This document shows, one piece after another, positions 1-64,000 of a DNA stretch of 64,000 bases. A program made the position numbers and the translations under genes. Each line of letters starts with the position of its first letter. The first letter of the stretch is position 1. The stretch comes from Allochromatium vinosum DSM 180. GTDB taxonomy: Bacteria > Pseudomonadota > Gammaproteobacteria > Chromatiales > Chromatiaceae. Below the pieces are notes generated by a model. It did no database searches, was not told the DNA's origin, and saw only the letters and a list, made by a program, of their open reading frames with translations. The DNA is taken from contig NC_013851.1 of assembly GCF_000025485.1 (NCBI RefSeq), forward strand, positions 1,465,154 through 1,529,153. The letters are read 5' to 3'.

Positions 1-678
1 CGCGGCGGGTTCGGCCGGCTCGGCTGGCGTCGCGCCGGCAGGCGACTGGGATTGAGCGCCTCGAAGCGGGATGCTCTCGGGTGGCGCGGCGATCGTCGAC
101 TCGGGGCCGGCGGCAGAGACCGACGTCGCATTCGCCGCCGTGGCCACACCGGACGTATCCGAAGGCTTGGCGGGGGCGGCGACCGTGCTCGCCGACTCCT
201 CGCCCTTGGGCGACAGGGCGAGCGCGTCCGATTGCAGCGTGGAGTCGCTCTGTCCGCGTAGCCAGAGCGTTGCCATTCCGGCGACGACGCCGACCAGCAG
301 GACGGCGACCGCCCAGACCCAGCGCCCGCCGCCGGACGACTGCGAGGAATCGTCCGGAACGCTCAGCGCATGACTCAGACCGACCTCGCGGACCGGAACC
401 ATGGCGCGATAGGCCGTGACGATGGGCGCCGGGTCGGCCCCCAGCAGTCTGGCGTAGTTTTTGAGATAACCGACGACGAACACGGGCGCCGGCAGACGCT
501 CGTACTGATCGCCCTCGATCGCCTCCACCACATGGCGCTGAAGATGGAGTTGAGCCGCGACCCGCTCGACGTCGAGCTTACGCGACTCACGCAGTGCCCG
601 CAGTCGGCGACCCGGGGTATCGTTTGGCTCCAGCATGTTGGGATCGTCTGACAGCGTGGTGTTGATCGATGGACTCAT
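1..678 (-). CDS. rodZ: RodZ-type cytoskeletal HTH membrane protein, partial
   Basis: The gene runs off the left edge, so only the first 226 codons are present. Residues about 22-92 form the Xre/Cro-like helix-turn-helix domain that in RodZ contacts MreB and positions the elongasome. Residues about 119-140 are a single membrane segment flanked by Arg/Trp. A Ser/Ala/Pro-rich periplasmic linker follows; the C-terminal beta domain lies outside the window. The ATG at 678 is the first in frame. It sits downstream of ndk, rlmN and pilW on the same strand, the usual gammaproteobacterial order in which ispG comes next. The family call is from domain layout plus context. Confidence 0.88.
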   Translation of the reverse strand, partial: MSPSINTTLSDDPNMLEPNDTPGRRLRALRESRKLDVERVAAQLHLQRHVVEAIEGDQYERLPAPVFVVGYLKNYARLLGADPAPIVTAYRAMVPVREVGLSHALSVPDDSSQSSGGGRWVWAVAVLLVGVVAGMATLWLRGQSDSTLQSDALALSPKGEESASTVAAPAKPSDTSGVATAANATSVSAAGPESTIAAPPESIPLRGAQSQSPAGATPAEPAEPAA

Positions 679-796
679 GGCGTGATCAATGGTCGGTTTT
701 CAAAGTGCGGTATCACTTGCTTGGGTGATTCGCGGGGGCGGCCGACTGGCGGTGAACGCCAATGGGCCTGATCCGGTCGGTCTCGTCTTGGTCATC

Positions 797-1585
797 CTAG
801 GGGACGCGGCCGGTCGTCGCCGGCTCAGGGAAGTTTTTGTCGAGGGCGTCCTGGTAGAAGGCGGCGCGCTTGCGGTTGCCGAGCGCGCGCTCGGCTTTGA
901 TGCCAGCCTGGAGGGCAATGCGCGAGGCGGCGGGCGTGCGCACCGTCTCTGACTTGAAATAGCGGTCGATATAGTCCTTGGCGGCCTTGGCGTCGCCGCG
1001 CCTCATGGCCAGTTCGGCCAGACTGGCCAACGGGACACCGAAGCCGGCGTTCGACTGGAGGGCCGCGCGATAATGGGTCTCGGCCTTGGTCGTATCGCCT
1101 GCCTCAACGGCGCAATTGCCGGCGTTGGTCAAGGCGATCCAGGGCGAGGTGTAGATGGGGTTGGCGGCAGCCTTGAGGAACTGGGCATCGGCCTCGGCAT
1201 AACGGCGCTGATTGCACAGGAAGGAGCCATAGGCATTGAGCACGTCCGGATTGTTCGGAGCGAGCTGGATGGCGCGCTCATAGTGCTTGGCCGCCTCGTC
1301 GCTCTGCTGCAACTGTTCGAGCAGGAAGGCCAGCCAGACGTGTGCCGGTGCATATTTGGAATCGGCCCTGACGGCCTGCTGGGCGCGGCGCAGGGCGACC
1401 TCGGTCTGTCCCAGCCGATGGTATTCCTTGGCCAGGTCGACATAGAGCTTGGCCGGACTGTCATCCGGGGTCAGGCCCAGCGCCTCGTCGCCCGTCTTCA
1501 GGGTCGACTTGCCGCCACAGGCCAGCAGCGTCAGGCAGAGGCCGAGCACCAGAGACAGACGTGGAGCGAATCCGTGCATCGTCAT
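797..1585 (-). CDS. pilW: Type IV pilus biogenesis/stability lipoprotein PilW (PilF), TPR
   Basis: This 262-residue protein starts with a lipoprotein signal peptide ending in LTLLAC, with lipidated Cys at about residue 23. Tandem tetratricopeptide repeats follow (Tyr-Ala-Pro-Ala and Asn-Pro-Asp type motifs), as in PilF/PilW, the outer-membrane pilotin that helps the PilQ secretin multimerise. Its ATG overlaps the rlmN stop codon in an ATGA, so the two are translationally coupled. It lies between rlmN and rodZ, the standard position for pilW. A longer overlapping frame extending through rlmN is a shadow and was not used. Confidence 0.92.
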
Positions 1586-2679
1586 CGCAGATCCACCCGT
1601 GTGTCCGCCTCGACCCGGATGCGCCCGAGCCGTCCGGTGCGATCCTGGACGCGCCCGACCAGTTGTCCGCAGGCAGCGGCGATCTCGTCGCCACGGGTCT
1701 TGCGCGTCATGGCGAAGATCCCCGAGCGGGCCAGCCGCTCGCGGAAGGTTTCGACCCGATCCGGCGGCGAGGTGCCGAAATCGCTGCCGGTGAAGGGGTT
1801 GAAAGGAATCAGATTGACCTTGGACGGCACGCCCTCGAGCAACCGGATGAGCTGCTTGGCGTGGGCCGGGCTGTCGTTGATGCCGTCGAGCATCACGTAT
1901 TCCCAGGTGATCTTGCGCCGCTTGTCGCCGGCGACATAGTGCTTGCAGGCGGGAATCAGCTCGGCGAGCGGATACTTGCGGTTGATCGGCACCAGTTCGT
2001 CGCGCAGTTCGTCGTTCGGTGCGTGCAGCGAGACGGCCAGGGAGACGTCGCTGACTTCGCGCAGCCGGTAGATGTTCGGCACGATGCCCGAGGTGCTCAG
2101 GGTCACGCGCTGCTTGGCCAGCATGTAGGCCAGATCGTCCTGCATGACGTCCATGGCCTTGACCGCCGCCTCGAAGTTGGCCAGCGGCTCGCCCATGCCC
2201 ATCATGACCACGTTGGTCGGTGCGGCGCCGAGCTGGCGCGCGGCATGCCAGACCTGACCGATGATCTCGGCAACGCTCAGGTTGCGGTTGAAGCCCTGGC
2301 GCGCGGTGGCGCAGAAGGCGCATTCGAGCGCACACCCGACCTGAGAGGACACGCAGATGGTGCTGCGCTTGCCCTCGGGGATGAACACGGTCTCGACCCG
2401 CTGTCCATCGACCAGCTCCATCACCCACTTGACGGTGCCGTCGGCGGAGGGATGGGTCTGGAGGATGCGCGGCAGCCGGATCTCGACCGTCTCGAGCAGG
2501 ACGGTGCGCAGGCTCTTGGGCAGATCGGTCATGGCGTCGAAGTCGACGACGCCATGCTTGTGCATCCACTTGAAGAGATTGCGGCCATGGAACGCCTTGA
2601 AGCCGAGCGCCGTCACCAGCGACTCGCAGCCGGCGAGGTCGAGGTCGAGCGGATTGGGCTTGGTCGAAGTGGCGTTCAT
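1582..2679 (-). CDS. rlmN: Dual-specificity 23S rRNA/tRNA adenine-C2 methyltransferase RlmN
   Basis: A radical-SAM enzyme of 365 residues that methylates C2 of A2503 in 23S rRNA and A37 in some tRNAs. The iron-sulfur/SAM motif CxxxCxxC is visible as Cys116, Cys120 and Cys123 (CALECAFC). The MMGMGEPL segment and an N-terminal domain typical of RlmN are also present, and the length is normal. It lies 20 bp after ndk and overlaps pilW by 4 bp, so ndk-rlmN-pilW-rodZ is probably one transcript. Confidence 0.96.
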
Positions 2680-2699
2680 GGCAATCCTGATCGTCTCGA

Positions 2700-3128
2700 T
2701 CAGCGGGTGCGGGGGCAGACGCCCTCGGGGAAGAAGAAGGCGATCTCGACGGCGGCGTTCTCGGGCGAATCCGAGCCGTGCGCGGCGTTCTCGGTGAAGG
2801 AGTCGGCGAAGTCGGCGCGGATGGTGCCGGGCGCGGCCTGGGCCGGGTTGGTGGCGCCCATGATCTCGCGGTTCTTGGCCACGGCGTCCTCACCCTCCAG
2901 CACCTGCACCATCACCGGGCCGGAGATCATGAAGTCGACCAGCTCATCGAAGAAGGGCTTGCCCTGATGGATGGCGTAGAAGGCGCTGGCCTGCTCGCGG
3001 CTCATGTGCAGCATGCGCGCGGCGACGATCTTGAGTCCGGCGGCCTCGAAACGGCCGAGGATGGCGCCGATGGCGTCCTTGGCGACGGCGTTCGGCTTGA
3101 TGATGGAAAGGGTGCGCTCAATAGCCAT
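2700..3128 (-). CDS. ndk: Nucleoside diphosphate kinase
   Basis: The 142-residue protein transfers the gamma phosphate of ATP to nucleoside diphosphates through a phosphohistidine. The catalytic His is residue 117 in the invariant NxxHGSDS motif. The N-terminal [12 protein letters not shown] segment and the [14 protein letters not shown] nucleotide-binding loop are typical. The length matches bacterial Ndk. It is the first gene of the minus-strand ndk-rlmN-pilW-rodZ run, divergent from the DHH phosphoesterase, with about 286 bp between the two starts. Confidence 0.97.
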
Positions 3129-3414
3129 GCGGGCTCCTAACGAAATGGGGCGTTTGATAATGGGAGTTTAGAGTCGGAATTCGACGCGGATTGGAACGCT
3201 GTCGGGAGGCGGCTGGTCCGGTCCGAACGCGGACTGTCCGACGGATTCCAGCGACGTCTGTGTCAGGTCGATCCCTAAGTCTAATGGTAGCGGCGTGGTC
3301 GGGCAATGGCGCAATGCTTTGGATCGCGGCTGGAGTATTGTAGAGTCGTGCGCGTTCGCACGCCTCAGCCTGATGGCGATGCGACACTTGAACACGATTC
3401 GATTAGAGATTTGC

Positions 3415-4371
3415 ATGAGCCGATACGACGTTTTCAATGGTGATGCCGACGGGCTGTGCGCCCTGCATCAATTGCGGCTGATCGAGCCGCTCGACACCCG
3501 GCTCGTGACCGGTCCCAAGCGGGAGATCGATCTGCTCGCGCGTGTTCCCGTGGATCAGGCCGAGTCTGTGACCGTGCTCGACCTCTCGATGGAGAAGAAT
3601 GGCGCGGCACTGCGTGCTCTGCTGGAGGCCGGCGTCCGTGTGACTTATTTCGATCATCATCTTCCCGGTGAGATCCCGGAGCATCCGGGGTTGAGTGCGC
3701 ATCTGGACATGCGGCCCGAGGTCTGTACCAGTCTGCTGGTCGATGCCTATCTCGACGGACGGGCGCGGGCCTGGGCCGTGGTCGGAGCCTTCGGCGACAA
3801 TCTCAATCGCTCGGCGCGGCGTGCAGCCGAGTCGCTGAGTCTGGACGCGCTCGAGGTCGAGCGCCTGCGTGAGCTGGGGATCTGCCTCAACTACAACGGT
3901 TACGGCCCCAGTATCGAGGATCTGCACTTTGCGCCGGATGCGCTCTATCGGCGCCTCCAGCCCTACGCGGACCCGTTCGATTTCATTAGAGAAGAGGCGG
4001 CCTTCGCGCGCCTGCGCGACGGCTATGCCGATGACATGGCGTGCGCACGCGCACTGAAGTCCGAATACGAGGACGACCGGCATCGTCTCGTCATCCTGCC
4101 GGCCGAACCCTGGGCGCGGCGCGCGAGCGGTGTCTATGCCAATGAACTGGCACAGGCCGCGCCCGAACAGGCGCACGCCATCCTCACGCGCCTGAGCGCG
4201 GGCGGCTTTCTGGTCAGTGTCCGCGCTCCGGTGGCCCGTCCTCAGGGCGCCGACCAGCTCTGCCGCCGCTTCCCGACCGGGGGCGGGCGCACGGGCGCGG
4301 CCGGTATCAACCATCTGCCCGAGGCCGATTACGACGCCTTCGTGGAAGCGTTCCGCGCGGCTTTCGTCTGA
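3415..4371 (+). CDS. DHH-family phosphoesterase
   Basis: This 318-residue protein carries the DHH superfamily metal-binding motifs: NGDADG near residues 8-13 and YFDHH at residues 78-82. A DHHA1-like C-terminus has a Gly-rich stretch (residues about 285-300, GGGRTGAAG) that normally binds nucleic acid or a dinucleotide substrate. Family members hydrolyse phosphodiesters such as oligonucleotides, pAp or cyclic dinucleotides; the substrate cannot be decided here. I chose the ATG at 3415 because it begins directly with the MSRYDVFNGDADG core; an upstream in-frame ATG adds an unconserved leader. Confidence 0.85.
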   Translation: MSRYDVFNGDADGLCALHQLRLIEPLDTRLVTGPKREIDLLARVPVDQAESVTVLDLSMEKNGAALRALLEAGVRVTYFDHHLPGEIPEHPGLSAHLDMRPEVCTSLLVDAYLDGRARAWAVVGAFGDNLNRSARRAAESLSLDALEVERLRELGICLNYNGYGPSIEDLHFAPDALYRRLQPYADPFDFIREEAAFARLRDGYADDMACARALKSEYEDDRHRLVILPAEPWARRASGVYANELAQAAPEQAHAILTRLSAGGFLVSVRAPVARPQGADQLCRRFPTGGGRTGAAGINHLPEADYDAFVEAFRAAFV

Positions 4372-4474
4372 ACGCCTGTCGTCAGCGGGCGTTGGTATTC
4401 TCGATTCGCCATCACTGGAAAGCCCGTGTGACGACGGGTTATGATTTCAAACTTTTATCCGGCCGGGACTGCTC

Positions 4475-5573
4475 ATGCTCGACATCAATCCGATCGCCCA
4501 TCAAATCGCCGACCTGAAGGGACGTGTCGAGTCCCTCAGGGGGTATCTTTGACTACGCCGAACGCAAGGATCGGCTGACCGAGGTTCTGCGCGAACTGGA
4601 GGATCCGACCATCTGGAACGATCCGGGCCGCGCCCAGGCGCTGGGGCGCGAGCGCGCCACGCTGGAAGCCGTGGTGCTCACAATCGACGAGCTGACCGGC
4701 GCGCTCGCTGACGCCGACGATCTGCTCGCGCTCGCCGCCGAGGAATCCGACGAAGCGACGCTCGAATCGCTGGTCGCCGACCTCAAGAGCCACGAGGCGC
4801 GCGTGTCGGAGCTGGAATTCCGGCGCATGTTCTCCGGTGAGATGGACGCCTGCAACGCCTTCGTCGACATCCAGGCTGGTTCGGGCGGCACCGAGGCGCA
4901 GGACTGGGCCGAGATGCTGTTGCGCATGTATCTGCGCTGGGGCGAGCGGCGCGGCTTCAAGACCGAGCTGATGGAGGTCTCGGCGGGCGAAGTGGCCGGC
5001 ATCAAGTCGGCCACCGTCAAGTTCGAGGGCGATTATGCCTTCGGCTGGCTGCGCACCGAGATCGGCGTGCATCGTCTGGTGCGCAAGTCGCCCTTCGACT
5101 CGGGCAACCGGCGGCATACCTCGTTTTCATCGGTGTTCGTCTCGCCCGAGGTCGATGACTCGGTCGAGATCGAGATCAACCCGGCCGACCTGCGCATCGA
5201 CGTCTATCGCGCCAGCGGCGCCGGCGGTCAGCACGTCAACCGGACCGAGTCGGCGGTGCGTATCACCCACAACCCGACCGGCATCGTGGTCCAGTGTCAG
5301 AACGACCGTTCGCAGCACAAGAACAAGGATCAGGCGATGAAGCAGCTCAAGTCCAAGCTCTACGAGCTTGAGATGCAGAAGCGCCGCGCCAGCCAGCAGG
5401 CGCTGGAAGAGACCAAGTCCGACATCGGCTGGGGCAGCCAGATCCGTTCTTATGTGCTCGACCAGTCGCGCATCAAGGATCTGCGCACCGGGGTGGAGAT
5501 CGCCAACACCCAGGGCGTGCTCGACGGCAATCTCGACCCCTTCATCCAAGCCAGCCTCAAGAGCGGGCTTTGA
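4475..5573 (+). CDS. prfB: Peptide chain release factor 2, with programmed +1 frameshift
   Basis: RF2 recognises UGA and UAA. Translation starts at ATG 4475 and reads 25 codons up to CTT followed by an in-frame TGA at 4550-4552. A +1 slip past T4550 resumes at GAC 4551 and continues to 5573, giving about 365 residues. The slippery site CTT-TGA-C preceded by an AGGGGG Shine-Dalgarno-like stimulator at about 4538-4543 is the canonical RF2 autoregulatory site, so low RF2 raises its own synthesis. The GGQ peptidyl-hydrolysis motif is present in SGAGGQHVN. Gene callers will usually truncate this gene to the downstream frame. Confidence 0.97.
4538..4553 (+). promoter_or_regulatory. prfB programmed +1 ribosomal frameshift site
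   Basis: The site consists of the purine-rich AGGGGG, a three-base TAT spacer, the CTT slippery codon and TGA followed by C, in the arrangement known from most bacterial prfB genes. The in-frame stop is UGA, which RF2 itself reads, giving negative feedback. Confidence 0.95.
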
Positions 5574-5597
5574 ACCGCTGTCCGTTTCAGCCAGCGC

Positions 5598-5633
5598 GAT
5601 CAGCCGGCCGCCAACCCAGGCCGCCGGCTGATC
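5598..5633 (+). other. Intergenic hairpin between prfB and lysS
   Basis: A perfect 11-bp inverted repeat (arms 5598-5608 and 5623-5633, GATCAGCCGGC and its complement) surrounds a 14-nt loop. No U-tract follows, so it is not a standard intrinsic terminator. It may stabilise or attenuate a prfB-lysS transcript. Confidence 0.45.
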
Positions 5634-5661
5634 GCCGGATCACCTGGAGACTCCCAATCCG

Positions 5662-7179
5662 ATGAGCGACGCGCCATCAACCGCCACCGAGGCACTCGAC
5701 GAGAACAAACTGATCGCCCAGCGGCGCGAGAAGCTGGCGCGGCTACGCGAGCGCGGCAACGCGTTCCCGAACGATTTCCGGCGCGATGCGCTGGCGGGCG
5801 ACCTGCTGGCTCAGTACGAGGCGCTGGAGGCCGAGGAACTGGAAGCGCGTGCGGTGCGCGTCAAGCTGGCCGGTCGACTGATGACCCGGCGCGTCATGGG
5901 CAAAGCGAGCTTTGCGCACATCCAGGACATGTCGGCGCGCATCCAGGTCTTCGTCCAGCGCGATCAGGTCGGCGAAGAGACCTACGACCACTTCAAGCGC
6001 GAGCTGGATCTCGGCGACATCATCGGCGTCGAGGGTCAGGTGTTCAAGACCAAGACCGGCGAGCTGTCGGTGCGCTGTGATTCGCTGCGTCTGCTGACCA
6101 AGGCGCTGCGTCCGCTGCCCGAGAAATTCCATGGTCTGACCGACATGGAGAGCCGCTATCGGCAGCGTTATCTCGATCTGATCATGAACACGGGCACGCG
6201 CGACACCTTCCGCGTGCGCACCGCGATCGTGCAGTTCATCCGCGACTATCTCAACGGTCGCGGCTATCTGGAAGTCGAGACGCCGATGATGCAGGTGATT
6301 CCGGGCGGTGCGGTGGCGCGGCCCTTCATCACCCATCACAATGCGCTCGACATGCAGCTCTTCCTGCGCATCGCGCCCGAGTTGTTCCTCAAGCGGCTGG
6401 TGGTCGGCGGGTTCGAGAAGGTCTACGAGATCAACCGCAACTTCAGAAACGAAGGTCTCTCGACCCGGCACAACCCCGAGTTCACCATGCTGGAGTTCTA
6501 CGAGGCCTATGCCGACTATCACGATCTGATGGATCTGACCGAGGACATGCTGCGCCGGATGGCGATCGAGGTGCTGGGCACGACTCAGATCCAGTATCAG
6601 GGCGCAAACTATGATTTCGGTCGGCCCTTCGCGCGGCTGAGCGTGCGTGACGCGATCCTCCAGTTCAATCCCGAGCTGACGGCGGCGGACGTCGACGACC
6701 TGGATCGCCTGCGCGCGGTGGTCGAGCGTCATGGCGTCGTACCCAAGGCGACCTGGGGGTTGGGCAAGCTGCAAGTCGAACTCTTCGAGCAGACGGTCGA
6801 GAGCCGGCTGATGGACCCGACCTTCATCACCCGCTATCCGACCGAGGTCTCACCGCTGGCGCGGCGCAATGACGAAGACCCAAGCGTCACTGACCGCTTC
6901 GAGCTCTTCGTCGGCGGACGCGAGATCGCCAACGGTTTCTCGGAGTTGAACGACGCCGAGGATCAGGCCGAGCGCTTCCGCGCCCAGGTGGCCGAGAAGG
7001 AGGCCGGCGACCAGGAGGCCATGTACTATGACGCCGACTATGTCCGCGCCCTAGAGCACGGTCTGCCGCCGACGGCGGGCGAGGGCATCGGCATCGACCG
7101 GCTGGTGATGCTCTTCACCGACTCGCCCTCGATCCGCGACGTGCTGCTGTTCCCGCACATGCGCCCGGAGTCGATCTAG
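5662..7179 (+). CDS. lysS: Lysyl-tRNA synthetase, class II
   Basis: 505 residues, normal for LysS. The N-terminal OB-fold anticodon-binding domain (about residues 60-180) is followed by the class II catalytic core: motif 2 [18 protein letters not shown] and motif 3 [10 protein letters not shown] near the C-terminus. It charges tRNA-Lys in the cytoplasm. It follows prfB, as in many gammaproteobacteria. Its stop codon overlaps the end of the convergent ygfZ gene by 4 bp, leaving no room for a terminator. Confidence 0.97.
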
Positions 7180-8204
7180 GCCGGAAACCCATAGGGCGGC
7201 TCGCGCAGACTGAGCGTCGGCCCATCGGCGCCGAGCCGGATGTCGTGACCGCTGTCGACGGCCGCCGTTTCGGTGACGACCAGCAGGGCATGGCGCCGGT
7301 CGCCGATCGGGCAGGCATCGACCACCCAGCCTTCAGTCTGTTGTGAAGCACTGGAGGCGGCCGAGAGTTCCTCGCCCGGTTGGGGGGGAGCGTCGCGCTC
7401 GACTTCGGCCAGATACATGCGCCGCTTGAGCTTGCCGAGGAACTGCATGCGTGCGACGACTTCCTGGCCGGTATAGCAGCCCTTGTTGAAGCTCACGCCG
7501 TCGATGCGTTGCAGATTGAGCATCTGGGGCACGAAGGTCTCGACCGTGCGGTCGTAGACGTTCGGCAGACCGGCCTGGATGTCGAGCCGGGTCCAGTCGG
7601 TGGCGTTGGCGGGTGCGGCCTGGGGCGCGAGCGCCTCCCAGAGTGCGCGCAGCGGCTCGAAGGGGCCGATCAGTTCGAAACGTGGCGTGGGGCCGGGAAT
7701 CCGGATCACGGCGACGTCATCAGACTGAACCAGTCCATTGTCGCGCTCGGGCACTGGCAGACCCTGAGCAGCGAGTAGTGCCGGAGCTGTCTCGCCTGCC
7801 AGCCCGATGCGGATCAGCTCGTCACTGGCATCGTTCAGCGTGACCTTGGCGCGCAGGATGAAGCGGCTCAGGCGCTGGATGCTCTCGGCCACACGCTCCA
7901 TCGGCGTCTGGAGATAGATCGTCTCGTCCAGACGCAGCGCGCGAAACAGCGTCAAGATACGTCCCTTCTGGCTGCAATGGGCGCTGAGTTGGGTATGGCT
8001 GGCCGACAGCTCGCGAATGTCGTTGGTGAGCTGTCCCTGCAGAAAGCTCGCTGCGTCCGCACCGCGCGCCGCGATCAGCCCGAGATGCGAGAGATCGAAC
8101 AGCCGGCAATCCGTGGGTGTCGCCGGTTCCGGGAACTGGACGCGCCCCTGGGCGTCGATGGACGCCGTGCCGGCGGTCAGGAAGTCTCGCCATTGATGCA
8201 TCAT
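7176..8204 (-). CDS. ygfZ: Folate-binding YgfZ/GcvT-like protein (Fe-S cluster maintenance)
   Basis: A 342-residue relative of GcvT. The YgfZ signature KGCYTGQE is present within [14 protein letters not shown], with the conserved Cys. YgfZ binds tetrahydrofolate and supports repair or assembly of certain Fe-S enzymes, including radical-SAM methylthiotransferases. I chose the ATG at 8204 because a GAGG lies 8 nt upstream of it; an in-frame ATG at 8228 would add eight residues. It converges on lysS and diverges from the RNB exonuclease gene. Confidence 0.9.
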
Positions 8205-8244
8205 GATATGGACCTCGAAAATAGACATCTAAGCCGCGTCCAGT

Positions 8245-10104
8245 ATGACATGCGGTTCCACCGGAGATAACAGCGCTTTGCCGACACATCAAGTGACACC
8301 CCCTCTCGATAGCCTGGTGCTCTACAAGAGCCGGCCGGCGCGCGTGGCCGCGCTCGGCGAGAAGATCGAGATCGAGCTGGAGGGCGGTCAGACCAAGCGC
8401 GTCCGGCCCAAGGACATCGAACTGCTGCATCCCGGACCACTGCGCCGGTTGTCCGAACTGGTGCCGCTGGAGGGCGAACTGAACGCGGCCTGGGAATTGC
8501 TGGAAGGCGGCGAGACCACGGTGCGCGAGCTGGCCGAACTGGCCTTCGACGACTACACACCGGCGAGCGCCTGGGCCGTCTGGCAGCAGGTCGCCGAAGG
8601 GCTGGCTTTTGTCGGCACGCCCGAGTCGATCCAGGTCCGACCGCGCGCGGTGGTCGAGCGCGAGCAGGCCGAGCGTACCGCCAAGGAGGCCGCCGAACGC
8701 GACTGGCGCGCCTTCCTGGAGCGCATGGCCGCCGCGCGTCCGGCGCCCGAGGATGCGCCCCGGCTCAGCGAGGTCGAGCGTCTGGCGCTCGGCCAGTCCG
8801 AGCACAGCCGCATCCTGGAAGCGCTCGGCCATCCGCAGACTCCGGAGAGCGCCCATCGTGCCCTGGTCCAGGTCGGACATTGGCCCGAGCGTCACAATCC
8901 GCATCCGCGCCGCTGCGGCGCCCCGATCGGCGACATCGAACTGCCGGTCCCGGATCTCGACGAAGAGACGCGGCTCGATCTCACCCATCTGCCGGCCTAT
9001 GCCATCGACGACGAGGGCAATCAAGACCCCGACGATGCCTTGAGCCTGGACGGCGACCGCCTCTGGGTCCATGTCGCCGACGTTGGCGCTCTGGTGCGTC
9101 CGGACAGCGAGCTGGAACGCGAGGCGCGCGCGCGCGGCTCGAACCTCTATCTGCCCGAGGGCGTGGTCAACATGCTCCCCTGGCGCGTGACCGAACATCT
9201 GGGTCTGGGATTGCAGGAGGTCTCGCCCGCGCTCTCGTTCGCCCTGCGCTGCGACGCGGACGGCGAACTCCGCGACATCGAGGTCCACCGCACCTGGGTG
9301 CGCGTCACCCGTCTGAGCTATGAGGCCGTCGAGCAGCGGCTGAGCGAGGAACCCTTCGCCGCCCTGCGCGCCTTCACCGACCGCTTCCGCGCCCGGCGCT
9401 TTGCGCAGGGCGCCAGCCGTCTGGCCCTGCCTGAAGTCAGCGTGCGGGTCGAGGACGGTCGGGTCAACATCCGTCCGCTGCCGCGGCTGATGAGCCGCGA
9501 GCTGGTCACGGATGCCATGCTGATGGCCGGCGAGGCCGCCGCGCGCTTCTGTCTGGAGCGCGAGATCCCGATCCCCTTCGCTGTCCAGCCGCCGCCCGAA
9601 TCGACAGATGAGAGCACGGACCTGGCCAGCATGTATGCCCGTCGGCGCGGCTTCAAGCCGACCCGGCTGGTGCTGGAGCCGGACCGGCACGCCAGCCTGG
9701 GTCTGGGGCACTACACCCGCGCGACCAGTCCGCTACGGCGCTATTCCGATCTGCTGGTGCATCAGCAGATCCGTGCCTGGCTCGACGGCGCTCCGCCGCT
9801 CGATCGCGCTCAGGTGCTGGAGCGCATCGGCGAGGCCGAGCAATCGTCGATCGCGGTGCGACGCGGCGAACGACTCTCCAACCAGCACTGGAAGCTGGTC
9901 TATCTCAAGGAGAATCCGGGTTGGAAGGGGCAGGGCGTGGTGGTGGCGCTCGAAGAACGCCGGGCCGTGATCCTGGTGCCGGATCTGGCGCTGGAAGCGC
10001 GCATTCGGGTGCGCGATGCCGTGACGCTCAACCAGCCGCTCCGGATCGCCGTCAACGAGGTCGATCTGCCGGATCTCAGCGCCAGTTTCCGTGCGCTCGG
10101 CTGA
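8245..10104 (+). CDS. RNB-domain exoribonuclease (RNase II/R family)
   Basis: The protein (up to 619 residues) has the RNB catalytic centre AIDDEGNQDPDDALSLDG at about residues 253-270, where the Asp cluster (255, 256, 261, 263, 264) coordinates Mg2+ for 3'-5' processive RNA hydrolysis. The N-terminal cold-shock domains of classic RNase II/R are not obvious; instead there is a divergent about 230-residue N-terminus. A short C-terminal S1-like part is suggested by the ending. The start is uncertain: ATG 8245 has no Shine-Dalgarno, whereas TTG 8278 follows a GGAG by 11 nt and may be the true start (608 residues). Confidence 0.85.
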   Translation: MTCGSTGDNSALPTHQVTPPLDSLVLYKSRPARVAALGEKIEIELEGGQTKRVRPKDIELLHPGPLRRLSELVPLEGELNAAWELLEGGETTVRELAELAFDDYTPASAWAVWQQVAEGLAFVGTPESIQVRPRAVVEREQAERTAKEAAERDWRAFLERMAAARPAPEDAPRLSEVERLALGQSEHSRILEALGHPQTPESAHRALVQVGHWPERHNPHPRRCGAPIGDIELPVPDLDEETRLDLTHLPAYAIDDEGNQDPDDALSLDGDRLWVHVADVGALVRPDSELEREARARGSNLYLPEGVVNMLPWRVTEHLGLGLQEVSPALSFALRCDADGELRDIEVHRTWVRVTRLSYEAVEQRLSEEPFAALRAFTDRFRARRFAQGASRLALPEVSVRVEDGRVNIRPLPRLMSRELVTDAMLMAGEAAARFCLEREIPIPFAVQPPPESTDESTDLASMYARRRGFKPTRLVLEPDRHASLGLGHYTRATSPLRRYSDLLVHQQIRAWLDGAPPLDRAQVLERIGEAEQSSIAVRRGERLSNQHWKLVYLKENPGWKGQGVVVALEERRAVILVPDLALEARIRVRDAVTLNQPLRIAVNEVDLPDLSASFRALG

Positions 10105-10233
10105 ACGGGTCGAGAGTCGACCGATAGTTGGAGCACAGGGTCCGCGAAGCGAGTTGGTGATGAGCCGGCATGCGGCCTGCAAACATCGAGCGAGTCGCCG
10201 ATCTTCGCGTCCCCGTGGTGTCAGTCGCGCCGA

Positions 10234-10776
10234 TCAGGCGCCCCAGGAGCGGACCGCGCCCGTGTCGAGATGCACGAAGTCGGAGCGTCTGTAATACCCC
10301 ACGCCGCCACGTCCGAGCGACACGGCGGCATCACGCAGACGACGGGTCGAAAGATCGGGGAAGCGCACATCGATGGCTTGGCCGTGCAGATGGAGGCTGT
10401 TCTTGGCGACACCTCTGGACGCCTTCCTCAGCCGGGCGTTGGTGGCAGGAGAGCGGTAGGCGCTGATGACGTCGAACCGGGCGTCGGGATCGCCGAGCCT
10501 CAGCTTGAGATCGTAGAGGATGTCGAAGAGCTGCGGGTCCATCGTCGTGACGTCGCCGGTGCGAAAGTCGCGGAAGAACTGGTTCAGTCGCAGCAGGGCG
10601 GATCGTTGATAGGTGTCGCCGATGCGATAGGTGACGTCGACCCATTCGTCGGTGTGCAGGTGGCGGAAAGACAGGACACGCGGGCGTTCGGCCGAGCGGC
10701 GTGAGAAGAAGGGTGAGGCGGCAACGGGAGCGGCCGCCGCGGACAGGGCCATCCCTAGGAAGTAACGTCGATTCAT
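10234..10776 (-). CDS. DUF882/M15-type murein endopeptidase, Tat-exported (YcbK/MepK-like)
   Basis: A 180-residue exported protein. It begins with MNRRYFLG and a hydrophobic Ala-rich stretch, a likely Tat or twin-Arg-like signal peptide. The mature part carries the peptidase M15_2 (DUF882) pattern: SAYRSPATN, SLHLHGQAIDV and DFVHLDTG, whose His and Asp residues bind the catalytic zinc. Homologues such as E. coli MepK cleave peptidoglycan cross-links. It stands alone on the minus strand, with 130 bp between it and the RNB gene. Confidence 0.88.
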   Translation of the reverse strand: MNRRYFLGMALSAAAAPVAASPFFSRRSAERPRVLSFRHLHTDEWVDVTYRIGDTYQRSALLRLNQFFRDFRTGDVTTMDPQLFDILYDLKLRLGDPDARFDVISAYRSPATNARLRKASRGVAKNSLHLHGQAIDVRFPDLSTRRLRDAAVSLGRGGVGYYRRSDFVHLDTGAVRSWGA

Positions 10777-11097
10777 GTTCCCCCCGGTACATTGGTGACG
10801 TTAGTCATAATTGGAGGCCAGATTATAGTGTGCTCGGCAATCGAGGCCAATGAAAATTTGTTCGATCTCAATTCCGATCCGATTTTTATACTCGACACTA
10901 GAAACCAATCATAACTATCGAGATTGAAAGCAAACCGTCAGGCGCCTCGGGCACGATATGATTGCGTTGCAAGTGACTTTTGGACCCAGTGGTTGGGCCT
11001 GGTCATGGAGGTGCCTGGATGGAGCGAGACAGGCTGATTTCAGGGTGGGAATGCACTATGCTATCCCTGTTCGTCGAATCTCAAAGGGGGATGGGGG
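10777..11097. other. Divergent intergenic region, comparatively AT-rich
   Basis: A 321-bp gap between the starts of the DUF882 peptidase and the lytic transglycosylase, noticeably richer in A+T than its surroundings (especially 10800-10935). A TATACT hexamer on the plus strand at 10887-10892 resembles a -10 element, but I see no -35 at proper spacing. It presumably holds promoters for both flanking genes. I found no ORF, RNA gene or repeat. Confidence 0.4.
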
Positions 11098-11802
11098 ATG
11101 TGTGTGACGCTGAGAGCGGCCGTGATGCTCGGTGCCGTTGCGGTTGCATCCTGGGGAACGGTACGCGCTGATATCTACAAATATGTCGACGCGGCGGGGA
11201 ACGTCTACTTTACAGATGCGCCGCTTCAGGGCAGCCGCTACAGGCTCGAATGGCATCGAGAATCGCGCAAGGTCGCGCGTGAGGTCACGACCCGGTTGAA
11301 GCCGGAGCCGAGCACGAGCATCGCCAGTCGGGGACGCATCATTACCAGCCAATCAGTCGCCGTGCTGAACCAGTCGCAATCACAGCGACGCGCCCTCTAC
11401 CATCATTTCGTCCTGGCCAACGCGCGCCGCTACGGACTCTCGCCGAGTCTGCTCCATGCCGTCATCCGTGCCGAATCGGCCTACAATCCGGCGGCCGTCT
11501 CGCGCGCCGGCGCTCAGGGACTGATGCAGCTCATGCCGGGCACGGCCGCGCGCTACGGCGTCAGGGACAGCTTCGATCCGGCCGAGAACATCCGTGGCGG
11601 TTCGGCCTATCTGCGCGATCTGCTCGACCTCTTCGATCAGGACGTCAAGCTCGCGCTCGCCGGCTACAACGCGGGCGAGGGAGCCGTGATCAAGCATGGC
11701 CGCCAGATCCCGCCCTATACCGAGACGCAGGACTATGTGCGCAAGGTGCTGAGCTTCTACGCCGCTGAGCGGCCGAACAGCTTCATCATGTCGGCGCGCT
11801 AG
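11098..11802 (+). CDS. Lytic transglycosylase with N-terminal DUF4124 domain
   Basis: 234 residues. A signal peptide (about 1-24, cleaved after VRA) is followed by a DUF4124 segment (IYKYVDAAGNVYFTD), then an SLT/GEWL lysozyme-like domain at about 105-225. The catalytic Glu is residue 126 in IRAESAYNP, followed by the family motifs GLMQLMPGTA and LAGYNAGEGAV. It would cleave peptidoglycan glycan strands in the periplasm, forming anhydromuropeptides. The ATG at 11098 lies after a G-rich Shine-Dalgarno region. Confidence 0.92.
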   Translation: MCVTLRAAVMLGAVAVASWGTVRADIYKYVDAAGNVYFTDAPLQGSRYRLEWHRESRKVAREVTTRLKPEPSTSIASRGRIITSQSVAVLNQSQSQRRALYHHFVLANARRYGLSPSLLHAVIRAESAYNPAAVSRAGAQGLMQLMPGTAARYGVRDSFDPAENIRGGSAYLRDLLDLFDQDVKLALAGYNAGEGAVIKHGRQIPPYTETQDYVRKVLSFYAAERPNSFIMSAR

Positions 11803-11817
11803 CGGGTCCGCTCGGCC

Positions 11818-12036
11818 TCAATCCTCGCCGATCACGCGCGTGTCACGCGGAGTCGAGAGCAGGCGCTCGGCCTCGCCCTGCTGACGCGCGAAGATCAGGC
11901 GATACTCCGCCCCCGTCTCACGCGGTTCGCTCTGACGCCGTTCGCGCACCAGTTCGCGCGCGCGCTGATACTGATCGACCGTATCGAGATGTTCCAGCTG
12001 GCGGGGTGGGGAGATCTTGTAGACGAAGTAAGGCAT
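11818..12036 (-). CDS. Small conserved hypothetical protein, 72 residues
   Basis: The protein starts MPYFVYKISPP, is rich in Arg, Glu and Gln, and is predicted soluble and mostly helical. No catalytic motif is visible. I chose the ATG at 12036 because the upstream continuation of the frame is the shadow of the pentapeptide-repeat gene. It lies 37 bp downstream of that gene on the same strand, so the two may be cotranscribed. Function unknown; short proteins beginning with this MPYFVY pattern recur in gammaproteobacteria, to my recollection. Confidence 0.65.
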   Translation of the reverse strand: MPYFVYKISPPRQLEHLDTVDQYQRARELVRERRQSEPRETGAEYRLIFARQQGEAERLLSTPRDTRVIGED

Positions 12037-12073
12037 GTCTTTGGTTCCCGGTTCGATTCCGTATGAGGTCGTG

Positions 12074-12928
12074 CTAGCGGAGATTCTGCTTGTAGCTCGG
12101 AACCTGGGCGTTGCGCGCCTTGGAGACGTTGGCGAACTCCAGGGTGACGCTGGCCAGCTCGACGCCCGAAAAGTCGGCGTTGGTGAGATCGGCCCGATGC
12201 AGGATGGAGCCGCCAAGGCTGGCGTTGGTCAGGTCGACGTTGGTGAGATTGGCGTGACGGAAGTTGGTATCCTGAGCCAGGATCCCGCGCAGTCGGGCGC
12301 CATTGAGATTGGCCCCTTCCAGATTGGCCAGATTGATCACGGTGAAACCTTCGGGAGTCGTGCTGGTCAGGTCGGCCTGGCTCAGATTGGCGCGGACCAG
12401 ATTGGCGTCGTTGAGATGACAGTCGCGCAGATCGGCGTCCGAGAGATCGGCCTCGCGCAGATTTGCACGGATGAAGAGCGCACTCGTCGCCTTGACCGAA
12501 CGCAGGTCGCTGCCGTGGAAATCCGTCCCGCGCAGATCGGCGTGACTCAGATCCGCGCCCTGGAGATTGGCATAGCGGATCTCGACGCCGCGCAGATCGG
12601 CCTGGGCCAGTCGGGCGCCGGCGAGGTTGGCGTGATTGAGCATGGCCGAGCGCGCCGGATGCTCGGAGCCGAGCCGGGCGCGGGTGAGATCCGCCTCACT
12701 CAGATCGGCCTGTTTCAGATGGACGCCGATCAGGATGGTATCGACCAGACGCGCACCGGCCAGACAGGCACCGTCGAGGTCGCTCGATGTCAGGTTGGCA
12801 CCGCTCAGATCCATCCCGCGCAGATCCGCGCCGCTCAGTTGCATGTCGCGCAGATCCGCGCCGACGAGCGAATCGGCGGCGATGGTTTCCAGGATCGCTC
12901 CGGTTTCGCGATGTTTGATCTCGACCAT
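12074..12928 (-). CDS. Pentapeptide-repeat protein
   Basis: 284 residues, almost entirely A(D/N)Lxx repeats from about residue 22 to 270, predicted to form a right-handed quadrilateral beta-helix. Some such proteins mimic DNA and protect gyrase (Qnr/MfpA); most have no known role. The N-terminus (MVEIKHRETGAILETI) is the short non-repeat cap often seen in these proteins. No signal peptide is evident, so it is probably cytoplasmic. It diverges from holA, with only 50 bp between starts. Confidence 0.9.
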   Translation of the reverse strand: MVEIKHRETGAILETIAADSLVGADLRDMQLSGADLRGMDLSGANLTSSDLDGACLAGARLVDTILIGVHLKQADLSEADLTRARLGSEHPARSAMLNHANLAGARLAQADLRGVEIRYANLQGADLSHADLRGTDFHGSDLRSVKATSALFIRANLREADLSDADLRDCHLNDANLVRANLSQADLTSTTPEGFTVINLANLEGANLNGARLRGILAQDTNFRHANLTNVDLTNASLGGSILHRADLTNADFSGVELASVTLEFANVSKARNAQVPSYKQNLR

Positions 12929-12978
12929 GTCCAGTGTGCTCCACGGGATGACGGGTTTTGGTTGGCTGAAAATATATC

Positions 12979-13983
12979 ATGGCTATTCGTTTCAACGAGC
13001 TTGGCTCCAAGCTCAAGGCCGGACTGGCGCCGGTCTATCTGATCTGCGGCGACGAGCCCTATCAGTTCGGCGAGGCCGCGCGCCTGGTGCGCGAGGCGGC
13101 GCGCCGTGCCGGGTTCGACGAGCGCGAGATCCTCGACACCGAGGGGCCGTTCCAATGGGGAGCGTTGGCGGCGACTGCGGATGCGATGTCGCTGTTTTCG
13201 TCACGGCGGCTGATCGAGTTGCGCGCGGCCAACGGCAAGATCGGCAAGGAGGGCAGCGAGGCGATCCGCGCCTATTGCGAGCGTCCCTGTCCGGACAATC
13301 TGCTGCTGATCCTGGCGCCTGGAATGGATCGCAAGGAATTGCAGTCGGCCTGGGCCAAGCGGGTCGAGTCGATCGGAGCCGTGATCCAGGTGTGGCCGTT
13401 GAAGGAACGCGAGCTGGAAGCCTGGCTGGCGCAACGGTTGCAGTCGGCCGGCCTCCAGCCGGGCACAGGCGTGGCGGGACTGTTGGCCGAGCGCTCTGAA
13501 GGCAATCTGCTGGCGGCGGCGCAGGAGGTCGAGAAACTGCGTCTGCTGCACGATCCGGGGCCGCTCGAACTCGACGATCTGCTCGGCAATCTGGCCGACA
13601 GCGCGCGATTCGATCTCTTTGCGCTGACCGATGCCGCGCTCGGTGGCGATCGGGCGCGGGTGCAGCGTGTGCTGGCGGTGCTGCGGGCCGAGGGGACGGC
13701 GGATGTGCTGGTGCTCTGGGTGCTGGCGCGCGAGCTGCGGATGCTGGCCGAGGCGGCGGGAGCCGTCGCGGCGCGTGCCTCGCTCGACGCGGTCTATTCC
13801 AGACATCGCGTGCCACGGATGCGTCAGGAGACGATCGGGCGAGCGCTGAAGCGGCTGTCTCCGGGGCGCCTGCGCGAGCTGCTGGCTCAGTGCGCCGGCG
13901 TCGATCGCGCCATCAAGGGCGTCGAGCCGGGCGACTCCTGGCATCGGCTCGCCGTCATCGCCGATGGGCTGAGCAGCGGGTAG
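12979..13983 (+). CDS. holA: DNA polymerase III subunit delta
   Basis: 334 residues, the usual length for HolA, the clamp-loader wrench subunit that opens the beta clamp. The N-terminus contains the family pattern APVYLICGDEPYQFGEAARLV; further family features are the FSSRRLIELR segment, the central SEGNLLAAAQEVEKL motif and the C-terminal helical collar domain (DRAIKG). In most gammaproteobacteria holA follows lptE; here the upstream neighbour is a divergent pentapeptide-repeat gene, so the lptE-holA link has been broken. Confidence 0.94.
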   Translation: MAIRFNELGSKLKAGLAPVYLICGDEPYQFGEAARLVREAARRAGFDEREILDTEGPFQWGALAATADAMSLFSSRRLIELRAANGKIGKEGSEAIRAYCERPCPDNLLLILAPGMDRKELQSAWAKRVESIGAVIQVWPLKERELEAWLAQRLQSAGLQPGTGVAGLLAERSEGNLLAAAQEVEKLRLLHDPGPLELDDLLGNLADSARFDLFALTDAALGGDRARVQRVLAVLRAEGTADVLVLWVLARELRMLAEAAGAVAARASLDAVYSRHRVPRMRQETIGRALKRLSPGRLRELLAQCAGVDRAIKGVEPGDSWHRLAVIADGLSSG

Positions 13984-14092
13984 GAAAGAAACCGGTAGCT
14001 CAAAGCGTTGCCTGAAACGCCAATGTATCGCCCATCGATTCAATGGGTTGCACCGATGACTGGAACTGGGTCACGAAGGCTTTGAATCATCC

Positions 14093-14106
14093 TCCGAAAT
14101 ATCGGA
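14093..14106. promoter_or_regulatory. Palindromic operator copy 1, at the start of the sigma-54 activator gene
   Basis: The 14-mer TCCGAAATATCGGA has 5-bp inverted arms around a 4-bp AT centre. It lies 6 bp before the ATG of the activator at 14113. An identical copy is at 15796-15809 and a variant at 23624-23639. At this position a bound protein would block transcription or initiation, suggesting negative autoregulation (inference). Confidence 0.75.
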
Positions 14107-14112
14107 TTTTCT

Positions 14113-15771
14113 ATGACAAAGAACGCCAATCCAGGTAGCGGAATCACGAGCGATGCAGCGAGGCCGGCGAGTGGCGTGCCCCCGTTCATGGTGGATAGGC
14201 GCCGGCCGTCGAATGCGACCGAGGTCTCGCTCGCCGAGCGTCTGGCCTTCGAGCGTTTGCTGGGTGATCTGTCGGCGCTCTTCGCCAACCTCCCGCCTGA
14301 GCGGGTCATCGCTGAAATCGAAGCCGCCTTGGCGCGTTTGGTCGACTTTCTCGGATTCGATCGCAGTTCGTTCGGTGAATTCAGGGACGAGGATTCTCCG
14401 ATCGAGGTGCTCTGCTCGGTGGCGCGCAACGGGATCGAAACCACTCCACTGGGCGTCGGGTTGCCGCTGCCCTGGTATTTCGGCGCGCTGCGCTCCGGTC
14501 AATTGCTCGTGCTGCCGGATCTCCCGGCGGATCTGCCGCCCGAGGCCGAGATCGAAGCTGAGTTCAGCCGTCAGAGCGGATTGCGCTCGAACCTGAGTAT
14601 CCCACTGCGGGTCGGTGGGCGCGTCATGGGCGTGATCGCCTTCTCAGCCTTCCATCGTACCCGCGCCTGGCCGGAGGATCTGATCGTCCGGCTCAAGATC
14701 GTCGGCGAGGTGTTCGCTCAGGCGCTGGCGCGCAGTCGCCGCGAGACCGAGCTGGCGGCCGCGCTCGCCGAGATCACGCGCCTCAAGGAGCGGCTGGAGG
14801 CCGAGAACAGCTATCTGCGCCAGTCCGGATGTGCGCGTCCCGCCCAGATGCTGGCCAGCCGTTCACCGCGCTTCAATCAGGTGCTCGACGAGATCGCCCA
14901 AGCGGCCCCGACCAACGCCACCGTGCTCCTGCTCGGCGAGACCGGCACCGGCAAGGAGGTGCTGGCCGATACCCTCCATGCGCTGAGCCAACGCCGTGAG
15001 CGCCCCCTCATCAAGGTCAACTGCGCGGCCCTGCCGGCCTCCCTGATCGAGACCGAGCTCTTCGGGCGCGAAAAGGGTGCCTATACCGGCGCACTGGCGC
15101 GTCAGCCCGGACGCTTCGAGCTGGCCGATGGCGGCAGCCTCTTTCTCGACGAGGTTGGCGAGCTGCCGCTGGAGCTTCAGGCCAAGCTGTTGCGCGTGCT
15201 CCAGGACGGGGTGTTCGAGCGCGTCGGCGGCACCCGGACGATCCGGGTCGACGTGCGTCTGATCGCGGCGACCAACCGTAATCTGGCGCGCGCCGTCCAG
15301 GCGGGCGGTTTTCGCGAGGATCTGTTCTATCGCCTCAACGTCTTTCCGGTGACGCTGCCCCCTCTGCGCGAGCGGCGTGAGGACATCCCCTGGCTGGCCT
15401 GGGAGTTCATCAAGCACTTCAGTGACTCGATGGGCAAGCCGATCGAGCACGTCGCCGAGGACTCGATGCAGGCGCTGCTCGACTATCACTGGCCGGGCAA
15501 TGTGCGTGAACTGCGCAATCTGATCGAGCGCGCCATGATCCTGGCGCGCGGCCCCACCCTGCATGTGGCGCTCGAATGCGCACCGGCGACGACCACACGA
15601 CCGACCGCGACCGACACGCTCGCCGACAACGAGCGCGCCCATATCCTCCAGATCCTGGAGCAGACGCACTGGCGCATCCGCGGCGCGGGCGGGGCGGCGG
15701 AACGGCTCGGTCTCAAGCCGACGACGCTCGAATCGCGCATGAAACGGCTGGGATTGAGCCGATCCGGTTGA
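14113..15771 (+). CDS. Sigma-54-dependent activator: GAF-AAA+-Fis HTH
   Basis: 552 residues. Residues about 40-210 form a GAF sensor domain, 212-235 a coiled-coil linker, and about 245-475 the sigma-54 AAA+ domain: Walker A GETGTGKE (275-282), the sigma-54 contact loop as GAYTGA (322-327, a Tyr variant of GAFTGA), and Walker [12 protein letters not shown] (341-351). The last 45 residues are a Fis-type HTH of the FhlA/HyfR kind ([19 protein letters not shown]). Such proteins bind upstream sites and remodel RNA polymerase-sigma-54 when their GAF domain senses a ligand or redox state. It is flanked by two identical palindromes, and a -24/-12 promoter follows, so the downstream operon is the evident target. 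The ligand is unknown. Confidence 0.93.
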
Positions 15772-15795
15772 GGCGGATCGGTGTTTCGTGCGAAT

Positions 15796-15809
15796 TCCGA
15801 AATATCGGA
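15796..15809. promoter_or_regulatory. Palindromic activator site copy 2 (upstream activating sequence)
   Basis: An exact repeat of the 14-mer at 14093-14106. It ends 86 bp before the -24/-12 element at 15896-15910, so its centre is about -120 from the expected start site, the usual distance for a sigma-54 enhancer site. Confidence 0.78.
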
Positions 15810-15895
15810 GTTTCGACCTCCAGACCGTGGTTCGAGATCGACCGCGTCATCCTTCAAGGCGCTGATTCAGCAGCCGATCTGAATCGCGGTGGAGT

Positions 15896-15910
15896 TGGTA
15901 AATTTTTTGC
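15896..15910 (+). promoter_or_regulatory. Sigma-54 (-24/-12) promoter for the DUF1538 operon
   Basis: TGGTAAATTTTTTGC has the invariant GG and GC of sigma-54 promoters at correct spacing, and TTGC at -12. Transcription would start near 15922, about 28 nt before the ATG at 15950. The activator gene and its palindrome lie immediately upstream. Confidence 0.78.
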
Positions 15911-15949
15911 TTAGCTCTGCCAAGGTTTCGATATTACTGAGGACGGGGC

Positions 15950-17749
15950 ATGAGTCCGACGCAGAACCAGGTTCGCTACGCCGATTATCTCCGCGCCATC
16001 GGGGCGGGGCGGCGCGAGCTGAGTTTCAACGCCATCGTCCCATCTGAGGGCCGCGATGCGCGCGGGCGTCCGCTGCCCAAATCCGCCCCCGGCCCCATCC
16101 GGTTGCATCCGGACGAGATCCTGCGTCTGCTCCAGCCCTACGTCTCGGTGCGCTTCCTGGATCAGCTCAAGGCCGTCGCGCCCCTGGCACTCTATCTGGC
16201 GCTGTTCCAGATCCTGATCCTGCGCCAGTTGATCGACGACTCCTGGCTGATCACCGGCGGTCTGTTCGCGGTGATCCTGGGTCTGATGTGTTTCATGGAG
16301 GGCTTGAAACTGGGCCTGATGCCCTTCGGCGAGCTGATCGGCCACCGCCTGCCGCGTAAGTCGCCGCTGCCGCTGGTGCTACTCATCACCCTGCTGCTCG
16401 GCATCGGCGTGACCTTCGCCGAGCCGGCGATCGGCGCGCTCCAGGCCGCCGGGCAGAACGTCTCACCCGAGCGCGCGCCCTATCTCTGGGCGCTGCTCAA
16501 CCCCTGGTCGGGCGCGCTGGTGCTGGTCATCGGCGCCGGCGTCGGACTCGCCGCCGTGCTGGGTACACTGCGCTTTCTCTATGGCTGGAGCCTCAAGCCC
16601 CTGATCTATGCGTCGCTGGTCCCGGTGATCGGGCTGACGCTCTATGGCGCGAGCCAACCGGAGCTGGCCAAGGTACTGGGTCTGGCCTGGGACGCCGGGG
16701 CCGTGACCACCGGGCCGGTCACGGTTCCGCTGGTGCTGGCGCTCGGCATCGGCATTGCGGCGGCGGCCGGGCGGGGCGACTCAGGTCTGTCGGGTTTCGG
16801 CATCGTGACCCTGGCCTCGCTTTTCCCGGTCATCGGCGTGCTGTTGCTGGCCTTCTACATCGCCGGCACCGTCACGCCGACCGAGATCCTCGCCGCCGCG
16901 ACAGCCGCCGCCAGTGCGTCGACCGGGGATCTCGCCTGGTACGCCCGCAGTCCGGGAGTGGAGGTGCTGATGGGCCTCCGCGCCATTCTGCCGCTGGTGC
17001 TGTTCCTGTTCGTCATCCTCAGGCTGGTGCTCAAGGACGAGCTGCCACGCCCGCGCGAGATCGGACTCGGCATCGCCCTGACGGTGATCGGCATGTGTCT
17101 GTTCAACCTGGAACTGACCTATGGCCTATCGGCCCTGGGCGGGAGTGCGGGCTCGCTGGTTCCGGCGGCCTTCATGGAGATTCCGGGGGCGGAAGACTCG
17201 CCGCTCTATCGCTATGGGGTCGGATTGACGCTCGCGGTGGTCTTCACCTGGGTGCTGGGCTTCGGGGCGACCTATGCCGAGCCGGCCCTCAATGCCCTGG
17301 GTGTGACCGCCGAGCAACTGACCAACGGCTTCTTCAAGAAGCGCACCCTGATCCTGGCGGTCTCGATCGGGGTCGCCTGCGGCATCGCCCTGGGCCTGAC
17401 CAAGCTGGTGTTCGACCTGCCGCTGGTGTGGCTAATCGTCCCGCCCTATCTGTTTGCTGCCATTTTGACCCTGATGTCCTCGGAAGAATTCGTGAACGTC
17501 GCCTGGGATAGCGCCGGCGTCACCACGGGGCCGATCACCGTGCCCCTGGTGCTCGCCATGGGGCTGGGTCTGGGTCAGGCGACGCACGCCGTCGAAGGCT
17601 TCGGCATCCTCTGTCTGGCCTCCATCGGCCCGATCATCAGCGTACTGCTGACCGGACTCCGGGCGCGTCGGCGACTCGGGCGGCAAACGCGCGCCGCCCA
17701 GCGCGCGCCCGTCACGCATGCCGCACTGGAGGTTCAGTCAGCACTATGA
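15950..17749 (+). CDS. Duplicated DUF1538 membrane transporter (UmpAB-like in one chain)
   Basis: 599 residues with about a dozen hydrophobic segments. The chain contains two DUF1538 units: TFAEPAIGAL and WDAGAVTTGPVTVPLVLALG in the first half, TYAEPALNAL and WDSAGVTTGPITVPLVLAMG in the second. As I recall, a two-gene DUF1538 pair (UmpAB) from a Halomonas was reported as a Na+(Li+,K+)/H+ antiporter; here both units are fused in one polypeptide. Substrate is therefore inferred to be a cation. First gene of a sigma-54-type operon; its stop overlaps the next start by 4 bp (ATGA). Confidence 0.85.
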   Translation: MSPTQNQVRYADYLRAIGAGRRELSFNAIVPSEGRDARGRPLPKSAPGPIRLHPDEILRLLQPYVSVRFLDQLKAVAPLALYLALFQILILRQLIDDSWLITGGLFAVILGLMCFMEGLKLGLMPFGELIGHRLPRKSPLPLVLLITLLLGIGVTFAEPAIGALQAAGQNVSPERAPYLWALLNPWSGALVLVIGAGVGLAAVLGTLRFLYGWSLKPLIYASLVPVIGLTLYGASQPELAKVLGLAWDAGAVTTGPVTVPLVLALGIGIAAAAGRGDSGLSGFGIVTLASLFPVIGVLLLAFYIAGTVTPTEILAAATAAASASTGDLAWYARSPGVEVLMGLRAILPLVLFLFVILRLVLKDELPRPREIGLGIALTVIGMCLFNLELTYGLSALGGSAGSLVPAAFMEIPGAEDSPLYRYGVGLTLAVVFTWVLGFGATYAEPALNALGVTAEQLTNGFFKKRTLILAVSIGVACGIALGLTKLVFDLPLVWLIVPPYLFAAILTLMSSEEFVNVAWDSAGVTTGPITVPLVLAMGLGLGQATHAVEGFGILCLASIGPIISVLLTGLRARRRLGRQTRAAQRAPVTHAALEVQSAL

Positions 17750-18120
17750 AAGACGACAAGATCACCTATTTGACCGACGTGGTGCTCATCACCTGCATCG
17801 TCGAGGCCGGGCGCGGCGACGCCGTCATCCAGGCCGCCCAGGCGATGGGTGCGGCCGGGGCGCTCGTCTACCACGCCCGTGGGATCGGGCCGCGCGAGCG
17901 GCTGGGACTGCTCGGCATCGCGATCGAGGCCGAGAAGGACGTCGTCAGCCTCCTGGTCGCGAGCGATTATCAGGAGGTGGTCTTCGAGGCGGTCTATCGC
18001 GCCGCCGATCTGGATCGCCCCGGCGCCGGTCTGGCCTACATCACGCCCGTGGAGCGGCTGGCGACCTATATCCCGCGCGAGGTGCTGGCGCAGGTGTCGG
18101 GTCAGGAGTCCGGGCAATGA
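17746..18120 (+). CDS. PII-like regulatory protein 1
   Basis: 124 residues with the small ferredoxin-like PII fold pattern: an N-terminal strand VVLITCIVEAGRGDAVIQAA, then GAAGALVYHARG in the T-loop region, and a C-terminal region ending TPVERLATYIP. It lacks the Tyr-uridylylation T-loop of GlnB/GlnK, so it is a PII-like rather than nitrogen PII protein. Such proteins bind nucleotides and gate a neighbouring transporter. It overlaps both the DUF1538 gene and the next PII-like gene in ATGA junctions, which argues for a stoichiometric complex with the transporter (inference). Confidence 0.82.
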   Translation: MKDDKITYLTDVVLITCIVEAGRGDAVIQAAQAMGAAGALVYHARGIGPRERLGLLGIAIEAEKDVVSLLVASDYQEVVFEAVYRAADLDRPGAGLAYITPVERLATYIPREVLAQVSGQESGQ

Positions 18121-18515
18121 GCGACCGCGAGCCTTCGGTGCCGACGCCGATCCTCGGCGGCCCGGCCAAACTCATTTCCTGCATCCTCCCGGATGACGGC
18201 CGTGACCGGCGCCTGCTGGCCTGGCTGCGCGACCAAGCGGGCGTGATGCGGGCGAATTCCGTCTATTGCCGTGGTCACTCGGTGCTCCAGGAGACGCGCG
18301 CGCGCCGCAGCCGGCTGGCCGAACCGACGCTGGTGCGACTGCTCAGCCTCGTGGTGGACGCCGCCGAGGCCGACGCGCTCTTCGAGCGCCTCTATGTGCA
18401 GGCCGATATTGGTCGACCGAACGGCGGTGCGCTCATGATGACGCCGCTGAGTTTTGCCACCCCGTTCCAGCTTCCCGCAGACGTCTCCAACGAACCCGGC
18501 GAGCCGGCGGAGTAA
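18117..18515 (+). CDS. PII-like regulatory protein 2
   Basis: 132 residues with a second, more divergent PII-like pattern: LISCILPDDGRDRRLLAWLRDQAGV, then a region with VYCRGHSVL and a C-terminal GGALMMTPLSFATPF. It follows the first PII-like gene with a 4-bp overlap and precedes the SulP gene by 5 bp. Its N-terminal 15 residues are unlike PII. Probably a partner or heteromeric subunit of the first; whether it senses ATP/ADP, AMP or bicarbonate cannot be told from sequence. Confidence 0.65.
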   Translation: MSDREPSVPTPILGGPAKLISCILPDDGRDRRLLAWLRDQAGVMRANSVYCRGHSVLQETRARRSRLAEPTLVRLLSLVVDAAEADALFERLYVQADIGRPNGGALMMTPLSFATPFQLPADVSNEPGEPAE

Positions 18516-18520
18516 TCCTC

Positions 18521-20191
18521 ATGGCTTTGATCCCGATGCGCGACTGGCTCGGCGACTATCAGCGCGGCTGGCTGCGCCTGGATCTGGTGGCGGGCCTGAC
18601 CACGGCCGCCGTGGTCATCCCCAAGGCGATGGCCTATGCCACCATCGCCGGATTGCCGGTGGAGGTCGGACTCTACACCGCCTTCGTGCCCCTGGTGATC
18701 TACGCCATCCTCGGCACCTCGCGACCGCTCAGCGTCACCACCACCACGACGCTCGCGATCCTCACCGGCACCCAGCTCGCGCTGGTGGTGCCGAACGGCG
18801 ATCCGGCGGCGCTGCTGACGGCCTCGGCGACGCTCGCGATCCTGGTCGGGGCGATGCTGATCCTGGCGGCGGTGCTGCGGCTCGGGGTCGTCGCCAGCTT
18901 CATCTCGGAGCCGGTGCTGACCGGATTCAAGGCCGGCATCGGGCTGGTCATCATCCTGGATCAGGTGCCCAAGCTGCTCGGGATCCACTTCGAGAAAGAG
19001 GGCTTCGTGCGCGACATCTTCGCGCTCATCGCGCATCTGCCCGAGACCTCGCTCGCGACCCTGGCGGTCGGCGTGGCCATGCTGGCCATCCTGCTCGGAG
19101 TCGAGCGTCTGGTCCCGCGCGCTCCGGCCCCGCTGGTCGCGGTCGCGCTCGGCATTGCCGTCTCCGGGCTGCTCGCCTTACAGGATCAGGGCGTGGCCAT
19201 CATCGGCCACATCCCCCAGGGATTGCCGGCCCTGAGCCGGCCCAACCCGGATCTGATCGCGCAACTCTGGCCCGGCGCGCTCGGTATCGCGCTGATGAGC
19301 TTCACCGAATCCATCGCCGCCGCGCGCGCCTTCGCGGGGCGGGGCGAACCACAGCCGCAGCCGAACCGCGAGCTGGTGGCGACCGGACTCGGCAACCTCG
19401 TCGGCGGCCTGTTCGGCGCCATGCCGGGCGGCGGCGGCACCTCACAGACGGCGGTGAACCGGCGTGCCGGCGCCCGTACTCAGGTCGCCGGTCTGGTGAC
19501 GGCAGTGGCCGCCGTCGCGACCCTGCTCCTGCTCGCACCCCTGATGGGCCTGATGCCGCAGGCGACCCTGGCGGCTGTGGTCATCGTCTATTCGATCGGG
19601 CTGATCCAGCCGGTCGAGCTCTTCGACATCCTGAAGATCCGGCGCATGGAGTTTCTCTGGGCGCTGGCCGCTTTCGCCGGCGTGGTGGTGCTCGGGACGC
19701 TCAAGGGGATTCTGGTGGCCATTATCGTCTCCCTGGTGTCGCTGGCCTATCAGGCCGCGCATCCCCGGCTCTATGTGCTGGGGCGCAAGCCGGGCACGGA
19801 TGTCTTCCGTCCGAGAACGGATGCGCACCCGGAGGACGAGACCGTCCCCGGACTGCTGATGGTGCGGCCGGAGGGGCGTCTGTTCTTCGCCAATGCCCAA
19901 CGGATCGGCGAGCAGCTCTGGCCGCTGATCGAGGCCGCCGAACCGCGCGTACTGGTGATGGACTTCAGCGCCGTGATCGACATCGAGTACTCGGCGCTCA
20001 AGATGCTGGTCGAGGGCGAGGAGCGGCTGCGTGCGCGCGGTATCGAACTCTGGCTGGTGGCGCTCAATCCCGAGGTGCTCGGCATGGTCCAGCGCTCTTC
20101 ACTCGGCGAGACCCTTGGTCGCGAGCGGCTCCTGTTCAATCTCTCGCTGGCCGTCGAGCGGTTTCGCACTCAAGTCGCTCCGGTTGATTGA
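18521..20191 (+). CDS. SulP-family anion transporter with STAS domain
   Basis: 556 residues: about 12-14 membrane segments in residues 20-425, then a C-terminal STAS domain (about 440-550; VMDFSAVIDIEYSALKML is its core). The transmembrane signature near the N-terminus, PKAMAYATIAGLPVEVGLYTA, resembles SLC26/SulP proteins (sulfate, bicarbonate or other anions). I chose ATG 18521, which starts MALIPMRDWLGDY; upstream in-frame codons overlap the PII-like gene. Next to PII-like genes, a bicarbonate or anion role is plausible but unproven. Confidence 0.92.
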   Translation: MALIPMRDWLGDYQRGWLRLDLVAGLTTAAVVIPKAMAYATIAGLPVEVGLYTAFVPLVIYAILGTSRPLSVTTTTTLAILTGTQLALVVPNGDPAALLTASATLAILVGAMLILAAVLRLGVVASFISEPVLTGFKAGIGLVIILDQVPKLLGIHFEKEGFVRDIFALIAHLPETSLATLAVGVAMLAILLGVERLVPRAPAPLVAVALGIAVSGLLALQDQGVAIIGHIPQGLPALSRPNPDLIAQLWPGALGIALMSFTESIAAARAFAGRGEPQPQPNRELVATGLGNLVGGLFGAMPGGGGTSQTAVNRRAGARTQVAGLVTAVAAVATLLLLAPLMGLMPQATLAAVVIVYSIGLIQPVELFDILKIRRMEFLWALAAFAGVVVLGTLKGILVAIIVSLVSLAYQAAHPRLYVLGRKPGTDVFRPRTDAHPEDETVPGLLMVRPEGRLFFANAQRIGEQLWPLIEAAEPRVLVMDFSAVIDIEYSALKMLVEGEERLRARGIELWLVALNPEVLGMVQRSSLGETLGRERLLFNLSLAVERFRTQVAPVD

Positions 20192-20232
20192 GGCATCCGC
20201 CAGACACAGTCCGCGACGTTGAGAAATTTCCC

Positions 20233-21300
20233 ATGCAGCCGCAAAACGCATTCGTGGCCAATGCCCTTGAAGCGACCATCCGTATCGCTCTACTGCTGGT
20301 GCTGGCGGCTTGGTGCTTCGATATCGTCAAGCCGTTCGTCATCCCCATCGCCTGGGGGATCATCATCGCGGTGGCGCAGTACCCCGGTTATCTCAGGCTG
20401 CGCGCCTGGCTCGGCGGGCGCCGGCGCGCCGCCGCCACCCTGATGGTCGTGATCGATCTCCTGGTGCTGCTGGTCCCGGCCGTACTCTTGAGCGACACAC
20501 TGTTGGACGGCGCCCAGAATCTTGCCAAAGGGTTGCAAGAAGGCACGCTGGCTGTTCCGCGACCACCTGAGTCGATCAAGGACTGGCCTCTGGTCGGCGA
20601 GCCGCTCAACGTCTTCTGGAACCAGGCGTCCCAGAACCTGGCCGAGACAGCCGCCAAGTTCGCTCCCCAGCTCAAGGCGTCGGCTGGATGGTTGCTGGCC
20701 ACCGTTGCGGGAGCTGGGTTCAGCGTCCTGCAGTTCATCATCGCCATCATCATTGCGGGAGCGCTGCTGGCGCATTCGGACGCTTCCGCTGAATTCGCCC
20801 GGGCCGTCGCCACGCGCCTGGCGGGCGAGAAGGGCGAGGAGCTCGCCCGGCTCGCGGAGACCATCGTGCGTAGCGTCACCAAGGGCATTCTGGGGGTGGC
20901 GCTGATCCAGGCCATCCTGGCGGGGATCGGCTTCATGGTCATGGGGATCCCTGCCGCCGGACTCTGGGCACTGCTGTGTCTGCTGCTCAGCACGGTGCAG
21001 ATCGGCATCTTTCCGATCACCCTGCCGATCCTGATCTATGTCTTTGCGACGGCCGACACGGTGCCGGCGGTGCTCTTCCTGGTCTGGAGTCTCATCGTCG
21101 GCAGCCTGGATAACGTGCTCAAGCCCCTGGTGCTAGGACGTGGTGTGCAGGTGCCCATGGCCGTGATCTTCGTGGGCGCCATCGGCGGCTTCATCAGCTC
21201 CGGCATTATCGGACTCTTCGTCGGTGCCGTGGTGCTGACGCTCGGCTACAAGCTGCTCCTGGCCTGGGTGTATGAGCGACCCAAAGAATCGTCCGTGTAG
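20233..21300 (+). CDS. AI-2E/PerM-family transporter (UPF0118)
   Basis: 355 residues with about eight membrane segments in the pattern of the AI-2E/PerM family (LSTVQIGIFPITLPILIYVF, GSLDNVLKPLVLGRGVQVPMAVIFVGAIGG region). Characterised members export autoinducer-2 or act as Na+/H+ antiporters, so a cation role would fit this operon. The TTG at 20188 is an alternative start; the ATG at 20233 begins just before the first hydrophobic stretch. It follows the SulP gene by 41 bp. Confidence 0.85.
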   Translation: MQPQNAFVANALEATIRIALLLVLAAWCFDIVKPFVIPIAWGIIIAVAQYPGYLRLRAWLGGRRRAAATLMVVIDLLVLLVPAVLLSDTLLDGAQNLAKGLQEGTLAVPRPPESIKDWPLVGEPLNVFWNQASQNLAETAAKFAPQLKASAGWLLATVAGAGFSVLQFIIAIIIAGALLAHSDASAEFARAVATRLAGEKGEELARLAETIVRSVTKGILGVALIQAILAGIGFMVMGIPAAGLWALLCLLLSTVQIGIFPITLPILIYVFATADTVPAVLFLVWSLIVGSLDNVLKPLVLGRGVQVPMAVIFVGAIGGFISSGIIGLFVGAVVLTLGYKLLLAWVYERPKESSV

Positions 21301-21438
21301 GTGTGGAACCGCCGCACGCCTAAACCCAGACCTGCGGCACCGCCGATCAGGCGTGCGAACGCATCAGGTTTCACTGGGTTTCAACTATAGTGTATTCGCA
21401 GGGTCTCCATTCGAGTTGCTGCGCTGGCCCAAGCTTCT

Positions 21439-21873
21439 GTGCTCACTCCTCTGTGCCGATTCACTGGCGCTCCCGCCTTGCAGGCGCGCCGGAGCGATCT
21501 GCTGCTGCGCAACACCTTCTGGACCCTGGCCCGCGAGGCCATCCTCAAGCTCCAGTTCCCGGCGATCATCCTCTACGCGACGGTCAGGGGTTCGTGGTGC
21601 CGGCCCTACTCGGAGTCTGTGTGCTGCTGGCGCTCGGGCTGCTGGACCGCAACGACTTGCTGGAGGCGTCCAAGGTCGCGGGCGGACCGCTCGCGCTTCT
21701 GTTCGGCGGCATGATGGTCACGCGCGCTCCGGGTTGACTTCGTCGGACCCATGATTCTGGCTACGCTGGCCAGCAACTCGGCCGGCATGCTGACCCTGGT
21801 CGCGCTGCTGCTCGCCGGAATCGGGATGCTCTACAGTGGGCGTCATGATGATTCTATGAGGACGGACGCATGA
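21439..21873 (+). pseudogene. Frameshifted remnant of a small membrane protein
   Basis: Hydrophobic, membrane-like coding runs switch frame twice. The first (about 21500-21585: TFWTLAREAILKLQFPAIIL) continues one frame over (about 21590-21715: FVVPALLGVCVLLALGLLD, then GGPLALLFGGMMVT), and then returns to the first frame (about 21733-21873: DFVGPMILATLASNSAGM onward). The last segment ends in TGA overlapping the next ATG, as intact coupled genes do. Two compensating indels would restore one reading frame of about 140 residues. This is either a decaying gene or sequencing error. Family not recognised. Confidence 0.5.
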
Positions 21874-22874
21874 AGCTCTTTCAATCCATCTTCGGCAGCG
21901 AGACGCGCCAAAGCTACCCGGAATCACTCATCGAGACGGCCATCGAGCGCGCGGTCGACGGCACGGACTCGCGCCTGCGGCTGCTGCCGGGCTATCGCAA
22001 GCGGCTACGCGCTCCGGTCATAAAGGCGATCGATCATGTGATCGCACTGGTCGACGCCATCCAGGCGCCGCTGCCGGCGAGCGTGCGCCAACATGGAACC
22101 GAGCCGCGCCTGTCGACCGTCTTCTCCTCGGCGGGCGACATGCTGGAGATCCTGGTGCGTGATCCGGCCCTGTCGCGTTTCCTCGCCGGCCCGGAGGGCA
22201 AGGGTGCCGAACAGGTCGCGGCCCTGCTGATGACCGAGCACGCGGAACGCAACATCCTGGGTCTGGATCTTGTGGGCGATCAGGTGCGGCGCGACGTACC
22301 GCAGGTCACGGTCAATTTCACGGGACACCGGCTGCTCGACCCGACCACGAACGAGCCCGAGAGCCGGCGTCTGTGGAAGCGTCGCGCCTTCGACCATCTC
22401 CTGACCCTGGCCTTGAGCCGCATCGCCGAGACGCGGGTGGAACGGGCCGATCTGACCCGCCAGCGTGATCTCCTGCGGCGCAAACTCAAGACCCTGGAGC
22501 GCGCTGGCTGGAGCTTCGAACAAGCCGAGGACGACGCCCCGGATCCGGCAGCGCTCGCGGCCGAGCTGGACACCATCACGGCGCAACTGGAGAGGCTGGG
22601 GGCGAATCAGGATGTCTTGCAGGCGCATCTGGGCATCGTCAGCGAGCTGCTGGCGGATGCTCCGGCCCAACTCTGGGCCGAACCGATCGCCTTCGTCCTC
22701 GATCCCATGAACATCCAGCGCGCGCCCAGTGATCCTTCGGCGCGCCGCATCGAGTTCCAGGAGCTACGCAATGCCCAGGGACGGCGCGTGGTGGCGTTGC
22801 CGCTGACCATCGTGCCGGCGGATCTGCCCGAGCGCGAGGATCTGGTCAGCGCGGCTTCGCGTTATCTGCAATGA
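21870..22874 (+). CDS. Hypothetical soluble protein, 334 residues
   Basis: A cytoplasmic protein with no signal peptide or membrane segment. It begins MKLFQSIFGSETRQSYPESL; the central part (about 185-250) is Leu/Arg/Glu-rich and likely coiled coil (RQRDLLRRKLKTLERAGWSF). No catalytic motif recognised. A GAGGA Shine-Dalgarno precedes ATG 21870, which overlaps the stop of the frameshifted membrane remnant. It ends the gene run begun at 15950, so it may share the sigma-54 promoter. Confidence 0.75.
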   Translation: MKLFQSIFGSETRQSYPESLIETAIERAVDGTDSRLRLLPGYRKRLRAPVIKAIDHVIALVDAIQAPLPASVRQHGTEPRLSTVFSSAGDMLEILVRDPALSRFLAGPEGKGAEQVAALLMTEHAERNILGLDLVGDQVRRDVPQVTVNFTGHRLLDPTTNEPESRRLWKRRAFDHLLTLALSRIAETRVERADLTRQRDLLRRKLKTLERAGWSFEQAEDDAPDPAALAAELDTITAQLERLGANQDVLQAHLGIVSELLADAPAQLWAEPIAFVLDPMNIQRAPSDPSARRIEFQELRNAQGRRVVALPLTIVPADLPEREDLVSAASRYLQ

Positions 22875-22955
22875 GCCGGCCCGGCTCCAGCGGAAAGACA
22901 AGGCCGGCGTCCCGCTGTTACGCCAAGCCGTTTTGGCCGATCCGCATGCCCCTGA

Positions 22956-23234
22956 TCAGGCTCCCGGCTCGTTCTTCAACGCCTGGTCCGTGATCTCTTT
23001 ATACAGATGAACCGCGCGGGCATAGAGCTTCTCGTATTCCGGCCGCTTGTCGATGTACGACTTGATGTGTTCGGCATCCTCCATGACCTGCTTGAGGTGA
23101 CTGATGTCGGAGTCATCGAGCGGCTCACCCCGATCGACCTTGGCCTTGATGTCGAGCGCGCGCGGAAGTCGAAACTTCTCGAAGCGCTCAAGGATGGTGA
23201 CGATCACGCCTTCTTCATGTGAGAGCTCGCTCAT
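22956..23234 (-). CDS. Small conserved hypothetical protein, 92 residues
   Basis: A short, acidic/charged helical protein ([27 protein letters not shown]) with no membrane segment, signal or known motif. It resembles small proteins of unknown function found in many gammaproteobacteria. It faces the preceding hypothetical gene convergently and is transcribed away from the sigma-54 regulatory region at 23624-23750. Confidence 0.72.
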
Positions 23235-23623
23235 GGTGTCTTCCTGGGCTGTGTGTCGAATTTGAAATGCACGACGGCGACTAACGCAGAGGCGGAGTCA
23301 TCACCGCGCCTCGCGGGTGAGGATCAAGGGCGGCACAGATCGAGTTCTCATCTGGAATCGTTGATCGGATCGTTCTGTGCGACCCGATGAAAGCAAATCG
23401 CCCGCCAACTGGACGCAAAGCCGTGTGCTATGGCGCGAATCGCGTCAAATCAGAGTGTTGGGCGCCTCCAGTATCGATGGAGACATTGTGTCGCGACAGA
23501 GGCCCACGACATATCGGAGGATCTACGAATCGCAACGGGGTCGCGCCCGAATCGAAGGCGTCGATGCCGTGGATGACATTGACGTCGCTCCGAGACGAAT
23601 GCGGCGCGTCTGATTCGTGGAAA

Positions 23624-23639
23624 CTCTGATATTTCAGAG
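23624..23639. promoter_or_regulatory. Palindromic activator site copy 3 (variant)
   Basis: CTCTGATATTTCAGAG has perfect 6-bp arms around TATT. Read on the other strand, copies 1 and 2 are TCCGATATTTCGGA; this site differs only by one symmetric C-to-T change in each arm (TCTGATATTTCAGA). It ends 96 bp upstream of a -24/-12 promoter, matching the layout of copy 2. Confidence 0.72.
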
Positions 23640-23735
23640 GATGAGATCGGAGCCATGCCGTCTTTCGGACCCGATGTGACGATCAAACCATTGATCGGAA
23701 AAGCCATCTTCATCTCCAGCCGTGCTTTCAGTTCA

Positions 23736-23750
23736 TGGCCCTTTTTTTGC
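23736..23750 (+). promoter_or_regulatory. Sigma-54 (-24/-12) promoter for the ABM-PPK2 operon
   Basis: TGGCCCTTTTTTTGC carries GG and GC at exact sigma-54 spacing with TTGC at -12 and the same T-run as the 15896 promoter. The expected start is near 23762, giving an about 100-nt leader before ATG 23863. Confidence 0.75.
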
Positions 23751-23862
23751 TGTATAGCCCGTATCGTTCAGCCGCGTCGAGTCTGTGGGCGCCATAGATC
23801 CCACGCCAGGCGCCTGCTGGCCGAACGAACCGGCTCCCTGTCGTTTTGCACGAGACCTCCGA

Positions 23863-24210
23863 ATGATCATCTTTTCGATGAGCATCTTCGTCCCGTCGTC
23901 GCAACACGCCGATCTGGCGCGCACACTGGGCGCCCTGCTCGAACCCGTCCGGGTGGCGCCGGGCTGTCTGCGCTGCCAGCTCTATACCGACTTCGATGAC
24001 CCCAATGGGTTCATGCTGGTGGAGGAATGGGACTCACAGGCCATGCTGGACCGGCATCTGCGATCCGATGCCTGCAAGACGCTGCTTGCCGCAATCGAAC
24101 TCTCCACCCGACCGCCCGTGATCCGTTTCGATCATGTGGCGCGGCGCGCCGGGATCGAGGTCATGGAACGGGCGCGCCGTCCGACCAACATCCAGGAGAT
24201 CCGCCGATGA
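23863..24210 (+). CDS. ABM-domain (antibiotic biosynthesis monooxygenase-like) protein
   Basis: 115 residues with the dimeric alpha/beta-barrel ABM pattern: an N-terminal strand, GCLRCQLYTDFDDPNGFMLVEEW and a C-terminal helix with RHLRSDACK. Members are small quinol/heme-related monooxygenases or unknown stress proteins. ATG 23863 begins the first strand; the upstream extension runs into the leader. It is the first gene after the sigma-54 promoter and overlaps the PPK2 start by 4 bp. Confidence 0.8.
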   Translation: MIIFSMSIFVPSSQHADLARTLGALLEPVRVAPGCLRCQLYTDFDDPNGFMLVEEWDSQAMLDRHLRSDACKTLLAAIELSTRPPVIRFDHVARRAGIEVMERARRPTNIQEIRR

Positions 24211-25052
24211 AGAAGAACACGTCCGCCAAACCGTCCGACGTCGTCGAAGAGGCGGCCGCCCAGGAACCCGAGACGCTCGTGAAGCTCAAGACCAAGACCT
24301 ACGAGAAAGAACTGGCCAAGCTCCATGTCGAGCTGGTCAAGCTCCAGGAGTGGGTGCGTCACGCGGGACTCAAAGTGTGCATCGTCTTCGAGGGTCGTGA
24401 CGGCGCGGGCAAGGGCGGCACCATCAAGGCTATCACCGAGCGGGTCAGTCCGCGCGTCTTCCGCGTGGTGGCGCTGCCGGCGCCGACCGAGCGCGAGAAG
24501 ACCCAGATCTATATCCAGCGCTACATGCGCCATTTCCCGGCGGCCGGGGAGATCGTCATCTTCGACCGCAGCTGGTACAACCGCGCCGGGGTCGAGCGGG
24601 TCATGGGGTTCTGCACCGAGGAGCAGACCGAGCGCTTTCTGAGTCTGGCGCCGATGTTCGAGCGGGCGATGGTCGACTCGGGCCTCATCCTGATCAAATA
24701 CTGGCTGGAGGTCAGTCCCGAGGAGCAGACGCGGCGTCTTTCAGCGCGCATCGAGGACGGGCGCAAGCTCTGGAAGCTCTCGCCGATGGATCTGCAATCC
24801 TACAGCCGCTGGTACGACTATTCGCGGGCGCGCGACGCCATGTTCGCGGCGACCGATACCGAGTTCGCGCCCTGGTTCGTGGCCCGCTCCGACGACAAGA
24901 AGCGCGCGCGGCTCAACATCATCCGGCATTTGTTGAGCCGTATCCCCTACGAGGAACTGCCGCGCGAGCACATCGTCCTGCCCAAGCGTCAGAAACCGCA
25001 CGGGTATCGCGAGCCGGATTATCCGTTCAAGTTCATCCCAGAGACGGTCTGA
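24207..25052 (+). CDS. Polyphosphate kinase 2 (single-domain PPK2)
   Basis: 281 residues. Walker A is FEGRDGAGKGG at about 61-71 and Walker B FDRSWYNRAG at about 118-127, followed by the YWLEVSPEEQ and WKLSPMDLQS segments of PPK2. PPK2 enzymes use polyphosphate to phosphorylate NDPs or NMPs. Length and motifs fit the one-domain classes (I or III), so the product would be ATP/GTP. A second, two-domain PPK2 protein is encoded at 37358-38938. Overlap with the preceding ABM gene indicates co-translation. Confidence 0.93.
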   Translation: MKKNTSAKPSDVVEEAAAQEPETLVKLKTKTYEKELAKLHVELVKLQEWVRHAGLKVCIVFEGRDGAGKGGTIKAITERVSPRVFRVVALPAPTEREKTQIYIQRYMRHFPAAGEIVIFDRSWYNRAGVERVMGFCTEEQTERFLSLAPMFERAMVDSGLILIKYWLEVSPEEQTRRLSARIEDGRKLWKLSPMDLQSYSRWYDYSRARDAMFAATDTEFAPWFVARSDDKKRARLNIIRHLLSRIPYEELPREHIVLPKRQKPHGYREPDYPFKFIPETV

Positions 25053-25077
25053 CCGTCGCCATAGGAGCCTGATCGAT

Positions 25078-25557
25078 ATGACGGACTCGTTACACCTGCT
25101 GCATCCGGAAGCGATCCCCCATCTGCCCATCTTCATCACCGCGCCGGGAGAGACGGATGTGCTGTTCGTGGTGAATGCCATTTTCGTGCTGATGGCCGTC
25201 ACTGGTCTCGGACTCTTCTATTTCAAACTCCACGCGCTGCCGGAGCAGTTGGCGCATCGCGGCCAGAAGATCCAGTTCCAACTCGTCGCGGTACTGGGTC
25301 TGCTGGCGCTCTTCACCCACAACCACGCCTTCTGGATCGCCGGACTGCTGCTGGCCCTGGTGCCGCTGCCCGATTTCACCACGCCGCTCGGCACGATCGC
25401 GCGTTCGCTGGAGCGGTTGGCCGATGCGGCACAACCGGCGGCTGTTCCACCGACTGAACCCAGTCGAGAAGTCGCGGCGCCCATTCCTTCCGCCACGCCC
25501 GCGCGTGAGGCGCCGCCGAGCACCGCCGGCCAGTCGCCTGAGCCAAAGGAGGATTGA
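25078..25557 (+). CDS. Small inner-membrane protein, 159 residues
   Basis: Two or three hydrophobic segments (about residues 27-48, 64-80 and 84-100) followed by a Pro/Ala-rich soluble tail of about 45 residues. No enzyme motif. A GGAG Shine-Dalgarno lies 10-12 nt before ATG 25078. It sits 3 bp before the HlyD-like gene, and this pairing (small membrane protein plus HlyD-like protein) is typical of YiaW/YibH-like DUF3302/HlyD tandem genes; that assignment is a suggestion from arrangement. Confidence 0.72.
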   Translation: MTDSLHLLHPEAIPHLPIFITAPGETDVLFVVNAIFVLMAVTGLGLFYFKLHALPEQLAHRGQKIQFQLVAVLGLLALFTHNHAFWIAGLLLALVPLPDFTTPLGTIARSLERLADAAQPAAVPPTEPSREVAAPIPSATPAREAPPSTAGQSPEPKED

Positions 25558-25560
25558 GTC

Positions 25561-26790
25561 ATGCTGGAACTCTTCCTCTGCTCGATGCTGACCATCCTGC
25601 CGGACTTCCTCTATCGGCGCTTCGTCCAGGGCAAGCGGCTCGGACATGAGATCAACCTGTTCTCGGTCTGGTTCGAGCTGCGTTGGGGCATCACCCTGTG
25701 TCTGATCCTCACCCTGAGCCTGATCACGACCATCTTCTATTTCCATCCCTCGACCAAGGCCGCGACCTCGGTGTTCCGCACCGTGACCATCCTGCCCGAG
25801 CGCAATGGCCGCGTGGCCGAGACCTATGTCGACATCAATCAACGGGTGACGGCTGGTCAACCCCTGTTCCGGCTCGACAGCACCGAGCAGGAGGCGGCCA
25901 TCGAAACCGCCCGGCGCAAGATCGCCGAGATCGAGGCGACGATGATCGTCGCCCAGTCGCAACTGGCGGAAGCCGACGGGCGAATCGTCCAGGCGCGCGG
26001 CGGACTCCAGCAGGCCACCGATGAGTTCAGGGCGCGCGCCGAGGTACAGAAGCGCAGTCCGGGGTCGGTCGCCGAGCGCGACGTCGAGCGGGCGCGGGTC
26101 AATATCGAGACCCAGCAGGGTGCGCTCGATGCGGCACTGGCTGGCCGCGCGGCCGTGGTCTCGGAGATCGAGTTCCAGCTCCCGGCCCAGAAGGCCAGCG
26201 CCGAGGCCGCGTTGCGCGAGGCCCAGATCGAACTCGACAAGAGCCTGATCGTGGCCGGAACCGACGGCGTCGTGCAGCAGTTCGCGTTGCGTCCGGGCGA
26301 TGTAGTCAATCCCATGCTGCGGCCCGCCGGCATTCTGGTGCCGGACCGCAAGGTCACGGGGCTGATGGCCGGTTTCGGCCAGATCGAGGCGCCGGTACTC
26401 AAGGTCGGCATGATCGGCGAGGTCACCTGTGTGGCCAAGCCGTGGCAGATCGTCCCGGTGGTTATCACCGAGGTCCAGGACGTCATCGCCTCGGGTCAGG
26501 TTCGGGCCACCGACCAACTGGTCGATATCCAACAGATCGCACGCCCGGGAACCCTCACCGCCATCCTCGAACCGCTCTATGAGGGCCAGCTCGACGATCT
26601 GCCACAGGGCGGCGTCTGCATCGCCAACGCCTATACCAGCAACCACGAGGCGCTCGCCGATCCCGACATCGGCGCTCTGCGCTGGCTCGGTCTGCACGCC
26701 ATCGACGCCGTCGGGCTGGTACATGCCATGCTCCTGCGCATCCAGGCGTTGCTGCTGCCGATCCAGACGCTGGTACTGGGCGGGCATTGA
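25561..26790 (+). CDS. HlyD-family membrane-fusion (periplasmic adaptor) protein
   Basis: 409 residues. Hydrophobic stretches lie near residues 1-18 and 43-62; then a biotinyl-lipoyl half motif (ILPERNGRVAETYVDINQRVTAGQPLF), a long coiled-coil hairpin (about 115-210), a second lipoyl half (IVAGTDGVVQQFALRPGDVV) and a beta-barrel part. Such adaptors link inner-membrane transporters to outer-membrane channels. No ABC, RND or MFS partner gene is adjacent, so its partner is unknown. Located in the second sigma-54 run. Confidence 0.87.
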   Translation: MLELFLCSMLTILPDFLYRRFVQGKRLGHEINLFSVWFELRWGITLCLILTLSLITTIFYFHPSTKAATSVFRTVTILPERNGRVAETYVDINQRVTAGQPLFRLDSTEQEAAIETARRKIAEIEATMIVAQSQLAEADGRIVQARGGLQQATDEFRARAEVQKRSPGSVAERDVERARVNIETQQGALDAALAGRAAVVSEIEFQLPAQKASAEAALREAQIELDKSLIVAGTDGVVQQFALRPGDVVNPMLRPAGILVPDRKVTGLMAGFGQIEAPVLKVGMIGEVTCVAKPWQIVPVVITEVQDVIASGQVRATDQLVDIQQIARPGTLTAILEPLYEGQLDDLPQGGVCIANAYTSNHEALADPDIGALRWLGLHAIDAVGLVHAMLLRIQALLLPIQTLVLGGH

Positions 26791-26892
26791 GAGAAAGGCC
26801 GTTGGCGGCCGGCCTCCAGCCGCTATCCAGCAACATTCCGGACTGTCCGGAACATACTGCGTTCGGATAAAACAACCAGGAGAGACACAGGC

Positions 26893-27684
26893 ATGAAACC
26901 CATCGATCCACGTCCGGTCCTGCTCCTGCTGGCCGGTCTGACACTCTCGGGGGCCGCGCTGGCCGAGGAGCCACGGGAGGCGGCGCCGAGCGAGGACGCA
27001 ACGCCCCTGATCGATCCCGCCGCCATGCAGGCGCTGGAACGCATGGGCGCCTATCTGCGCGGGCTGCAATCCTTCAGCGTGAAGGCCGAGGATACGCTCG
27101 ACGAGGTGCTGGAGTCGGGCCAGAAGATCCAGCTCACCAAGACGGTCGAGATCCAGGCACGCCGTCCCGATCGGCTGCGCGCCGACGTCGAGACCGATCG
27201 CAAGGCGCGCGAACTCTATTACGACGGTCGGAATTTCACCCTTGTGGCCCCGGAGAGCCGCTACTACACCACCATCCCCGCACCGCCCACGATCCGCGAG
27301 ACGCTCGAATATCTTCAGGCCAAGTATGACGTCGAGTTTCCACTCGCCGATCTCTTCCTCTGGGGCGAGTCGGGTGATGACTCAGGCGCGATCCAGGAGG
27401 CGATGCGGGTCGGCGCCAGCCGCATCGCCGGTCAGTTGGCCGACCACTATGCCTTCCGTCAAGCCGATGTCGACTGGCAGATCTGGATCGCCCAGGGCGA
27501 GGCGCCTCTGCCGCTACGCTATGTGATCACGAGCAAGGACGTCGAGGGCGAGCCGCAGTTCACGGCCAATCTGAGCTGGGACACCACGGCCAAGCCGGAA
27601 GAGGCCGTATTCAGCTTCACGCCGACCAAGGACGATCATCCCATCACCATCGTCGTGACGGATGATGCCCCGGCCACACCCTAA
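26893..27684 (+). CDS. DUF2092 exported protein
   Basis: 263 residues with a cleavable signal peptide (cut near ALAEE). The mature part resembles DUF2092, a predicted periplasmic LolA-like beta fold: LQSFSVKAEDTLDEVLESGQKIQ near the N-terminus and an ELYYDGRNFTLVAPE strand pair. No catalytic residues known. It lies 102 bp after the HlyD gene with its own AGGAG ribosome site, in line with the other exported products of this run. Confidence 0.83.
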   Translation: MKPIDPRPVLLLLAGLTLSGAALAEEPREAAPSEDATPLIDPAAMQALERMGAYLRGLQSFSVKAEDTLDEVLESGQKIQLTKTVEIQARRPDRLRADVETDRKARELYYDGRNFTLVAPESRYYTTIPAPPTIRETLEYLQAKYDVEFPLADLFLWGESGDDSGAIQEAMRVGASRIAGQLADHYAFRQADVDWQIWIAQGEAPLPLRYVITSKDVEGEPQFTANLSWDTTAKPEEAVFSFTPTKDDHPITIVVTDDAPATP

Positions 27685-27699
27685 CCCGAGAGCCTGCCC

Positions 27700-28176
27700 A
27701 TGCGATCGCGTATCCAACGATTCGTCCCGATCGCCGTGATCGCCTCTCTGGCGACCGGACTGAGCCTGATCAGCCTGGAGACTGAGGCGCGCGGCGGTGT
27801 TCATGCCTCTGCGCGGGTCTCCGTTCACGGTGGCGGTGGCGGCGCACGTCCGCGTCCGCCAGCCGGTCGCCCTCCTGCTGGTGGCGGCGGCATGGCTCGT
27901 CCGCCCGCCGGCGGTCCGCCTCCCGGCGGTGGGCGCCCACCCGCGCCCGGCTATCGCCCACCTCCGCCGGGTAATGCCTGGGCACATCCGGTTGCTGCCG
28001 GGGTCGCAGTCGCTACCACCGCCGCTGTGGTCGGCTCCATCATTTATTCGCTGCCACCGTCCTGCACCACGGTCTCGGTCAACGGACTCACCTATCAGCA
28101 ATGCGGCTCGACCTGGTATCGGCCGCAATATGTCGGAACCAGCGTTCAGTACGTCGTCGTGACCTCGCCCTATTGA
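27700..28176 (+). CDS. Gly/Pro-rich exported protein with C-terminal Cys pair
   Basis: 158 residues: signal peptide (about 1-31), a Gly/Pro/Arg low-complexity stretch (about 42-95), a hydrophobic stretch (about 98-116) and a C-terminal module (PSCTTVSVNGLTYQQCG, then YVVVTSP) with two Cys that may form a disulfide. The C-terminal module resembles short beta modules found at the end of many small periplasmic proteins. Function unknown. It is 15 bp after the DUF2092 gene. Confidence 0.75.
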   Translation: MRSRIQRFVPIAVIASLATGLSLISLETEARGGVHASARVSVHGGGGGARPRPPAGRPPAGGGGMARPPAGGPPPGGGRPPAPGYRPPPPGNAWAHPVAAGVAVATTAAVVGSIIYSLPPSCTTVSVNGLTYQQCGSTWYRPQYVGTSVQYVVVTSPY

Positions 28177-28214
28177 TCGTTCCTGTCGTCGTTTCACTCA
28201 ACCACTGAGGATTC

Positions 28215-28787
28215 ATGAGCATGAAGACACCTACACGCCCGATCCATCTGGCCTGCGCCCTGACCCTGAGCCTGATCGGTCTTTCGGCTACCGTCCAGGC
28301 CGAGACCCTGCCCGTCGCGGGCGGCGCGGTTTCCACCTCGCTCACTGGTACCGTGACCGTGGTCAATGTCGAACAGCGCATGCTTACCATCAAGACTCCT
28401 GAGGGGCGGTTCGAGGTGTTGCGTGTTCCCGCCGAGGTCAAGCGTCTCAACGAGATAAAGATCGGCAACACCCTGACTATCACCGAAACCGAACTCCTGC
28501 TGGTCGACCTGCAGAAGGGTGCCGATGTCGGTGAACCGAGCGTGTCGAGTGAATCGGTGATCGTGCGCGATCCGGGCGCTAAACCCGCCGGCATGATGAT
28601 CGATTCGCTGACCGTCACGGGAATCGTCACGGCGCTGGACAAGAAGAATGCAAGCGTGACCATTCAGGGACCGGATGAGCACATCACACTCAAGGTCGAG
28701 GATCCGAGCGTGCTCGATTCAGTGGCCGTGGGCGATGGCGTGAGCGCCTCCTACATGCGGGCGATCAGCGGTGAAGTGACCTTCTAG
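28215..28787 (+). CDS. Exported beta-rich hypothetical protein, 190 residues
   Basis: A signal peptide (cleaved near VQAE) is followed by two similar beta-strand modules: TGTVTVVNVEQRMLTIKTPEG and VTGIVTALDKKNASVTIQGP. Each resembles an OB-like or DUF5666-like strand pattern, so the protein appears internally duplicated. ATG 28215 follows GAGG closely. No catalytic motif. It probably ends a transcriptional subunit, because a GC-rich hairpin follows. Confidence 0.75.
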   Translation: MSMKTPTRPIHLACALTLSLIGLSATVQAETLPVAGGAVSTSLTGTVTVVNVEQRMLTIKTPEGRFEVLRVPAEVKRLNEIKIGNTLTITETELLLVDLQKGADVGEPSVSSESVIVRDPGAKPAGMMIDSLTVTGIVTALDKKNASVTIQGPDEHITLKVEDPSVLDSVAVGDGVSASYMRAISGEVTF

Positions 28788-28794
28788 AAGACCG

Positions 28795-28837
28795 ACCGGT
28801 CCCCGCAATCGGCGTCCATACGGCCGCGGGGGCCGGT
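28795..28837 (+). terminator. Possible terminator hairpin
   Basis: Twelve-base arms (28795-28806 and 28826-28837) pair with one G-U, with a 19-nt loop, directly after a stop codon. The following sequence is only weakly T-rich, so termination may be partial. Confidence 0.38.
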
Positions 28838-28908
28838 GTTTGGCCAAATCACCCTTTTCGATGGAGCGGACTTTCCTGGATATCACCTGAAAAACGGGTT
28901 TCGACACC

Positions 28909-30243
28909 ATGCCATGCTCATCGCGCGCCACCGCCGCCGTCCTGCTCGCCGTCGTCCTACTCGGTGGTTGCGCCACCAGCGGGCGCCCGCTGATGCCTAC
29001 GCCCACGCTCTATCAGACCCCGGACGGACCGGCGCTCTTCGAGCCGTCCGGTCAGGCGCACCCGAACACGGATCTCGACCTGCTCTATCTCACCGACCGC
29101 GCGCCCGAAACCGCGCCCGAAAGTCCTCTGCCCTATGGTCAGGAACGGGCGCGCAACATCCGCTTCGGTCGCGCCCAGGTGCGACTGATGCCGCCGATGG
29201 ATTGGGAAACGCTGCGCGCCCGGAGCCGGTCGGCCAAGCGCGCCCCCGAGATCACGCTGGAACTGGGCGCGGTGCAGGAGCTGGGCGCCTTTCCAGAGGA
29301 GCCCTATCGGCTAGGCCGCGATGCCCAGGGGAAGATCCTGCGCGACCGGGAGGAATTGGCACAGCATGCCGCTTCCAAGTCGCGGCTCCAGGGCGAGGTC
29401 CAGCGCCGACTGGCCGGTGTGCCCAAGAAAGAGGTGCTGCTCTATATCCACGGCTTCAACGAAACCTTCGAAACCGCCGCCTTCACCACGGCGGAGCTGT
29501 GCCACTTCCTGGGGCGTGAACAGGTGTGCGCCTTCTTCACCTGGCCGGCATCCTCCAGCGGCAACTTCCTGATTTCCTACACCACCACCACCGAGTCGGC
29601 GGACTACGCGGTCGAGCATCTCAAGAAATCCATCCGAATGATCGCGGCCACGCCGGGTCTGGAGCGGTTGCAGATCCTGGCCCACAGTCGCGGCACCGCG
29701 CTCACGCTCAAAGCGGTGCGCGAACTGGCGCTGGAGGCCATCGCCGCCGGCAAGGAACCTGTGGATCTCTACCACATCGAGAATCTGGTTCTGCTCTCGC
29801 CCGATATCGATGTGGACATCGCCGGTCAGCAGCTCACAGGCTTTCTCTCCGACCCGGATCTGGTCACGGTCTGGCCAGAGGCGCGGCTGCCGCGCGTGCT
29901 CAAGGGACGCCTGACGATCTACGCTTCCCCCGAGGATCGGGCGCTGCGGGTCTCGCGCTGGCTGTTTCGCAGTCGCAACCGTGTCGGACAAGTGCGTCCC
30001 GAGGACATCCCGGACAAAACCCAGCGCTATTTCGCGATCCTGGACCGGGCCGATTTCATCGGCTACGAAGGTCGGCGGACCGATTTCTTCGGACACTCCT
30101 ACTTCACGAGCAATCCGATGGTCAGCTCGGACCTGATCCAGTTGATCCGCTACGGCAAACGCCTGGGCGAGCCGGGACGCGAGCTGGTCAAGACCGGACT
30201 GGTGACCTGGGAGTTTCCGGTCGAAGCCGCGATGCAAAACTGA
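28909..30243 (+). CDS. DUF900 alpha/beta-hydrolase lipoprotein
   Basis: 444 residues with a lipoprotein signal ending in LLGGC (Cys about 21). The hydrolase core has the oxyanion strand VLLYIHGFNETFE, the nucleophile elbow LAHSRGT (Ser) and a likely acid Asp in LLSPDIDVD, with a His near GHSYF toward the C-terminus. DUF900 proteins are predicted esterases of the outer-membrane or periplasmic side; the substrate is unknown. It lies in the second sigma-54 run. Confidence 0.86.
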   Translation: MPCSSRATAAVLLAVVLLGGCATSGRPLMPTPTLYQTPDGPALFEPSGQAHPNTDLDLLYLTDRAPETAPESPLPYGQERARNIRFGRAQVRLMPPMDWETLRARSRSAKRAPEITLELGAVQELGAFPEEPYRLGRDAQGKILRDREELAQHAASKSRLQGEVQRRLAGVPKKEVLLYIHGFNETFETAAFTTAELCHFLGREQVCAFFTWPASSSGNFLISYTTTTESADYAVEHLKKSIRMIAATPGLERLQILAHSRGTALTLKAVRELALEAIAAGKEPVDLYHIENLVLLSPDIDVDIAGQQLTGFLSDPDLVTVWPEARLPRVLKGRLTIYASPEDRALRVSRWLFRSRNRVGQVRPEDIPDKTQRYFAILDRADFIGYEGRRTDFFGHSYFTSNPMVSSDLIQLIRYGKRLGEPGRELVKTGLVTWEFPVEAAMQN

Positions 30244-30299
30244 ACGGCATCGATGCGATTCACCGGATCGACAGCATGTTTCACATGAGAAAACACGAT

Positions 30300-31100
30300 A
30301 TGACCGACAGACACTTCGATACCTCGTCCTGGATGCGCGGCCTCGCCTTGACGGCAGCCGTGCTCGCCGCCGGTTGCGCCTCCACCGGCTCCAATCCGCT
30401 CGGCAGCGGTACCGGCGTCACCGTCAGCGATCCGGGCCGGCTGACCCAGAGCGGGTTTCTGTCGAACTATGCCCGTCTCAAGCCGGTGGCCTGGGCCGAG
30501 GGCATCCAGTGCTGGCGCCGGCCCGGTCTCGACATCAAGCGCTACGACAAGGTGCTGATCGCGCGTATGAGTGTCTCGCTCAAGCCCGGCCAGCAGACGA
30601 CGATCGACCCGACCGATCTCAAGACGCTGACCGACTATTTCCATGACTCGATGGTCAAGGCGCTCCAGCCGCAGATGAAGGTGGTCGAGAAGCCCGGACC
30701 GGGCGTGCTCGGACTGCGGATCGCCCTGACCAATCTCGTTCCCACCGACGTGACCCGCAGTGTGACCGGAACCGTCATCCCCTATGGCTTCGTGGCCGAG
30801 GCCGGCGCGGGAGCCGCCACGGGACGACCCGCCGGCTCCACCCCCTATCTGGGCGAGACCGGCATGGAGATGCAGTTCGTCGACAGCGCCAAGGGAACCA
30901 TCCTCGCCGAGTGCCGAGATACCCAGATCGGGCGCAAATATGCCGCCGAGCTGGATACCGGGGCGACGGGCGCGGCCCAGACCTGGGCCAGCGGTTATGT
31001 CAACTCCTTCCAGAGCTGGGCCTATGCCAAGAATGCGTTCGACAAGTGGTCGGCGCTGACCGCGCAGCGTCTGGCCGCGTTGCGCGGCGCGGGGCGCTAG
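30300..31100 (+). CDS. DUF3313 lipoprotein
   Basis: 266 residues. The lipobox is LAAGC at about residue 25; the mature protein resembles DUF3313 (SGFLSNYARLKPV near the N-terminus, then a beta-rich body and GAGAATGRP loop). The start among ATGs at 30276, 30285 and 30300 was chosen at 30300 because GAGA lies about 9 nt before it. It is the last gene of the run, followed by a convergent diguanylate cyclase. Confidence 0.82.
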   Translation: MTDRHFDTSSWMRGLALTAAVLAAGCASTGSNPLGSGTGVTVSDPGRLTQSGFLSNYARLKPVAWAEGIQCWRRPGLDIKRYDKVLIARMSVSLKPGQQTTIDPTDLKTLTDYFHDSMVKALQPQMKVVEKPGPGVLGLRIALTNLVPTDVTRSVTGTVIPYGFVAEAGAGAATGRPAGSTPYLGETGMEMQFVDSAKGTILAECRDTQIGRKYAAELDTGATGAAQTWASGYVNSFQSWAYAKNAFDKWSALTAQRLAALRGAGR

Positions 31101-31189
31101 CATCGTGTCGTCATGAGTCGCGTCCGAGGCATGGCAACGCCCATGTGAAAGCGTCTGGGGCTGGATTGCCGGATCTGGGCCCCGTGGCG

Positions 31190-32929
31190 CTATTTAGCTA
31201 CCACGCTCGGATTCTCAGCCTGGTAGCCGTTGCGATGGCCATCGTAATGCCAGCGGTTACGACCGTCTTGCTTTGCGCGATACATCGCCTGATCGGCCAC
31301 TTGCAATAGACGGGCGAGTTGTTGTCCGTCCGCCGGGGACAGCGCAATGCCGATACTCGCGCCGATACGGACCTCGCCGGCGGGAGTCGGTATGGCGGTC
31401 GCCAGACTCTCCAGCAGTTTAGCGGCGACGACCCCCGCATCGGTTTCGTGTGTCATGCCGCGCAGAATCAGCACGAATTCATCGCCACCGATACGCGCGA
31501 CGCTATCACCCTCGGCACGCACCAGGGCGCGCATCCGCTCGGCGACCGCGATCAGCACGGCATCACCGGCCTCATGACCCAGTTGATCATTGACGGGCTT
31601 GAAGCGATCGAGATCCACGACCATCAGTGCATAGGGTGCCCGTCGATCACACAGATCGCTGACTCGCCGTGACAGACCTTCACGGTTGAACAGTCCGGTC
31701 AACGGATCGGTTTCTGCCCGTTGCTGGGCCTGCTGTTTCTCCTGCCTCAGCAACTCGATCCGCTGCGCCAGGGCGAGCGAGAACAGCATCACTTCCAGCG
31801 ACACGCCCATCTGGAACGCATGCTCAATCCAGAGTGTATCCGGGGCAAGCCCAAGCGCACGCGCCAGGGTCAGGAGCGCGCCGACCAGTGGTGCGAATTG
31901 AGCGAGCAGAAACAAGCGTGCAGGTCGATAACCGCGCCACAGAACGCGCAGCGTTGCAACGAAGATCAGGAGCGTCATGGTGGTGCCGACCCAGAACGCC
32001 AGTTGATTGCCAATCGCGTACTGATCGGCGATGCTCAAGGCGATCATTCCTAGCGCGGCCAGCGTGATCCCGCGCAGCGCCAGATCGAAAACCGGCGCCT
32101 TTCTGGGCGTGTCGAGAAAGCGGCGCACCCACCAGGACAGGGCGATGAAATGCAGCGCGGGTATCAGCGCATGCTGGTAATCGGCCAGCCAGAGATTCGT
32201 TGGCCAGAGGTACTGGTAGGCGTGGCCGTTCAATTCGAGAATGACCACCAGCGAGGTCAGACAGGCCAGCACATAGATGCCATAGAGCGAATCGCGCAAC
32301 GCGATCCAGAGAAAAGCGTTGTAGATCAGCATGCCCAGGATGAGGCCGTAGCTGATGCCCAGCCAGAGATTCTCGTGCGCCATGCGCTCGCGTAACGACT
32401 GCGGCCCCCACAGTCGCACGGGAACTGCCAGACTGTCGCCGGTCGCCACGCGCAGATACAGGCTGTAGGTGCCGGGGCCGGGAAGTGCGAGCGGAAATAT
32501 GAACAGTCGATGGGCGAGCGGACGCTCGGCAAAGGGTTGGTGGTCGCCCACGCGGGTCATCCGGTAGTGCCCATCGGCATCGGGCACGTAGAGACGCAGG
32601 TCGTCCAAGGACGGCAGGGCCACTTCCAGCCACCAGTGACCGTCATCAGGCTCCAAAGCCCCGGTATTCTCATGAACGTCGAGTTTCAGCCAGATCGCAT
32701 CATGGGTAAAGCCAAATCCAGCTTGCCCTGCAAGCGGGGTGAAGGAGCGTTCGCGAACCTGATCGAAGTCCAGACGGCCGCTGGGATCGCGCAACACGGA
32801 GAGATAGCCCTCGGCGCGCTGGCCCTGGGGGCGATCCTCCAGCACTAGTGGGGCGGACAGGGCATCACTCAGCCGGAAAATCGTCAGTGTCAACAAAATC
32901 ACGACCTTGTATAAAAAACTGTTTTTCAT
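31190..32929 (-). CDS. 7TMR-DISM receptor diguanylate cyclase
   Basis: 579 residues: signal peptide, a periplasmic 7TMR-DISM extracellular domain (about 30-165), seven membrane helices (about 180-390), a short coiled coil and a GGDEF domain with the active-site GGDEF at 481-485. It should make c-di-GMP from two GTP in response to a periplasmic ligand. The inhibitory RxxD site upstream reads AEGD, so product inhibition is probably absent. It is a single gene, convergent with the lipoprotein run. The AT-rich region upstream (32930-33041) holds its promoter. Confidence 0.94.
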   Translation of the reverse strand: MKNSFLYKVVILLTLTIFRLSDALSAPLVLEDRPQGQRAEGYLSVLRDPSGRLDFDQVRERSFTPLAGQAGFGFTHDAIWLKLDVHENTGALEPDDGHWWLEVALPSLDDLRLYVPDADGHYRMTRVGDHQPFAERPLAHRLFIFPLALPGPGTYSLYLRVATGDSLAVPVRLWGPQSLRERMAHENLWLGISYGLILGMLIYNAFLWIALRDSLYGIYVLACLTSLVVILELNGHAYQYLWPTNLWLADYQHALIPALHFIALSWWVRRFLDTPRKAPVFDLALRGITLAALGMIALSIADQYAIGNQLAFWVGTTMTLLIFVATLRVLWRGYRPARLFLLAQFAPLVGALLTLARALGLAPDTLWIEHAFQMGVSLEVMLFSLALAQRIELLRQEKQQAQQRAETDPLTGLFNREGLSRRVSDLCDRRAPYALMVVDLDRFKPVNDQLGHEAGDAVLIAVAERMRALVRAEGDSVARIGGDEFVLILRGMTHETDAGVVAAKLLESLATAIPTPAGEVRIGASIGIALSPADGQQLARLLQVADQAMYRAKQDGRNRWHYDGHRNGYQAENPSVVAK

Positions 32930-33041
32930 TGTGATTTTGTTTAGGTTCAGGTGACGCGAAGAATAGCGATGATAGGGATGTTGAATATGTTGGTGACGGC
33001 AAAGCTGGAAGAGTGAGACTCTGAGCGTTCAAGTTCATGGC

Positions 33042-34142
33042 TCAGGCGCTGGGCCGATACTTCTCCAGCCAGTGCGCATAGGGAGCCGGCAAGACCCAGG
33101 ACGCCCTGTCTTCGTTCAGCGCCAGGGCCGCCTGATAGGGCCAGTGCGGGTTGGCCAGATGGGCGCGCCCGACCATCACCAGATCCATCTGCTGCTGCTC
33201 GATGACACGATTGCAGGTGGCGGGGGCATCGATGCCCCAGGCCGAAGCGACCGGCAGCTCGGCTTCGCGGCGAACGCGCTCGGCGATGGGGGCCAGAAAC
33301 GCCGGTCCCCAGGGAATCTGGGCGGTCGGCGTGGAAAACCCGACGCTGACGCTCAGCAGATCCAGACCGCCACGCCGCCAGTCTCGCACCAGCTCAATCG
33401 ACTCGGCCAGCGTCTCCTCGTCGTGGCCATCGAACTCGATGACGCCGAAGCGGGCCGTCAGCGGCAGACGTTCCGGCCAGACCTCGCGCACGGCCGCCAG
33501 GGTCTCGCGCAGGAAACGGCCGCGTCCGGCGGCGTCGCCGCCGTAGTCGTCGGTACGCTGGTTGGAGTGGACGGAGAAGAAGCTTTGTCCCAGATAGCCA
33601 TGAGCGAAGTGCAGTTCGAGCCATTCGAAACCGGCCTCGCGGGCACGGTTGGCGGCGGCCACGAAGTCGCCGCGAACGCGGGCGATCTCCTCTAGGCTCA
33701 TGGCCTTGGAGACGCGCGGCAGATTGGCGCCGAAGGCGATCGCCGAGGGAGCGAGCGGTGTCCAGCCGCGCGGGTCGCCTTCGGGAATGTGGTCGTCACC
33801 CTCCCAAGGGCGGTTGGCGCTGGCCTTGCGGCCGGCATGGCCGATCTGGATACCCGGAACCGCGCCACCGGCTTTGATCGCGGCCGCGATGCGCGCCAGA
33901 CCTTCGGCCTGGGTCTCGTTCCAGAGTCCGAGACAGGCCGGGGTGATGCGACCCTCCGGGGCCACGGCGGTGGCCTCGACGATCACCAGTCCGGCCCCAC
34001 CGCGCGCCAAGCTTGCGTAATGGGCCTGGTGCCAAGCGTTGGTGAGGCCGTTTTCGGCACTGTACTGGCACATCGGCGGGACGGCGATGCGGTTACGCAG
34101 CGTGATGTCCTTGAGCCTGAAGCTGGAGAAGAGTGCGGACAT
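33042..34142 (-). CDS. NADH:flavin oxidoreductase, old yellow enzyme (YqjM class)
   Basis: 366 residues of an FMN TIM barrel. The N-terminal PPMCQYSAENG carries the Cys typical of YqjM/OYE class III, and FAHGYLGQSFFSVHSNQRTDDYGG is the OYE signature, with the substrate-binding His/His pair expected near HFAHG and the preceding strand. It reduces activated alkenes using NAD(P)H, possibly for detoxification. It may be cotranscribed with the two small downstream-facing genes that precede it (34185-34968). The physiological substrate is unknown. Confidence 0.95.
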   Translation of the reverse strand: MSALFSSFRLKDITLRNRIAVPPMCQYSAENGLTNAWHQAHYASLARGGAGLVIVEATAVAPEGRITPACLGLWNETQAEGLARIAAAIKAGGAVPGIQIGHAGRKASANRPWEGDDHIPEGDPRGWTPLAPSAIAFGANLPRVSKAMSLEEIARVRGDFVAAANRAREAGFEWLELHFAHGYLGQSFFSVHSNQRTDDYGGDAAGRGRFLRETLAAVREVWPERLPLTARFGVIEFDGHDEETLAESIELVRDWRRGGLDLLSVSVGFSTPTAQIPWGPAFLAPIAERVRREAELPVASAWGIDAPATCNRVIEQQQMDLVMVGRAHLANPHWPYQAALALNEDRASWVLPAPYAHWLEKYRPSA

Positions 34143-34184
34143 GGTGAGTTCCTGAATGCCGTTTGGGCGCGGTGGGTGCGGCGG

Positions 34185-34481
34185 TTACTTGAACAGATCC
34201 TGTGCGGCTCTGGCCAAGTCTTCTGGCGCTGGGGAGGTTCCCGCCGCCGCTGGGGTGAGGCTGGATTCGAAATGCTCGCAGAAGTTGGCGCGTGTCTTGT
34301 CGAGCACGCGCTCGGCCAGCGGTTTCAGACAATCGTTGGGGCGACCGGACGCGTGGTGGCGGCAGTTGCGACACACGCGGGTTGGCTTGCCGCACGCCAT
34401 GCAGCACGTCTCCCGCCCATAGTCCGACTGGTCCAGGCCGGCGCCGCGGTACCAGCATGTACCGACGATCTCGGTGTGCAT
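34185..34481 (-). CDS. Cys-rich small hypothetical protein
   Basis: 98 residues from ATG 34481 (an upstream in-frame start at 34532 would overlap the preceding gene). It contains CxxC-type pairs: CCMACG and CRNCRHH, plus further Cys near positions 50 and 65, consistent with a small zinc or Fe-S ribbon. No catalytic motif. It lies between a thioredoxin-fold protein and an old-yellow-enzyme gene on the same strand, suggesting a redox-linked role (inference). Confidence 0.6.
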   Translation of the reverse strand: MHTEIVGTCWYRGAGLDQSDYGRETCCMACGKPTRVCRNCRHHASGRPNDCLKPLAERVLDKTRANFCEHFESSLTPAAAGTSPAPEDLARAAQDLFK

Positions 34482-34497
34482 GACCCCGCCTGCCACG

Positions 34498-34968
34498 CTA
34501 GGCCGTGAGTCCGAGACGGGCGCGTAGGGCACTCACATCGCTCATGAATGCGATGGATGCCACGCTTTCCCCGTTCAGTTCGATCACTGTGACTTGGCCC
34601 GCTTGGCGCGGCAGGTTCATCGTGTCCTCAGCCGCTCGTCCCAGGAGCACCGGGTACGGGCGCTTGCGCAGCTTCGGCATGGCGAACATCTTCGTCACCA
34701 TCGCCGGCATGGCGCTGATGTCGGCCACATAGGCGATGCCTGCCTGCTCCATGGTCTCGCCCGTCTGTCCCTCCAGCACCGCATCGGCCAGATTCGATCC
34801 GTCCTTGTCCGCAGAGAAGAGCAGGAACCGGCTCACACTGAGCGTCGTCCGGGCTGTGTCGTGCTGATCGTTCAGCGACAGGGCCGGGGCGGTATCGCCG
34901 ACCTGAAGTTCGGCCGTGCCGGCCAGAGCGGGGAGCATGAGCGGAAGCAGGGTAAAGCTGGAAGGCAT
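34498..34968 (-). CDS. Exported thioredoxin-fold protein lacking CXXC (YtfJ-like)
   Basis: 156 residues from ATG 34968, with a signal peptide (about 1-19, LPLMLPALAGTAE). The sequence VGDTAPALSLNDQHD begins a peroxiredoxin/thioredoxin-like fold, and the C-terminus has the QVTVIELNGESV strand, but no catalytic Cys is present, so it is not an active thiol enzyme. The family resembles periplasmic YtfJ-type proteins. It is upstream of the Cys-rich gene on the same strand, separated by 16 bp. Confidence 0.65.
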   Translation of the reverse strand: MPSSFTLLPLMLPALAGTAELQVGDTAPALSLNDQHDTARTTLSVSRFLLFSADKDGSNLADAVLEGQTGETMEQAGIAYVADISAMPAMVTKMFAMPKLRKRPYPVLLGRAAEDTMNLPRQAGQVTVIELNGESVASIAFMSDVSALRARLGLTA

Positions 34969-35197
34969 GGCTGGACTCGTGTTCGATGGTTGGAAGCGTG
35001 GCAACGCTAGCGTCTGGCGTGGACGAAGACAAGCTGAGTGAAGCCGCGCTGAACAGATCCGCACGCTCGGGCAGATCCTGATCTGTTAACGCGCGCCTGA
35101 GTGGGGCAAGTCTTGTGAGCAAAAATGGATCTGTTCTCGTGGCCATGGACATTTCGATCAAGCGTTACCCGATAGCGAACGGGGCGAGCCGAGACGC

Positions 35198-36559
35198 TCA
35201 GCGTCGCGACAGCAGGATCAGATCATCACCGCGCTGGATGCGCAGGCTATACAGCCCCTTGGAGGCGCGCAGGATCTGGGCGATATCGCGTGGATCACCG
35301 ATGCGCTGGCCATTGACCTGGACCAGACGATCGCCCTCGCGCAACCCGGCCAGCCAGGCCGGACTCTCGGGGTCGACGGTCCCCACGGGCACGGCCGGGA
35401 TGCCCGAGGTCGTGTCCAGTTCGCCGAATCGGGCGCCGGCCAGAACCGGCGACAGGCGTTCGCCCGGAATGTAATGGCGATAGGGATCGGCGACGCGCCC
35501 GGTCAGCCGACGCGGCTTGCCGTCACGCAGGATGTCGAGCGTGATCGACTCGCCGACCCGCAGCAGTCCGAACTGATTGCGCAGATCCGATGCGCCGCGC
35601 ACGGCTTTGTCGTTGAGCTTCAGGATGATGTCGCCCACGCGCAGTCCAGCCTCGTCGGCCGCCGAACCGCGCTCCACGGTCGTGATCAGGGCGCCATCGA
35701 GGTTGCTCAGACCCAGAGCGCCGGACAGATCATCGGTCAGATCCTGCACCGCGACACCGAACAGACCGCGCCGCACCGCGCCGAACTCGACGAGTTGCTC
35801 CAGGATGGCGCGCGCCATGTTGGTTGGGATCGCGAAGCCGATGCCGATGTTGCCGCCGCCGGGGGCGAGGATGGCGGTGTTCATGCCGACCAGCTCGCCG
35901 TTCAGGTTCACCAGCGGTCCGCCCGAGTTGCCGGGGTTGATCGAGGCATCGGTCTGGATGAAGTTCTCGTAGCCTTCGATACCCAGCCCCGTGCGTCCCA
36001 GGCCGCTGACGATGCCCGAGGTCACGGTCTGGCGCAGTCCGAACGGGTTGCCGATGGCGACCACGAAATCACCGACACGCAGCCGGTCGGAGTCGGCGAG
36101 GGGCAGGGCGCTCAGATCCTGGACCGGGATGCGCAGCACGGCGACATCGGTCTCCGGATCGCTGCCGATCAGGGTTGCCTCCAGGGTGCGCCCATCGTGC
36201 AGCGTCACCCGGATCGCGTCGGCCTTGGCGATGACATGATGATTGGAGAGCACCAGACCGCGCCCGGCGTCGACGATGATGCCCGAGCCGAGACTGCTGT
36301 TCTCGCGCGACTGGCGCCGGCTGGGAATGTCGAAGAAATGACGGAAGAAGGGGTCGCGCAGCAGGGGATGTTCGGCCGTCTCGATGCGGGTGACGGTCGA
36401 GACGTTGACCACGGCGGGCAGCACGCGCTCCAGCATGGGCGCGAGCGTCGGCAGCGGCTGGCCGTCGACGCTCAGCGGCAGCGCGGCCTGAGACACGGTC
36501 GTCAGACACAGGAGCAGCGGCAACAGGCTCCAATAAGACTGGGTAAGCCGGGAGTACAT
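35198..36559 (-). CDS. Periplasmic serine endoprotease DegP/DegQ family
   Basis: 453 residues from ATG 36559. Signal peptide about 1-26; trypsin-like domain about 40-260 with catalytic His108 (SNHHVI), Asp138 (SDPETDVAVLR) and Ser212 (GNSGGPL); then two PDZ domains (about 260-350 and 375-450). It degrades misfolded periplasmic proteins; length fits DegQ. An upstream ATG at 36631 gives an unlikely charged leader. It precedes no obvious partner: mobA is transcribed toward it from 36668-37294. Confidence 0.95.
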   Translation of the reverse strand: MYSRLTQSYWSLLPLLLCLTTVSQAALPLSVDGQPLPTLAPMLERVLPAVVNVSTVTRIETAEHPLLRDPFFRHFFDIPSRRQSRENSSLGSGIIVDAGRGLVLSNHHVIAKADAIRVTLHDGRTLEATLIGSDPETDVAVLRIPVQDLSALPLADSDRLRVGDFVVAIGNPFGLRQTVTSGIVSGLGRTGLGIEGYENFIQTDASINPGNSGGPLVNLNGELVGMNTAILAPGGGNIGIGFAIPTNMARAILEQLVEFGAVRRGLFGVAVQDLTDDLSGALGLSNLDGALITTVERGSAADEAGLRVGDIILKLNDKAVRGASDLRNQFGLLRVGESITLDILRDGKPRRLTGRVADPYRHYIPGERLSPVLAGARFGELDTTSGIPAVPVGTVDPESPAWLAGLREGDRLVQVNGQRIGDPRDIAQILRASKGLYSLRIQRGDDLILLSRR

Positions 36560-36667
36560 GGATTTCACCGTAATCTCTGGACGTTGGCGATTCGATCGCT
36601 GAAAACTAGCGAGCCGCCTCCACCTGTGCAAGTCCGGATCTGGCCTCGGAGAATTACCGATTCGTCA

Positions 36668-37294
36668 TCATCGGTCGTGATCGTCAGCGGATTTTTGACC
36701 GATCTGCTCGGCGAACCGCTGGAGTTCCTCGGGCGTATTGAGATTACCGAACGCCTCGGGCTGGTCGCTGAAATCGGCCAGCGCGAGCCGATGGCTGCGC
36801 TGCCAGTCCTCGACCCGGCGACCGCCCTCGACCAGAAAGCGCTCGAGATCCTCGGCGAGCGCGACCGGCAGCAGTGCATGGACCGACTGCCGGCGCCGGC
36901 CATCCGTGGCCACGGCCAGTTCGGCGTCCTGCTCGACCAGTGCCGCGATCAGCCGCGCGGCGAGATCCGGCGGTGGCCGTGGAGCATCGCAGGGCAGGGT
37001 GAGTATCCAGTCGGTGCGGGCGGCGCGCATCCCGGCCAGGAATCCGGCCAGCGGACCCTGGTAGTCCGGTATCGAGTCGGTGATGACCGGATAGCCAAAC
37101 GTGGCATAGCGCTCCAGATGCCGGTTGGCGTTGATCAGCACGGGGCCGACCTGGGGGGCGAGGGCGGCGAGCGTCCAGGCGATCAGCGGCCGTCCGTCGA
37201 CCGGCAGCAGTCCCTTGTCCACGCCGCCCAGGCGTCGCGCACGACCGCCGGCCAGAACGACACCAGTCAGGGGCGCGGCGAGAGGTGAGGTCAT
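36668..37294 (-). CDS. mobA: Molybdenum cofactor guanylyltransferase
   Basis: 208 residues from ATG 37294. The nucleotidyltransferase signature VVLAGGRARRLGGVDKGLL at 12-30 is the MobA GTP-binding motif. It adds GMP to molybdopterin to make the MGD form used by DMSO-reductase-family enzymes; such an enzyme is encoded 2 kb away at 39186. The C-terminal RVEDWQRSHRLALADF is also typical. It is downstream of the pap gene on the same strand. Confidence 0.94.
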   Translation of the reverse strand: MTSPLAAPLTGVVLAGGRARRLGGVDKGLLPVDGRPLIAWTLAALAPQVGPVLINANRHLERYATFGYPVITDSIPDYQGPLAGFLAGMRAARTDWILTLPCDAPRPPPDLAARLIAALVEQDAELAVATDGRRRQSVHALLPVALAEDLERFLVEGGRRVEDWQRSHRLALADFSDQPEAFGNLNTPEELQRFAEQIGQKSADDHDR

Positions 37295-37357
37295 GGAGTC
37301 GTGCACCTGTGACAGGATGATCGAGCGTGACGGGGCAGGATGCCGCACCGAACGATT

Positions 37358-38938
37358 TCACCCGCCGCCAGTCTTCACCGGCTTGCCAGTGGCGGCCGGC
37401 TCGACGCGCTTCTCGCCACAGGGCAGATAGCCGGCGGTCGGTGCCGGCGGTCCCTTGAGCGCCTCGTTGAGCGCGTCGCAGACGGTGCGCAGCACCTTGA
37501 CGCGCGCATAGGGTTTGTCGTTGCCCTCGACCAGGGTCCAGCCGGCATGGCGCGTGCTGGTGCGCACGATCATCTCGTTGACGGCCTCCTTGTACTGCGG
37601 CCACTTCTCGCGATTGCGCCAGTCGTCCTCCGTGATCTTGTAGCGCTTGTAGGGCACCTCCTCGCGGTCCTTGAAACGCTTGAGCTGCTCGTCCTGGCTG
37701 ATGTGGATCCAGAATTTGACCAGCACGATACCGCTGTCGACGAGCTGTTCCTCGAAGCGGTTGATCTCTGAATAGGCACGGCGCCACGCGGACGCCCCGG
37801 CGAATCCCTCGACACGCTCGACCAGCACGCGCCCGTACCAGGAGCGGTCGTAGATCGTCATGAGGCCGGCGCGCGGGATGTGACGCCAGAAGCGCCACAG
37901 GTAGTGATGGGCCTTCTCTTCGTCGGTCGGCGCCGCGACCGGGATGGAGCGGTAGAGCCGTGCGTCGACGGCCTGGGTGATACGGCGGATGGCGCCGCCC
38001 TTGCCGCCGGCATCCATGCCCTCGAACACCAGCACGGCCGAACGCTGCTTGTTGTAGGCGCTCCAGGCCAGCTCGTTGAGTTCGGTCTGCAACCGCTTGA
38101 GTTCGCTCTTGTAGTCCTCGTGCGGCAGGGCCAGATCGAGGTCGAGCTGATCGAGCAGGGTGATCTGGGCGCTGTCGCTCTCGGGCAGTTCCGGGCTGGT
38201 CGGGGTGCCGTTGGCCTCGTTCGCTCCGCTCTCGGCCAGCCGCGAGCGGATGGCGTGCAACAGCGTCTTGCCGACGGTCAGGTCGCGATAGCGCCGGTCG
38301 CCGGCCTCGATCAGATACCAGGGCGCACTGCCACGGTCGGTATGCAGGATGACGCGCTCGGCCACCTGCTCGAAGGCGGCATAGTGCTCGGAGAACTTGC
38401 TCTTCTCCGGCAGCATCTTCCAGCGGCTGCGATCGTCGCGCGAGAGTTCCTTGAGCCGCGCCTTCTGGTCGGACTCGGACATGTGGAACCAGAACTTGAC
38501 GATCAGCGCCCCGTCCTGGACCAGCATCCGCTCGAAGTCGACGATGCGATTGAGTTCGCCGTCGAGTTCGGCGTCGCTGCACTGACCGCGAAAGCGATGC
38601 TCGATCGGCGTCTGGTACCAGCCGCCGAACAGGATCGAGATCTCGCCGCGCGGCGGCATGGCACGCCAGAAACGCCAGTAGCGGGGACGCTCGCGCTCTT
38701 CGTCGGACTCGTTCCAGAAGGCGAAGGTCTGCACGCCGCGCGTGTCGAGCCATTCGTTGAGCCGGTTGACCACCTCGCCCTTGCCGGCCGCCTCCACCCC
38801 GGAGACCAGCACGATCACCGGGATGTTGGTGTGCCGGAGTTCGCGCTGGACCTCCAGGAGCTGGGTGCGCAGTTCTTCCTGCTGCTCCTTGTAATCCTGC
38901 TTGCTGACCGAGCGGCCGACCTTCGTTGCCTCGAACAT
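37358..38938 (-). CDS. pap: Polyphosphate:AMP phosphotransferase, two-domain PPK2
   Basis: 526 residues with two PPK2 domains. Domain 1 has a Walker A-like loop GVEAAGKGE (47-55), but its Walker B is replaced by FGGWYQTP (about 104-111). Domain 2 has intact FEGMDAGGKGG (305-315) and YDRSWYGR (363-370). This is the class II PPK2 (PAP) layout; domain 2 phosphorylates AMP with polyphosphate, while domain 1 looks catalytically impaired. It is divergent from the molybdoenzyme operon, sharing a 247-bp intergenic region. Confidence 0.93.
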   Translation of the reverse strand: MFEATKVGRSVSKQDYKEQQEELRTQLLEVQRELRHTNIPVIVLVSGVEAAGKGEVVNRLNEWLDTRGVQTFAFWNESDEERERPRYWRFWRAMPPRGEISILFGGWYQTPIEHRFRGQCSDAELDGELNRIVDFERMLVQDGALIVKFWFHMSESDQKARLKELSRDDRSRWKMLPEKSKFSEHYAAFEQVAERVILHTDRGSAPWYLIEAGDRRYRDLTVGKTLLHAIRSRLAESGANEANGTPTSPELPESDSAQITLLDQLDLDLALPHEDYKSELKRLQTELNELAWSAYNKQRSAVLVFEGMDAGGKGGAIRRITQAVDARLYRSIPVAAPTDEEKAHHYLWRFWRHIPRAGLMTIYDRSWYGRVLVERVEGFAGASAWRRAYSEINRFEEQLVDSGIVLVKFWIHISQDEQLKRFKDREEVPYKRYKITEDDWRNREKWPQYKEAVNEMIVRTSTRHAGWTLVEGNDKPYARVKVLRTVCDALNEALKGPPAPTAGYLPCGEKRVEPAATGKPVKTGGG

Positions 38939-39026
38939 CTGTCGTGTCCTCTATGTGCTAGTCGCGGCGAGCTTGCCATATCGGTTGGGGTGTTGTCTGC
39001 ACGGCGGGACCGCCAGCGCTCCACAC

Positions 39027-39040
39027 TTGACCCATATCAA
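39027..39040. promoter_or_regulatory. FNR/ANR-like box upstream of molybdoenzyme operon
   Basis: TTGACCCATATCAA differs from the FNR consensus TTGATNNNNATCAA at one position. It lies 146 bp before the ATG at 39186 and 89 bp before the divergent pap start. A TAGAAT hexamer follows at 39046-39051, too close for class II activation from that -10, so the exact promoter geometry is unresolved. Confidence 0.5.
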
Positions 39041-39185
39041 CCAATTAGAATCTTCCGATGGACCTCGAACGGGCGCTTGCCGTAATGTTGCCGACCGGCC
39101 CACGCTTGCCGTCTGAATCGCGCAAGACCCCCTAATCCCGTGGCCAAGACCCGGGCTCCTATCGACCACCTCGGAGGACATCCTC

Positions 39186-41960
39186 ATGGCTTGGAGCATT
39201 CCACGCCTCTCCCGCCGTGCCTTCCTCAAAACCACAGGCTACGGCGCGGCCGGGCTGACACTCCTGTCGCCGGCCACCCAGTTCGTCAAGACCGCCGCCG
39301 CCAAGGATGAGACCATCGAAGAGGTCTCCTACAGCATCTGCAACTTCTGCTCCTCGGTGTGCAATCTCAAGGTCACGACCCACACCCGCAACGGCGAGAA
39401 GCGCGTCGTCAAGCTCGACGGCAATCCGCATTCGACCCTCAACCGCGGCAAGATCTGCGCGCGCGGTCAGTCCGGACTGCGCCAGACCTACGACACCGAC
39501 CGGCTCAAGACGCCCCTGATCCGCGTCGAGGGTTCCAAGCGCGGCGAATACGCCTTCCGCGCCGCGAGTTGGGAGGAGGCCTACGACTACATCGCCCGAA
39601 AGACCCAGGCGGCCGCGATCCAGCCCTGGGAGTGGACCATGGTCGGCGGCTGGACCTCATGCGTGTTCTACATGAGCTGGGCGGTGCCCTTCGCCATGGC
39701 CAACGAGGTGCCCAACATCGTCGCCTCGCCGATGCAGCACTGCGTCACCACGGGGCACCTGGGCACGGATCTCGTCACCGGCAACTTCAACATCCACGAC
39801 GAGATGCTGCCGGACTTCGACAATGCCAAGTACATCCTCTTCATGGGCAACAACGCCTCCATCGGCGCGGTCTCGACCTGCCGCATGGTGCGTTTCGCCC
39901 AGGGGCGCAAAAAGGGCGCCAAGATCGTCGCACTCGACCCGCGCCGCTCGGAGACGGCGGCCAAGGCGGATGAATGGATCCAGATCCGCCCCGGAACCGA
40001 CCTGCCGTTCCTGCTGGCGATGATGCGCATCCTGATGGACGAGGGACTGTACGACGCGGCGTTCCTGCGCAAGCACACCAATATGCCGTTCCTCGCCTAT
40101 CGCGACGAGACCGGCGAGCTGCGATTGCTGACCGACGAGCAGGGGCGGCCCAGGGTGCGGGTCGAGGGCCGTGACGAGGTGCGCACGGTCGCCGCCTTCA
40201 GCAACGACAATACCGTCGATGTCGACGGCAACGCCTTCACCCCGGCGCTCAAGACCCCCAAGGATTACAGCCTCGACGGACGGGCGGTGATGACGGTGTT
40301 CGAGGCCCAGCTCCAGGAACTCGAACCCTACACCGCCAAATGGGCCGCCGACATCACCGGCATCGACGCCGAGGTGATCGAGCGCATCGCCCATGAGTTC
40401 GGCACCACGCGCCCGGCGATCATCGATCCGGGCTGGCATGGCGCGCGTTACGGCAACATCATGATGACGCGCCGCGTCCAGGCCATGATCCAGGCGCTCA
40501 CCGGCGGACTCGATCGCGTCGGCGGCTGGATGAACTCCGCCGAGGTCCATCACAAGGCCGCGCGTATGTACGAGGCCATGGAGCACGGCTATGAGATGGG
40601 CTCGCCGCTGGCCACGCTCGCCGGCATGGCCTTTGCCAAGATGGTGATCGGCGCGCTGTCGAAGCGCGAGAACTTCTCGCACGGGCGTCCGGGTTGGACC
40701 TGGGCCTGGAACGCGCAGGAGAAGGCCGCCGGGCACTTCAGTGTCGCCCTGCCGGTGATGACCGAATCCGGGTTGCGCGAGTCGGTCGAGGGTCGTGTGC
40801 AGTTCAACGGCGAGCCGTATCTGACGCGCGCCTTCCTGATCAACGCCTCCAATCCGGTGCGTCACTATTATCCCGACTCGCGCTGGAAGGAGACCCTGAG
40901 TCACGAAAACGTCGAGCTGGTGGTGATGATCGAGGTGCTGCCTTCGGACACCGCGCCCTATGCCGACGTCATCCTGCCCAACACCACCTATCTGGAACGC
41001 GACGAGCCGACCCTCTACGGCAACGGCGTCAACCATGATCTGGCGCTGACCACGCGCTATGCCGCCATCCCCCCGCTCTACGACACCGAGGAGACGGCCG
41101 ACATCCTGCTCAAGATGACCGAGATCATCTCGGGCAACACCGACACCTTCCACGACTGGGTCGAGAAGCTGACGGGCCTCAAGGCCGCGCCGATCAAGGC
41201 CGCGCTCGAACGCAACCGTCAGACCATGAAGAAGGGCGCCTATCAGCTCGCCTGCCGCGAGGTCGCCTTCAATCAGGCCGCCGAACGGCTCGGCGTGACG
41301 CCCGACCACATCGATCGCGTGCTGCGCGCCAAGGGCGTCTATCACGAACTCGACCGCGAGCAGATCCTCGAAGAGCACGCCATGCCCTGGCGGATGCCGG
41401 TGCCGACCGAGAGCGGACGGGTCGAGTTCTTCTCCAGCCTGATGCGCCAGTTGCGCGACGGCGGTCACACCGCGCCCAACTTCAACGTGCTCGCCGCCAA
41501 TGTCCCGATCCAGTTGCGCTCCGGCTCGCCGCGCGAGATCGCCGCACCGCTGGCCAAGGACGAGTTCTATTTCACCTATGGCAAGACGCCGACCGTCTCG
41601 CACGCCTCGACCAACAGCAACAATCCGGTGCTCTCGGCGATCAACGAGTTCAAGAGCGACGTTTACAAAGGCGTCTGGATCCATCCGGAGCGCGCCAGTC
41701 GGCTCGGGATCGCGATGGGCGATCCGATCCAGTTGACCAACACCCAGTCCGGCCAGCAGACCACGGGCAACGCCTATGTGACGCGCCTGATCCATCCGGA
41801 CGTCATCTTCGTCTACAGTTCGTTCGGCGTCGAGAACAAGGCCCTGTCGCGCACCCACGGCGACGGCACCGCCACCAGCAAGCTCATCCCCTATCAGGTC
41901 GAGCCGGTGGTCGCGGGCTTCCGCTCACAGGAGTTCACCGTCCGCGTCAACCGGGCCTGA
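39186..41960 (+). CDS. Periplasmic molybdopterin oxidoreductase, PsrA/PhsA-type catalytic subunit
   Basis: 924 residues. A Tat signal (SRRAFLKTTG at 9-18) exports the folded protein. The [4Fe-4S] site is Cys52, Cys55, Cys59 and Cys91; the likely Mo ligand is Cys186 in SPMQHCVTTGH. It belongs to the bis-MGD DMSO-reductase family nearest in layout to polysulfide, thiosulfate or sulfur reductases; tetrathionate or arsenic enzymes (e.g. Arx) share this gene order and cannot be excluded. It is not the cytoplasmic sulfite enzyme SoeA, which in Allochromatium lacks a Tat signal to my knowledge. First gene of a five-gene run. Confidence 0.9.
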   Translation: MAWSIPRLSRRAFLKTTGYGAAGLTLLSPATQFVKTAAAKDETIEEVSYSICNFCSSVCNLKVTTHTRNGEKRVVKLDGNPHSTLNRGKICARGQSGLRQTYDTDRLKTPLIRVEGSKRGEYAFRAASWEEAYDYIARKTQAAAIQPWEWTMVGGWTSCVFYMSWAVPFAMANEVPNIVASPMQHCVTTGHLGTDLVTGNFNIHDEMLPDFDNAKYILFMGNNASIGAVSTCRMVRFAQGRKKGAKIVALDPRRSETAAKADEWIQIRPGTDLPFLLAMMRILMDEGLYDAAFLRKHTNMPFLAYRDETGELRLLTDEQGRPRVRVEGRDEVRTVAAFSNDNTVDVDGNAFTPALKTPKDYSLDGRAVMTVFEAQLQELEPYTAKWAADITGIDAEVIERIAHEFGTTRPAIIDPGWHGARYGNIMMTRRVQAMIQALTGGLDRVGGWMNSAEVHHKAARMYEAMEHGYEMGSPLATLAGMAFAKMVIGALSKRENFSHGRPGWTWAWNAQEKAAGHFSVALPVMTESGLRESVEGRVQFNGEPYLTRAFLINASNPVRHYYPDSRWKETLSHENVELVVMIEVLPSDTAPYADVILPNTTYLERDEPTLYGNGVNHDLALTTRYAAIPPLYDTEETADILLKMTEIISGNTDTFHDWVEKLTGLKAAPIKAALERNRQTMKKGAYQLACREVAFNQAAERLGVTPDHIDRVLRAKGVYHELDREQILEEHAMPWRMPVPTESGRVEFFSSLMRQLRDGGHTAPNFNVLAANVPIQLRSGSPREIAAPLAKDEFYFTYGKTPTVSHASTNSNNPVLSAINEFKSDVYKGVWIHPERASRLGIAMGDPIQLTNTQSGQQTTGNAYVTRLIHPDVIFVYSSFGVENKALSRTHGDGTATSKLIPYQVEPVVAGFRSQEFTVRVNRA

Positions 41961-41976
41961 AGGAGGATTCTGATCC

Positions 41977-42594
41977 ATGACTCACTATGCGATGGTCATC
42001 GACCTCAACACCTGCGTCGGCTGCAATGCCTGCATGGCCGCCTGCGCGATGGAGAACCAGACCCCGGTCTGGGACAAGAACAAGTGGCGCACCTATGTGC
42101 ACGACAAGGAGATCGGTGTCGGCTCGGACGTGCAGCGGCGTTTCTTCCCGCGGCTGTGCAACCACTGCGACAACCCGCCCTGCATGACCGTCTGTCCGAC
42201 CGGCGCGACCCAGAAGAAGGCCAACGGCATCGTCTTCGTCGATCAGGAACTGTGCATGGGCTGCGGCGCCTGCGCCATGGCCTGTCCCTATCATGCGCGC
42301 GTTCCGGTCACGCGGCGCGACATGCGCCAGGGACGCGAGTTCTATGGTTCGGACTATCGACGCACCAGTCCCAGCATGGACAAGTGTTCCTTCTGCGATC
42401 ATCTGGTCGAGCAGGGCCGCAAACCGGCCTGTGTCGAGACCTGCGTCGGCTACGCGCGGATGTTCGGCGATCTCGACGACCCCAATGATCCGGTGGCCCA
42501 GATGGTGGCGAGCGGCGCGGCACGGGCGCTGATGCCGCACATCGGCACCCGGCCCAATGTTTACTACATCGACGATATCCGCTGGAGGGGCTGA
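41977..42594 (+). CDS. Four-cluster ferredoxin electron-transfer subunit (PsrB-like)
   Basis: 205 residues with four complete Cys motifs: CVGCNACMAAC, CNHCDNPPCMTVC, CMGCGACAMAC and CSFCDHLVEQGRKPAC, the standard 4x[4Fe-4S] DmsB/PsrB arrangement. It carries electrons between the molybdenum subunit and the quinone-facing anchor. No signal peptide, so it is exported piggyback with the Tat-carrying catalytic subunit. An AGGAGG ribosome site precedes ATG 41977, 16 bp after the catalytic subunit. Confidence 0.95.
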   Translation: MTHYAMVIDLNTCVGCNACMAACAMENQTPVWDKNKWRTYVHDKEIGVGSDVQRRFFPRLCNHCDNPPCMTVCPTGATQKKANGIVFVDQELCMGCGACAMACPYHARVPVTRRDMRQGREFYGSDYRRTSPSMDKCSFCDHLVEQGRKPACVETCVGYARMFGDLDDPNDPVAQMVASGAARALMPHIGTRPNVYYIDDIRWRG

Positions 42595-42597
42595 ACG

Positions 42598-43557
42598 ATG
42601 GACGTCAACATGACCTATGCGACCCAGGACATGTGGACCTGGTGGCTCGCCATCTATCTCTACTTCGGCGGTCTGGGCGCGGCGACGCTGGCCGTGACCT
42701 TTCTGACCGATATGTATCTCAAGCCCAATCGCGCGCTGGTGATCTGGGGCGCGGGCGCGGGCGTGGTGCTGCTGGCGCTCGGTTCGCTGATGCTGTTCGG
42801 CCATCTGCTCGACAAGACGGCGGTGCTGACCGTGCTCAATCCGCTGGCGCTGTTCAACCAGTCGAGCGCCTGGATCGCCTGGGGCACCCAGTTCATCATC
42901 TGGATGATGGTCTGGGGCGTGCTCTACGCGCTGCCCTATGTGCGCGAGACCGAGTTTCCGCATAAGGTGCCGGTGATCCGCGACCTGATCGACAAACCGT
43001 TCGTCATCGGCACCTCCAGGCTGGTGCAGCGGTTCCATCGCAGTGTCGGCTGGCTGGCGGTCATCAATGGGGTGGGTGTGGCCGTGTATACCGGACTGCT
43101 GCTGCAATCCTTCCCGGCGGTGGCGTTGTGGCACAATCCGGCGGTACCGCTGCTGTTCACGGTCTCGGCCTTCTCGACCGCGATGGCGTTTCTGCTGGTC
43201 CTGATGTATACGCTGCTGCACGATCAGGCCGATGAGCACGTTCGGGTGCTCTATGAGCGCATCGACCTGGTGCTGATCGCCGCCGAGCTGGTGATCCTGT
43301 TCTCGCTCTACCAGTATCTCAAGAACGGCTCGGAGTCCGGCGTGCGTTCGATGGAGCTGCTGTGGAACGACTACGGCTGGCTGATCGGCTTCATCGGCTT
43401 CGGTCTGATCGTGCCCTTCCTGCTCGAACTCAAGGGCGTGATGCGCGGCTGGGCCAGCCGGGTGCCGATCCTGACGGCGGCCGTGCTGGTGCTGGCGGGC
43501 GGCTATCTGCTGCGGCATTACTTCATGTATGCCGGGGTCTACGCCTATCCCTGGTGA
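42598..43557 (+). CDS. NrfD/PsrC-family quinone-interacting membrane anchor
   Basis: 319 residues with about eight or nine membrane helices and the NrfD pattern (YLYFGGLGAATLAVTFLTDMY; GWLAVINGVGVAVYTGLLLQ). It anchors the ferredoxin and catalytic subunits and exchanges electrons with the quinone pool. It starts 3 bp after the ferredoxin gene. An intergenic hairpin repeat (43579-43610) separates it from the chaperone genes. Confidence 0.94.
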   Translation: MDVNMTYATQDMWTWWLAIYLYFGGLGAATLAVTFLTDMYLKPNRALVIWGAGAGVVLLALGSLMLFGHLLDKTAVLTVLNPLALFNQSSAWIAWGTQFIIWMMVWGVLYALPYVRETEFPHKVPVIRDLIDKPFVIGTSRLVQRFHRSVGWLAVINGVGVAVYTGLLLQSFPAVALWHNPAVPLLFTVSAFSTAMAFLLVLMYTLLHDQADEHVRVLYERIDLVLIAAELVILFSLYQYLKNGSESGVRSMELLWNDYGWLIGFIGFGLIVPFLLELKGVMRGWASRVPILTAAVLVLAGGYLLRHYFMYAGVYAYPW

Positions 43558-43578
43558 GGAGTTTTTTTCACCGAGGAA

Positions 43579-43610
43579 CGAACCGCATCGATTGCGAATG
43601 ATGCGGTTCG
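43579..43610. repeat. Intergenic inverted repeat, REP-like
   Basis: A perfect 11-bp inverted repeat (43579-43589, 43600-43610) with a 10-nt loop lies between the NrfD and TorD genes. The sequence GATGCGGTTCGCTACGCTCA that follows resembles a short repeat seen dispersed in many proteobacterial genomes (from memory), and its second arm (43620-43626) pairs imperfectly with 43600-43606. No U-tract, so more likely an mRNA-stability or repeat element than a terminator. Confidence 0.6.
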
Positions 43611-43666
43611 CTACGCTCACCACATCCTACGAGGATCGTTTTCTGGAAATCACTCAAGACCAGTCC

Positions 43667-44239
43667 ATGACATTCGACCGAGACCCAAGCCATTTGCGCC
43701 GGCTGGCGATGCTATTGGCGATGCCGGAGGCGGGCGCATTGGAGGCGCTGCGCGAGATCTCCAGCCAGGAACCCTGGTTGTCCGAACCCATCGCCGAGCT
43801 GGAGTCCCTGCCGCTGGAGCGCTGGCAGGCCGAACATACCCGGCTGTTCGTCAGCGGCTACCCCAAGACACCCTGTCCGCCCTTCGAGTCGGCCTATCGG
43901 CAGGGCAACATGGGCGGCACGGCGATGCAGGATCTCCAGGGACTCTATCGGCGTGCCGGTCTGGAGTCGGGCGAGGTGCCGCCCGACTATCTGGGCACGC
44001 AACTGGAGTTTGCGGCCTATCTGCTCGATGTCGCGCCGGGGGAGGGCGACGCTGACTGTCCGGCCGGCGCACTCACCGCCGAGCTATGGGACGAACATCT
44101 GTGCCGGTGGCTGCCGCGTTTTGCCCGCGATCTGCACACCCAGGCCGAATTGATGCTCTATCGCGGACTCGGCGAGCGTTTGGCATGTCTCTGTCCGGCG
44201 GACGACGATCAAACGTCGGAGCATCCGGATGACGCCTGA
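43667..44239 (+). CDS. TorD/DmsD-family molybdoenzyme chaperone
   Basis: 190 residues from ATG 43667, all helical, with the family motif YPKTPCPPFESAY. These chaperones bind the Tat signal and apo catalytic subunit before cofactor insertion. Upstream in-frame ATGs (43598, 43601) lie inside the hairpin repeat, so the later start is preferred though its ribosome site is weak. It overlaps the next gene by 11 bp. Confidence 0.88.
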   Translation: MTFDRDPSHLRRLAMLLAMPEAGALEALREISSQEPWLSEPIAELESLPLERWQAEHTRLFVSGYPKTPCPPFESAYRQGNMGGTAMQDLQGLYRRAGLESGEVPPDYLGTQLEFAAYLLDVAPGEGDADCPAGALTAELWDEHLCRWLPRFARDLHTQAELMLYRGLGERLACLCPADDDQTSEHPDDA

Positions 44240-44789
44240 AGCCGCCTGGCGCCTCTGTTCCGAAGAGCTGGACGAAGAGCAGGCGCTGAGCGCGGCGGTC
44301 ATCGCGATCCATGAGCGCCTCCTCAGAGAAACGCTGGCGGGCGATCCCATGCTCAATCTCGCCCTGCCGGTCGAAGTCCGCGCCCTGCGTCGCGTCGAGG
44401 ACTGGCGCGTACTGCTGGTGCTGACGCCCTGGATGCTGGCGCGTCTGCTGTTCCCCGACCGGCCGCCGCCGCTGGCACTGCCCGAGGGGTGGTCGGCCGC
44501 CGAGCGCGCGGATGCCGAGTATCTGGTCCTGGGGCCGCGTCTGGGCTTCGCGCTGTTCGGCCAGTCGCAACAGGCCCACCTCGGTTATCACGACCGGCTC
44601 GGGCACTATCTGCTGCAACCGCTGTGTCTGAACATGGAACCCTACCGCGATGCCGATGCCGTCTTCGAGCACTGGAGCGAGGTCATCCGCGTGCGCGACG
44701 AGAACATGGAGGCCGCACGCCGCGATTGCCCGATGCAGAAAGAGATCTCGCGGCGCGAGCTCTTCCGGCGCCTGAAGCCTGAACGCTAG
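44229..44789 (+). CDS. HybE-like hydrogenase-assembly chaperone domain protein
   Basis: 186 residues resembling HybE, a chaperone for Tat-exported [NiFe]-hydrogenase and related substrates: LALPVEVRALRRVEDWRVLLVLTPWMLARLL, then a C-terminal CPMQKEISRRELFRRL. A hydrogenase is not in the window, so it presumably serves the molybdoenzyme (inference). It overlaps the TorD gene by 11 bp, indicating co-translation. Confidence 0.8.
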   Translation: MTPEAAWRLCSEELDEEQALSAAVIAIHERLLRETLAGDPMLNLALPVEVRALRRVEDWRVLLVLTPWMLARLLFPDRPPPLALPEGWSAAERADAEYLVLGPRLGFALFGQSQQAHLGYHDRLGHYLLQPLCLNMEPYRDADAVFEHWSEVIRVRDENMEAARRDCPMQKEISRRELFRRLKPER

Positions 44790-44843
44790 CGTCCCGGCCG
44801 AATCCTGCAACCACCAGCTGATGTCGATGAGATTGGGCCTGAG

Positions 44844-45848
44844 ATGCCGACACTAGACATTGTGTGCCCCTACCTGCTCGAACCCGTCTCGGAGCGCACG
44901 GGCCTGAGCGTACAGGCACCGTCCATCGCGCGCCTGCTGGCGCGCGCCGATCGTCTGCCGGACGCTGATCGCGATCCCTTCGCCACATTGATGTGTGCGG
45001 CCGGCGTCGAGTGTTCGTCGGCGGATGTTGTAGCGCCGACCGCTGCGGTGGCGCTGCTGGGCGAGGGCGAGGCGGTCGAACCGGAGGCGATCTGGATGCA
45101 TGCCGATCCGATCCATGCGCGCCCCGATCGTGATCGGCTGCTGGTCTACGCGGGCCAGCGCATCGAGCCGGATCGTGCCGAAGCCGATGCGCTGGTCGAG
45201 ACCTTCAACCGGCATTTCGCCGACGAAGGTCTTTCGCTGCTGGCTCCGACACCGGCGCGCTGGTATCTGCGGCTCGCTCGCCCCCTGTCTGGCCTGTGGA
45301 CTTCGCCGCTGCATGCGGTCCAGGGCGGCTCGATGGCCGAGCATCTGCCGCGCGGGCCGGGGGCACGGGAGTGGATTCGAGTGCTCAACGAGACACAGAT
45401 GCTCTTTCACGCCGATCCGGTCAACCGGCGACGCGAGGCGAACGGCCGGCCGGTCATCAGCGGAATCTGGACCTGGGGCGCCGGATCGCTTCCGGCGCCA
45501 TCGGATTCGGCGCCGGACAGGCTGATCGGCGATCATCCGCTGATCGCCGGGTTGGGGCGCCTGACCGGACGCCCGTATCGCTCGCTGGCGTCCTGGCAGG
45601 ACGACCCCGTGTCCGGTTCCGGGCGCCGGCTCGTCCTGTGGGATCGGCACTGGCGTGCTTGGCTCGACCAGGATCTGGATGCCTGGTCAGACGCCATGAC
45701 CGCACTGGACACAGCGATCGAGCGATCCTGGGCGGCGTTGCGCGCTGGGCATCTGGCGGCGATCCGGCTCGATTCCTGTCGCGGACCTGTGTTCCGGATC
45801 ACCCCGAGACACACATGGCGTCTGTGGCGGCGACGGACGGCGATCTAG
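44844..45848 (+). CDS. RpfE-like conserved protein
   Basis: 334 residues. Family features: WMHADPIHARPDRDRLL, ETFNRHFADEGLSLLAP, RVLNETQMLFHADPVN and the ISGIWTWGAG segment, matching the RpfE/COG4255 group annotated as regulatory protein or distant phosphoglycerate-mutase-like. Metal-dependent phosphomutase residues are not obvious, so catalysis is doubtful. It is 54 bp after the HybE-like gene and convergent with gor. Function is not established. Confidence 0.7.
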   Translation: MPTLDIVCPYLLEPVSERTGLSVQAPSIARLLARADRLPDADRDPFATLMCAAGVECSSADVVAPTAAVALLGEGEAVEPEAIWMHADPIHARPDRDRLLVYAGQRIEPDRAEADALVETFNRHFADEGLSLLAPTPARWYLRLARPLSGLWTSPLHAVQGGSMAEHLPRGPGAREWIRVLNETQMLFHADPVNRRREANGRPVISGIWTWGAGSLPAPSDSAPDRLIGDHPLIAGLGRLTGRPYRSLASWQDDPVSGSGRRLVLWDRHWRAWLDQDLDAWSDAMTALDTAIERSWAALRAGHLAAIRLDSCRGPVFRITPRHTWRLWRRRTAI

Positions 45849-45924
45849 CCCGACATCCAGGCGGCGCAATGGGGCGCGCGGGGCAGCCCTGGTCCACCCC
45901 GCCGCCTGGACGCATCCCAGTCGT

Positions 45925-47301
45925 TCAACCGGACTGACCCGGCCGCCGCACCGGCACCTTCAGCGTCACCAGTTCCTCGGCGCTGCACGGATGGATGGCG
46001 ACCGTATTGTCGAGATCGGCCTTGGTCGCGCCCATCTTCACCGCCACACCGAAGCCCTGCATCATCTCGTCGACGCCATCGCCGATCAGATGGATGCCGA
46101 CCACCTTCTCGTCCTCACCGGCACAGACCAGCTTCATCGCGGTCTTGGGTCCGTGTGCGTTGAGCGCGTAGCGCATGGGCGTGAAGCTGGTCTCATAGAT
46201 GGTGAGCGTGTCGCCGTAACGCTCGCGCGCCTCAGGCTCGGTCAGACCGACCTTGCCGATCGGCGGATGAGCGAACACCACCGTGGGCACGTTCTCGTAG
46301 TCGAGCTTTGAATCCGGCTTGTCGTTGAACAGGCGTTCGGCCAGACGCCGTCCGGCGGCGATCGCTACCGGAGTCAGCGGCTCGCGCCCGGTGATGTCGC
46401 CGATGGCATAGATGCCGGGAACAGTGGTGTTCTGCCAGGCATCGGTCGGGATGACACCGCTACGCTCGACCGTGATCCCGGCCGCCTCCAGGTTCAGCTC
46501 GCGCGTGTTGGGCGCGCGCCCGACGGCCCAGATGACCTGATCGAAGCCGGTCAGACGCTGACCGTCGCGCGCGGCCAGCACCAGTCCCTGTTCATCGCGC
46601 TCGATCCCGGCGACCTCGAATTGCAGGTGCATGTCGATGCCATGCAGCGTCATGTTCTCGGCCAGGGTCTCGCTGATAAGCGGATCGAACAGCGCGAGCA
46701 TCCGGTCTTCCAGCGCCACGATGGTGATCTCGGTGCCGAGCGCGCTCAGCACGCCCGCCAGCTCCACGCCGATATAGCCGCCGCCGATGATGGCGACGCG
46801 CTTGGGCTGTTCTTCCAGCGCGAAGAAGCCGTCCGAAGTGATGCCCAGTTCAGCGCCCGGCATTCGTGGCACGATCGGCCGGCCGCCGGTGGCGATGACG
46901 ATGTGGTCGGCGGTGTAGTGCTGGTCGCCGACCGCGACCGTGCGCGCATCGACAAAACGCGCGAAGCCGTCGATCCGGGTGAGGCCCAGGCGTTCGGCAT
47001 AGCCGTCCCAGTAGCCGTTGATGTCGGCGATGTACTGGTTGCGGCCGGCGATCAGCTTGCCCCAGTCGAGACCGTCCGAACGGGCCTGGATGCCGTAGTC
47101 GGGCGCATCCGCGACGGCCGCCGCCAGATTGGCGGCATACCACATCACCTTCTTGGGTACACAGCCGGCGTTGACGCAGGTGCCGCCCAGTTTGGCGCCT
47201 TCGATCAGGGCTACGCGACGGCCGAACTGCGCCGCTTTCTCGGCGACCGCCAGGCCGCCGCTGCCGCCGCCGATGGCGATCAGATCAAAATGCTGGCTCA
47301 T
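45925..47301 (-). CDS. gor: Glutathione-disulfide reductase
   Basis: 458 residues from ATG 47301, 8 nt after a GGAG (an ATG at 47307 is too close to it). FAD-binding GGGSGG at 11-16, redox-active Cys42/Cys47 in [13 protein letters not shown], a second nucleotide-binding GGGYIGVEL and the C-terminal [11 protein letters not shown] with the active-site His. It keeps glutathione reduced with NADPH, feeding the Prx-Grx protein encoded just upstream. The gene is preceded by a terminator, so it may have its own promoter. Confidence 0.93.
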
Positions 47302-47341
47302 AGTCATAACTCCTGTTTTTTCAAAGCCGATGCCTGAACGC

Positions 47342-47384
47342 AAAAGGCTTCGGGCGACCGCCTGCTCGCGATCACCCGAAGCCT
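47342..47384 (-). terminator. Intrinsic terminator after the Prx-Grx gene
   Basis: Read on the minus strand, a perfect 10-bp stem (arms 47375-47384 and 47345-47354) with a 20-nt loop is followed by TTTTG. It lies between the Prx-Grx stop (47420) and the gor start (47301). Confidence 0.7.
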
Positions 47385-47419
47385 CGTCAGGTTAAGGCCA
47401 GAGCGGATTCAGCGTGATC

Positions 47420-48154
47420 TCAACGCGACTCCAGCCAGGCGATGACCGCATCCGAGCCGCCGATCAGCTTGCCGTTGACGAAGACCTGGGGCACGGTCGC
47501 GGCATTGGAGACGGCGCGCAGACCCTGTTCAGTGTAATCCTCGTTGAGCACCAGCTCCTCGAAGTCGAGACCGGCGTTACGCAGCGCTTCCTTGGCCTTG
47601 ACGCAGAAGGGGCAGCCATCGCGACTGAACACGGCGATGTCGAGCGGCTTGGGCTTGTTGGGCGCCAGATACTCCAGCATGGTGTCGGCGTTGGAAACTT
47701 CGTAGGGGTCGCCTTCGACCTCGGGTTCGATGAACATCTTCTCGACCACGCCGTCGCGCACCAGCATCGAGTAGCGCCAGGAGCGCTTGCCGAAACCGAT
47801 CGCGTCCTTGTCGACCAGCATTCCCATGCCCTCGGTGAACTCACCATTGCCGTCCGGGACGAAGATCAGGTTGTCGGCGTTCTGGGCCTTCTGCCACTCG
47901 TTCATGACGAAGGTGTCGTTGACCGACACACACACCACGGAGTCGACGCCCAGTTCCTTGAAGGCCGGAACCAGCTGGTTGTAGCGTGGTACGTGCGACG
48001 ACGAGCAGGTCGGGGTGAAGGCACCCGGCAGCGAGAAGACGACCACGGTCTTGCCGGCGAAGAGTTCGTCGGTGGTCACATCGACCCACTCATGACCCCG
48101 GCGGGTGTGGAAGGTGACGCTGGGGATACGGCTTCCGGTACGGTCCTGGAACAT
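47420..48154 (-). CDS. Hybrid peroxiredoxin-glutaredoxin
   Basis: 244 residues. Residues 1-165 are a Prx5-type peroxiredoxin with peroxidatic Cys50 in PGAFTPTC; residues 170-244 are a glutaredoxin with CPFC at 181-184. The fused enzyme reduces peroxides using glutathione. The same fusion is known in purple sulfur bacteria, including Chromatium, and in Haemophilus. Together with gor downstream it makes a complete glutathione peroxidase system. Confidence 0.96.
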
Positions 48155-48519
48155 GGTTCGGTTCTCCTGATGGGTGATGAATCGTCTGGTTGGTGGATGA
48201 TCGGGTTGGCCCCGCAGGGCCGACGGACATAGATTAACCCGGAAAAAGTGGTCGAATTAAATGGATTGTAAGAATCGTTTCGATCGGCTGTGGCGATGAT
48301 TCGCGTGCCGCCATGGCACATCGAGCCTGGCGCCAAGGGATTGGGGGCAGCGGCGTCGATCTCAAGCCCGAAGCGCGTCGGTGGTGACGAATGCGCGTAT
48401 TGATTGATGCGGATCAAGGTCGCGCGCGCGCGTCCGCCTTAATCTTGCGCGTTGCGGCTCGACCGCATGATGAGCGCCGTTCATGCGAACGGTGCTGTCT
48501 ATTTCGTGGAGGATCAAAG
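48155..48519. other. Divergent intergenic region
   Basis: 365 bp between the Prx-Grx start and the sulfur-globule-like gene. It contains the perfect FNR box at 48404-48417 and a possible -10 for the plus-strand gene. The half nearer the peroxiredoxin gene (48230-48300) is AT-richer and probably holds its promoter; I could not identify a specific factor site such as OxyR there. Confidence 0.5.
48404..48417. promoter_or_regulatory. Perfect FNR box upstream of sulfur-globule-like gene
   Basis: TTGATGCGGATCAA matches the FNR consensus TTGATNNNNATCAA exactly. With the -10-like TAATCT at 48438-48443 the start site would be near 48450-48452, placing the box at about -40, the class II activation position. 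The leader to ATG 48520 is about 70 nt. Confidence 0.68.
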
Positions 48520-48828
48520 ATGACGATGAAGCGACTCCTGCTGGTCTCGACCCTGGCTGGTGCCTCTGCACTCGCCACCTTGCCCGCCAATGCCTTCTGG
48601 GGCTGGAATCCCTTCGGCTGGGGCGGCGGCCCCTGGGACGGTCCCTGGGGCGGCGGACCCTGGGGTAGCCCCTGGTACGGCGGCTATCCGTACCATGGCG
48701 GTTACTATCCCTACGGACTCTACGGCGTACCCTATGGTTGGGGGGCACCCGTCTATGGTTATCCCGGCTATGTCTATCCGGGGTATGCCTATCCCGCCCC
48801 CACTCAACCGAGCACCAAGAGCCAATAA
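48520..48828 (+). CDS. Sulfur-globule-protein-like exported protein
   Basis: 102 residues: signal peptide (about 1-25, ending ANA), then a mature chain of repeats rich in Gly, Tyr, Trp and Pro (GGGPWDGPWGGGPWGSPWYGG type) with no Cys or charged core. This matches the composition and size of sulfur globule envelope proteins (SgpA/B/C) of purple sulfur bacteria, which coat periplasmic S0. A strong GGAGG ribosome site precedes ATG 48520, and a perfect FNR box lies upstream. Similar Gly/Tyr-rich proteins of other roles exist, so identity is probable, not certain. Confidence 0.72.
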   Translation: MTMKRLLLVSTLAGASALATLPANAFWGWNPFGWGGGPWDGPWGGGPWGSPWYGGYPYHGGYYPYGLYGVPYGWGAPVYGYPGYVYPGYAYPAPTQPSTKSQ

Positions 48829-48851
48829 GCCTTTCAGCGCTTGATCCTGGC

Positions 48852-48888
48852 GCCCCCGTCCGTACCCTTGCGGGTTCGGGCGGGGGGC
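48852..48888 (+). terminator. Probable terminator of the sulfur-globule-like gene
   Basis: A long GC-rich hairpin: outer arms of G/C around an inner ACCC-TTGC-GGGT stem-loop, about 15 pairs with one bulge and a wobble pair. It begins 24 bp after the stop codon. The U-tract is weak (CTTCG). Confidence 0.5.
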
Positions 48889-49024
48889 TTCGACTGCGGT
48901 GCGCCCATGCGGTGATTTCGCCGCCACGCGCACATCTTGCTATGATCCCCGCCGACTGATCGCGACCCCTCATTCCCGCCGATGGCGACAGCGTGTTCGC
49001 CGCCCGGTGACTGGAGATCTGGAT

Positions 49025-50005
49025 ATGCGCTTGTTGGTAGGTGACATCGGTGGCACGAAGACGGCCCTTGGCCTGGCCGAGACGGATGGCGGGTCCGTGC
49101 GTCTCGGAGAGACCCGGCGCTATCCCAGCGCGTCCTTCGGCTCGCTCGATCAGATCGTGCAGCGTTATCTGCTCGAAACGGGCGCCACATGCCGGTTCGC
49201 GGTCTTTGCCGTCGCCGGCCCCATCCATGATCGGCGCTGCGAGACGACCAATCTGCCCTGGGTGCTGGACGCCGAGGCCCTGGAGCAGAGCCTGGGTCTG
49301 ACCTGTGTGGAACTGCTCAACGATCTGGAAGCCGTCGCCTGGGGTGTACCCATCCTCAGCTCGGACGATCTGGCCGAACTCCACCCCGGCGATCCGTGCA
49401 GTCAGGGTAACGCCTGTGTCGTGGCCGCCGGGACCGGACTCGGACAGGCGGGGCTGTTCTGGGATGGACTGCGTCATCATGCCTTTGCCACCGAAGGCGG
49501 ACACTCGGACTTCGCCCCGGCCGACGATCTGGAGTTCGCGCTGCTGACCTATCTCAAGTCGCGCTTCGGGCGTGTGAGTTGGGAGCGGGTCGTCTCGGGT
49601 CCGGGGATCGTCAATCTGTTCGATTTCCTGCGTTTCCATCACAGTGTCCAGGCGCCTGACTGGCTGCAAGCGGTCATCGACACCGGAGGCGACACGGCGG
49701 CCACCATCGCCCAGGCCGCCGCCGACGATCGGTGTCCGCTGTGCCGCGAGACACTGAATCTCTTCATGCGTCTTTATGGACGCGAGGCCGGCAATGCGGC
49801 GCTCAAGCACATGGCGCTCGGCGGAGTCTATCTGGGCGGCGGCATCGCCCTGAAGAATCTGGCCTGTCTGCGTCGGGGCGGTTTCCTGGAAGGGTTCTTC
49901 GACAAGGGGCGCATGGGCTCGCTGATGCGGCGCATGCCGGTGCGCGTCATCCTGCAACCCAACACCCCGCTGCTCGGTGCGGCGCGCTTCATGGCCTTGC
50001 AATGA
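49025..50005 (+). CDS. glk: Glucokinase
   Basis: 326 residues of the Glk (ROK-unrelated, hexokinase-fold) family: N-terminal phosphate loop GDIGGTKTALG (6-16), LLNDLEAVAWGVP, the VVAAGTGLGQAGLF loop with its ATP-binding Gly, and GGVYLGGGIALK. It phosphorylates glucose with ATP. Family enzymes are about 320 residues, as here. Its stop overlaps the tamA start by 4 bp. Confidence 0.93.
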   Translation: MRLLVGDIGGTKTALGLAETDGGSVRLGETRRYPSASFGSLDQIVQRYLLETGATCRFAVFAVAGPIHDRRCETTNLPWVLDAEALEQSLGLTCVELLNDLEAVAWGVPILSSDDLAELHPGDPCSQGNACVVAAGTGLGQAGLFWDGLRHHAFATEGGHSDFAPADDLEFALLTYLKSRFGRVSWERVVSGPGIVNLFDFLRFHHSVQAPDWLQAVIDTGGDTAATIAQAAADDRCPLCRETLNLFMRLYGREAGNAALKHMALGGVYLGGGIALKNLACLRRGGFLEGFFDKGRMGSLMRRMPVRVILQPNTPLLGAARFMALQ

Positions 50006-51777
50006 GGCTTTGGCGGCATCGACAGCCTTGGGTACTGCTCTCGCTGACGCTCGGGTTGCTCGGCAACACGTCAGCCTGGGCACTCAAGCTGGAGGTCCGG
50101 GTCGAGGGACTCAAGGGTGAGCGCGAGGCCAATGTCCTGGCACTCCTGAGCATCTACAACGAACGCACCGAGGCCGATCTGACCGCCACGCGCGTCGAGG
50201 CGCTGCATCGCCGCGCCCCGGATCAGATCCGCGAGGCGCTTGCCCCCTTTGGACTCTACCGTGTCCAGGTCGAGGATCGACTCGAACGCCCTGCCGATGA
50301 GGCGGGCACTTGGCGTGCCCAGTATCGCGTCGAGCCGGGCGAGCCGGTGCGGATCACCACGGTCGACTATCAGGTCACGGGGGAGGGCGCAGCCGATCCG
50401 GTCTTCCCCAAGACCTTCCCCATGAAGGCCGGCGATGTACTCCGCCACGCCGCCTACGAGAAGGCCAAGTCCGACCTCCGCTATGCGGCGACCTCGGCCG
50501 GCTATCTGGACTATCGGCTCGATCGTCATCAGGTGCTCATCGACCCGCTGGCCTATGAGGCGCACGTTTTCTTCCACCTGGAGACCGGCCCGCAATACCG
50601 TCTCGGCACGGTGCGCTTCAAGCAGGATCTGCTCGACGAGGATCTGCTCGAGCGCTATGTCCGCTTCAAGTCGGGCGATGTCTACGACCCCGACGTCCTG
50701 CTCGGACTCCAGGGGCGTCTGCTCGGCAGCGAATACTACAGCGATGTCGAGATCGTGCCGCTGAAGGACGAGGTCGACGCCGACAATCGGGTGCCGATCG
50801 AGGTCGTGGCCCAGCGCAACAAGGCCAACAAATATCGTATCGGTCTGGGCTTCGCCACCGATGTCGGGCCGCGTCTGACCCTGGACTACCGGCGCCGCTA
50901 TCTGAATTCTCAGGGCCACAAGCTGCGCACCGAGCTGAGCCTGTCGCCCGCGTTCTCGCAGTGGGAGCTGGACTATCGCCTCCCGATCCAAGACCCGACC
51001 CGCGACTACATCATCGTCAAGCCGGTCTCGGCCTACTACGACACAGCCACGCGCCAGGGCTGGGTGCACAGTATCCAGGCCGCGCACTCGACCCTGAGTC
51101 CGGGCGGCTGGCGGCGCAACATCGGTCTCGACTATCGCTACGAGGATCTCAGCATCAACGAGAGCGCGATGGACGCGACGAATGAACTGGCTCCCAATAT
51201 TTCCTGGTCCAAGACAGTTGCCGACGACCCGGTCTTCACCAACGACGGCTATCGGCTCAAGTACAGTCTGGTCGGGGCCATGCAGGGTGTGGTCTCGGAG
51301 GCGTCCTATCTGAGCGGTCAGGTTCAGTTCAAATGGGTGCGGCGCTTCGCGCGCGACTATCGCTTCATCACCCGCGCCGATCTGGGCGCGACCTGGGCCG
51401 AGAGCGTCGATGACCTGCCGGCCGGCCGACGCTTCTATGCCGGTGGCGACAACTCCATTCGCGGCTGGGGCTTCGATGCCCTGGGGCCGAACGATCCCGT
51501 GACCGACGAGACGGTCGGCGGGCGCTATCTGGCCGTGGGCAGCCTGGAGCTGGAGCGCCGCGTCAAAGGACCGTGGAGCGCGGCCGTTTTCACCGATTTC
51601 GGCAATGCCTTCGATCCGGACTATGAGCAGGAACTGGCCCAGAGCGTTGGAGTAGGCGTGCGCTGGGCCTCGCCGATCGGTCAGGTGCGTTTCGATCTGG
51701 CCTTTGCCGTATCCAAGGACTCAGACGGCGGCACACCGCCGGCCCGGCTGCATATCGTGATCGGGCCGGATCTCTAG
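50002..51777 (+). CDS. tamA: TamA, Omp85-family translocation and assembly module outer-membrane protein
   Basis: 591 residues. A signal peptide (about 1-27, ending SAWA) precedes three POTRA domains (about 28-265), then a C-terminal 16-strand barrel with the Omp85 motif RRFYAGGDNSIRGWGF and a strand ending in Leu. TamA with TamB helps insert certain outer-membrane proteins and moves phospholipids. Directly followed by tamB, the universal arrangement. Confidence 0.95.
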   Translation: MRLWRHRQPWVLLSLTLGLLGNTSAWALKLEVRVEGLKGEREANVLALLSIYNERTEADLTATRVEALHRRAPDQIREALAPFGLYRVQVEDRLERPADEAGTWRAQYRVEPGEPVRITTVDYQVTGEGAADPVFPKTFPMKAGDVLRHAAYEKAKSDLRYAATSAGYLDYRLDRHQVLIDPLAYEAHVFFHLETGPQYRLGTVRFKQDLLDEDLLERYVRFKSGDVYDPDVLLGLQGRLLGSEYYSDVEIVPLKDEVDADNRVPIEVVAQRNKANKYRIGLGFATDVGPRLTLDYRRRYLNSQGHKLRTELSLSPAFSQWELDYRLPIQDPTRDYIIVKPVSAYYDTATRQGWVHSIQAAHSTLSPGGWRRNIGLDYRYEDLSINESAMDATNELAPNISWSKTVADDPVFTNDGYRLKYSLVGAMQGVVSEASYLSGQVQFKWVRRFARDYRFITRADLGATWAESVDDLPAGRRFYAGGDNSIRGWGFDALGPNDPVTDETVGGRYLAVGSLELERRVKGPWSAAVFTDFGNAFDPDYEQELAQSVGVGVRWASPIGQVRFDLAFAVSKDSDGGTPPARLHIVIGPDL

Positions 51778-51792
51778 GCGAGCACGCGAGCG

Positions 51793-54700
51793 ATGGACGA
51801 CATCAAGGCATCCACCACACCGCCTGCGACTGGATCGACAGCGACCGGGGCGAGTGAGACCGTACCGGCGCCCGAGCCGCGTTCGTCCGGACCACGCCGC
51901 CTGGGTTGGCTCGGTTGGCTGATTGGCTCACTGCTGGCGCTGGTCCTGATCCTGGCGGCCGGACTCGGCGTGCTGCTCGGCACCGAGAGCGGGCTGCGCC
52001 TGGGCCTGGAGCTGGCGCAGCGGGTTGTGCCCGAGACGCTGCGCGTGGGCGGGATCGAGGGGCGCGTCCTCGGCCGTCTCCGGCTGTCGGACGTGGCGCT
52101 GGACCGGCCGACACTGGGTCTGCGGATTGGTGTGCTCGAACTGGACTGGTCGCCGCGTGCGCTCCTGTCCGGTGTGCTCGACATCGAACGTCTGGCGGTG
52201 CGCGATCTGGACGTGGCACTGGGGCCGAGCGCCGAGGACGACGAGCCGCTGACCCTGCCGGCGATCGTGCTGCCGCTCGGCGTCGAGGTCGGTGAGCTGA
52301 GTCTGGAACGCTTGCGAATACTGAGGGCGGGGGCCGACGAACCGCTGTTCGCCCTGGAGTCGGCCCGACTCGCTGACAGCCGTCTCGCCGGTGGTGAACT
52401 GGATCTGGGGCGCCTGGAAGCCCGTCTGCGCGCTCCCGCCTTGAGTGCCGGTCTTCAGGGGCGGGCGACCCTGACCAATCAGTATCCGCTCGACCTTGAT
52501 CTCGATTGGGCGCTGGAGCTAGCGCCGGAGGTTCATCTCGCCAGTGAAGGCCGACTGAGCGGCGATCTGCAACGACTCGAACTGACCCTGGCGTTGAGCG
52601 GTCCTGTCGATGCCCAGCTCTCCACCGAGGTGCATGATGTGCTAGGCGCTCTGGGTTGGGATGGCCGGATCGAGGTCGCGCGGCTCGATCCGGCGGTCTT
52701 CCGACCGGATCTGCCGCCGATCGAGATCCAGGCCCAACTCGAGACCCAAGGCTCGCTCAAGAACGCCGTGCTCTCAGGTACGCTCGACACGCGCGCGCCG
52801 GATCGACCCGAACTCGGACAGCTCGCACTGGAACTCGATCTGCTGTGGAAAGAGAACCGGCTGACGGTGCGTTCGCTGGAGCTGACCGAGCAGGTCTCGA
52901 ACGCCGATCTGCGCCTCCAGGGCGAGCTGGATCTGAGCCGGGAACCGGGCCGCTTTGCGCTGGAGGGCGACTGGAAACAGCTGCGCTGGCCGCTGAGCGG
53001 TGAGCTGGTCGCCGAGTCGGCCGAGGGGGCGCTGACGGCCTCGGGCAGCTTCGAATCGTTCGTCTATCGACTCTCCGGAAAGGTCGCCGGCCCGAGCGTC
53101 CCGAGCACCGGCCTCGAACTGGCAGGGCAGGGGACGGCCAGCGGCACCCAGCTCGGCTCCTTCGCGCTCGACACGCTCGATGGCCGTCTGGAGGGGGCGG
53201 GCGCCCTGACCTGGGCGCCGGAGCTGACCTGGGATCTGAGTCTGCGCGCGACGGGCCTGAATCCTGGTGTCCAGGCGCCCGACTGGCCGGGACGGATCGA
53301 TGGGCGTCTGACCAGCCAAGGGCGTCTTGACGCGGAGGGACGCCCGGAGTTGACGGCGGTCATCGAGGAGCTGAGCGGACGTCTGCGCGAGTATCCGATC
53401 GCCGCCAGCGGTCAGGTGCGGATGGCGGGCAACAGGCTCCGGATCGAGCGTCTGACGGCCTCCTCGGGACCGAGCCGGTTGAATCTCGATGGGCATATCG
53501 AACAAGACCTGGATCTCCGCTTTGCGCTGGAGTCGCCTGACCTGGCGAGTCTGTGGCCCGAGGCGCGCGGGCGCCTGAGCGCGTCCGGGCGGGTTCAGGG
53601 AACACGGGAGACGCCGCGCGTCACGCTCGACCTCAAAGGCGAGCGGATGTCGCTGGCCGGGAACGCCCTGACCGAGCTGCGTGGAACGGCCGATCTGGAT
53701 CTGGCGTCCAATGGCCGCTTCGCGCTCCAGTTCACCGGCCGCGATCTCGCCGCCGGCGGGATGACCTGGAGCGGACTCGAACTGCGCGGCGATGGACGCA
53801 TAGCCGATCATCGCCTCTCGGCACGGCTCACGGGCCAGCCGCTCGGACTCACCCTGGAGGCCACGGGCGCGCTTGCCGCGAGCGGCGGCTACAGCGGCCG
53901 GGTGTCGACCCTGAAGCTCGACAGCCGGGACTGGGGCGTCTGGTCGCTCCAGCGTCCGTTGCCGCTGACGCTCGACGGCGCCCGGATCGCCGCCGGGCCG
54001 GTCTGTCTGCGTCAGTCCCAGGGCGCCGGCGGCTGTGTCGGCTTCGAGCAGACCGAATCGGGACGCTGGCGCGCGGAACTGGACCTGGACCGGCTCGACT
54101 TCGCCTTGATCAAGCATCTGCTGCCGGACACCCTGGCTGCTGAGGGTGCGGGTCGGATCAAGGGGCGCTTCCAGGCCAATGGCGCTGTCCTCAGCGGTCA
54201 GGCCACCGCCGAGATCCCTCAGGGACGGGTCACGCTCGATCTCGGACAGAACAAGCGGGAACGACTGGATTTCTCCAGCGCGCGTCTGACGCTCGACGCC
54301 GGGGCCACCGGACTCGCCGCACGTCTGGCCGTTCCGGTCGCCGGGCTGGGCCGGATCGACGGCGAGCTGAGTCTGCCGGGCTGGCGTCTGGACGCTCCGG
54401 CGCGGCCCGCACAGTCACTGCGCGGCCGTGTGCGCGCCGAGATCGGCGATCTGAAACCGCTGGCCAGTCTGGCGCCCGACATCAGCGGACTCCAGGGCTC
54501 GATCTCGGCCGACCTGAATCTCGGCGGGACACTCCAACGGCCCGGTGTCAGCGGACAGTTCGACATCAAAGGCGTGAACTTCCAGCTGCCGCTGCTGGCG
54601 CTCGGCGTCGAGGACATGAACATCGAGGCCAAGGCGCCCTCGTTCGAGCGCTTCGACATCCGTGGCGCGGCCAAGCTCGGCGGCGGCACCCTGACCCTGA

Positions 54701-55575
54701 CCGGGGAGGGACGCACCGGCGGCCAGGGGCCGATGGCCAGGCTGCGTCTCGAAGGCAACAAGCTCAAGCTCGCCAATACCAAGGAGTATTTCGTGCGTCT
54801 CTCGCCGGGGATCGACATCGAGGTCGGCCCCAGCGGCGCCGTGGTGCGCGGCGAGATCCGCGTGCCCGAGGCGCGTATCCGCCCACGCTCACTCCCGGCC
54901 GGCACCGTCTCGCCGTCGAGTGACGTGGTGCTCGAAGCCAAGGAGCGCGGTACACCCTTCCCGGTCACGCTCGATCTGCGTCTGGTGCTCGGCGACGAGG
55001 TGACGATCGACGGTTTCGGCGTGCGCGGGCGTCTCTCCGGCGCGCTGAGCGTGTTGCAGGATCCGGGGCGCGACATGCTGGGCGATGGTCAGTTGCAGAT
55101 CACCGAGGGGCAGTATCGGCTCAGCGGCGGTTTCGGCATCGCGGCCGAGCTGGGCGCGCCGCTCACCATCACCCAGGGCCGGCTGATCTATGCCAAGAGT
55201 CCGATCGGCAATCCGGGGCTGCTGCTCCAGGCCGAACGCCAGGGCGGCGACACCACGGCCGGGGTGCGGGTGGTCGGCACATTGCGCAATCCCAAGATGA
55301 CCTTCTTCTCCGACAGCGATCCAGGCCTGACCCAGGCCGACATCACCAAGTATCTGATGACCGGCATCCCGCCCTCGGCCAACGATCGAACCGATCAGGC
55401 GGGGCTGGCGGTCGGTACCTATATCGCCCCAAAGATCTATATGGAATACGAAAGCGGACTCGGCGACGAGTCAAACAAAGTCAAGCTGCGTTACGACGTC
55501 TCCAAGCATATCGAACTCCAGACCGAGACCGGAGAGAGTCAAGGTGCCGACATCTTCTTCAAATTCGAGAACTGA
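51793..55575 (+). CDS. tamB: TamB, inner-membrane-anchored DUF490 protein
   Basis: 1260 residues. A short N-terminal cytoplasmic part is followed by a membrane segment (about 35-60, LIGSLLALVLILAAGLGVLLG) and a very long periplasmic beta-helical body of repeats, ending in the C-terminal DUF490/TamB domain (about 925-1260) with ADIFFKFEN at the end. It bridges to TamA across the periplasm. The start 15 bp after tamA indicates an operon. Length is normal. Confidence 0.95.
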   Translation: MDDIKASTTPPATGSTATGASETVPAPEPRSSGPRRLGWLGWLIGSLLALVLILAAGLGVLLGTESGLRLGLELAQRVVPETLRVGGIEGRVLGRLRLSDVALDRPTLGLRIGVLELDWSPRALLSGVLDIERLAVRDLDVALGPSAEDDEPLTLPAIVLPLGVEVGELSLERLRILRAGADEPLFALESARLADSRLAGGELDLGRLEARLRAPALSAGLQGRATLTNQYPLDLDLDWALELAPEVHLASEGRLSGDLQRLELTLALSGPVDAQLSTEVHDVLGALGWDGRIEVARLDPAVFRPDLPPIEIQAQLETQGSLKNAVLSGTLDTRAPDRPELGQLALELDLLWKENRLTVRSLELTEQVSNADLRLQGELDLSREPGRFALEGDWKQLRWPLSGELVAESAEGALTASGSFESFVYRLSGKVAGPSVPSTGLELAGQGTASGTQLGSFALDTLDGRLEGAGALTWAPELTWDLSLRATGLNPGVQAPDWPGRIDGRLTSQGRLDAEGRPELTAVIEELSGRLREYPIAASGQVRMAGNRLRIERLTASSGPSRLNLDGHIEQDLDLRFALESPDLASLWPEARGRLSASGRVQGTRETPRVTLDLKGERMSLAGNALTELRGTADLDLASNGRFALQFTGRDLAAGGMTWSGLELRGDGRIADHRLSARLTGQPLGLTLEATGALAASGGYSGRVSTLKLDSRDWGVWSLQRPLPLTLDGARIAAGPVCLRQSQGAGGCVGFEQTESGRWRAELDLDRLDFALIKHLLPDTLAAEGAGRIKGRFQANGAVLSGQATAEIPQGRVTLDLGQNKRERLDFSSARLTLDAGATGLAARLAVPVAGLGRIDGELSLPGWRLDAPARPAQSLRGRVRAEIGDLKPLASLAPDISGLQGSISADLNLGGTLQRPGVSGQFDIKGVNFQLPLLALGVEDMNIEAKAPSFERFDIRGAAKLGGGTLTLTGEGRTGGQGPMARLRLEGNKLKLANTKEYFVRLSPGIDIEVGPSGAVVRGEIRVPEARIRPRSLPAGTVSPSSDVVLEAKERGTPFPVTLDLRLVLGDEVTIDGFGVRGRLSGALSVLQDPGRDMLGDGQLQITEGQYRLSGGFGIAAELGAPLTITQGRLIYAKSPIGNPGLLLQAERQGGDTTAGVRVVGTLRNPKMTFFSDSDPGLTQADITKYLMTGIPPSANDRTDQAGLAVGTYIAPKIYMEYESGLGDESNKVKLRYDVSKHIELQTETGESQGADIFFKFEN

Positions 55576-56503
55576 CCGGGCGCTCCGGCATCCGCGCGCC
55601 TGGCCGAGTTGGTTCGGTGTGTGGCTGATCCTGGCGCTGGGCCGGCTGCCCTTTCCGCTACTGTGGGTGCTCGGCTCGGTGTTCGGGCGTCTCGCCTATC
55701 TCATGGCCGGCTCGCGGCGTCTGGTCGCGCGGCGCAATCTGGAACTGTGCCTGCCCGAGAGCACGCCTGCCGAGCGCGAACGCCTGCTGCGCGCCCATTT
55801 CGGCCGGCTCGGCGTGGCCGCGTTCTGTCAGGGTGTGGCCTGGAGCGCGCCGCGCGCGCGGCTGGCGCGTCTGGTGCGGCTGCGCCACCGCGAGCGCGTC
55901 GATGTCTGTATCGCCGAAGGACGACCGGTCATCATCCTGCTGCCGCATTTCGTCGGACTGGAGCTCGGCGCTCAGGCCTTTTCGGCCCTGGTGCATTCGG
56001 GCAGCTGCATGTACCAGAAGATTCGCAATCCGGTGTTCGAGCATCACGTCAAGCGCACGCGCGGGCGCTTCGGCGGTCTCTCGGTCGAGCGTCAGGACGA
56101 TCTGCGCGGTCTGGTGCGTGAGATCAAGCGCGGCACGCCTTTTTTGTACCTGCCCGATCAGGATGGCGGGCGGCGCGGGATCTTCGTCCCGTTCTGCGGT
56201 ATCCCGGCCTCGACCGTGCCCATGCTCGGGCGCTTCGCGGCCATGACGGGGGCCGTGGTCATTCCGGCCATTCCGCGTTTCCTGCCCTGGGGACAGGGGA
56301 TGGAGCTGATCTTCGAGCCGCCGCTCGACGACTTCCCGAGCGGAGACCCGGAGCACGACACGGCGCGCATGAACCGGATCATCGAAGCCTGCGTGCGTGA
56401 CACACCGGATCAATACTTTTGGGTCCATCGTCGCTTCAAGACCCGCCCGCCGGGCGAGGCGCCCATCTATCCGCCCAAGCGCAAGAAGCGCAAACATGGT
56501 TGA
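55544..56503 (+). CDS. LpxL/HtrB-family lipid A acyltransferase
   Basis: 319 residues with an N-terminal hydrophobic anchor (about 22-54) and the acyltransferase patterns LPHFVGLELG (HxxxxE/D active site, residues about 128-140) and DQDGGRRGIFVPFCG. These enzymes add lauroyl or myristoyl groups to lipid A. GTG 55544 with a GGAGAG before it is the likely start, so it overlaps tamB by 32 bp; the next gene overlaps its end by 8 bp. Placement after tamB suggests an envelope-lipid operon. Confidence 0.9.
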   Translation: MPTSSSNSRTDRALRHPRAWPSWFGVWLILALGRLPFPLLWVLGSVFGRLAYLMAGSRRLVARRNLELCLPESTPAERERLLRAHFGRLGVAAFCQGVAWSAPRARLARLVRLRHRERVDVCIAEGRPVIILLPHFVGLELGAQAFSALVHSGSCMYQKIRNPVFEHHVKRTRGRFGGLSVERQDDLRGLVREIKRGTPFLYLPDQDGGRRGIFVPFCGIPASTVPMLGRFAAMTGAVVIPAIPRFLPWGQGMELIFEPPLDDFPSGDPEHDTARMNRIIEACVRDTPDQYFWVHRRFKTRPPGEAPIYPPKRKKRKHG

Positions 56504-57461
56504 TCCGGACGTTCGCACGGGCGCCTTGCGTCTGGGGCGAGTACGCGACTGGCTGCTCGGCGGATCGCTGCTGCTGGCGCTGGTGGTCGCGGTCGAGTTT
56601 CTGGTCGGCTGGGGAGCGTTGCTGGCGCCCTGGCGCGAACTCTCGCCCTGGCTGCTCGCCTGGCTGTTCCTGCTCACGGCGCTGAGCTATGGACTGCGCG
56701 CGGTGCGGGTGAGCGACTATTTCGGCGCGCGGCTGGCCGGGCGCTTCCCGGCCGTGCTGCGTCTGAGCATCCTGCACAACACGGCCAACAATCTGCTGCC
56801 GATGCGCGCGGGCGAGCTGGTCTTTCCCTGGCTGATGCGCCGCTATTTCGGGCAGGGGCTGCTGGACGCGGCCGCCGCACTGGTCTGGATCCGGCTGCTC
56901 GATCTGCACTTCCTGGCGCTGATCGGGCTGCTGATCTTACAGCTCGGGCATCCCTCCTGGCTGTGGTGGCTGGCGGGCGGACTCTGGATCCTGGGACTCG
57001 GCGTCCTGATCGTCCTGTCCGGGATGGGTGATTCGGCCAAGCTGGCCGGCGCGGGACGTCTGCGTTCGATCCTGCGCCGGGTGCTCCAGGCCGCGCCGGG
57101 CGACCCCTGGCTGATCGTGCGTGTCTATGGCTGGACAGCGCTGATCTGGAGCCTGAAGTTCGTCGCCTTCACCAGTCTGCTCAGGTTCTTCCTGCCGATC
57201 GATGTCTGGCGGCTGCTGGCTGGGGTCATGGGGGCTGAGCTCTCCAGCGTGCTGCCCTTTCACGGCATCGCCGGGTCCGGCAGCTACGAGCTGGCGGCGG
57301 TCGCGGCCCTGGCCCCGCTCGGAGTCGATCCGAAGCTGGCGCTGGCCGGCGCGGTCAATCTGCACCTGTTCCTGCTCGGCAGCACGCTGTTGCTCGGCGC
57401 GCTGGCGTTTCTATTGCCCAAAGGCGCGAGGCCGGCCGAGGCGCGCGCCACCGCTCTTTGA
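56496..57461 (+). CDS. UPF0104/AglD-like multi-pass membrane protein
   Basis: 321 residues with about seven or eight membrane segments and the LPG_synthase_TM pattern: ALSYGLRAVRVSDYF, LHNTANNLLPMRAGELVFPWLM and FHGIAGSGSYELA. Family members include the flippase domain of MprF and AglD-type proteins and are thought to act on lipid or lipid-linked substrates. It overlaps the acyltransferase gene by 8 bp, making a lipid-handling role likely. Specific substrate unknown. Confidence 0.8.
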   Translation: MVDPDVRTGALRLGRVRDWLLGGSLLLALVVAVEFLVGWGALLAPWRELSPWLLAWLFLLTALSYGLRAVRVSDYFGARLAGRFPAVLRLSILHNTANNLLPMRAGELVFPWLMRRYFGQGLLDAAAALVWIRLLDLHFLALIGLLILQLGHPSWLWWLAGGLWILGLGVLIVLSGMGDSAKLAGAGRLRSILRRVLQAAPGDPWLIVRVYGWTALIWSLKFVAFTSLLRFFLPIDVWRLLAGVMGAELSSVLPFHGIAGSGSYELAAVAALAPLGVDPKLALAGAVNLHLFLLGSTLLLGALAFLLPKGARPAEARATAL

Positions 57462-57468
57462 GTCGCAA

Positions 57469-57514
57469 CCAGCCGCGACGACGCGCGATCGCTCATGAAC
57501 GGCCGCGCGGCTGG
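57469..57514. other. Hairpin between convergent genes
   Basis: Nine-base arms CCAGCCGCG (57469-57477) and their complement (57506-57514) with a 28-nt loop lie between the convergent UPF0104 and SphA-like genes. There is no U-tract on either strand; a bidirectional transcription barrier is possible. Confidence 0.28.
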
Positions 57515-57525
57515 CGGAGGCTGGC

Positions 57526-58485
57526 TCAGAAGTGATGCACGTAGCGCAGATTCAGCCGCGCACCCTCGGGCCGATTCTCGGCCAGGGTCTCCCAATAGAG
57601 ATTGGCGAACAGGTGATCGTTCTTGGAGACGTGATAGACGAGACCCGGCCCGATACCGAGCACCTGCTCCTGGCTGTCCGACAGCTCGCGCCCGTCGACC
57701 TTGCTCTCGGTGATCTGCTTGAGATAGTAGCCGTTGAGGCCGAGCCGCAGACGGTTGGGGATGACCTCGTAGGCGCTGGCGAAATTCAGATGGATGGCCT
57801 GACCGGCCTGTGAGTCGTCGGCGCCGAGCGCACTGCTGGGGTCGGAGTTCTCAGCGTTCCAGAGATAGTGCAGACGCCAGGAGACCGTCCACTTTGGATC
57901 AATGAAGAGGGTCGCCGCCCAGTAGGGATTGAAGGAGAAGACGTTGCTGCCCGGATTGAGCGCATGATCGGGGTCATAGTCCCCGGTCGGCAGGAGCATC
58001 TGCAACTCGATGCGCTGCATGAAGCGCGGTCCGTTCGGTCCCATGACGGGATCCCATTGCAGAAAAGGGCCGACCAGCAGATCGCCGAGATTGCCGCTGT
58101 TGTTCGAGAGCGCCAGATTGTCGCCGGGATCGATATCGAAGCCGGCGATCGGCAACATGAAGTTCAGACCCCATTTGCCGCCCAGCAGCAGCTCCTGATC
58201 GGACGAGTAGAGCAACTGCGTCAGACTGACGTTGACGTCCACCTCAGCCTTTTCGAGTCCGCGCCCGGTCGGCAGGCGCAGGTCGTCGCCATCGGCATCC
58301 TTGAGACGTCCCTGACGATAGACCTGGACGTACTGCTGGGCATACCAGCCCGGACCGGCCGGCGGTCCGCCGTCGAGGAAACTGGTGAATCCGAGATTCA
58401 CAGACGGCAGATCATAGGCCGACACCAGAGAGGACGTGGTTGCCATCAGGGTGGCGGCAAGGGATTTGAGAACGGCAGAGCGCAT
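57526..58485 (-). CDS. SphA-family (phenol degradation meta) outer-membrane protein
   Basis: 319 residues from ATG 58485, with a signal peptide (about 1-23) and an all-beta body of amphipathic strands ending in aromatic residues (NLRYVHHF), typical of the SphA/MetA-pathway outer-membrane family. Features: PAGPGWYAQQYVQVYRQG near the N-terminus and LFANLYWETLAENRPEG near the C-terminus. Presumed small-molecule or hydrophobic-compound porin. It is divergent from smc, with about 200 bp between starts. The specific cargo is unknown. Confidence 0.86.
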   Translation of the reverse strand: MRSAVLKSLAATLMATTSSLVSAYDLPSVNLGFTSFLDGGPPAGPGWYAQQYVQVYRQGRLKDADGDDLRLPTGRGLEKAEVDVNVSLTQLLYSSDQELLLGGKWGLNFMLPIAGFDIDPGDNLALSNNSGNLGDLLVGPFLQWDPVMGPNGPRFMQRIELQMLLPTGDYDPDHALNPGSNVFSFNPYWAATLFIDPKWTVSWRLHYLWNAENSDPSSALGADDSQAGQAIHLNFASAYEVIPNRLRLGLNGYYLKQITESKVDGRELSDSQEQVLGIGPGLVYHVSKNDHLFANLYWETLAENRPEGARLNLRYVHHF

Positions 58486-58688
58486 CTGAAGCCTCTTGTC
58501 ATTGTTTTGGGGAACCCACGAGCAGGCGGAAGGTAACACAAGCGCCTGTGTTCGGGGTGGAGCCGCCAGCCGGGATGCAGACCGCGCGGGCTGTGACGCC
58601 ACGGCTTCTGGAGACATCCGGTCCCACAAGGTATGCTCCGCACCTCGACAACCACGGCTTGAACCAACTGGAATCCAACACTTCACCC

Positions 58689-61600
58689 ATGAGACTCGAG
58701 CGCATCAAGCTCGCTGGCTTCAAATCCTTCGTCGATCCCACGACCGTTCACTTTCCGAGCAATCTGGTCGGCATCGTCGGCCCGAACGGCTGCGGCAAAT
58801 CCAATGTCATCGACGCCGTGCGCTGGGTGATGGGCGAGTCCTCGGCCAAGATGCTGCGCGGCGAGTCCATGGCCGACGTCATCTTCAACGGCAGCACCGG
58901 GCGCAAGCCGGTCGGCGTGGCGAGCATCGAGCTGATCTTCGACAACAGCGACGGCGGGGCCGAGGGCGAGTACGCGGCCTTCGATCAGATCTCGGTCAAG
59001 CGTCAGGTCGCGCGCGACGGTCAATCCAGCTACTTCCTGAACGGCACGCGCTGTCGGCGCCGCGACATCCAGGATCTGTTCCTCGGCACGGGGCTCGGGC
59101 CGCGTTCCTACGCCATCATCGAGCAGGGGATGATCTCGCGCATCATCGAGGCGCGTCCGGAGGATCTGCGGCTGTTTCTGGAAGAGGCGGCCGGGATCTC
59201 CAAGTACAAGGAGCGCCGGCGCGAGACCGAGAACCGGATGCGCCACACGCGCGAGAATCTCGACCGGCTCAACGACGTGCGCGAGGAGGTCGGCAAGCAG
59301 TTGCTGCATCTGGAGCGTCAGGCGGCCACAGCCGAGAAATACACCCAGTTGCGCGCCGAGGAACGCCGTCTGGATCTGGAACTCAAGGCGCTGCGCTGGC
59401 GCGCGCTCGACGATGAACTCCAGGCGCTGAGCCGGCGTCTGGCCGAGGCCGAGAACCAGGGCGAAGCGGGTCTGGCCGAACAGCGGCGGCTGGAGGCTGA
59501 GATCGAGTCTAAACGCGAGGCGTACAACGCCGCTTCCGACGACTTCAACGCGATCCAGGGACGCTATTACGCCGTCGGCGCCGAGATCGCCCGCGCCGAG
59601 CAGGCCATCCAGTTCGCCAACGAGGAACGCGGTCGGCGCGAGGCCGAGCTGGTGCGGCTCGATCAGGAGCTCTACGAAGCCGGGCAGCATCTGGAGCGCG
59701 ACCGCGAGCGTCTGACTGAGATCGCGCGCGCGCTCGCCGAGGACGAACCCCAGTTGGAACAGGCCGAGTCCGAGCTGTCGGAGGCGACGGGTTCGCTCAT
59801 GACGCTCGAAGACCAGCTCAAGTCCTGGGAATCCGAGTGGGACGCCTTCAACGCCGAGGCCGCGCGGCCATCCGAGCAGGCGCAGTTGGAACGTGCCCGA
59901 CTCACGGCGCTGGAGCAGGCCCAGGGACGCGAGCGCGAGCGTCGGCGCCGGATCGAGGAGGAACGCGCGCGGCTGGATGCATCCGACGTTTCGGCACGGC
60001 TGGAAGAATTGAGCGAGCGCGAATCCGTGCTCGACGAGCGGATCGAGGCCCTGGAAGACGAGCGCGACGCGGTGCTCGAATCGCTGGCCGGACATGAGAC
60101 CGCACTGCGCGCGCTGGCCGATACGCTCGATCAGGTCCGCACCCGTCTGCGCGAAGCCAAGGGACGTCTGGCCTCGCTGACGGCGCTCCAGGAATCGGCG
60201 CTGGCCGATACCGATGTCGAGCGCCGCGACTGGCTGGCGAGCCGGGGGCTGGCGGGCGCGGCGCGTCTGGTCGAGCAGCTCAAAGTCGAACCGGGCTGGG
60301 AGCGCGCGGTCGAGATCCGGCTTGGACAGGCCCTGCGCGCCGTGACGGTCGATGCATTGGAGACGGCCGTGGCGGACGCCAACGAACTGCCGCCCGGTCT
60401 GGTGTTGCTCGAAACGGCGGGCGATCCCGGCTCGGAACCCGAGCCTGAGACCGGATACTGGCGGCTCGGCCAGCGCGCCCAGTCGCCCTGGCCGATCGGC
60501 GGGCTGCTCGGCCCGACGCACACGGTCGCCCATCTGCGCGAGGCGCTGGCGGCGCGTCATGATCTGAGCCGCGACGCGACCCTGATCACGCCCGAAGGCA
60601 TCGAGGTCGGCCGTCACTGGCTGCGCGTCCCGGAGCGCGACGGCGCCTCGGGCGTGCTGGAACGCGCCGAGACCATCGCCGCGCTCGAATCCGAGCTGGC
60701 CGCACTCGCCGACGAGGAGGCCGAGCGGCTCGACGAGGAGCTCGAACTGCGCGACGCGCGCACCGACTCCGAACAACGCCGGCTCGCGCTCGAATCCGAG
60801 TTGACCGGCCTGGAGCGCGAGCGCTCGGCCCTGCGCTCCGAACTGAGTGCTCTGCGCACGCGCGTCGAGCATCAGTCCGAGCGTCGGCGCGCGCTCGACG
60901 AGGAATGGGCCGACCTGGAGCGCCAGAGCGCCGAATCGCTCGCCGAGATGGAGGATACGCGCGAACGTCTGCACGACTGGCTCGATCAGATGGAGACCCT
61001 GGCCGAACAGCGGGTCACGCTGGAACAGGAGCGCACCCGTCTGCGCACCCAGGTCGCCGAGAGCCGCGAGCGCGAACGTACTTGCCGCGACCGGGCGCAA
61101 TCCCTGCGCATCCGGGTCGAGTCCAACCGCGCCGCGCGCGAGGCGACCCGCCAGAGTCAGACGCGCGCCCAGGCCCAGCAGACCCAGCTACTCGACCGGC
61201 GCGATGAGCTGATCGCCGCGCTGGAGGAGGGCGTCGAGCCGCTGGCCGAGCAGCGCGAACGACTCGACGAACATCTGGTGCGTCGCGTCGAGGTCGAGGA
61301 CGAATTGCAGGAGGCCCGCCAACGGCGCGAAACGCTGGAAGCCGAGGTCCGCACGCTGGAGCAGTCGCGTCAGCGCGCCGAGCAGGCGGTCCAGGCCAAC
61401 CAGCGCGGACTGGACACCGTGCGGCTGGAGCGTCAGGAGCGTCTGGTCCGCCAGCGCACGCTGGAGGAACAGTTCGCCGAACTCGGCGCCAGTCAGGGCG
61501 CGATCCTGGAATCACTCGATCCGGCGGCGACCGAGACCGTCTGGCAGGAGGAACTGAGCAAGGTCGCCGCGCGCATCCAGCGTCTGGGCGCGGTCAATCT

Positions 61601-62201
61601 GGCGGCGGTCGATGAATTCAAGGAACAGTCCGAGCGCAAGACCTACCTCGACGCCCAGCACGACGACATCGCCCGTTCGCTGGAGACCCTGGAGCAGGCG
61701 ATCCGCAAGATCGATCGCGAGACCCGCAGCCGCTTCAAGGAGACCTATGATCAGGTCGATCAGGGCTTCCAGCAGCTCTTTCCGCGTCTGTTCGGCGGCG
61801 GACAGGCCTATCTGGAACTGACCGACGAGGATCTGCTCGAAACCGGCGTCAGCGTCATGGCACGCCCGCCCGGCAAGCGCAACGCCAGCATCCATCTGCT
61901 CTCGGGCGGCGAGAAGGCCCTGACCGCCGTGGCGCTGGTGTTCGCCATCTTCCAGCTCAACCCGGCGCCCTTCTGTATGCTCGACGAGGTCGACGCCCCG
62001 CTCGACGATGCCAACGTCGGGCGTTTCTGCGAACTGGTGCGCGCGATGTCGGACCAGGTGCAGTTCATCTTCATCAGTCACAACAAGGTGACGATGGAGA
62101 TCGCGCATCATTTGATGGGCGTGACCATGCACGAGCCGGGTGTGTCGCGTCTGGTCAGCGTCGACGTCGACGAGGCGGTGCGTCTGGCGGCGGTGGCCTG
62201 A
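58689..62201 (+). CDS. smc: Chromosome segregation ATPase SMC
   Basis: 1170 residues from ATG 58689. Walker A GPNGCGKS (31-38), long coiled coils interrupted by a hinge near residues 525-640, and a C-terminal head with LLSGGEKALTAVAL and Walker B CMLDEVDAPLDD. It condenses and organises the chromosome with ScpA/ScpB. Upstream frame extension is rejected because MRLERIKLAGFKSF is the normal Smc N-terminus. Gammaproteobacteria that use MukB lack it, and Chromatiales retain Smc. Confidence 0.97.
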   Translation: MRLERIKLAGFKSFVDPTTVHFPSNLVGIVGPNGCGKSNVIDAVRWVMGESSAKMLRGESMADVIFNGSTGRKPVGVASIELIFDNSDGGAEGEYAAFDQISVKRQVARDGQSSYFLNGTRCRRRDIQDLFLGTGLGPRSYAIIEQGMISRIIEARPEDLRLFLEEAAGISKYKERRRETENRMRHTRENLDRLNDVREEVGKQLLHLERQAATAEKYTQLRAEERRLDLELKALRWRALDDELQALSRRLAEAENQGEAGLAEQRRLEAEIESKREAYNAASDDFNAIQGRYYAVGAEIARAEQAIQFANEERGRREAELVRLDQELYEAGQHLERDRERLTEIARALAEDEPQLEQAESELSEATGSLMTLEDQLKSWESEWDAFNAEAARPSEQAQLERARLTALEQAQGRERERRRRIEEERARLDASDVSARLEELSERESVLDERIEALEDERDAVLESLAGHETALRALADTLDQVRTRLREAKGRLASLTALQESALADTDVERRDWLASRGLAGAARLVEQLKVEPGWERAVEIRLGQALRAVTVDALETAVADANELPPGLVLLETAGDPGSEPEPETGYWRLGQRAQSPWPIGGLLGPTHTVAHLREALAARHDLSRDATLITPEGIEVGRHWLRVPERDGASGVLERAETIAALESELAALADEEAERLDEELELRDARTDSEQRRLALESELTGLERERSALRSELSALRTRVEHQSERRRALDEEWADLERQSAESLAEMEDTRERLHDWLDQMETLAEQRVTLEQERTRLRTQVAESRERERTCRDRAQSLRIRVESNRAAREATRQSQTRAQAQQTQLLDRRDELIAALEEGVEPLAEQRERLDEHLVRRVEVEDELQEARQRRETLEAEVRTLEQSRQRAEQAVQANQRGLDTVRLERQERLVRQRTLEEQFAELGASQGAILESLDPAATETVWQEELSKVAARIQRLGAVNLAAVDEFKEQSERKTYLDAQHDDIARSLETLEQAIRKIDRETRSRFKETYDQVDQGFQQLFPRLFGGGQAYLELTDEDLLETGVSVMARPPGKRNASIHLLSGGEKALTAVALVFAIFQLNPAPFCMLDEVDAPLDDANVGRFCELVRAMSDQVQFIFISHNKVTMEIAHHLMGVTMHEPGVSRLVSVDVDEAVRLAAVA

Positions 62202-62289
62202 GAAACGATCTCGGGCGATACAGCCCGAACCGGCATTGTTATACTTGCGCCCTTACAGCTTAAAAACCCACTAAAAAACCAACACACGA

Positions 62290-64000
<1,711 letters not shown>

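Follow-up and report, generated by a model that had tools for sequence, protein, structure and literature searches.

The window considered here, the whole 64,000-nucleotide stretch of the Allochromatium vinosum genome that was analysed, encodes a GAF-AAA+-HTH activator and carries, ahead of a gene of the antibiotic biosynthesis monooxygenase (ABM) family, a palindrome with a -24/-12 element downstream of it. This arrangement raises the question of whether the palindrome (site 3 below) serves the activator as an enhancer. Judged from the DNA and its comparison across genomes, site 3 is very probably the enhancer (upstream activating sequence) of a sigma-54 promoter and bound by the GAF-AAA+-HTH activator, while sites 2, 3 and 4 together would represent three enhancer-promoter cassettes of a local sigma-54 regulon. 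Such a regulon is of a well-known kind, namely a GAF-AAA+-HTH activator working with sigma-54.

Palindromes and -24/-12 elements in the window

The elements under discussion are the following:
14092-14107, no strand assigned: site 1, a palindrome separated by 5 bp from the ATG at 14113; perhaps autoregulatory
14113-15771, plus strand: activator gene, GAF - AAA+ (GAYTGA) - Fis-type HTH (Pfam GAF, Sigma54_activat, HTH_8)
15776-15791, plus strand: putative distal partner of site 2, GATCGGTGTTTCGTGC, with 5/6 core bases
15795-15810, plus strand: site 2, TTCCGAAATATCGGAG, a match to the motif
15896-15910, plus strand: -24/-12 element TGGTAAATTTTTTGC of site 2, 85 bp from it
23393-23407, minus strand: -24/-12 element TGGCGGGCGATTTGC of site 4, 96 bp from it and pointing left
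23504-23519, minus strand: site 4, CTCCGATATGTCGTGG, divergent and 104 bp to the left of site 3
23523-23538, minus strand: degenerate distal partner of site 4, CCGTTGCGATTCGTAG, with the right half TCGTAG kept
23605-23620, plus strand: degenerate distal partner of site 3, CGCGTCTGATTCGTGG, with the right half TCGTGG kept at 19-bp spacing
23624-23639, plus strand: site 3, CTCTGATATTTCAGAG, the main (proximal) palindrome of the proposed enhancer
23736-23750, plus strand: -24/-12 element TGGCCCTTTTTTTGC of site 3, 96 bp downstream of it

Within site 3, seven of the eight base pairs are complementary, and its gap and core recur in relatives. The element TGGCCCTTTTTTTGC carries nine of ten consensus bases with GG and GC 10 bp apart, the signature of a sigma-54-dependent promoter. 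The 96-bp gap falls within the roughly 80-150 bp upstream that are typical of enhancers, and such spacing recurs in relatives (mostly 92-100 and 112-119 bp). The initial annotation had described this palindrome and its own -24/-12 element at exactly these positions, and both are present as claimed. It had further portrayed site 3 as differing from two other sites by one symmetric change per half: the two symmetric changes are there, but the mismatches total three rather than two (one terminal base each). Likewise, the reported gap of 96 bp for site 3 was correct, while that of site 2, given as about 87 bp, measures 85 bp and thus lies outside the usual 94-98 bp.

Site 4, which the initial annotation had missed, has exactly the sequence of the site that follows the activator gene in Thiocystis violacea (L011:4303). 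A pattern search detected no -24/-12 element within 186 bp of site 1 on either strand, and site 1 may have another role that does without a nearby element of this type. In Allochromatium palmeri (L018, near 9986), only the left half of site 1 is retained.

Recurrence within the genome and among relatives

Four matches to the motif with at most three mismatches (at three places) occurred in the window against 0.17 expected, and none of 100 shuffles reached four. The strict motif CTCYGATATTTCRGAG, allowing one mismatch, was found at just three places in the whole genome (3.67 Mb), all of them within this locus, so we rejected the notion of a scattered repeat; with up to three mismatches it returned 33 rows genome-wide, its reversed control 11. 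Taken by itself, the degenerate motif CTCYGANATNTCRKRG was not enriched genome-wide (12 matches versus 11 for the reversed control), and specificity would therefore have to come from the strict motif or from pairing with a promoter. Widespread occurrence at random positions, the outcome against which the original proposal had been set, was not what we observed for the strict motif.

A single -24/-12 match means little, since 41 sequences in the window score at least 8/10 as such elements. When all 4096 possible half-sites were compared, only CTCCGA and the GC-rich GCGGCG gave three pairs in the window with palindrome and -24/-12 element 84-100 bp apart (mean, 0.048). Because CTCCGA was derived from the window itself, an independent test has to come from other genomes, to which 29 of the 32 pairs described below belong. 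Two genome-wide searches for a looser palindrome together with a -24/-12 element returned eight rows (control, 0) and four rows (control, 1). Of the 12 rows, sites 2, 3 and 4 alone have both at least 4/6 outer pairs and at least 3/4 A/T in the centre. The best of the remaining nine—in which one promoter appears in both searches—is located at 614486-614609 and has 5/6 pairs, a gap of 95 bp and a G/C-rich centre. Eight of these nine sit in stop-to-stop frames of at least 291 codons; frame length was nevertheless dropped as a ground for discarding them, as site 2 itself lies in a 327-codon frame. In its strict form, the cassette was found in only four of 57 family genomes, this one included (six rows; control, 1). 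A possible further cassette outside the known loci is located in genome G015 (L089, locus centre, minus strand), where GTCCGAAATGTCGGAC lies 86 bp from TGGCAAGGTGCTTGC with 6/6 pairs.

For the comparison with relatives, we used the best 80 of 225 stretches encoding relatives of the activator gene at 14113-15771. The nearest of these stem mostly from Chromatiaceae and other Gammaproteobacteria, and the remainder from Geobacter and other Deltaproteobacteria, Nitrospirota, Acidobacteria, Methylomirabilota and more. A pair was defined as a palindrome with at most two mismatches over 12 outer positions, upstream of a -24/-12 element at a gap of 60-140 bp. The 80 loci and the window held 32 such pairs (three in the window), against a mean of 2.8 and a maximum of 18 for 150 permuted half-sites, although the 32 are not independent, as the loci are related and some pairs share a palindrome or a promoter. 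Gaps of 92-100 bp accounted for 15 pairs (two in the window), compared with a mean of 0.25 and a maximum of 3 among the same number of permuted half-sites. A count blind to the motif, made in the 45 of 80 loci that have a -24/-12 score of at least 8/10 after the activator, gave 18 strong palindromes at gaps of 93-100 bp (2.25 per gap; a range picked after seeing the data) and 39 at the other 72 gaps within 60-139 bp (0.54 per gap). In the other 35 loci, the best element after the activator scored below 8 or was absent; no callable site was found after the activator in 36 of the 80. The enrichment upstream of -24/-12 elements that the initial annotation had put forward as a check thus came out in its favour, as a preferred distance in relatives, and the same recurrence of the spacing sustains its argument against chance and its view of site 3 as a variant activator site with its own promoter.

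Closer to A. vinosum, a full-length close relative of the activator is present in two of eight genomes of the genus (100% and 90% identity), and TTCCGAAATATCGGAG was listed in exactly the same two. Palindromes from three of the remaining six genomes (L106, L109 and L112) have no -24/-12 element 60-140 bp downstream. In the nearest species, A. palmeri, the ABM gene lies behind the DUF1538 row and no such cassette was seen before it; site 3 is therefore not conserved in place.

The second group of gaps in relatives, 112-119 bp, fits a partner palindrome 19 bp away, separated by a 3-bp linker. In some relatives, palindromes spaced by 19 bp form a tandem enhancer, and the three promoters of the window (sites 2, 3 and 4) retain a partner half-site at this spacing. 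At site 3, the layout reads CGCGTCTGATTCGTGG-aaa-CTCTGATATTTCAGAG, the distal copy retaining its right half only; the linker aaa is found in several Chromatiaceae, and this spacer recurs together with the half-site TCGTGG 19 bp upstream in other members of the family (for example L015 and L016). A partner at offset -19 reached a core of at least 4/6 in 12 of 35 cases. Exact TCG stood at -19 in six of 32 loci and at +19 in five, with three or fewer at every other offset but 0, and exact CGA stood at -19 in four loci, the same number as at +8. Offsets -8 and +8 also scored high (14/35 and 7/35 with a core of at least 4), which we take as probable self-overlap of the core, exact TCG being rare there (2/32 and 1/32). 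Two further palindromes lie about 100 bp upstream of called sites, ACACGATATTTCGTGT (L047, gap 201) and GGGCGATATTTCGCGC (L050, gap 198), suggesting more distant copies of the putative enhancer. Between enhancer and promoter, an IHF-like sequence was present in 15 of 35 cases versus 12% of mononucleotide shuffles, a difference that is no more than suggestive.

The activator and competing readings

The protein encoded at 14113-15771 combines a GAF domain, a Sigma54_activat domain and a Fis-type HTH with a GAFTGA-type loop, here reading GAYTGA, and thereby belongs to the enhancer-binding proteins with an N-terminal GAF domain. Its start is uncertain between 14113 and M26 at 14188: the homologs of L011-L013 align from residues 2-12, but the A. 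palmeri homolog shows no alignment before residue 25, which would be compatible with a start at 14188. The genome also encodes sigma-54 (rpoN; PF04552, E 1.2e-69), and it contains eight matches to the activator at E<=1e-60, of which the other seven cover mainly the AAA+ part.

We compared the activator with three known proteins. NifA, an AAA+-HTH activator with a GAF domain like the protein studied here, gave its highest NCBIfam and PDB sequence matches. However, the score of 386.6 bits falls under the cut-off of 528.85, no nif gene was present among the window proteins scanned, and the NifA enhancer, TGT-N10-ACA, is unlike the window palindrome. FhlA, the second-best NCBIfam match by score, is likewise a sigma-54 activator with palindromic enhancer sites, but the window activator reaches 368.5 bits against a cut-off of 830, matches from model position 344 onwards, and differs in its palindrome and target genes; the enhancer of FhlA, the formate hydrogenlyase activator, is given as CATTTCGTACGAAATG (PMC4987338). 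NorR is likewise a GAF-AAA+-HTH one-component activator with several enhancer sites upstream of one promoter: three sites precede norVW, and the NorR site has the form GT-N7-AC (PMC4987338). Here, too, the score remains under the cut-off (340.4 versus 476 bits), and, in contrast to the NorR system, no NO-reductase gene was among the window proteins scanned. With all NCBIfam equivalog scores below their cut-offs, we rejected an assignment to FhlA, NorR or NifA.

The outer bases of the palindrome offer a link to the protein. TG occupied these positions for eight of nine activators whose HTH carries Arg at the K-[P/R]-[T/S] position, versus one of 32 with Pro; sites were called without using the outer bases, and three rows of other classes were set aside. 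The association has a Fisher p of 8e-7, a value that ignores kinship and concerns a pattern to which these very loci had first drawn attention. The residue and the outer bases each changed four times in a quick tree that left out the HTH. Restricting the analysis to well-supported branches left two independent pairs, too few for significance; on average, the site followed suit in 1.7 of them. As the outer bases vary with a residue of the recognition helix, they are pointing to the neighbouring GAF activator as the probable binder of the palindrome.

How do other readings of the palindrome fare? Some other regulator, be it a repressor or one more of the sigma-54 activators of the genome, might bind it, with the neighbourhood of the GAF activator being incidental; the genome-wide matches noted above, seven of the eight aligning mainly over the AAA+ part, do reveal other activators. 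We consider this very unlikely, however: the sites adjoin relatives of the GAF activator in distant lineages, their flanks go with the HTH residue of that protein, TTCCGAAATATCGGAG was listed only in the two of eight genus genomes with a close activator relative, and the palindromes of L106, L109 and L112 do not have a -24/-12 element 60-140 bp downstream. Alternatively, the palindromes could be operators at which the activator acts mainly as a repressor and not via an enhancer. The position of site 1, ending 5 bp before the ATG and devoid of a -24/-12 partner, would agree with such a role, yet the preferred distance to -24/-12 elements—for sites 2-4 as well as in relatives—and the sigma-54 activator domain of the protein make it highly improbable.

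Finally, site 3 might be a decayed or accidental palindrome next to a chance -24/-12 match in T-rich DNA. The abundance of high-scoring elements in the window and the missing cassette before ABM in A. palmeri are in line with this. We nevertheless regard coincidence as extremely improbable, since a gap of 96 bp is also what relatives show, other Chromatiaceae share both the spacer aaa and the half-site TCGTGG at 19 bp upstream, and the first gene downstream, ABM, is likewise found after the activator in 32 of 74 relative loci. The preferred reading remains that of site 3 as very probably the enhancer of a sigma-54 promoter under the GAF activator.

Target genes and the proposed regulon

The genes next to the three promoters are as follows:
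15950-17749, plus strand: DUF1538 protein, first after the site-2 promoter, joining a UmpA-like and a UmpB-like half in a single chain (scores below NCBIfam cut-offs)
22956-23234, minus strand: ORF of 92 aa that matches no Pfam family, proposed as the target of site 4; a homolog follows the Thiorhodococcus (L008) enhancer/promoter
23863-24210, plus strand: ABM family gene, first after the site-3 promoter (Pfam ABM, E 2e-13, obtained on the longer frame 23785-24207)
24207-25052, plus strand: PPK2 polyphosphate kinase gene, second in the row, its start overlapping the ABM stop (TIGR03707 over cut-off; Pfam scan on frame 24027-25049)

ABM and PPK2 are followed on the same strand by a 159-aa ORF, an HlyD-like protein (below NCBIfam cut-offs), DUF2092 and more ORFs including a DUF900 hydrolase, and we infer that these genes form one transcript. 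Downstream of DUF1538, the segment 15950-18515 contains a PII-like ORF, whose Pfam P-II match is weak and below the cut-off, and another small ORF that matches no Pfam family; next to them is a putative SulP-like transporter, labelled so from its sequence.

Using the window's own 17 proteins as queries, an ABM match beginning no more than 700 bp downstream of the activator's end was found in 32 of the 74 relative loci with at least 900 bp of sequence after the activator, many of these matches having only 24-40% identity. Thiocystis (L011) has ABM with its own enhancer and promoter at 97 bp, the gene after the enhancer/promoter is PPK2 in L009, and A. palmeri has DUF1538 in this position and ABM and PPK2 farther along the same row. 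Together with the Thiorhodococcus homolog of the 92-aa ORF, these arrangements argue that the cassette precedes now one, now another member of a single gene set. Geobacter (L025) has different genes downstream (acyl-CoA dehydrogenase, an AMP-binding enzyme and branched-chain transport), and the role of the regulon would thus not be identical everywhere. A Desulfobacteraceae locus (L051:2871-9417) encodes ABM, a pyridine nucleotide-disulphide oxidoreductase with a rhodanese domain, a sulfate permease family protein and a weak NMT1-like protein.

Under the proposed mechanism, dimers of the activator would bind the palindrome, with its core CGA-N4-TCG, plus the weaker partner site 19 bp upstream. 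Upon reception of a signal by the GAF domain, the dimers would assemble into an AAA+ ring, the DNA would bend, perhaps with IHF, and the ring would remodel sigma-54 polymerase at TGGCCCTTTTTTTGC, switching on ABM, PPK2 and the genes behind. Site 4 would act likewise on the divergent 92-aa ORF and site 2 on the DUF1538/PII-like/SulP-like row, while site 1 may adjust how strongly the activator itself is expressed. The analysis shows the sequences, their spacing, how they recur in relatives, that the strict motif is specific to this locus of the genome, that HTH residue and site are associated, and that a sigma-54 gene is present; from these we infer that the activator binds and assembles into a ring, as well as the signal, the bending, the extent of the operons and the autoregulation.

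In Halomonas, DUF1538 pairs (UmpAB) have been reported to function as a Na+(Li+, K+)/H+ antiporter (PMC5484666), and a member of the UPF0118/AI-2E family has been reported as a Na+(Li+)/H+ antiporter (PMC7221264). Given these reports and an AI-2E-family gene in the window (20188-21300), an ion or envelope role for the regulon would be our guess. Among the literature matches listed—titles and abstract beginnings from outside preprints and most subscription journals—there was no description of the regulon.

Beyond this locus, we tentatively entertain, with slightly less than even confidence, that the activator belongs to a so far undescribed but widespread family of one-component sigma-54 activators with a GAF domain, represented by record title in Gammaproteobacteria, Deltaproteobacteria, Nitrospirota, Acidobacteria, Aminicenantes and Methylomirabilota. 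Its palindromes would often be tandem, with the core CGA-N4-TCG and outer bases set by the Pro/Arg residue. In Chromatiaceae, the family would govern an envelope/ion-homeostasis regulon of reshuffled genes with the cassette attached (ABM monooxygenase, polyphosphate kinase, ion/sulfate transporters, PII-like proteins and envelope DUF proteins).

The proposed cassettes provide a testable DNA code for an uncharacterised activator family and name its likely direct targets: ABM, PPK2, the DUF1538 antiporter-like protein and the 92-aa ORF. The match between HTH residue and outer bases, if true, would offer a natural handle on HTH specificity in this class of proteins, and the target genes hint at where the activator's signal may be sought.
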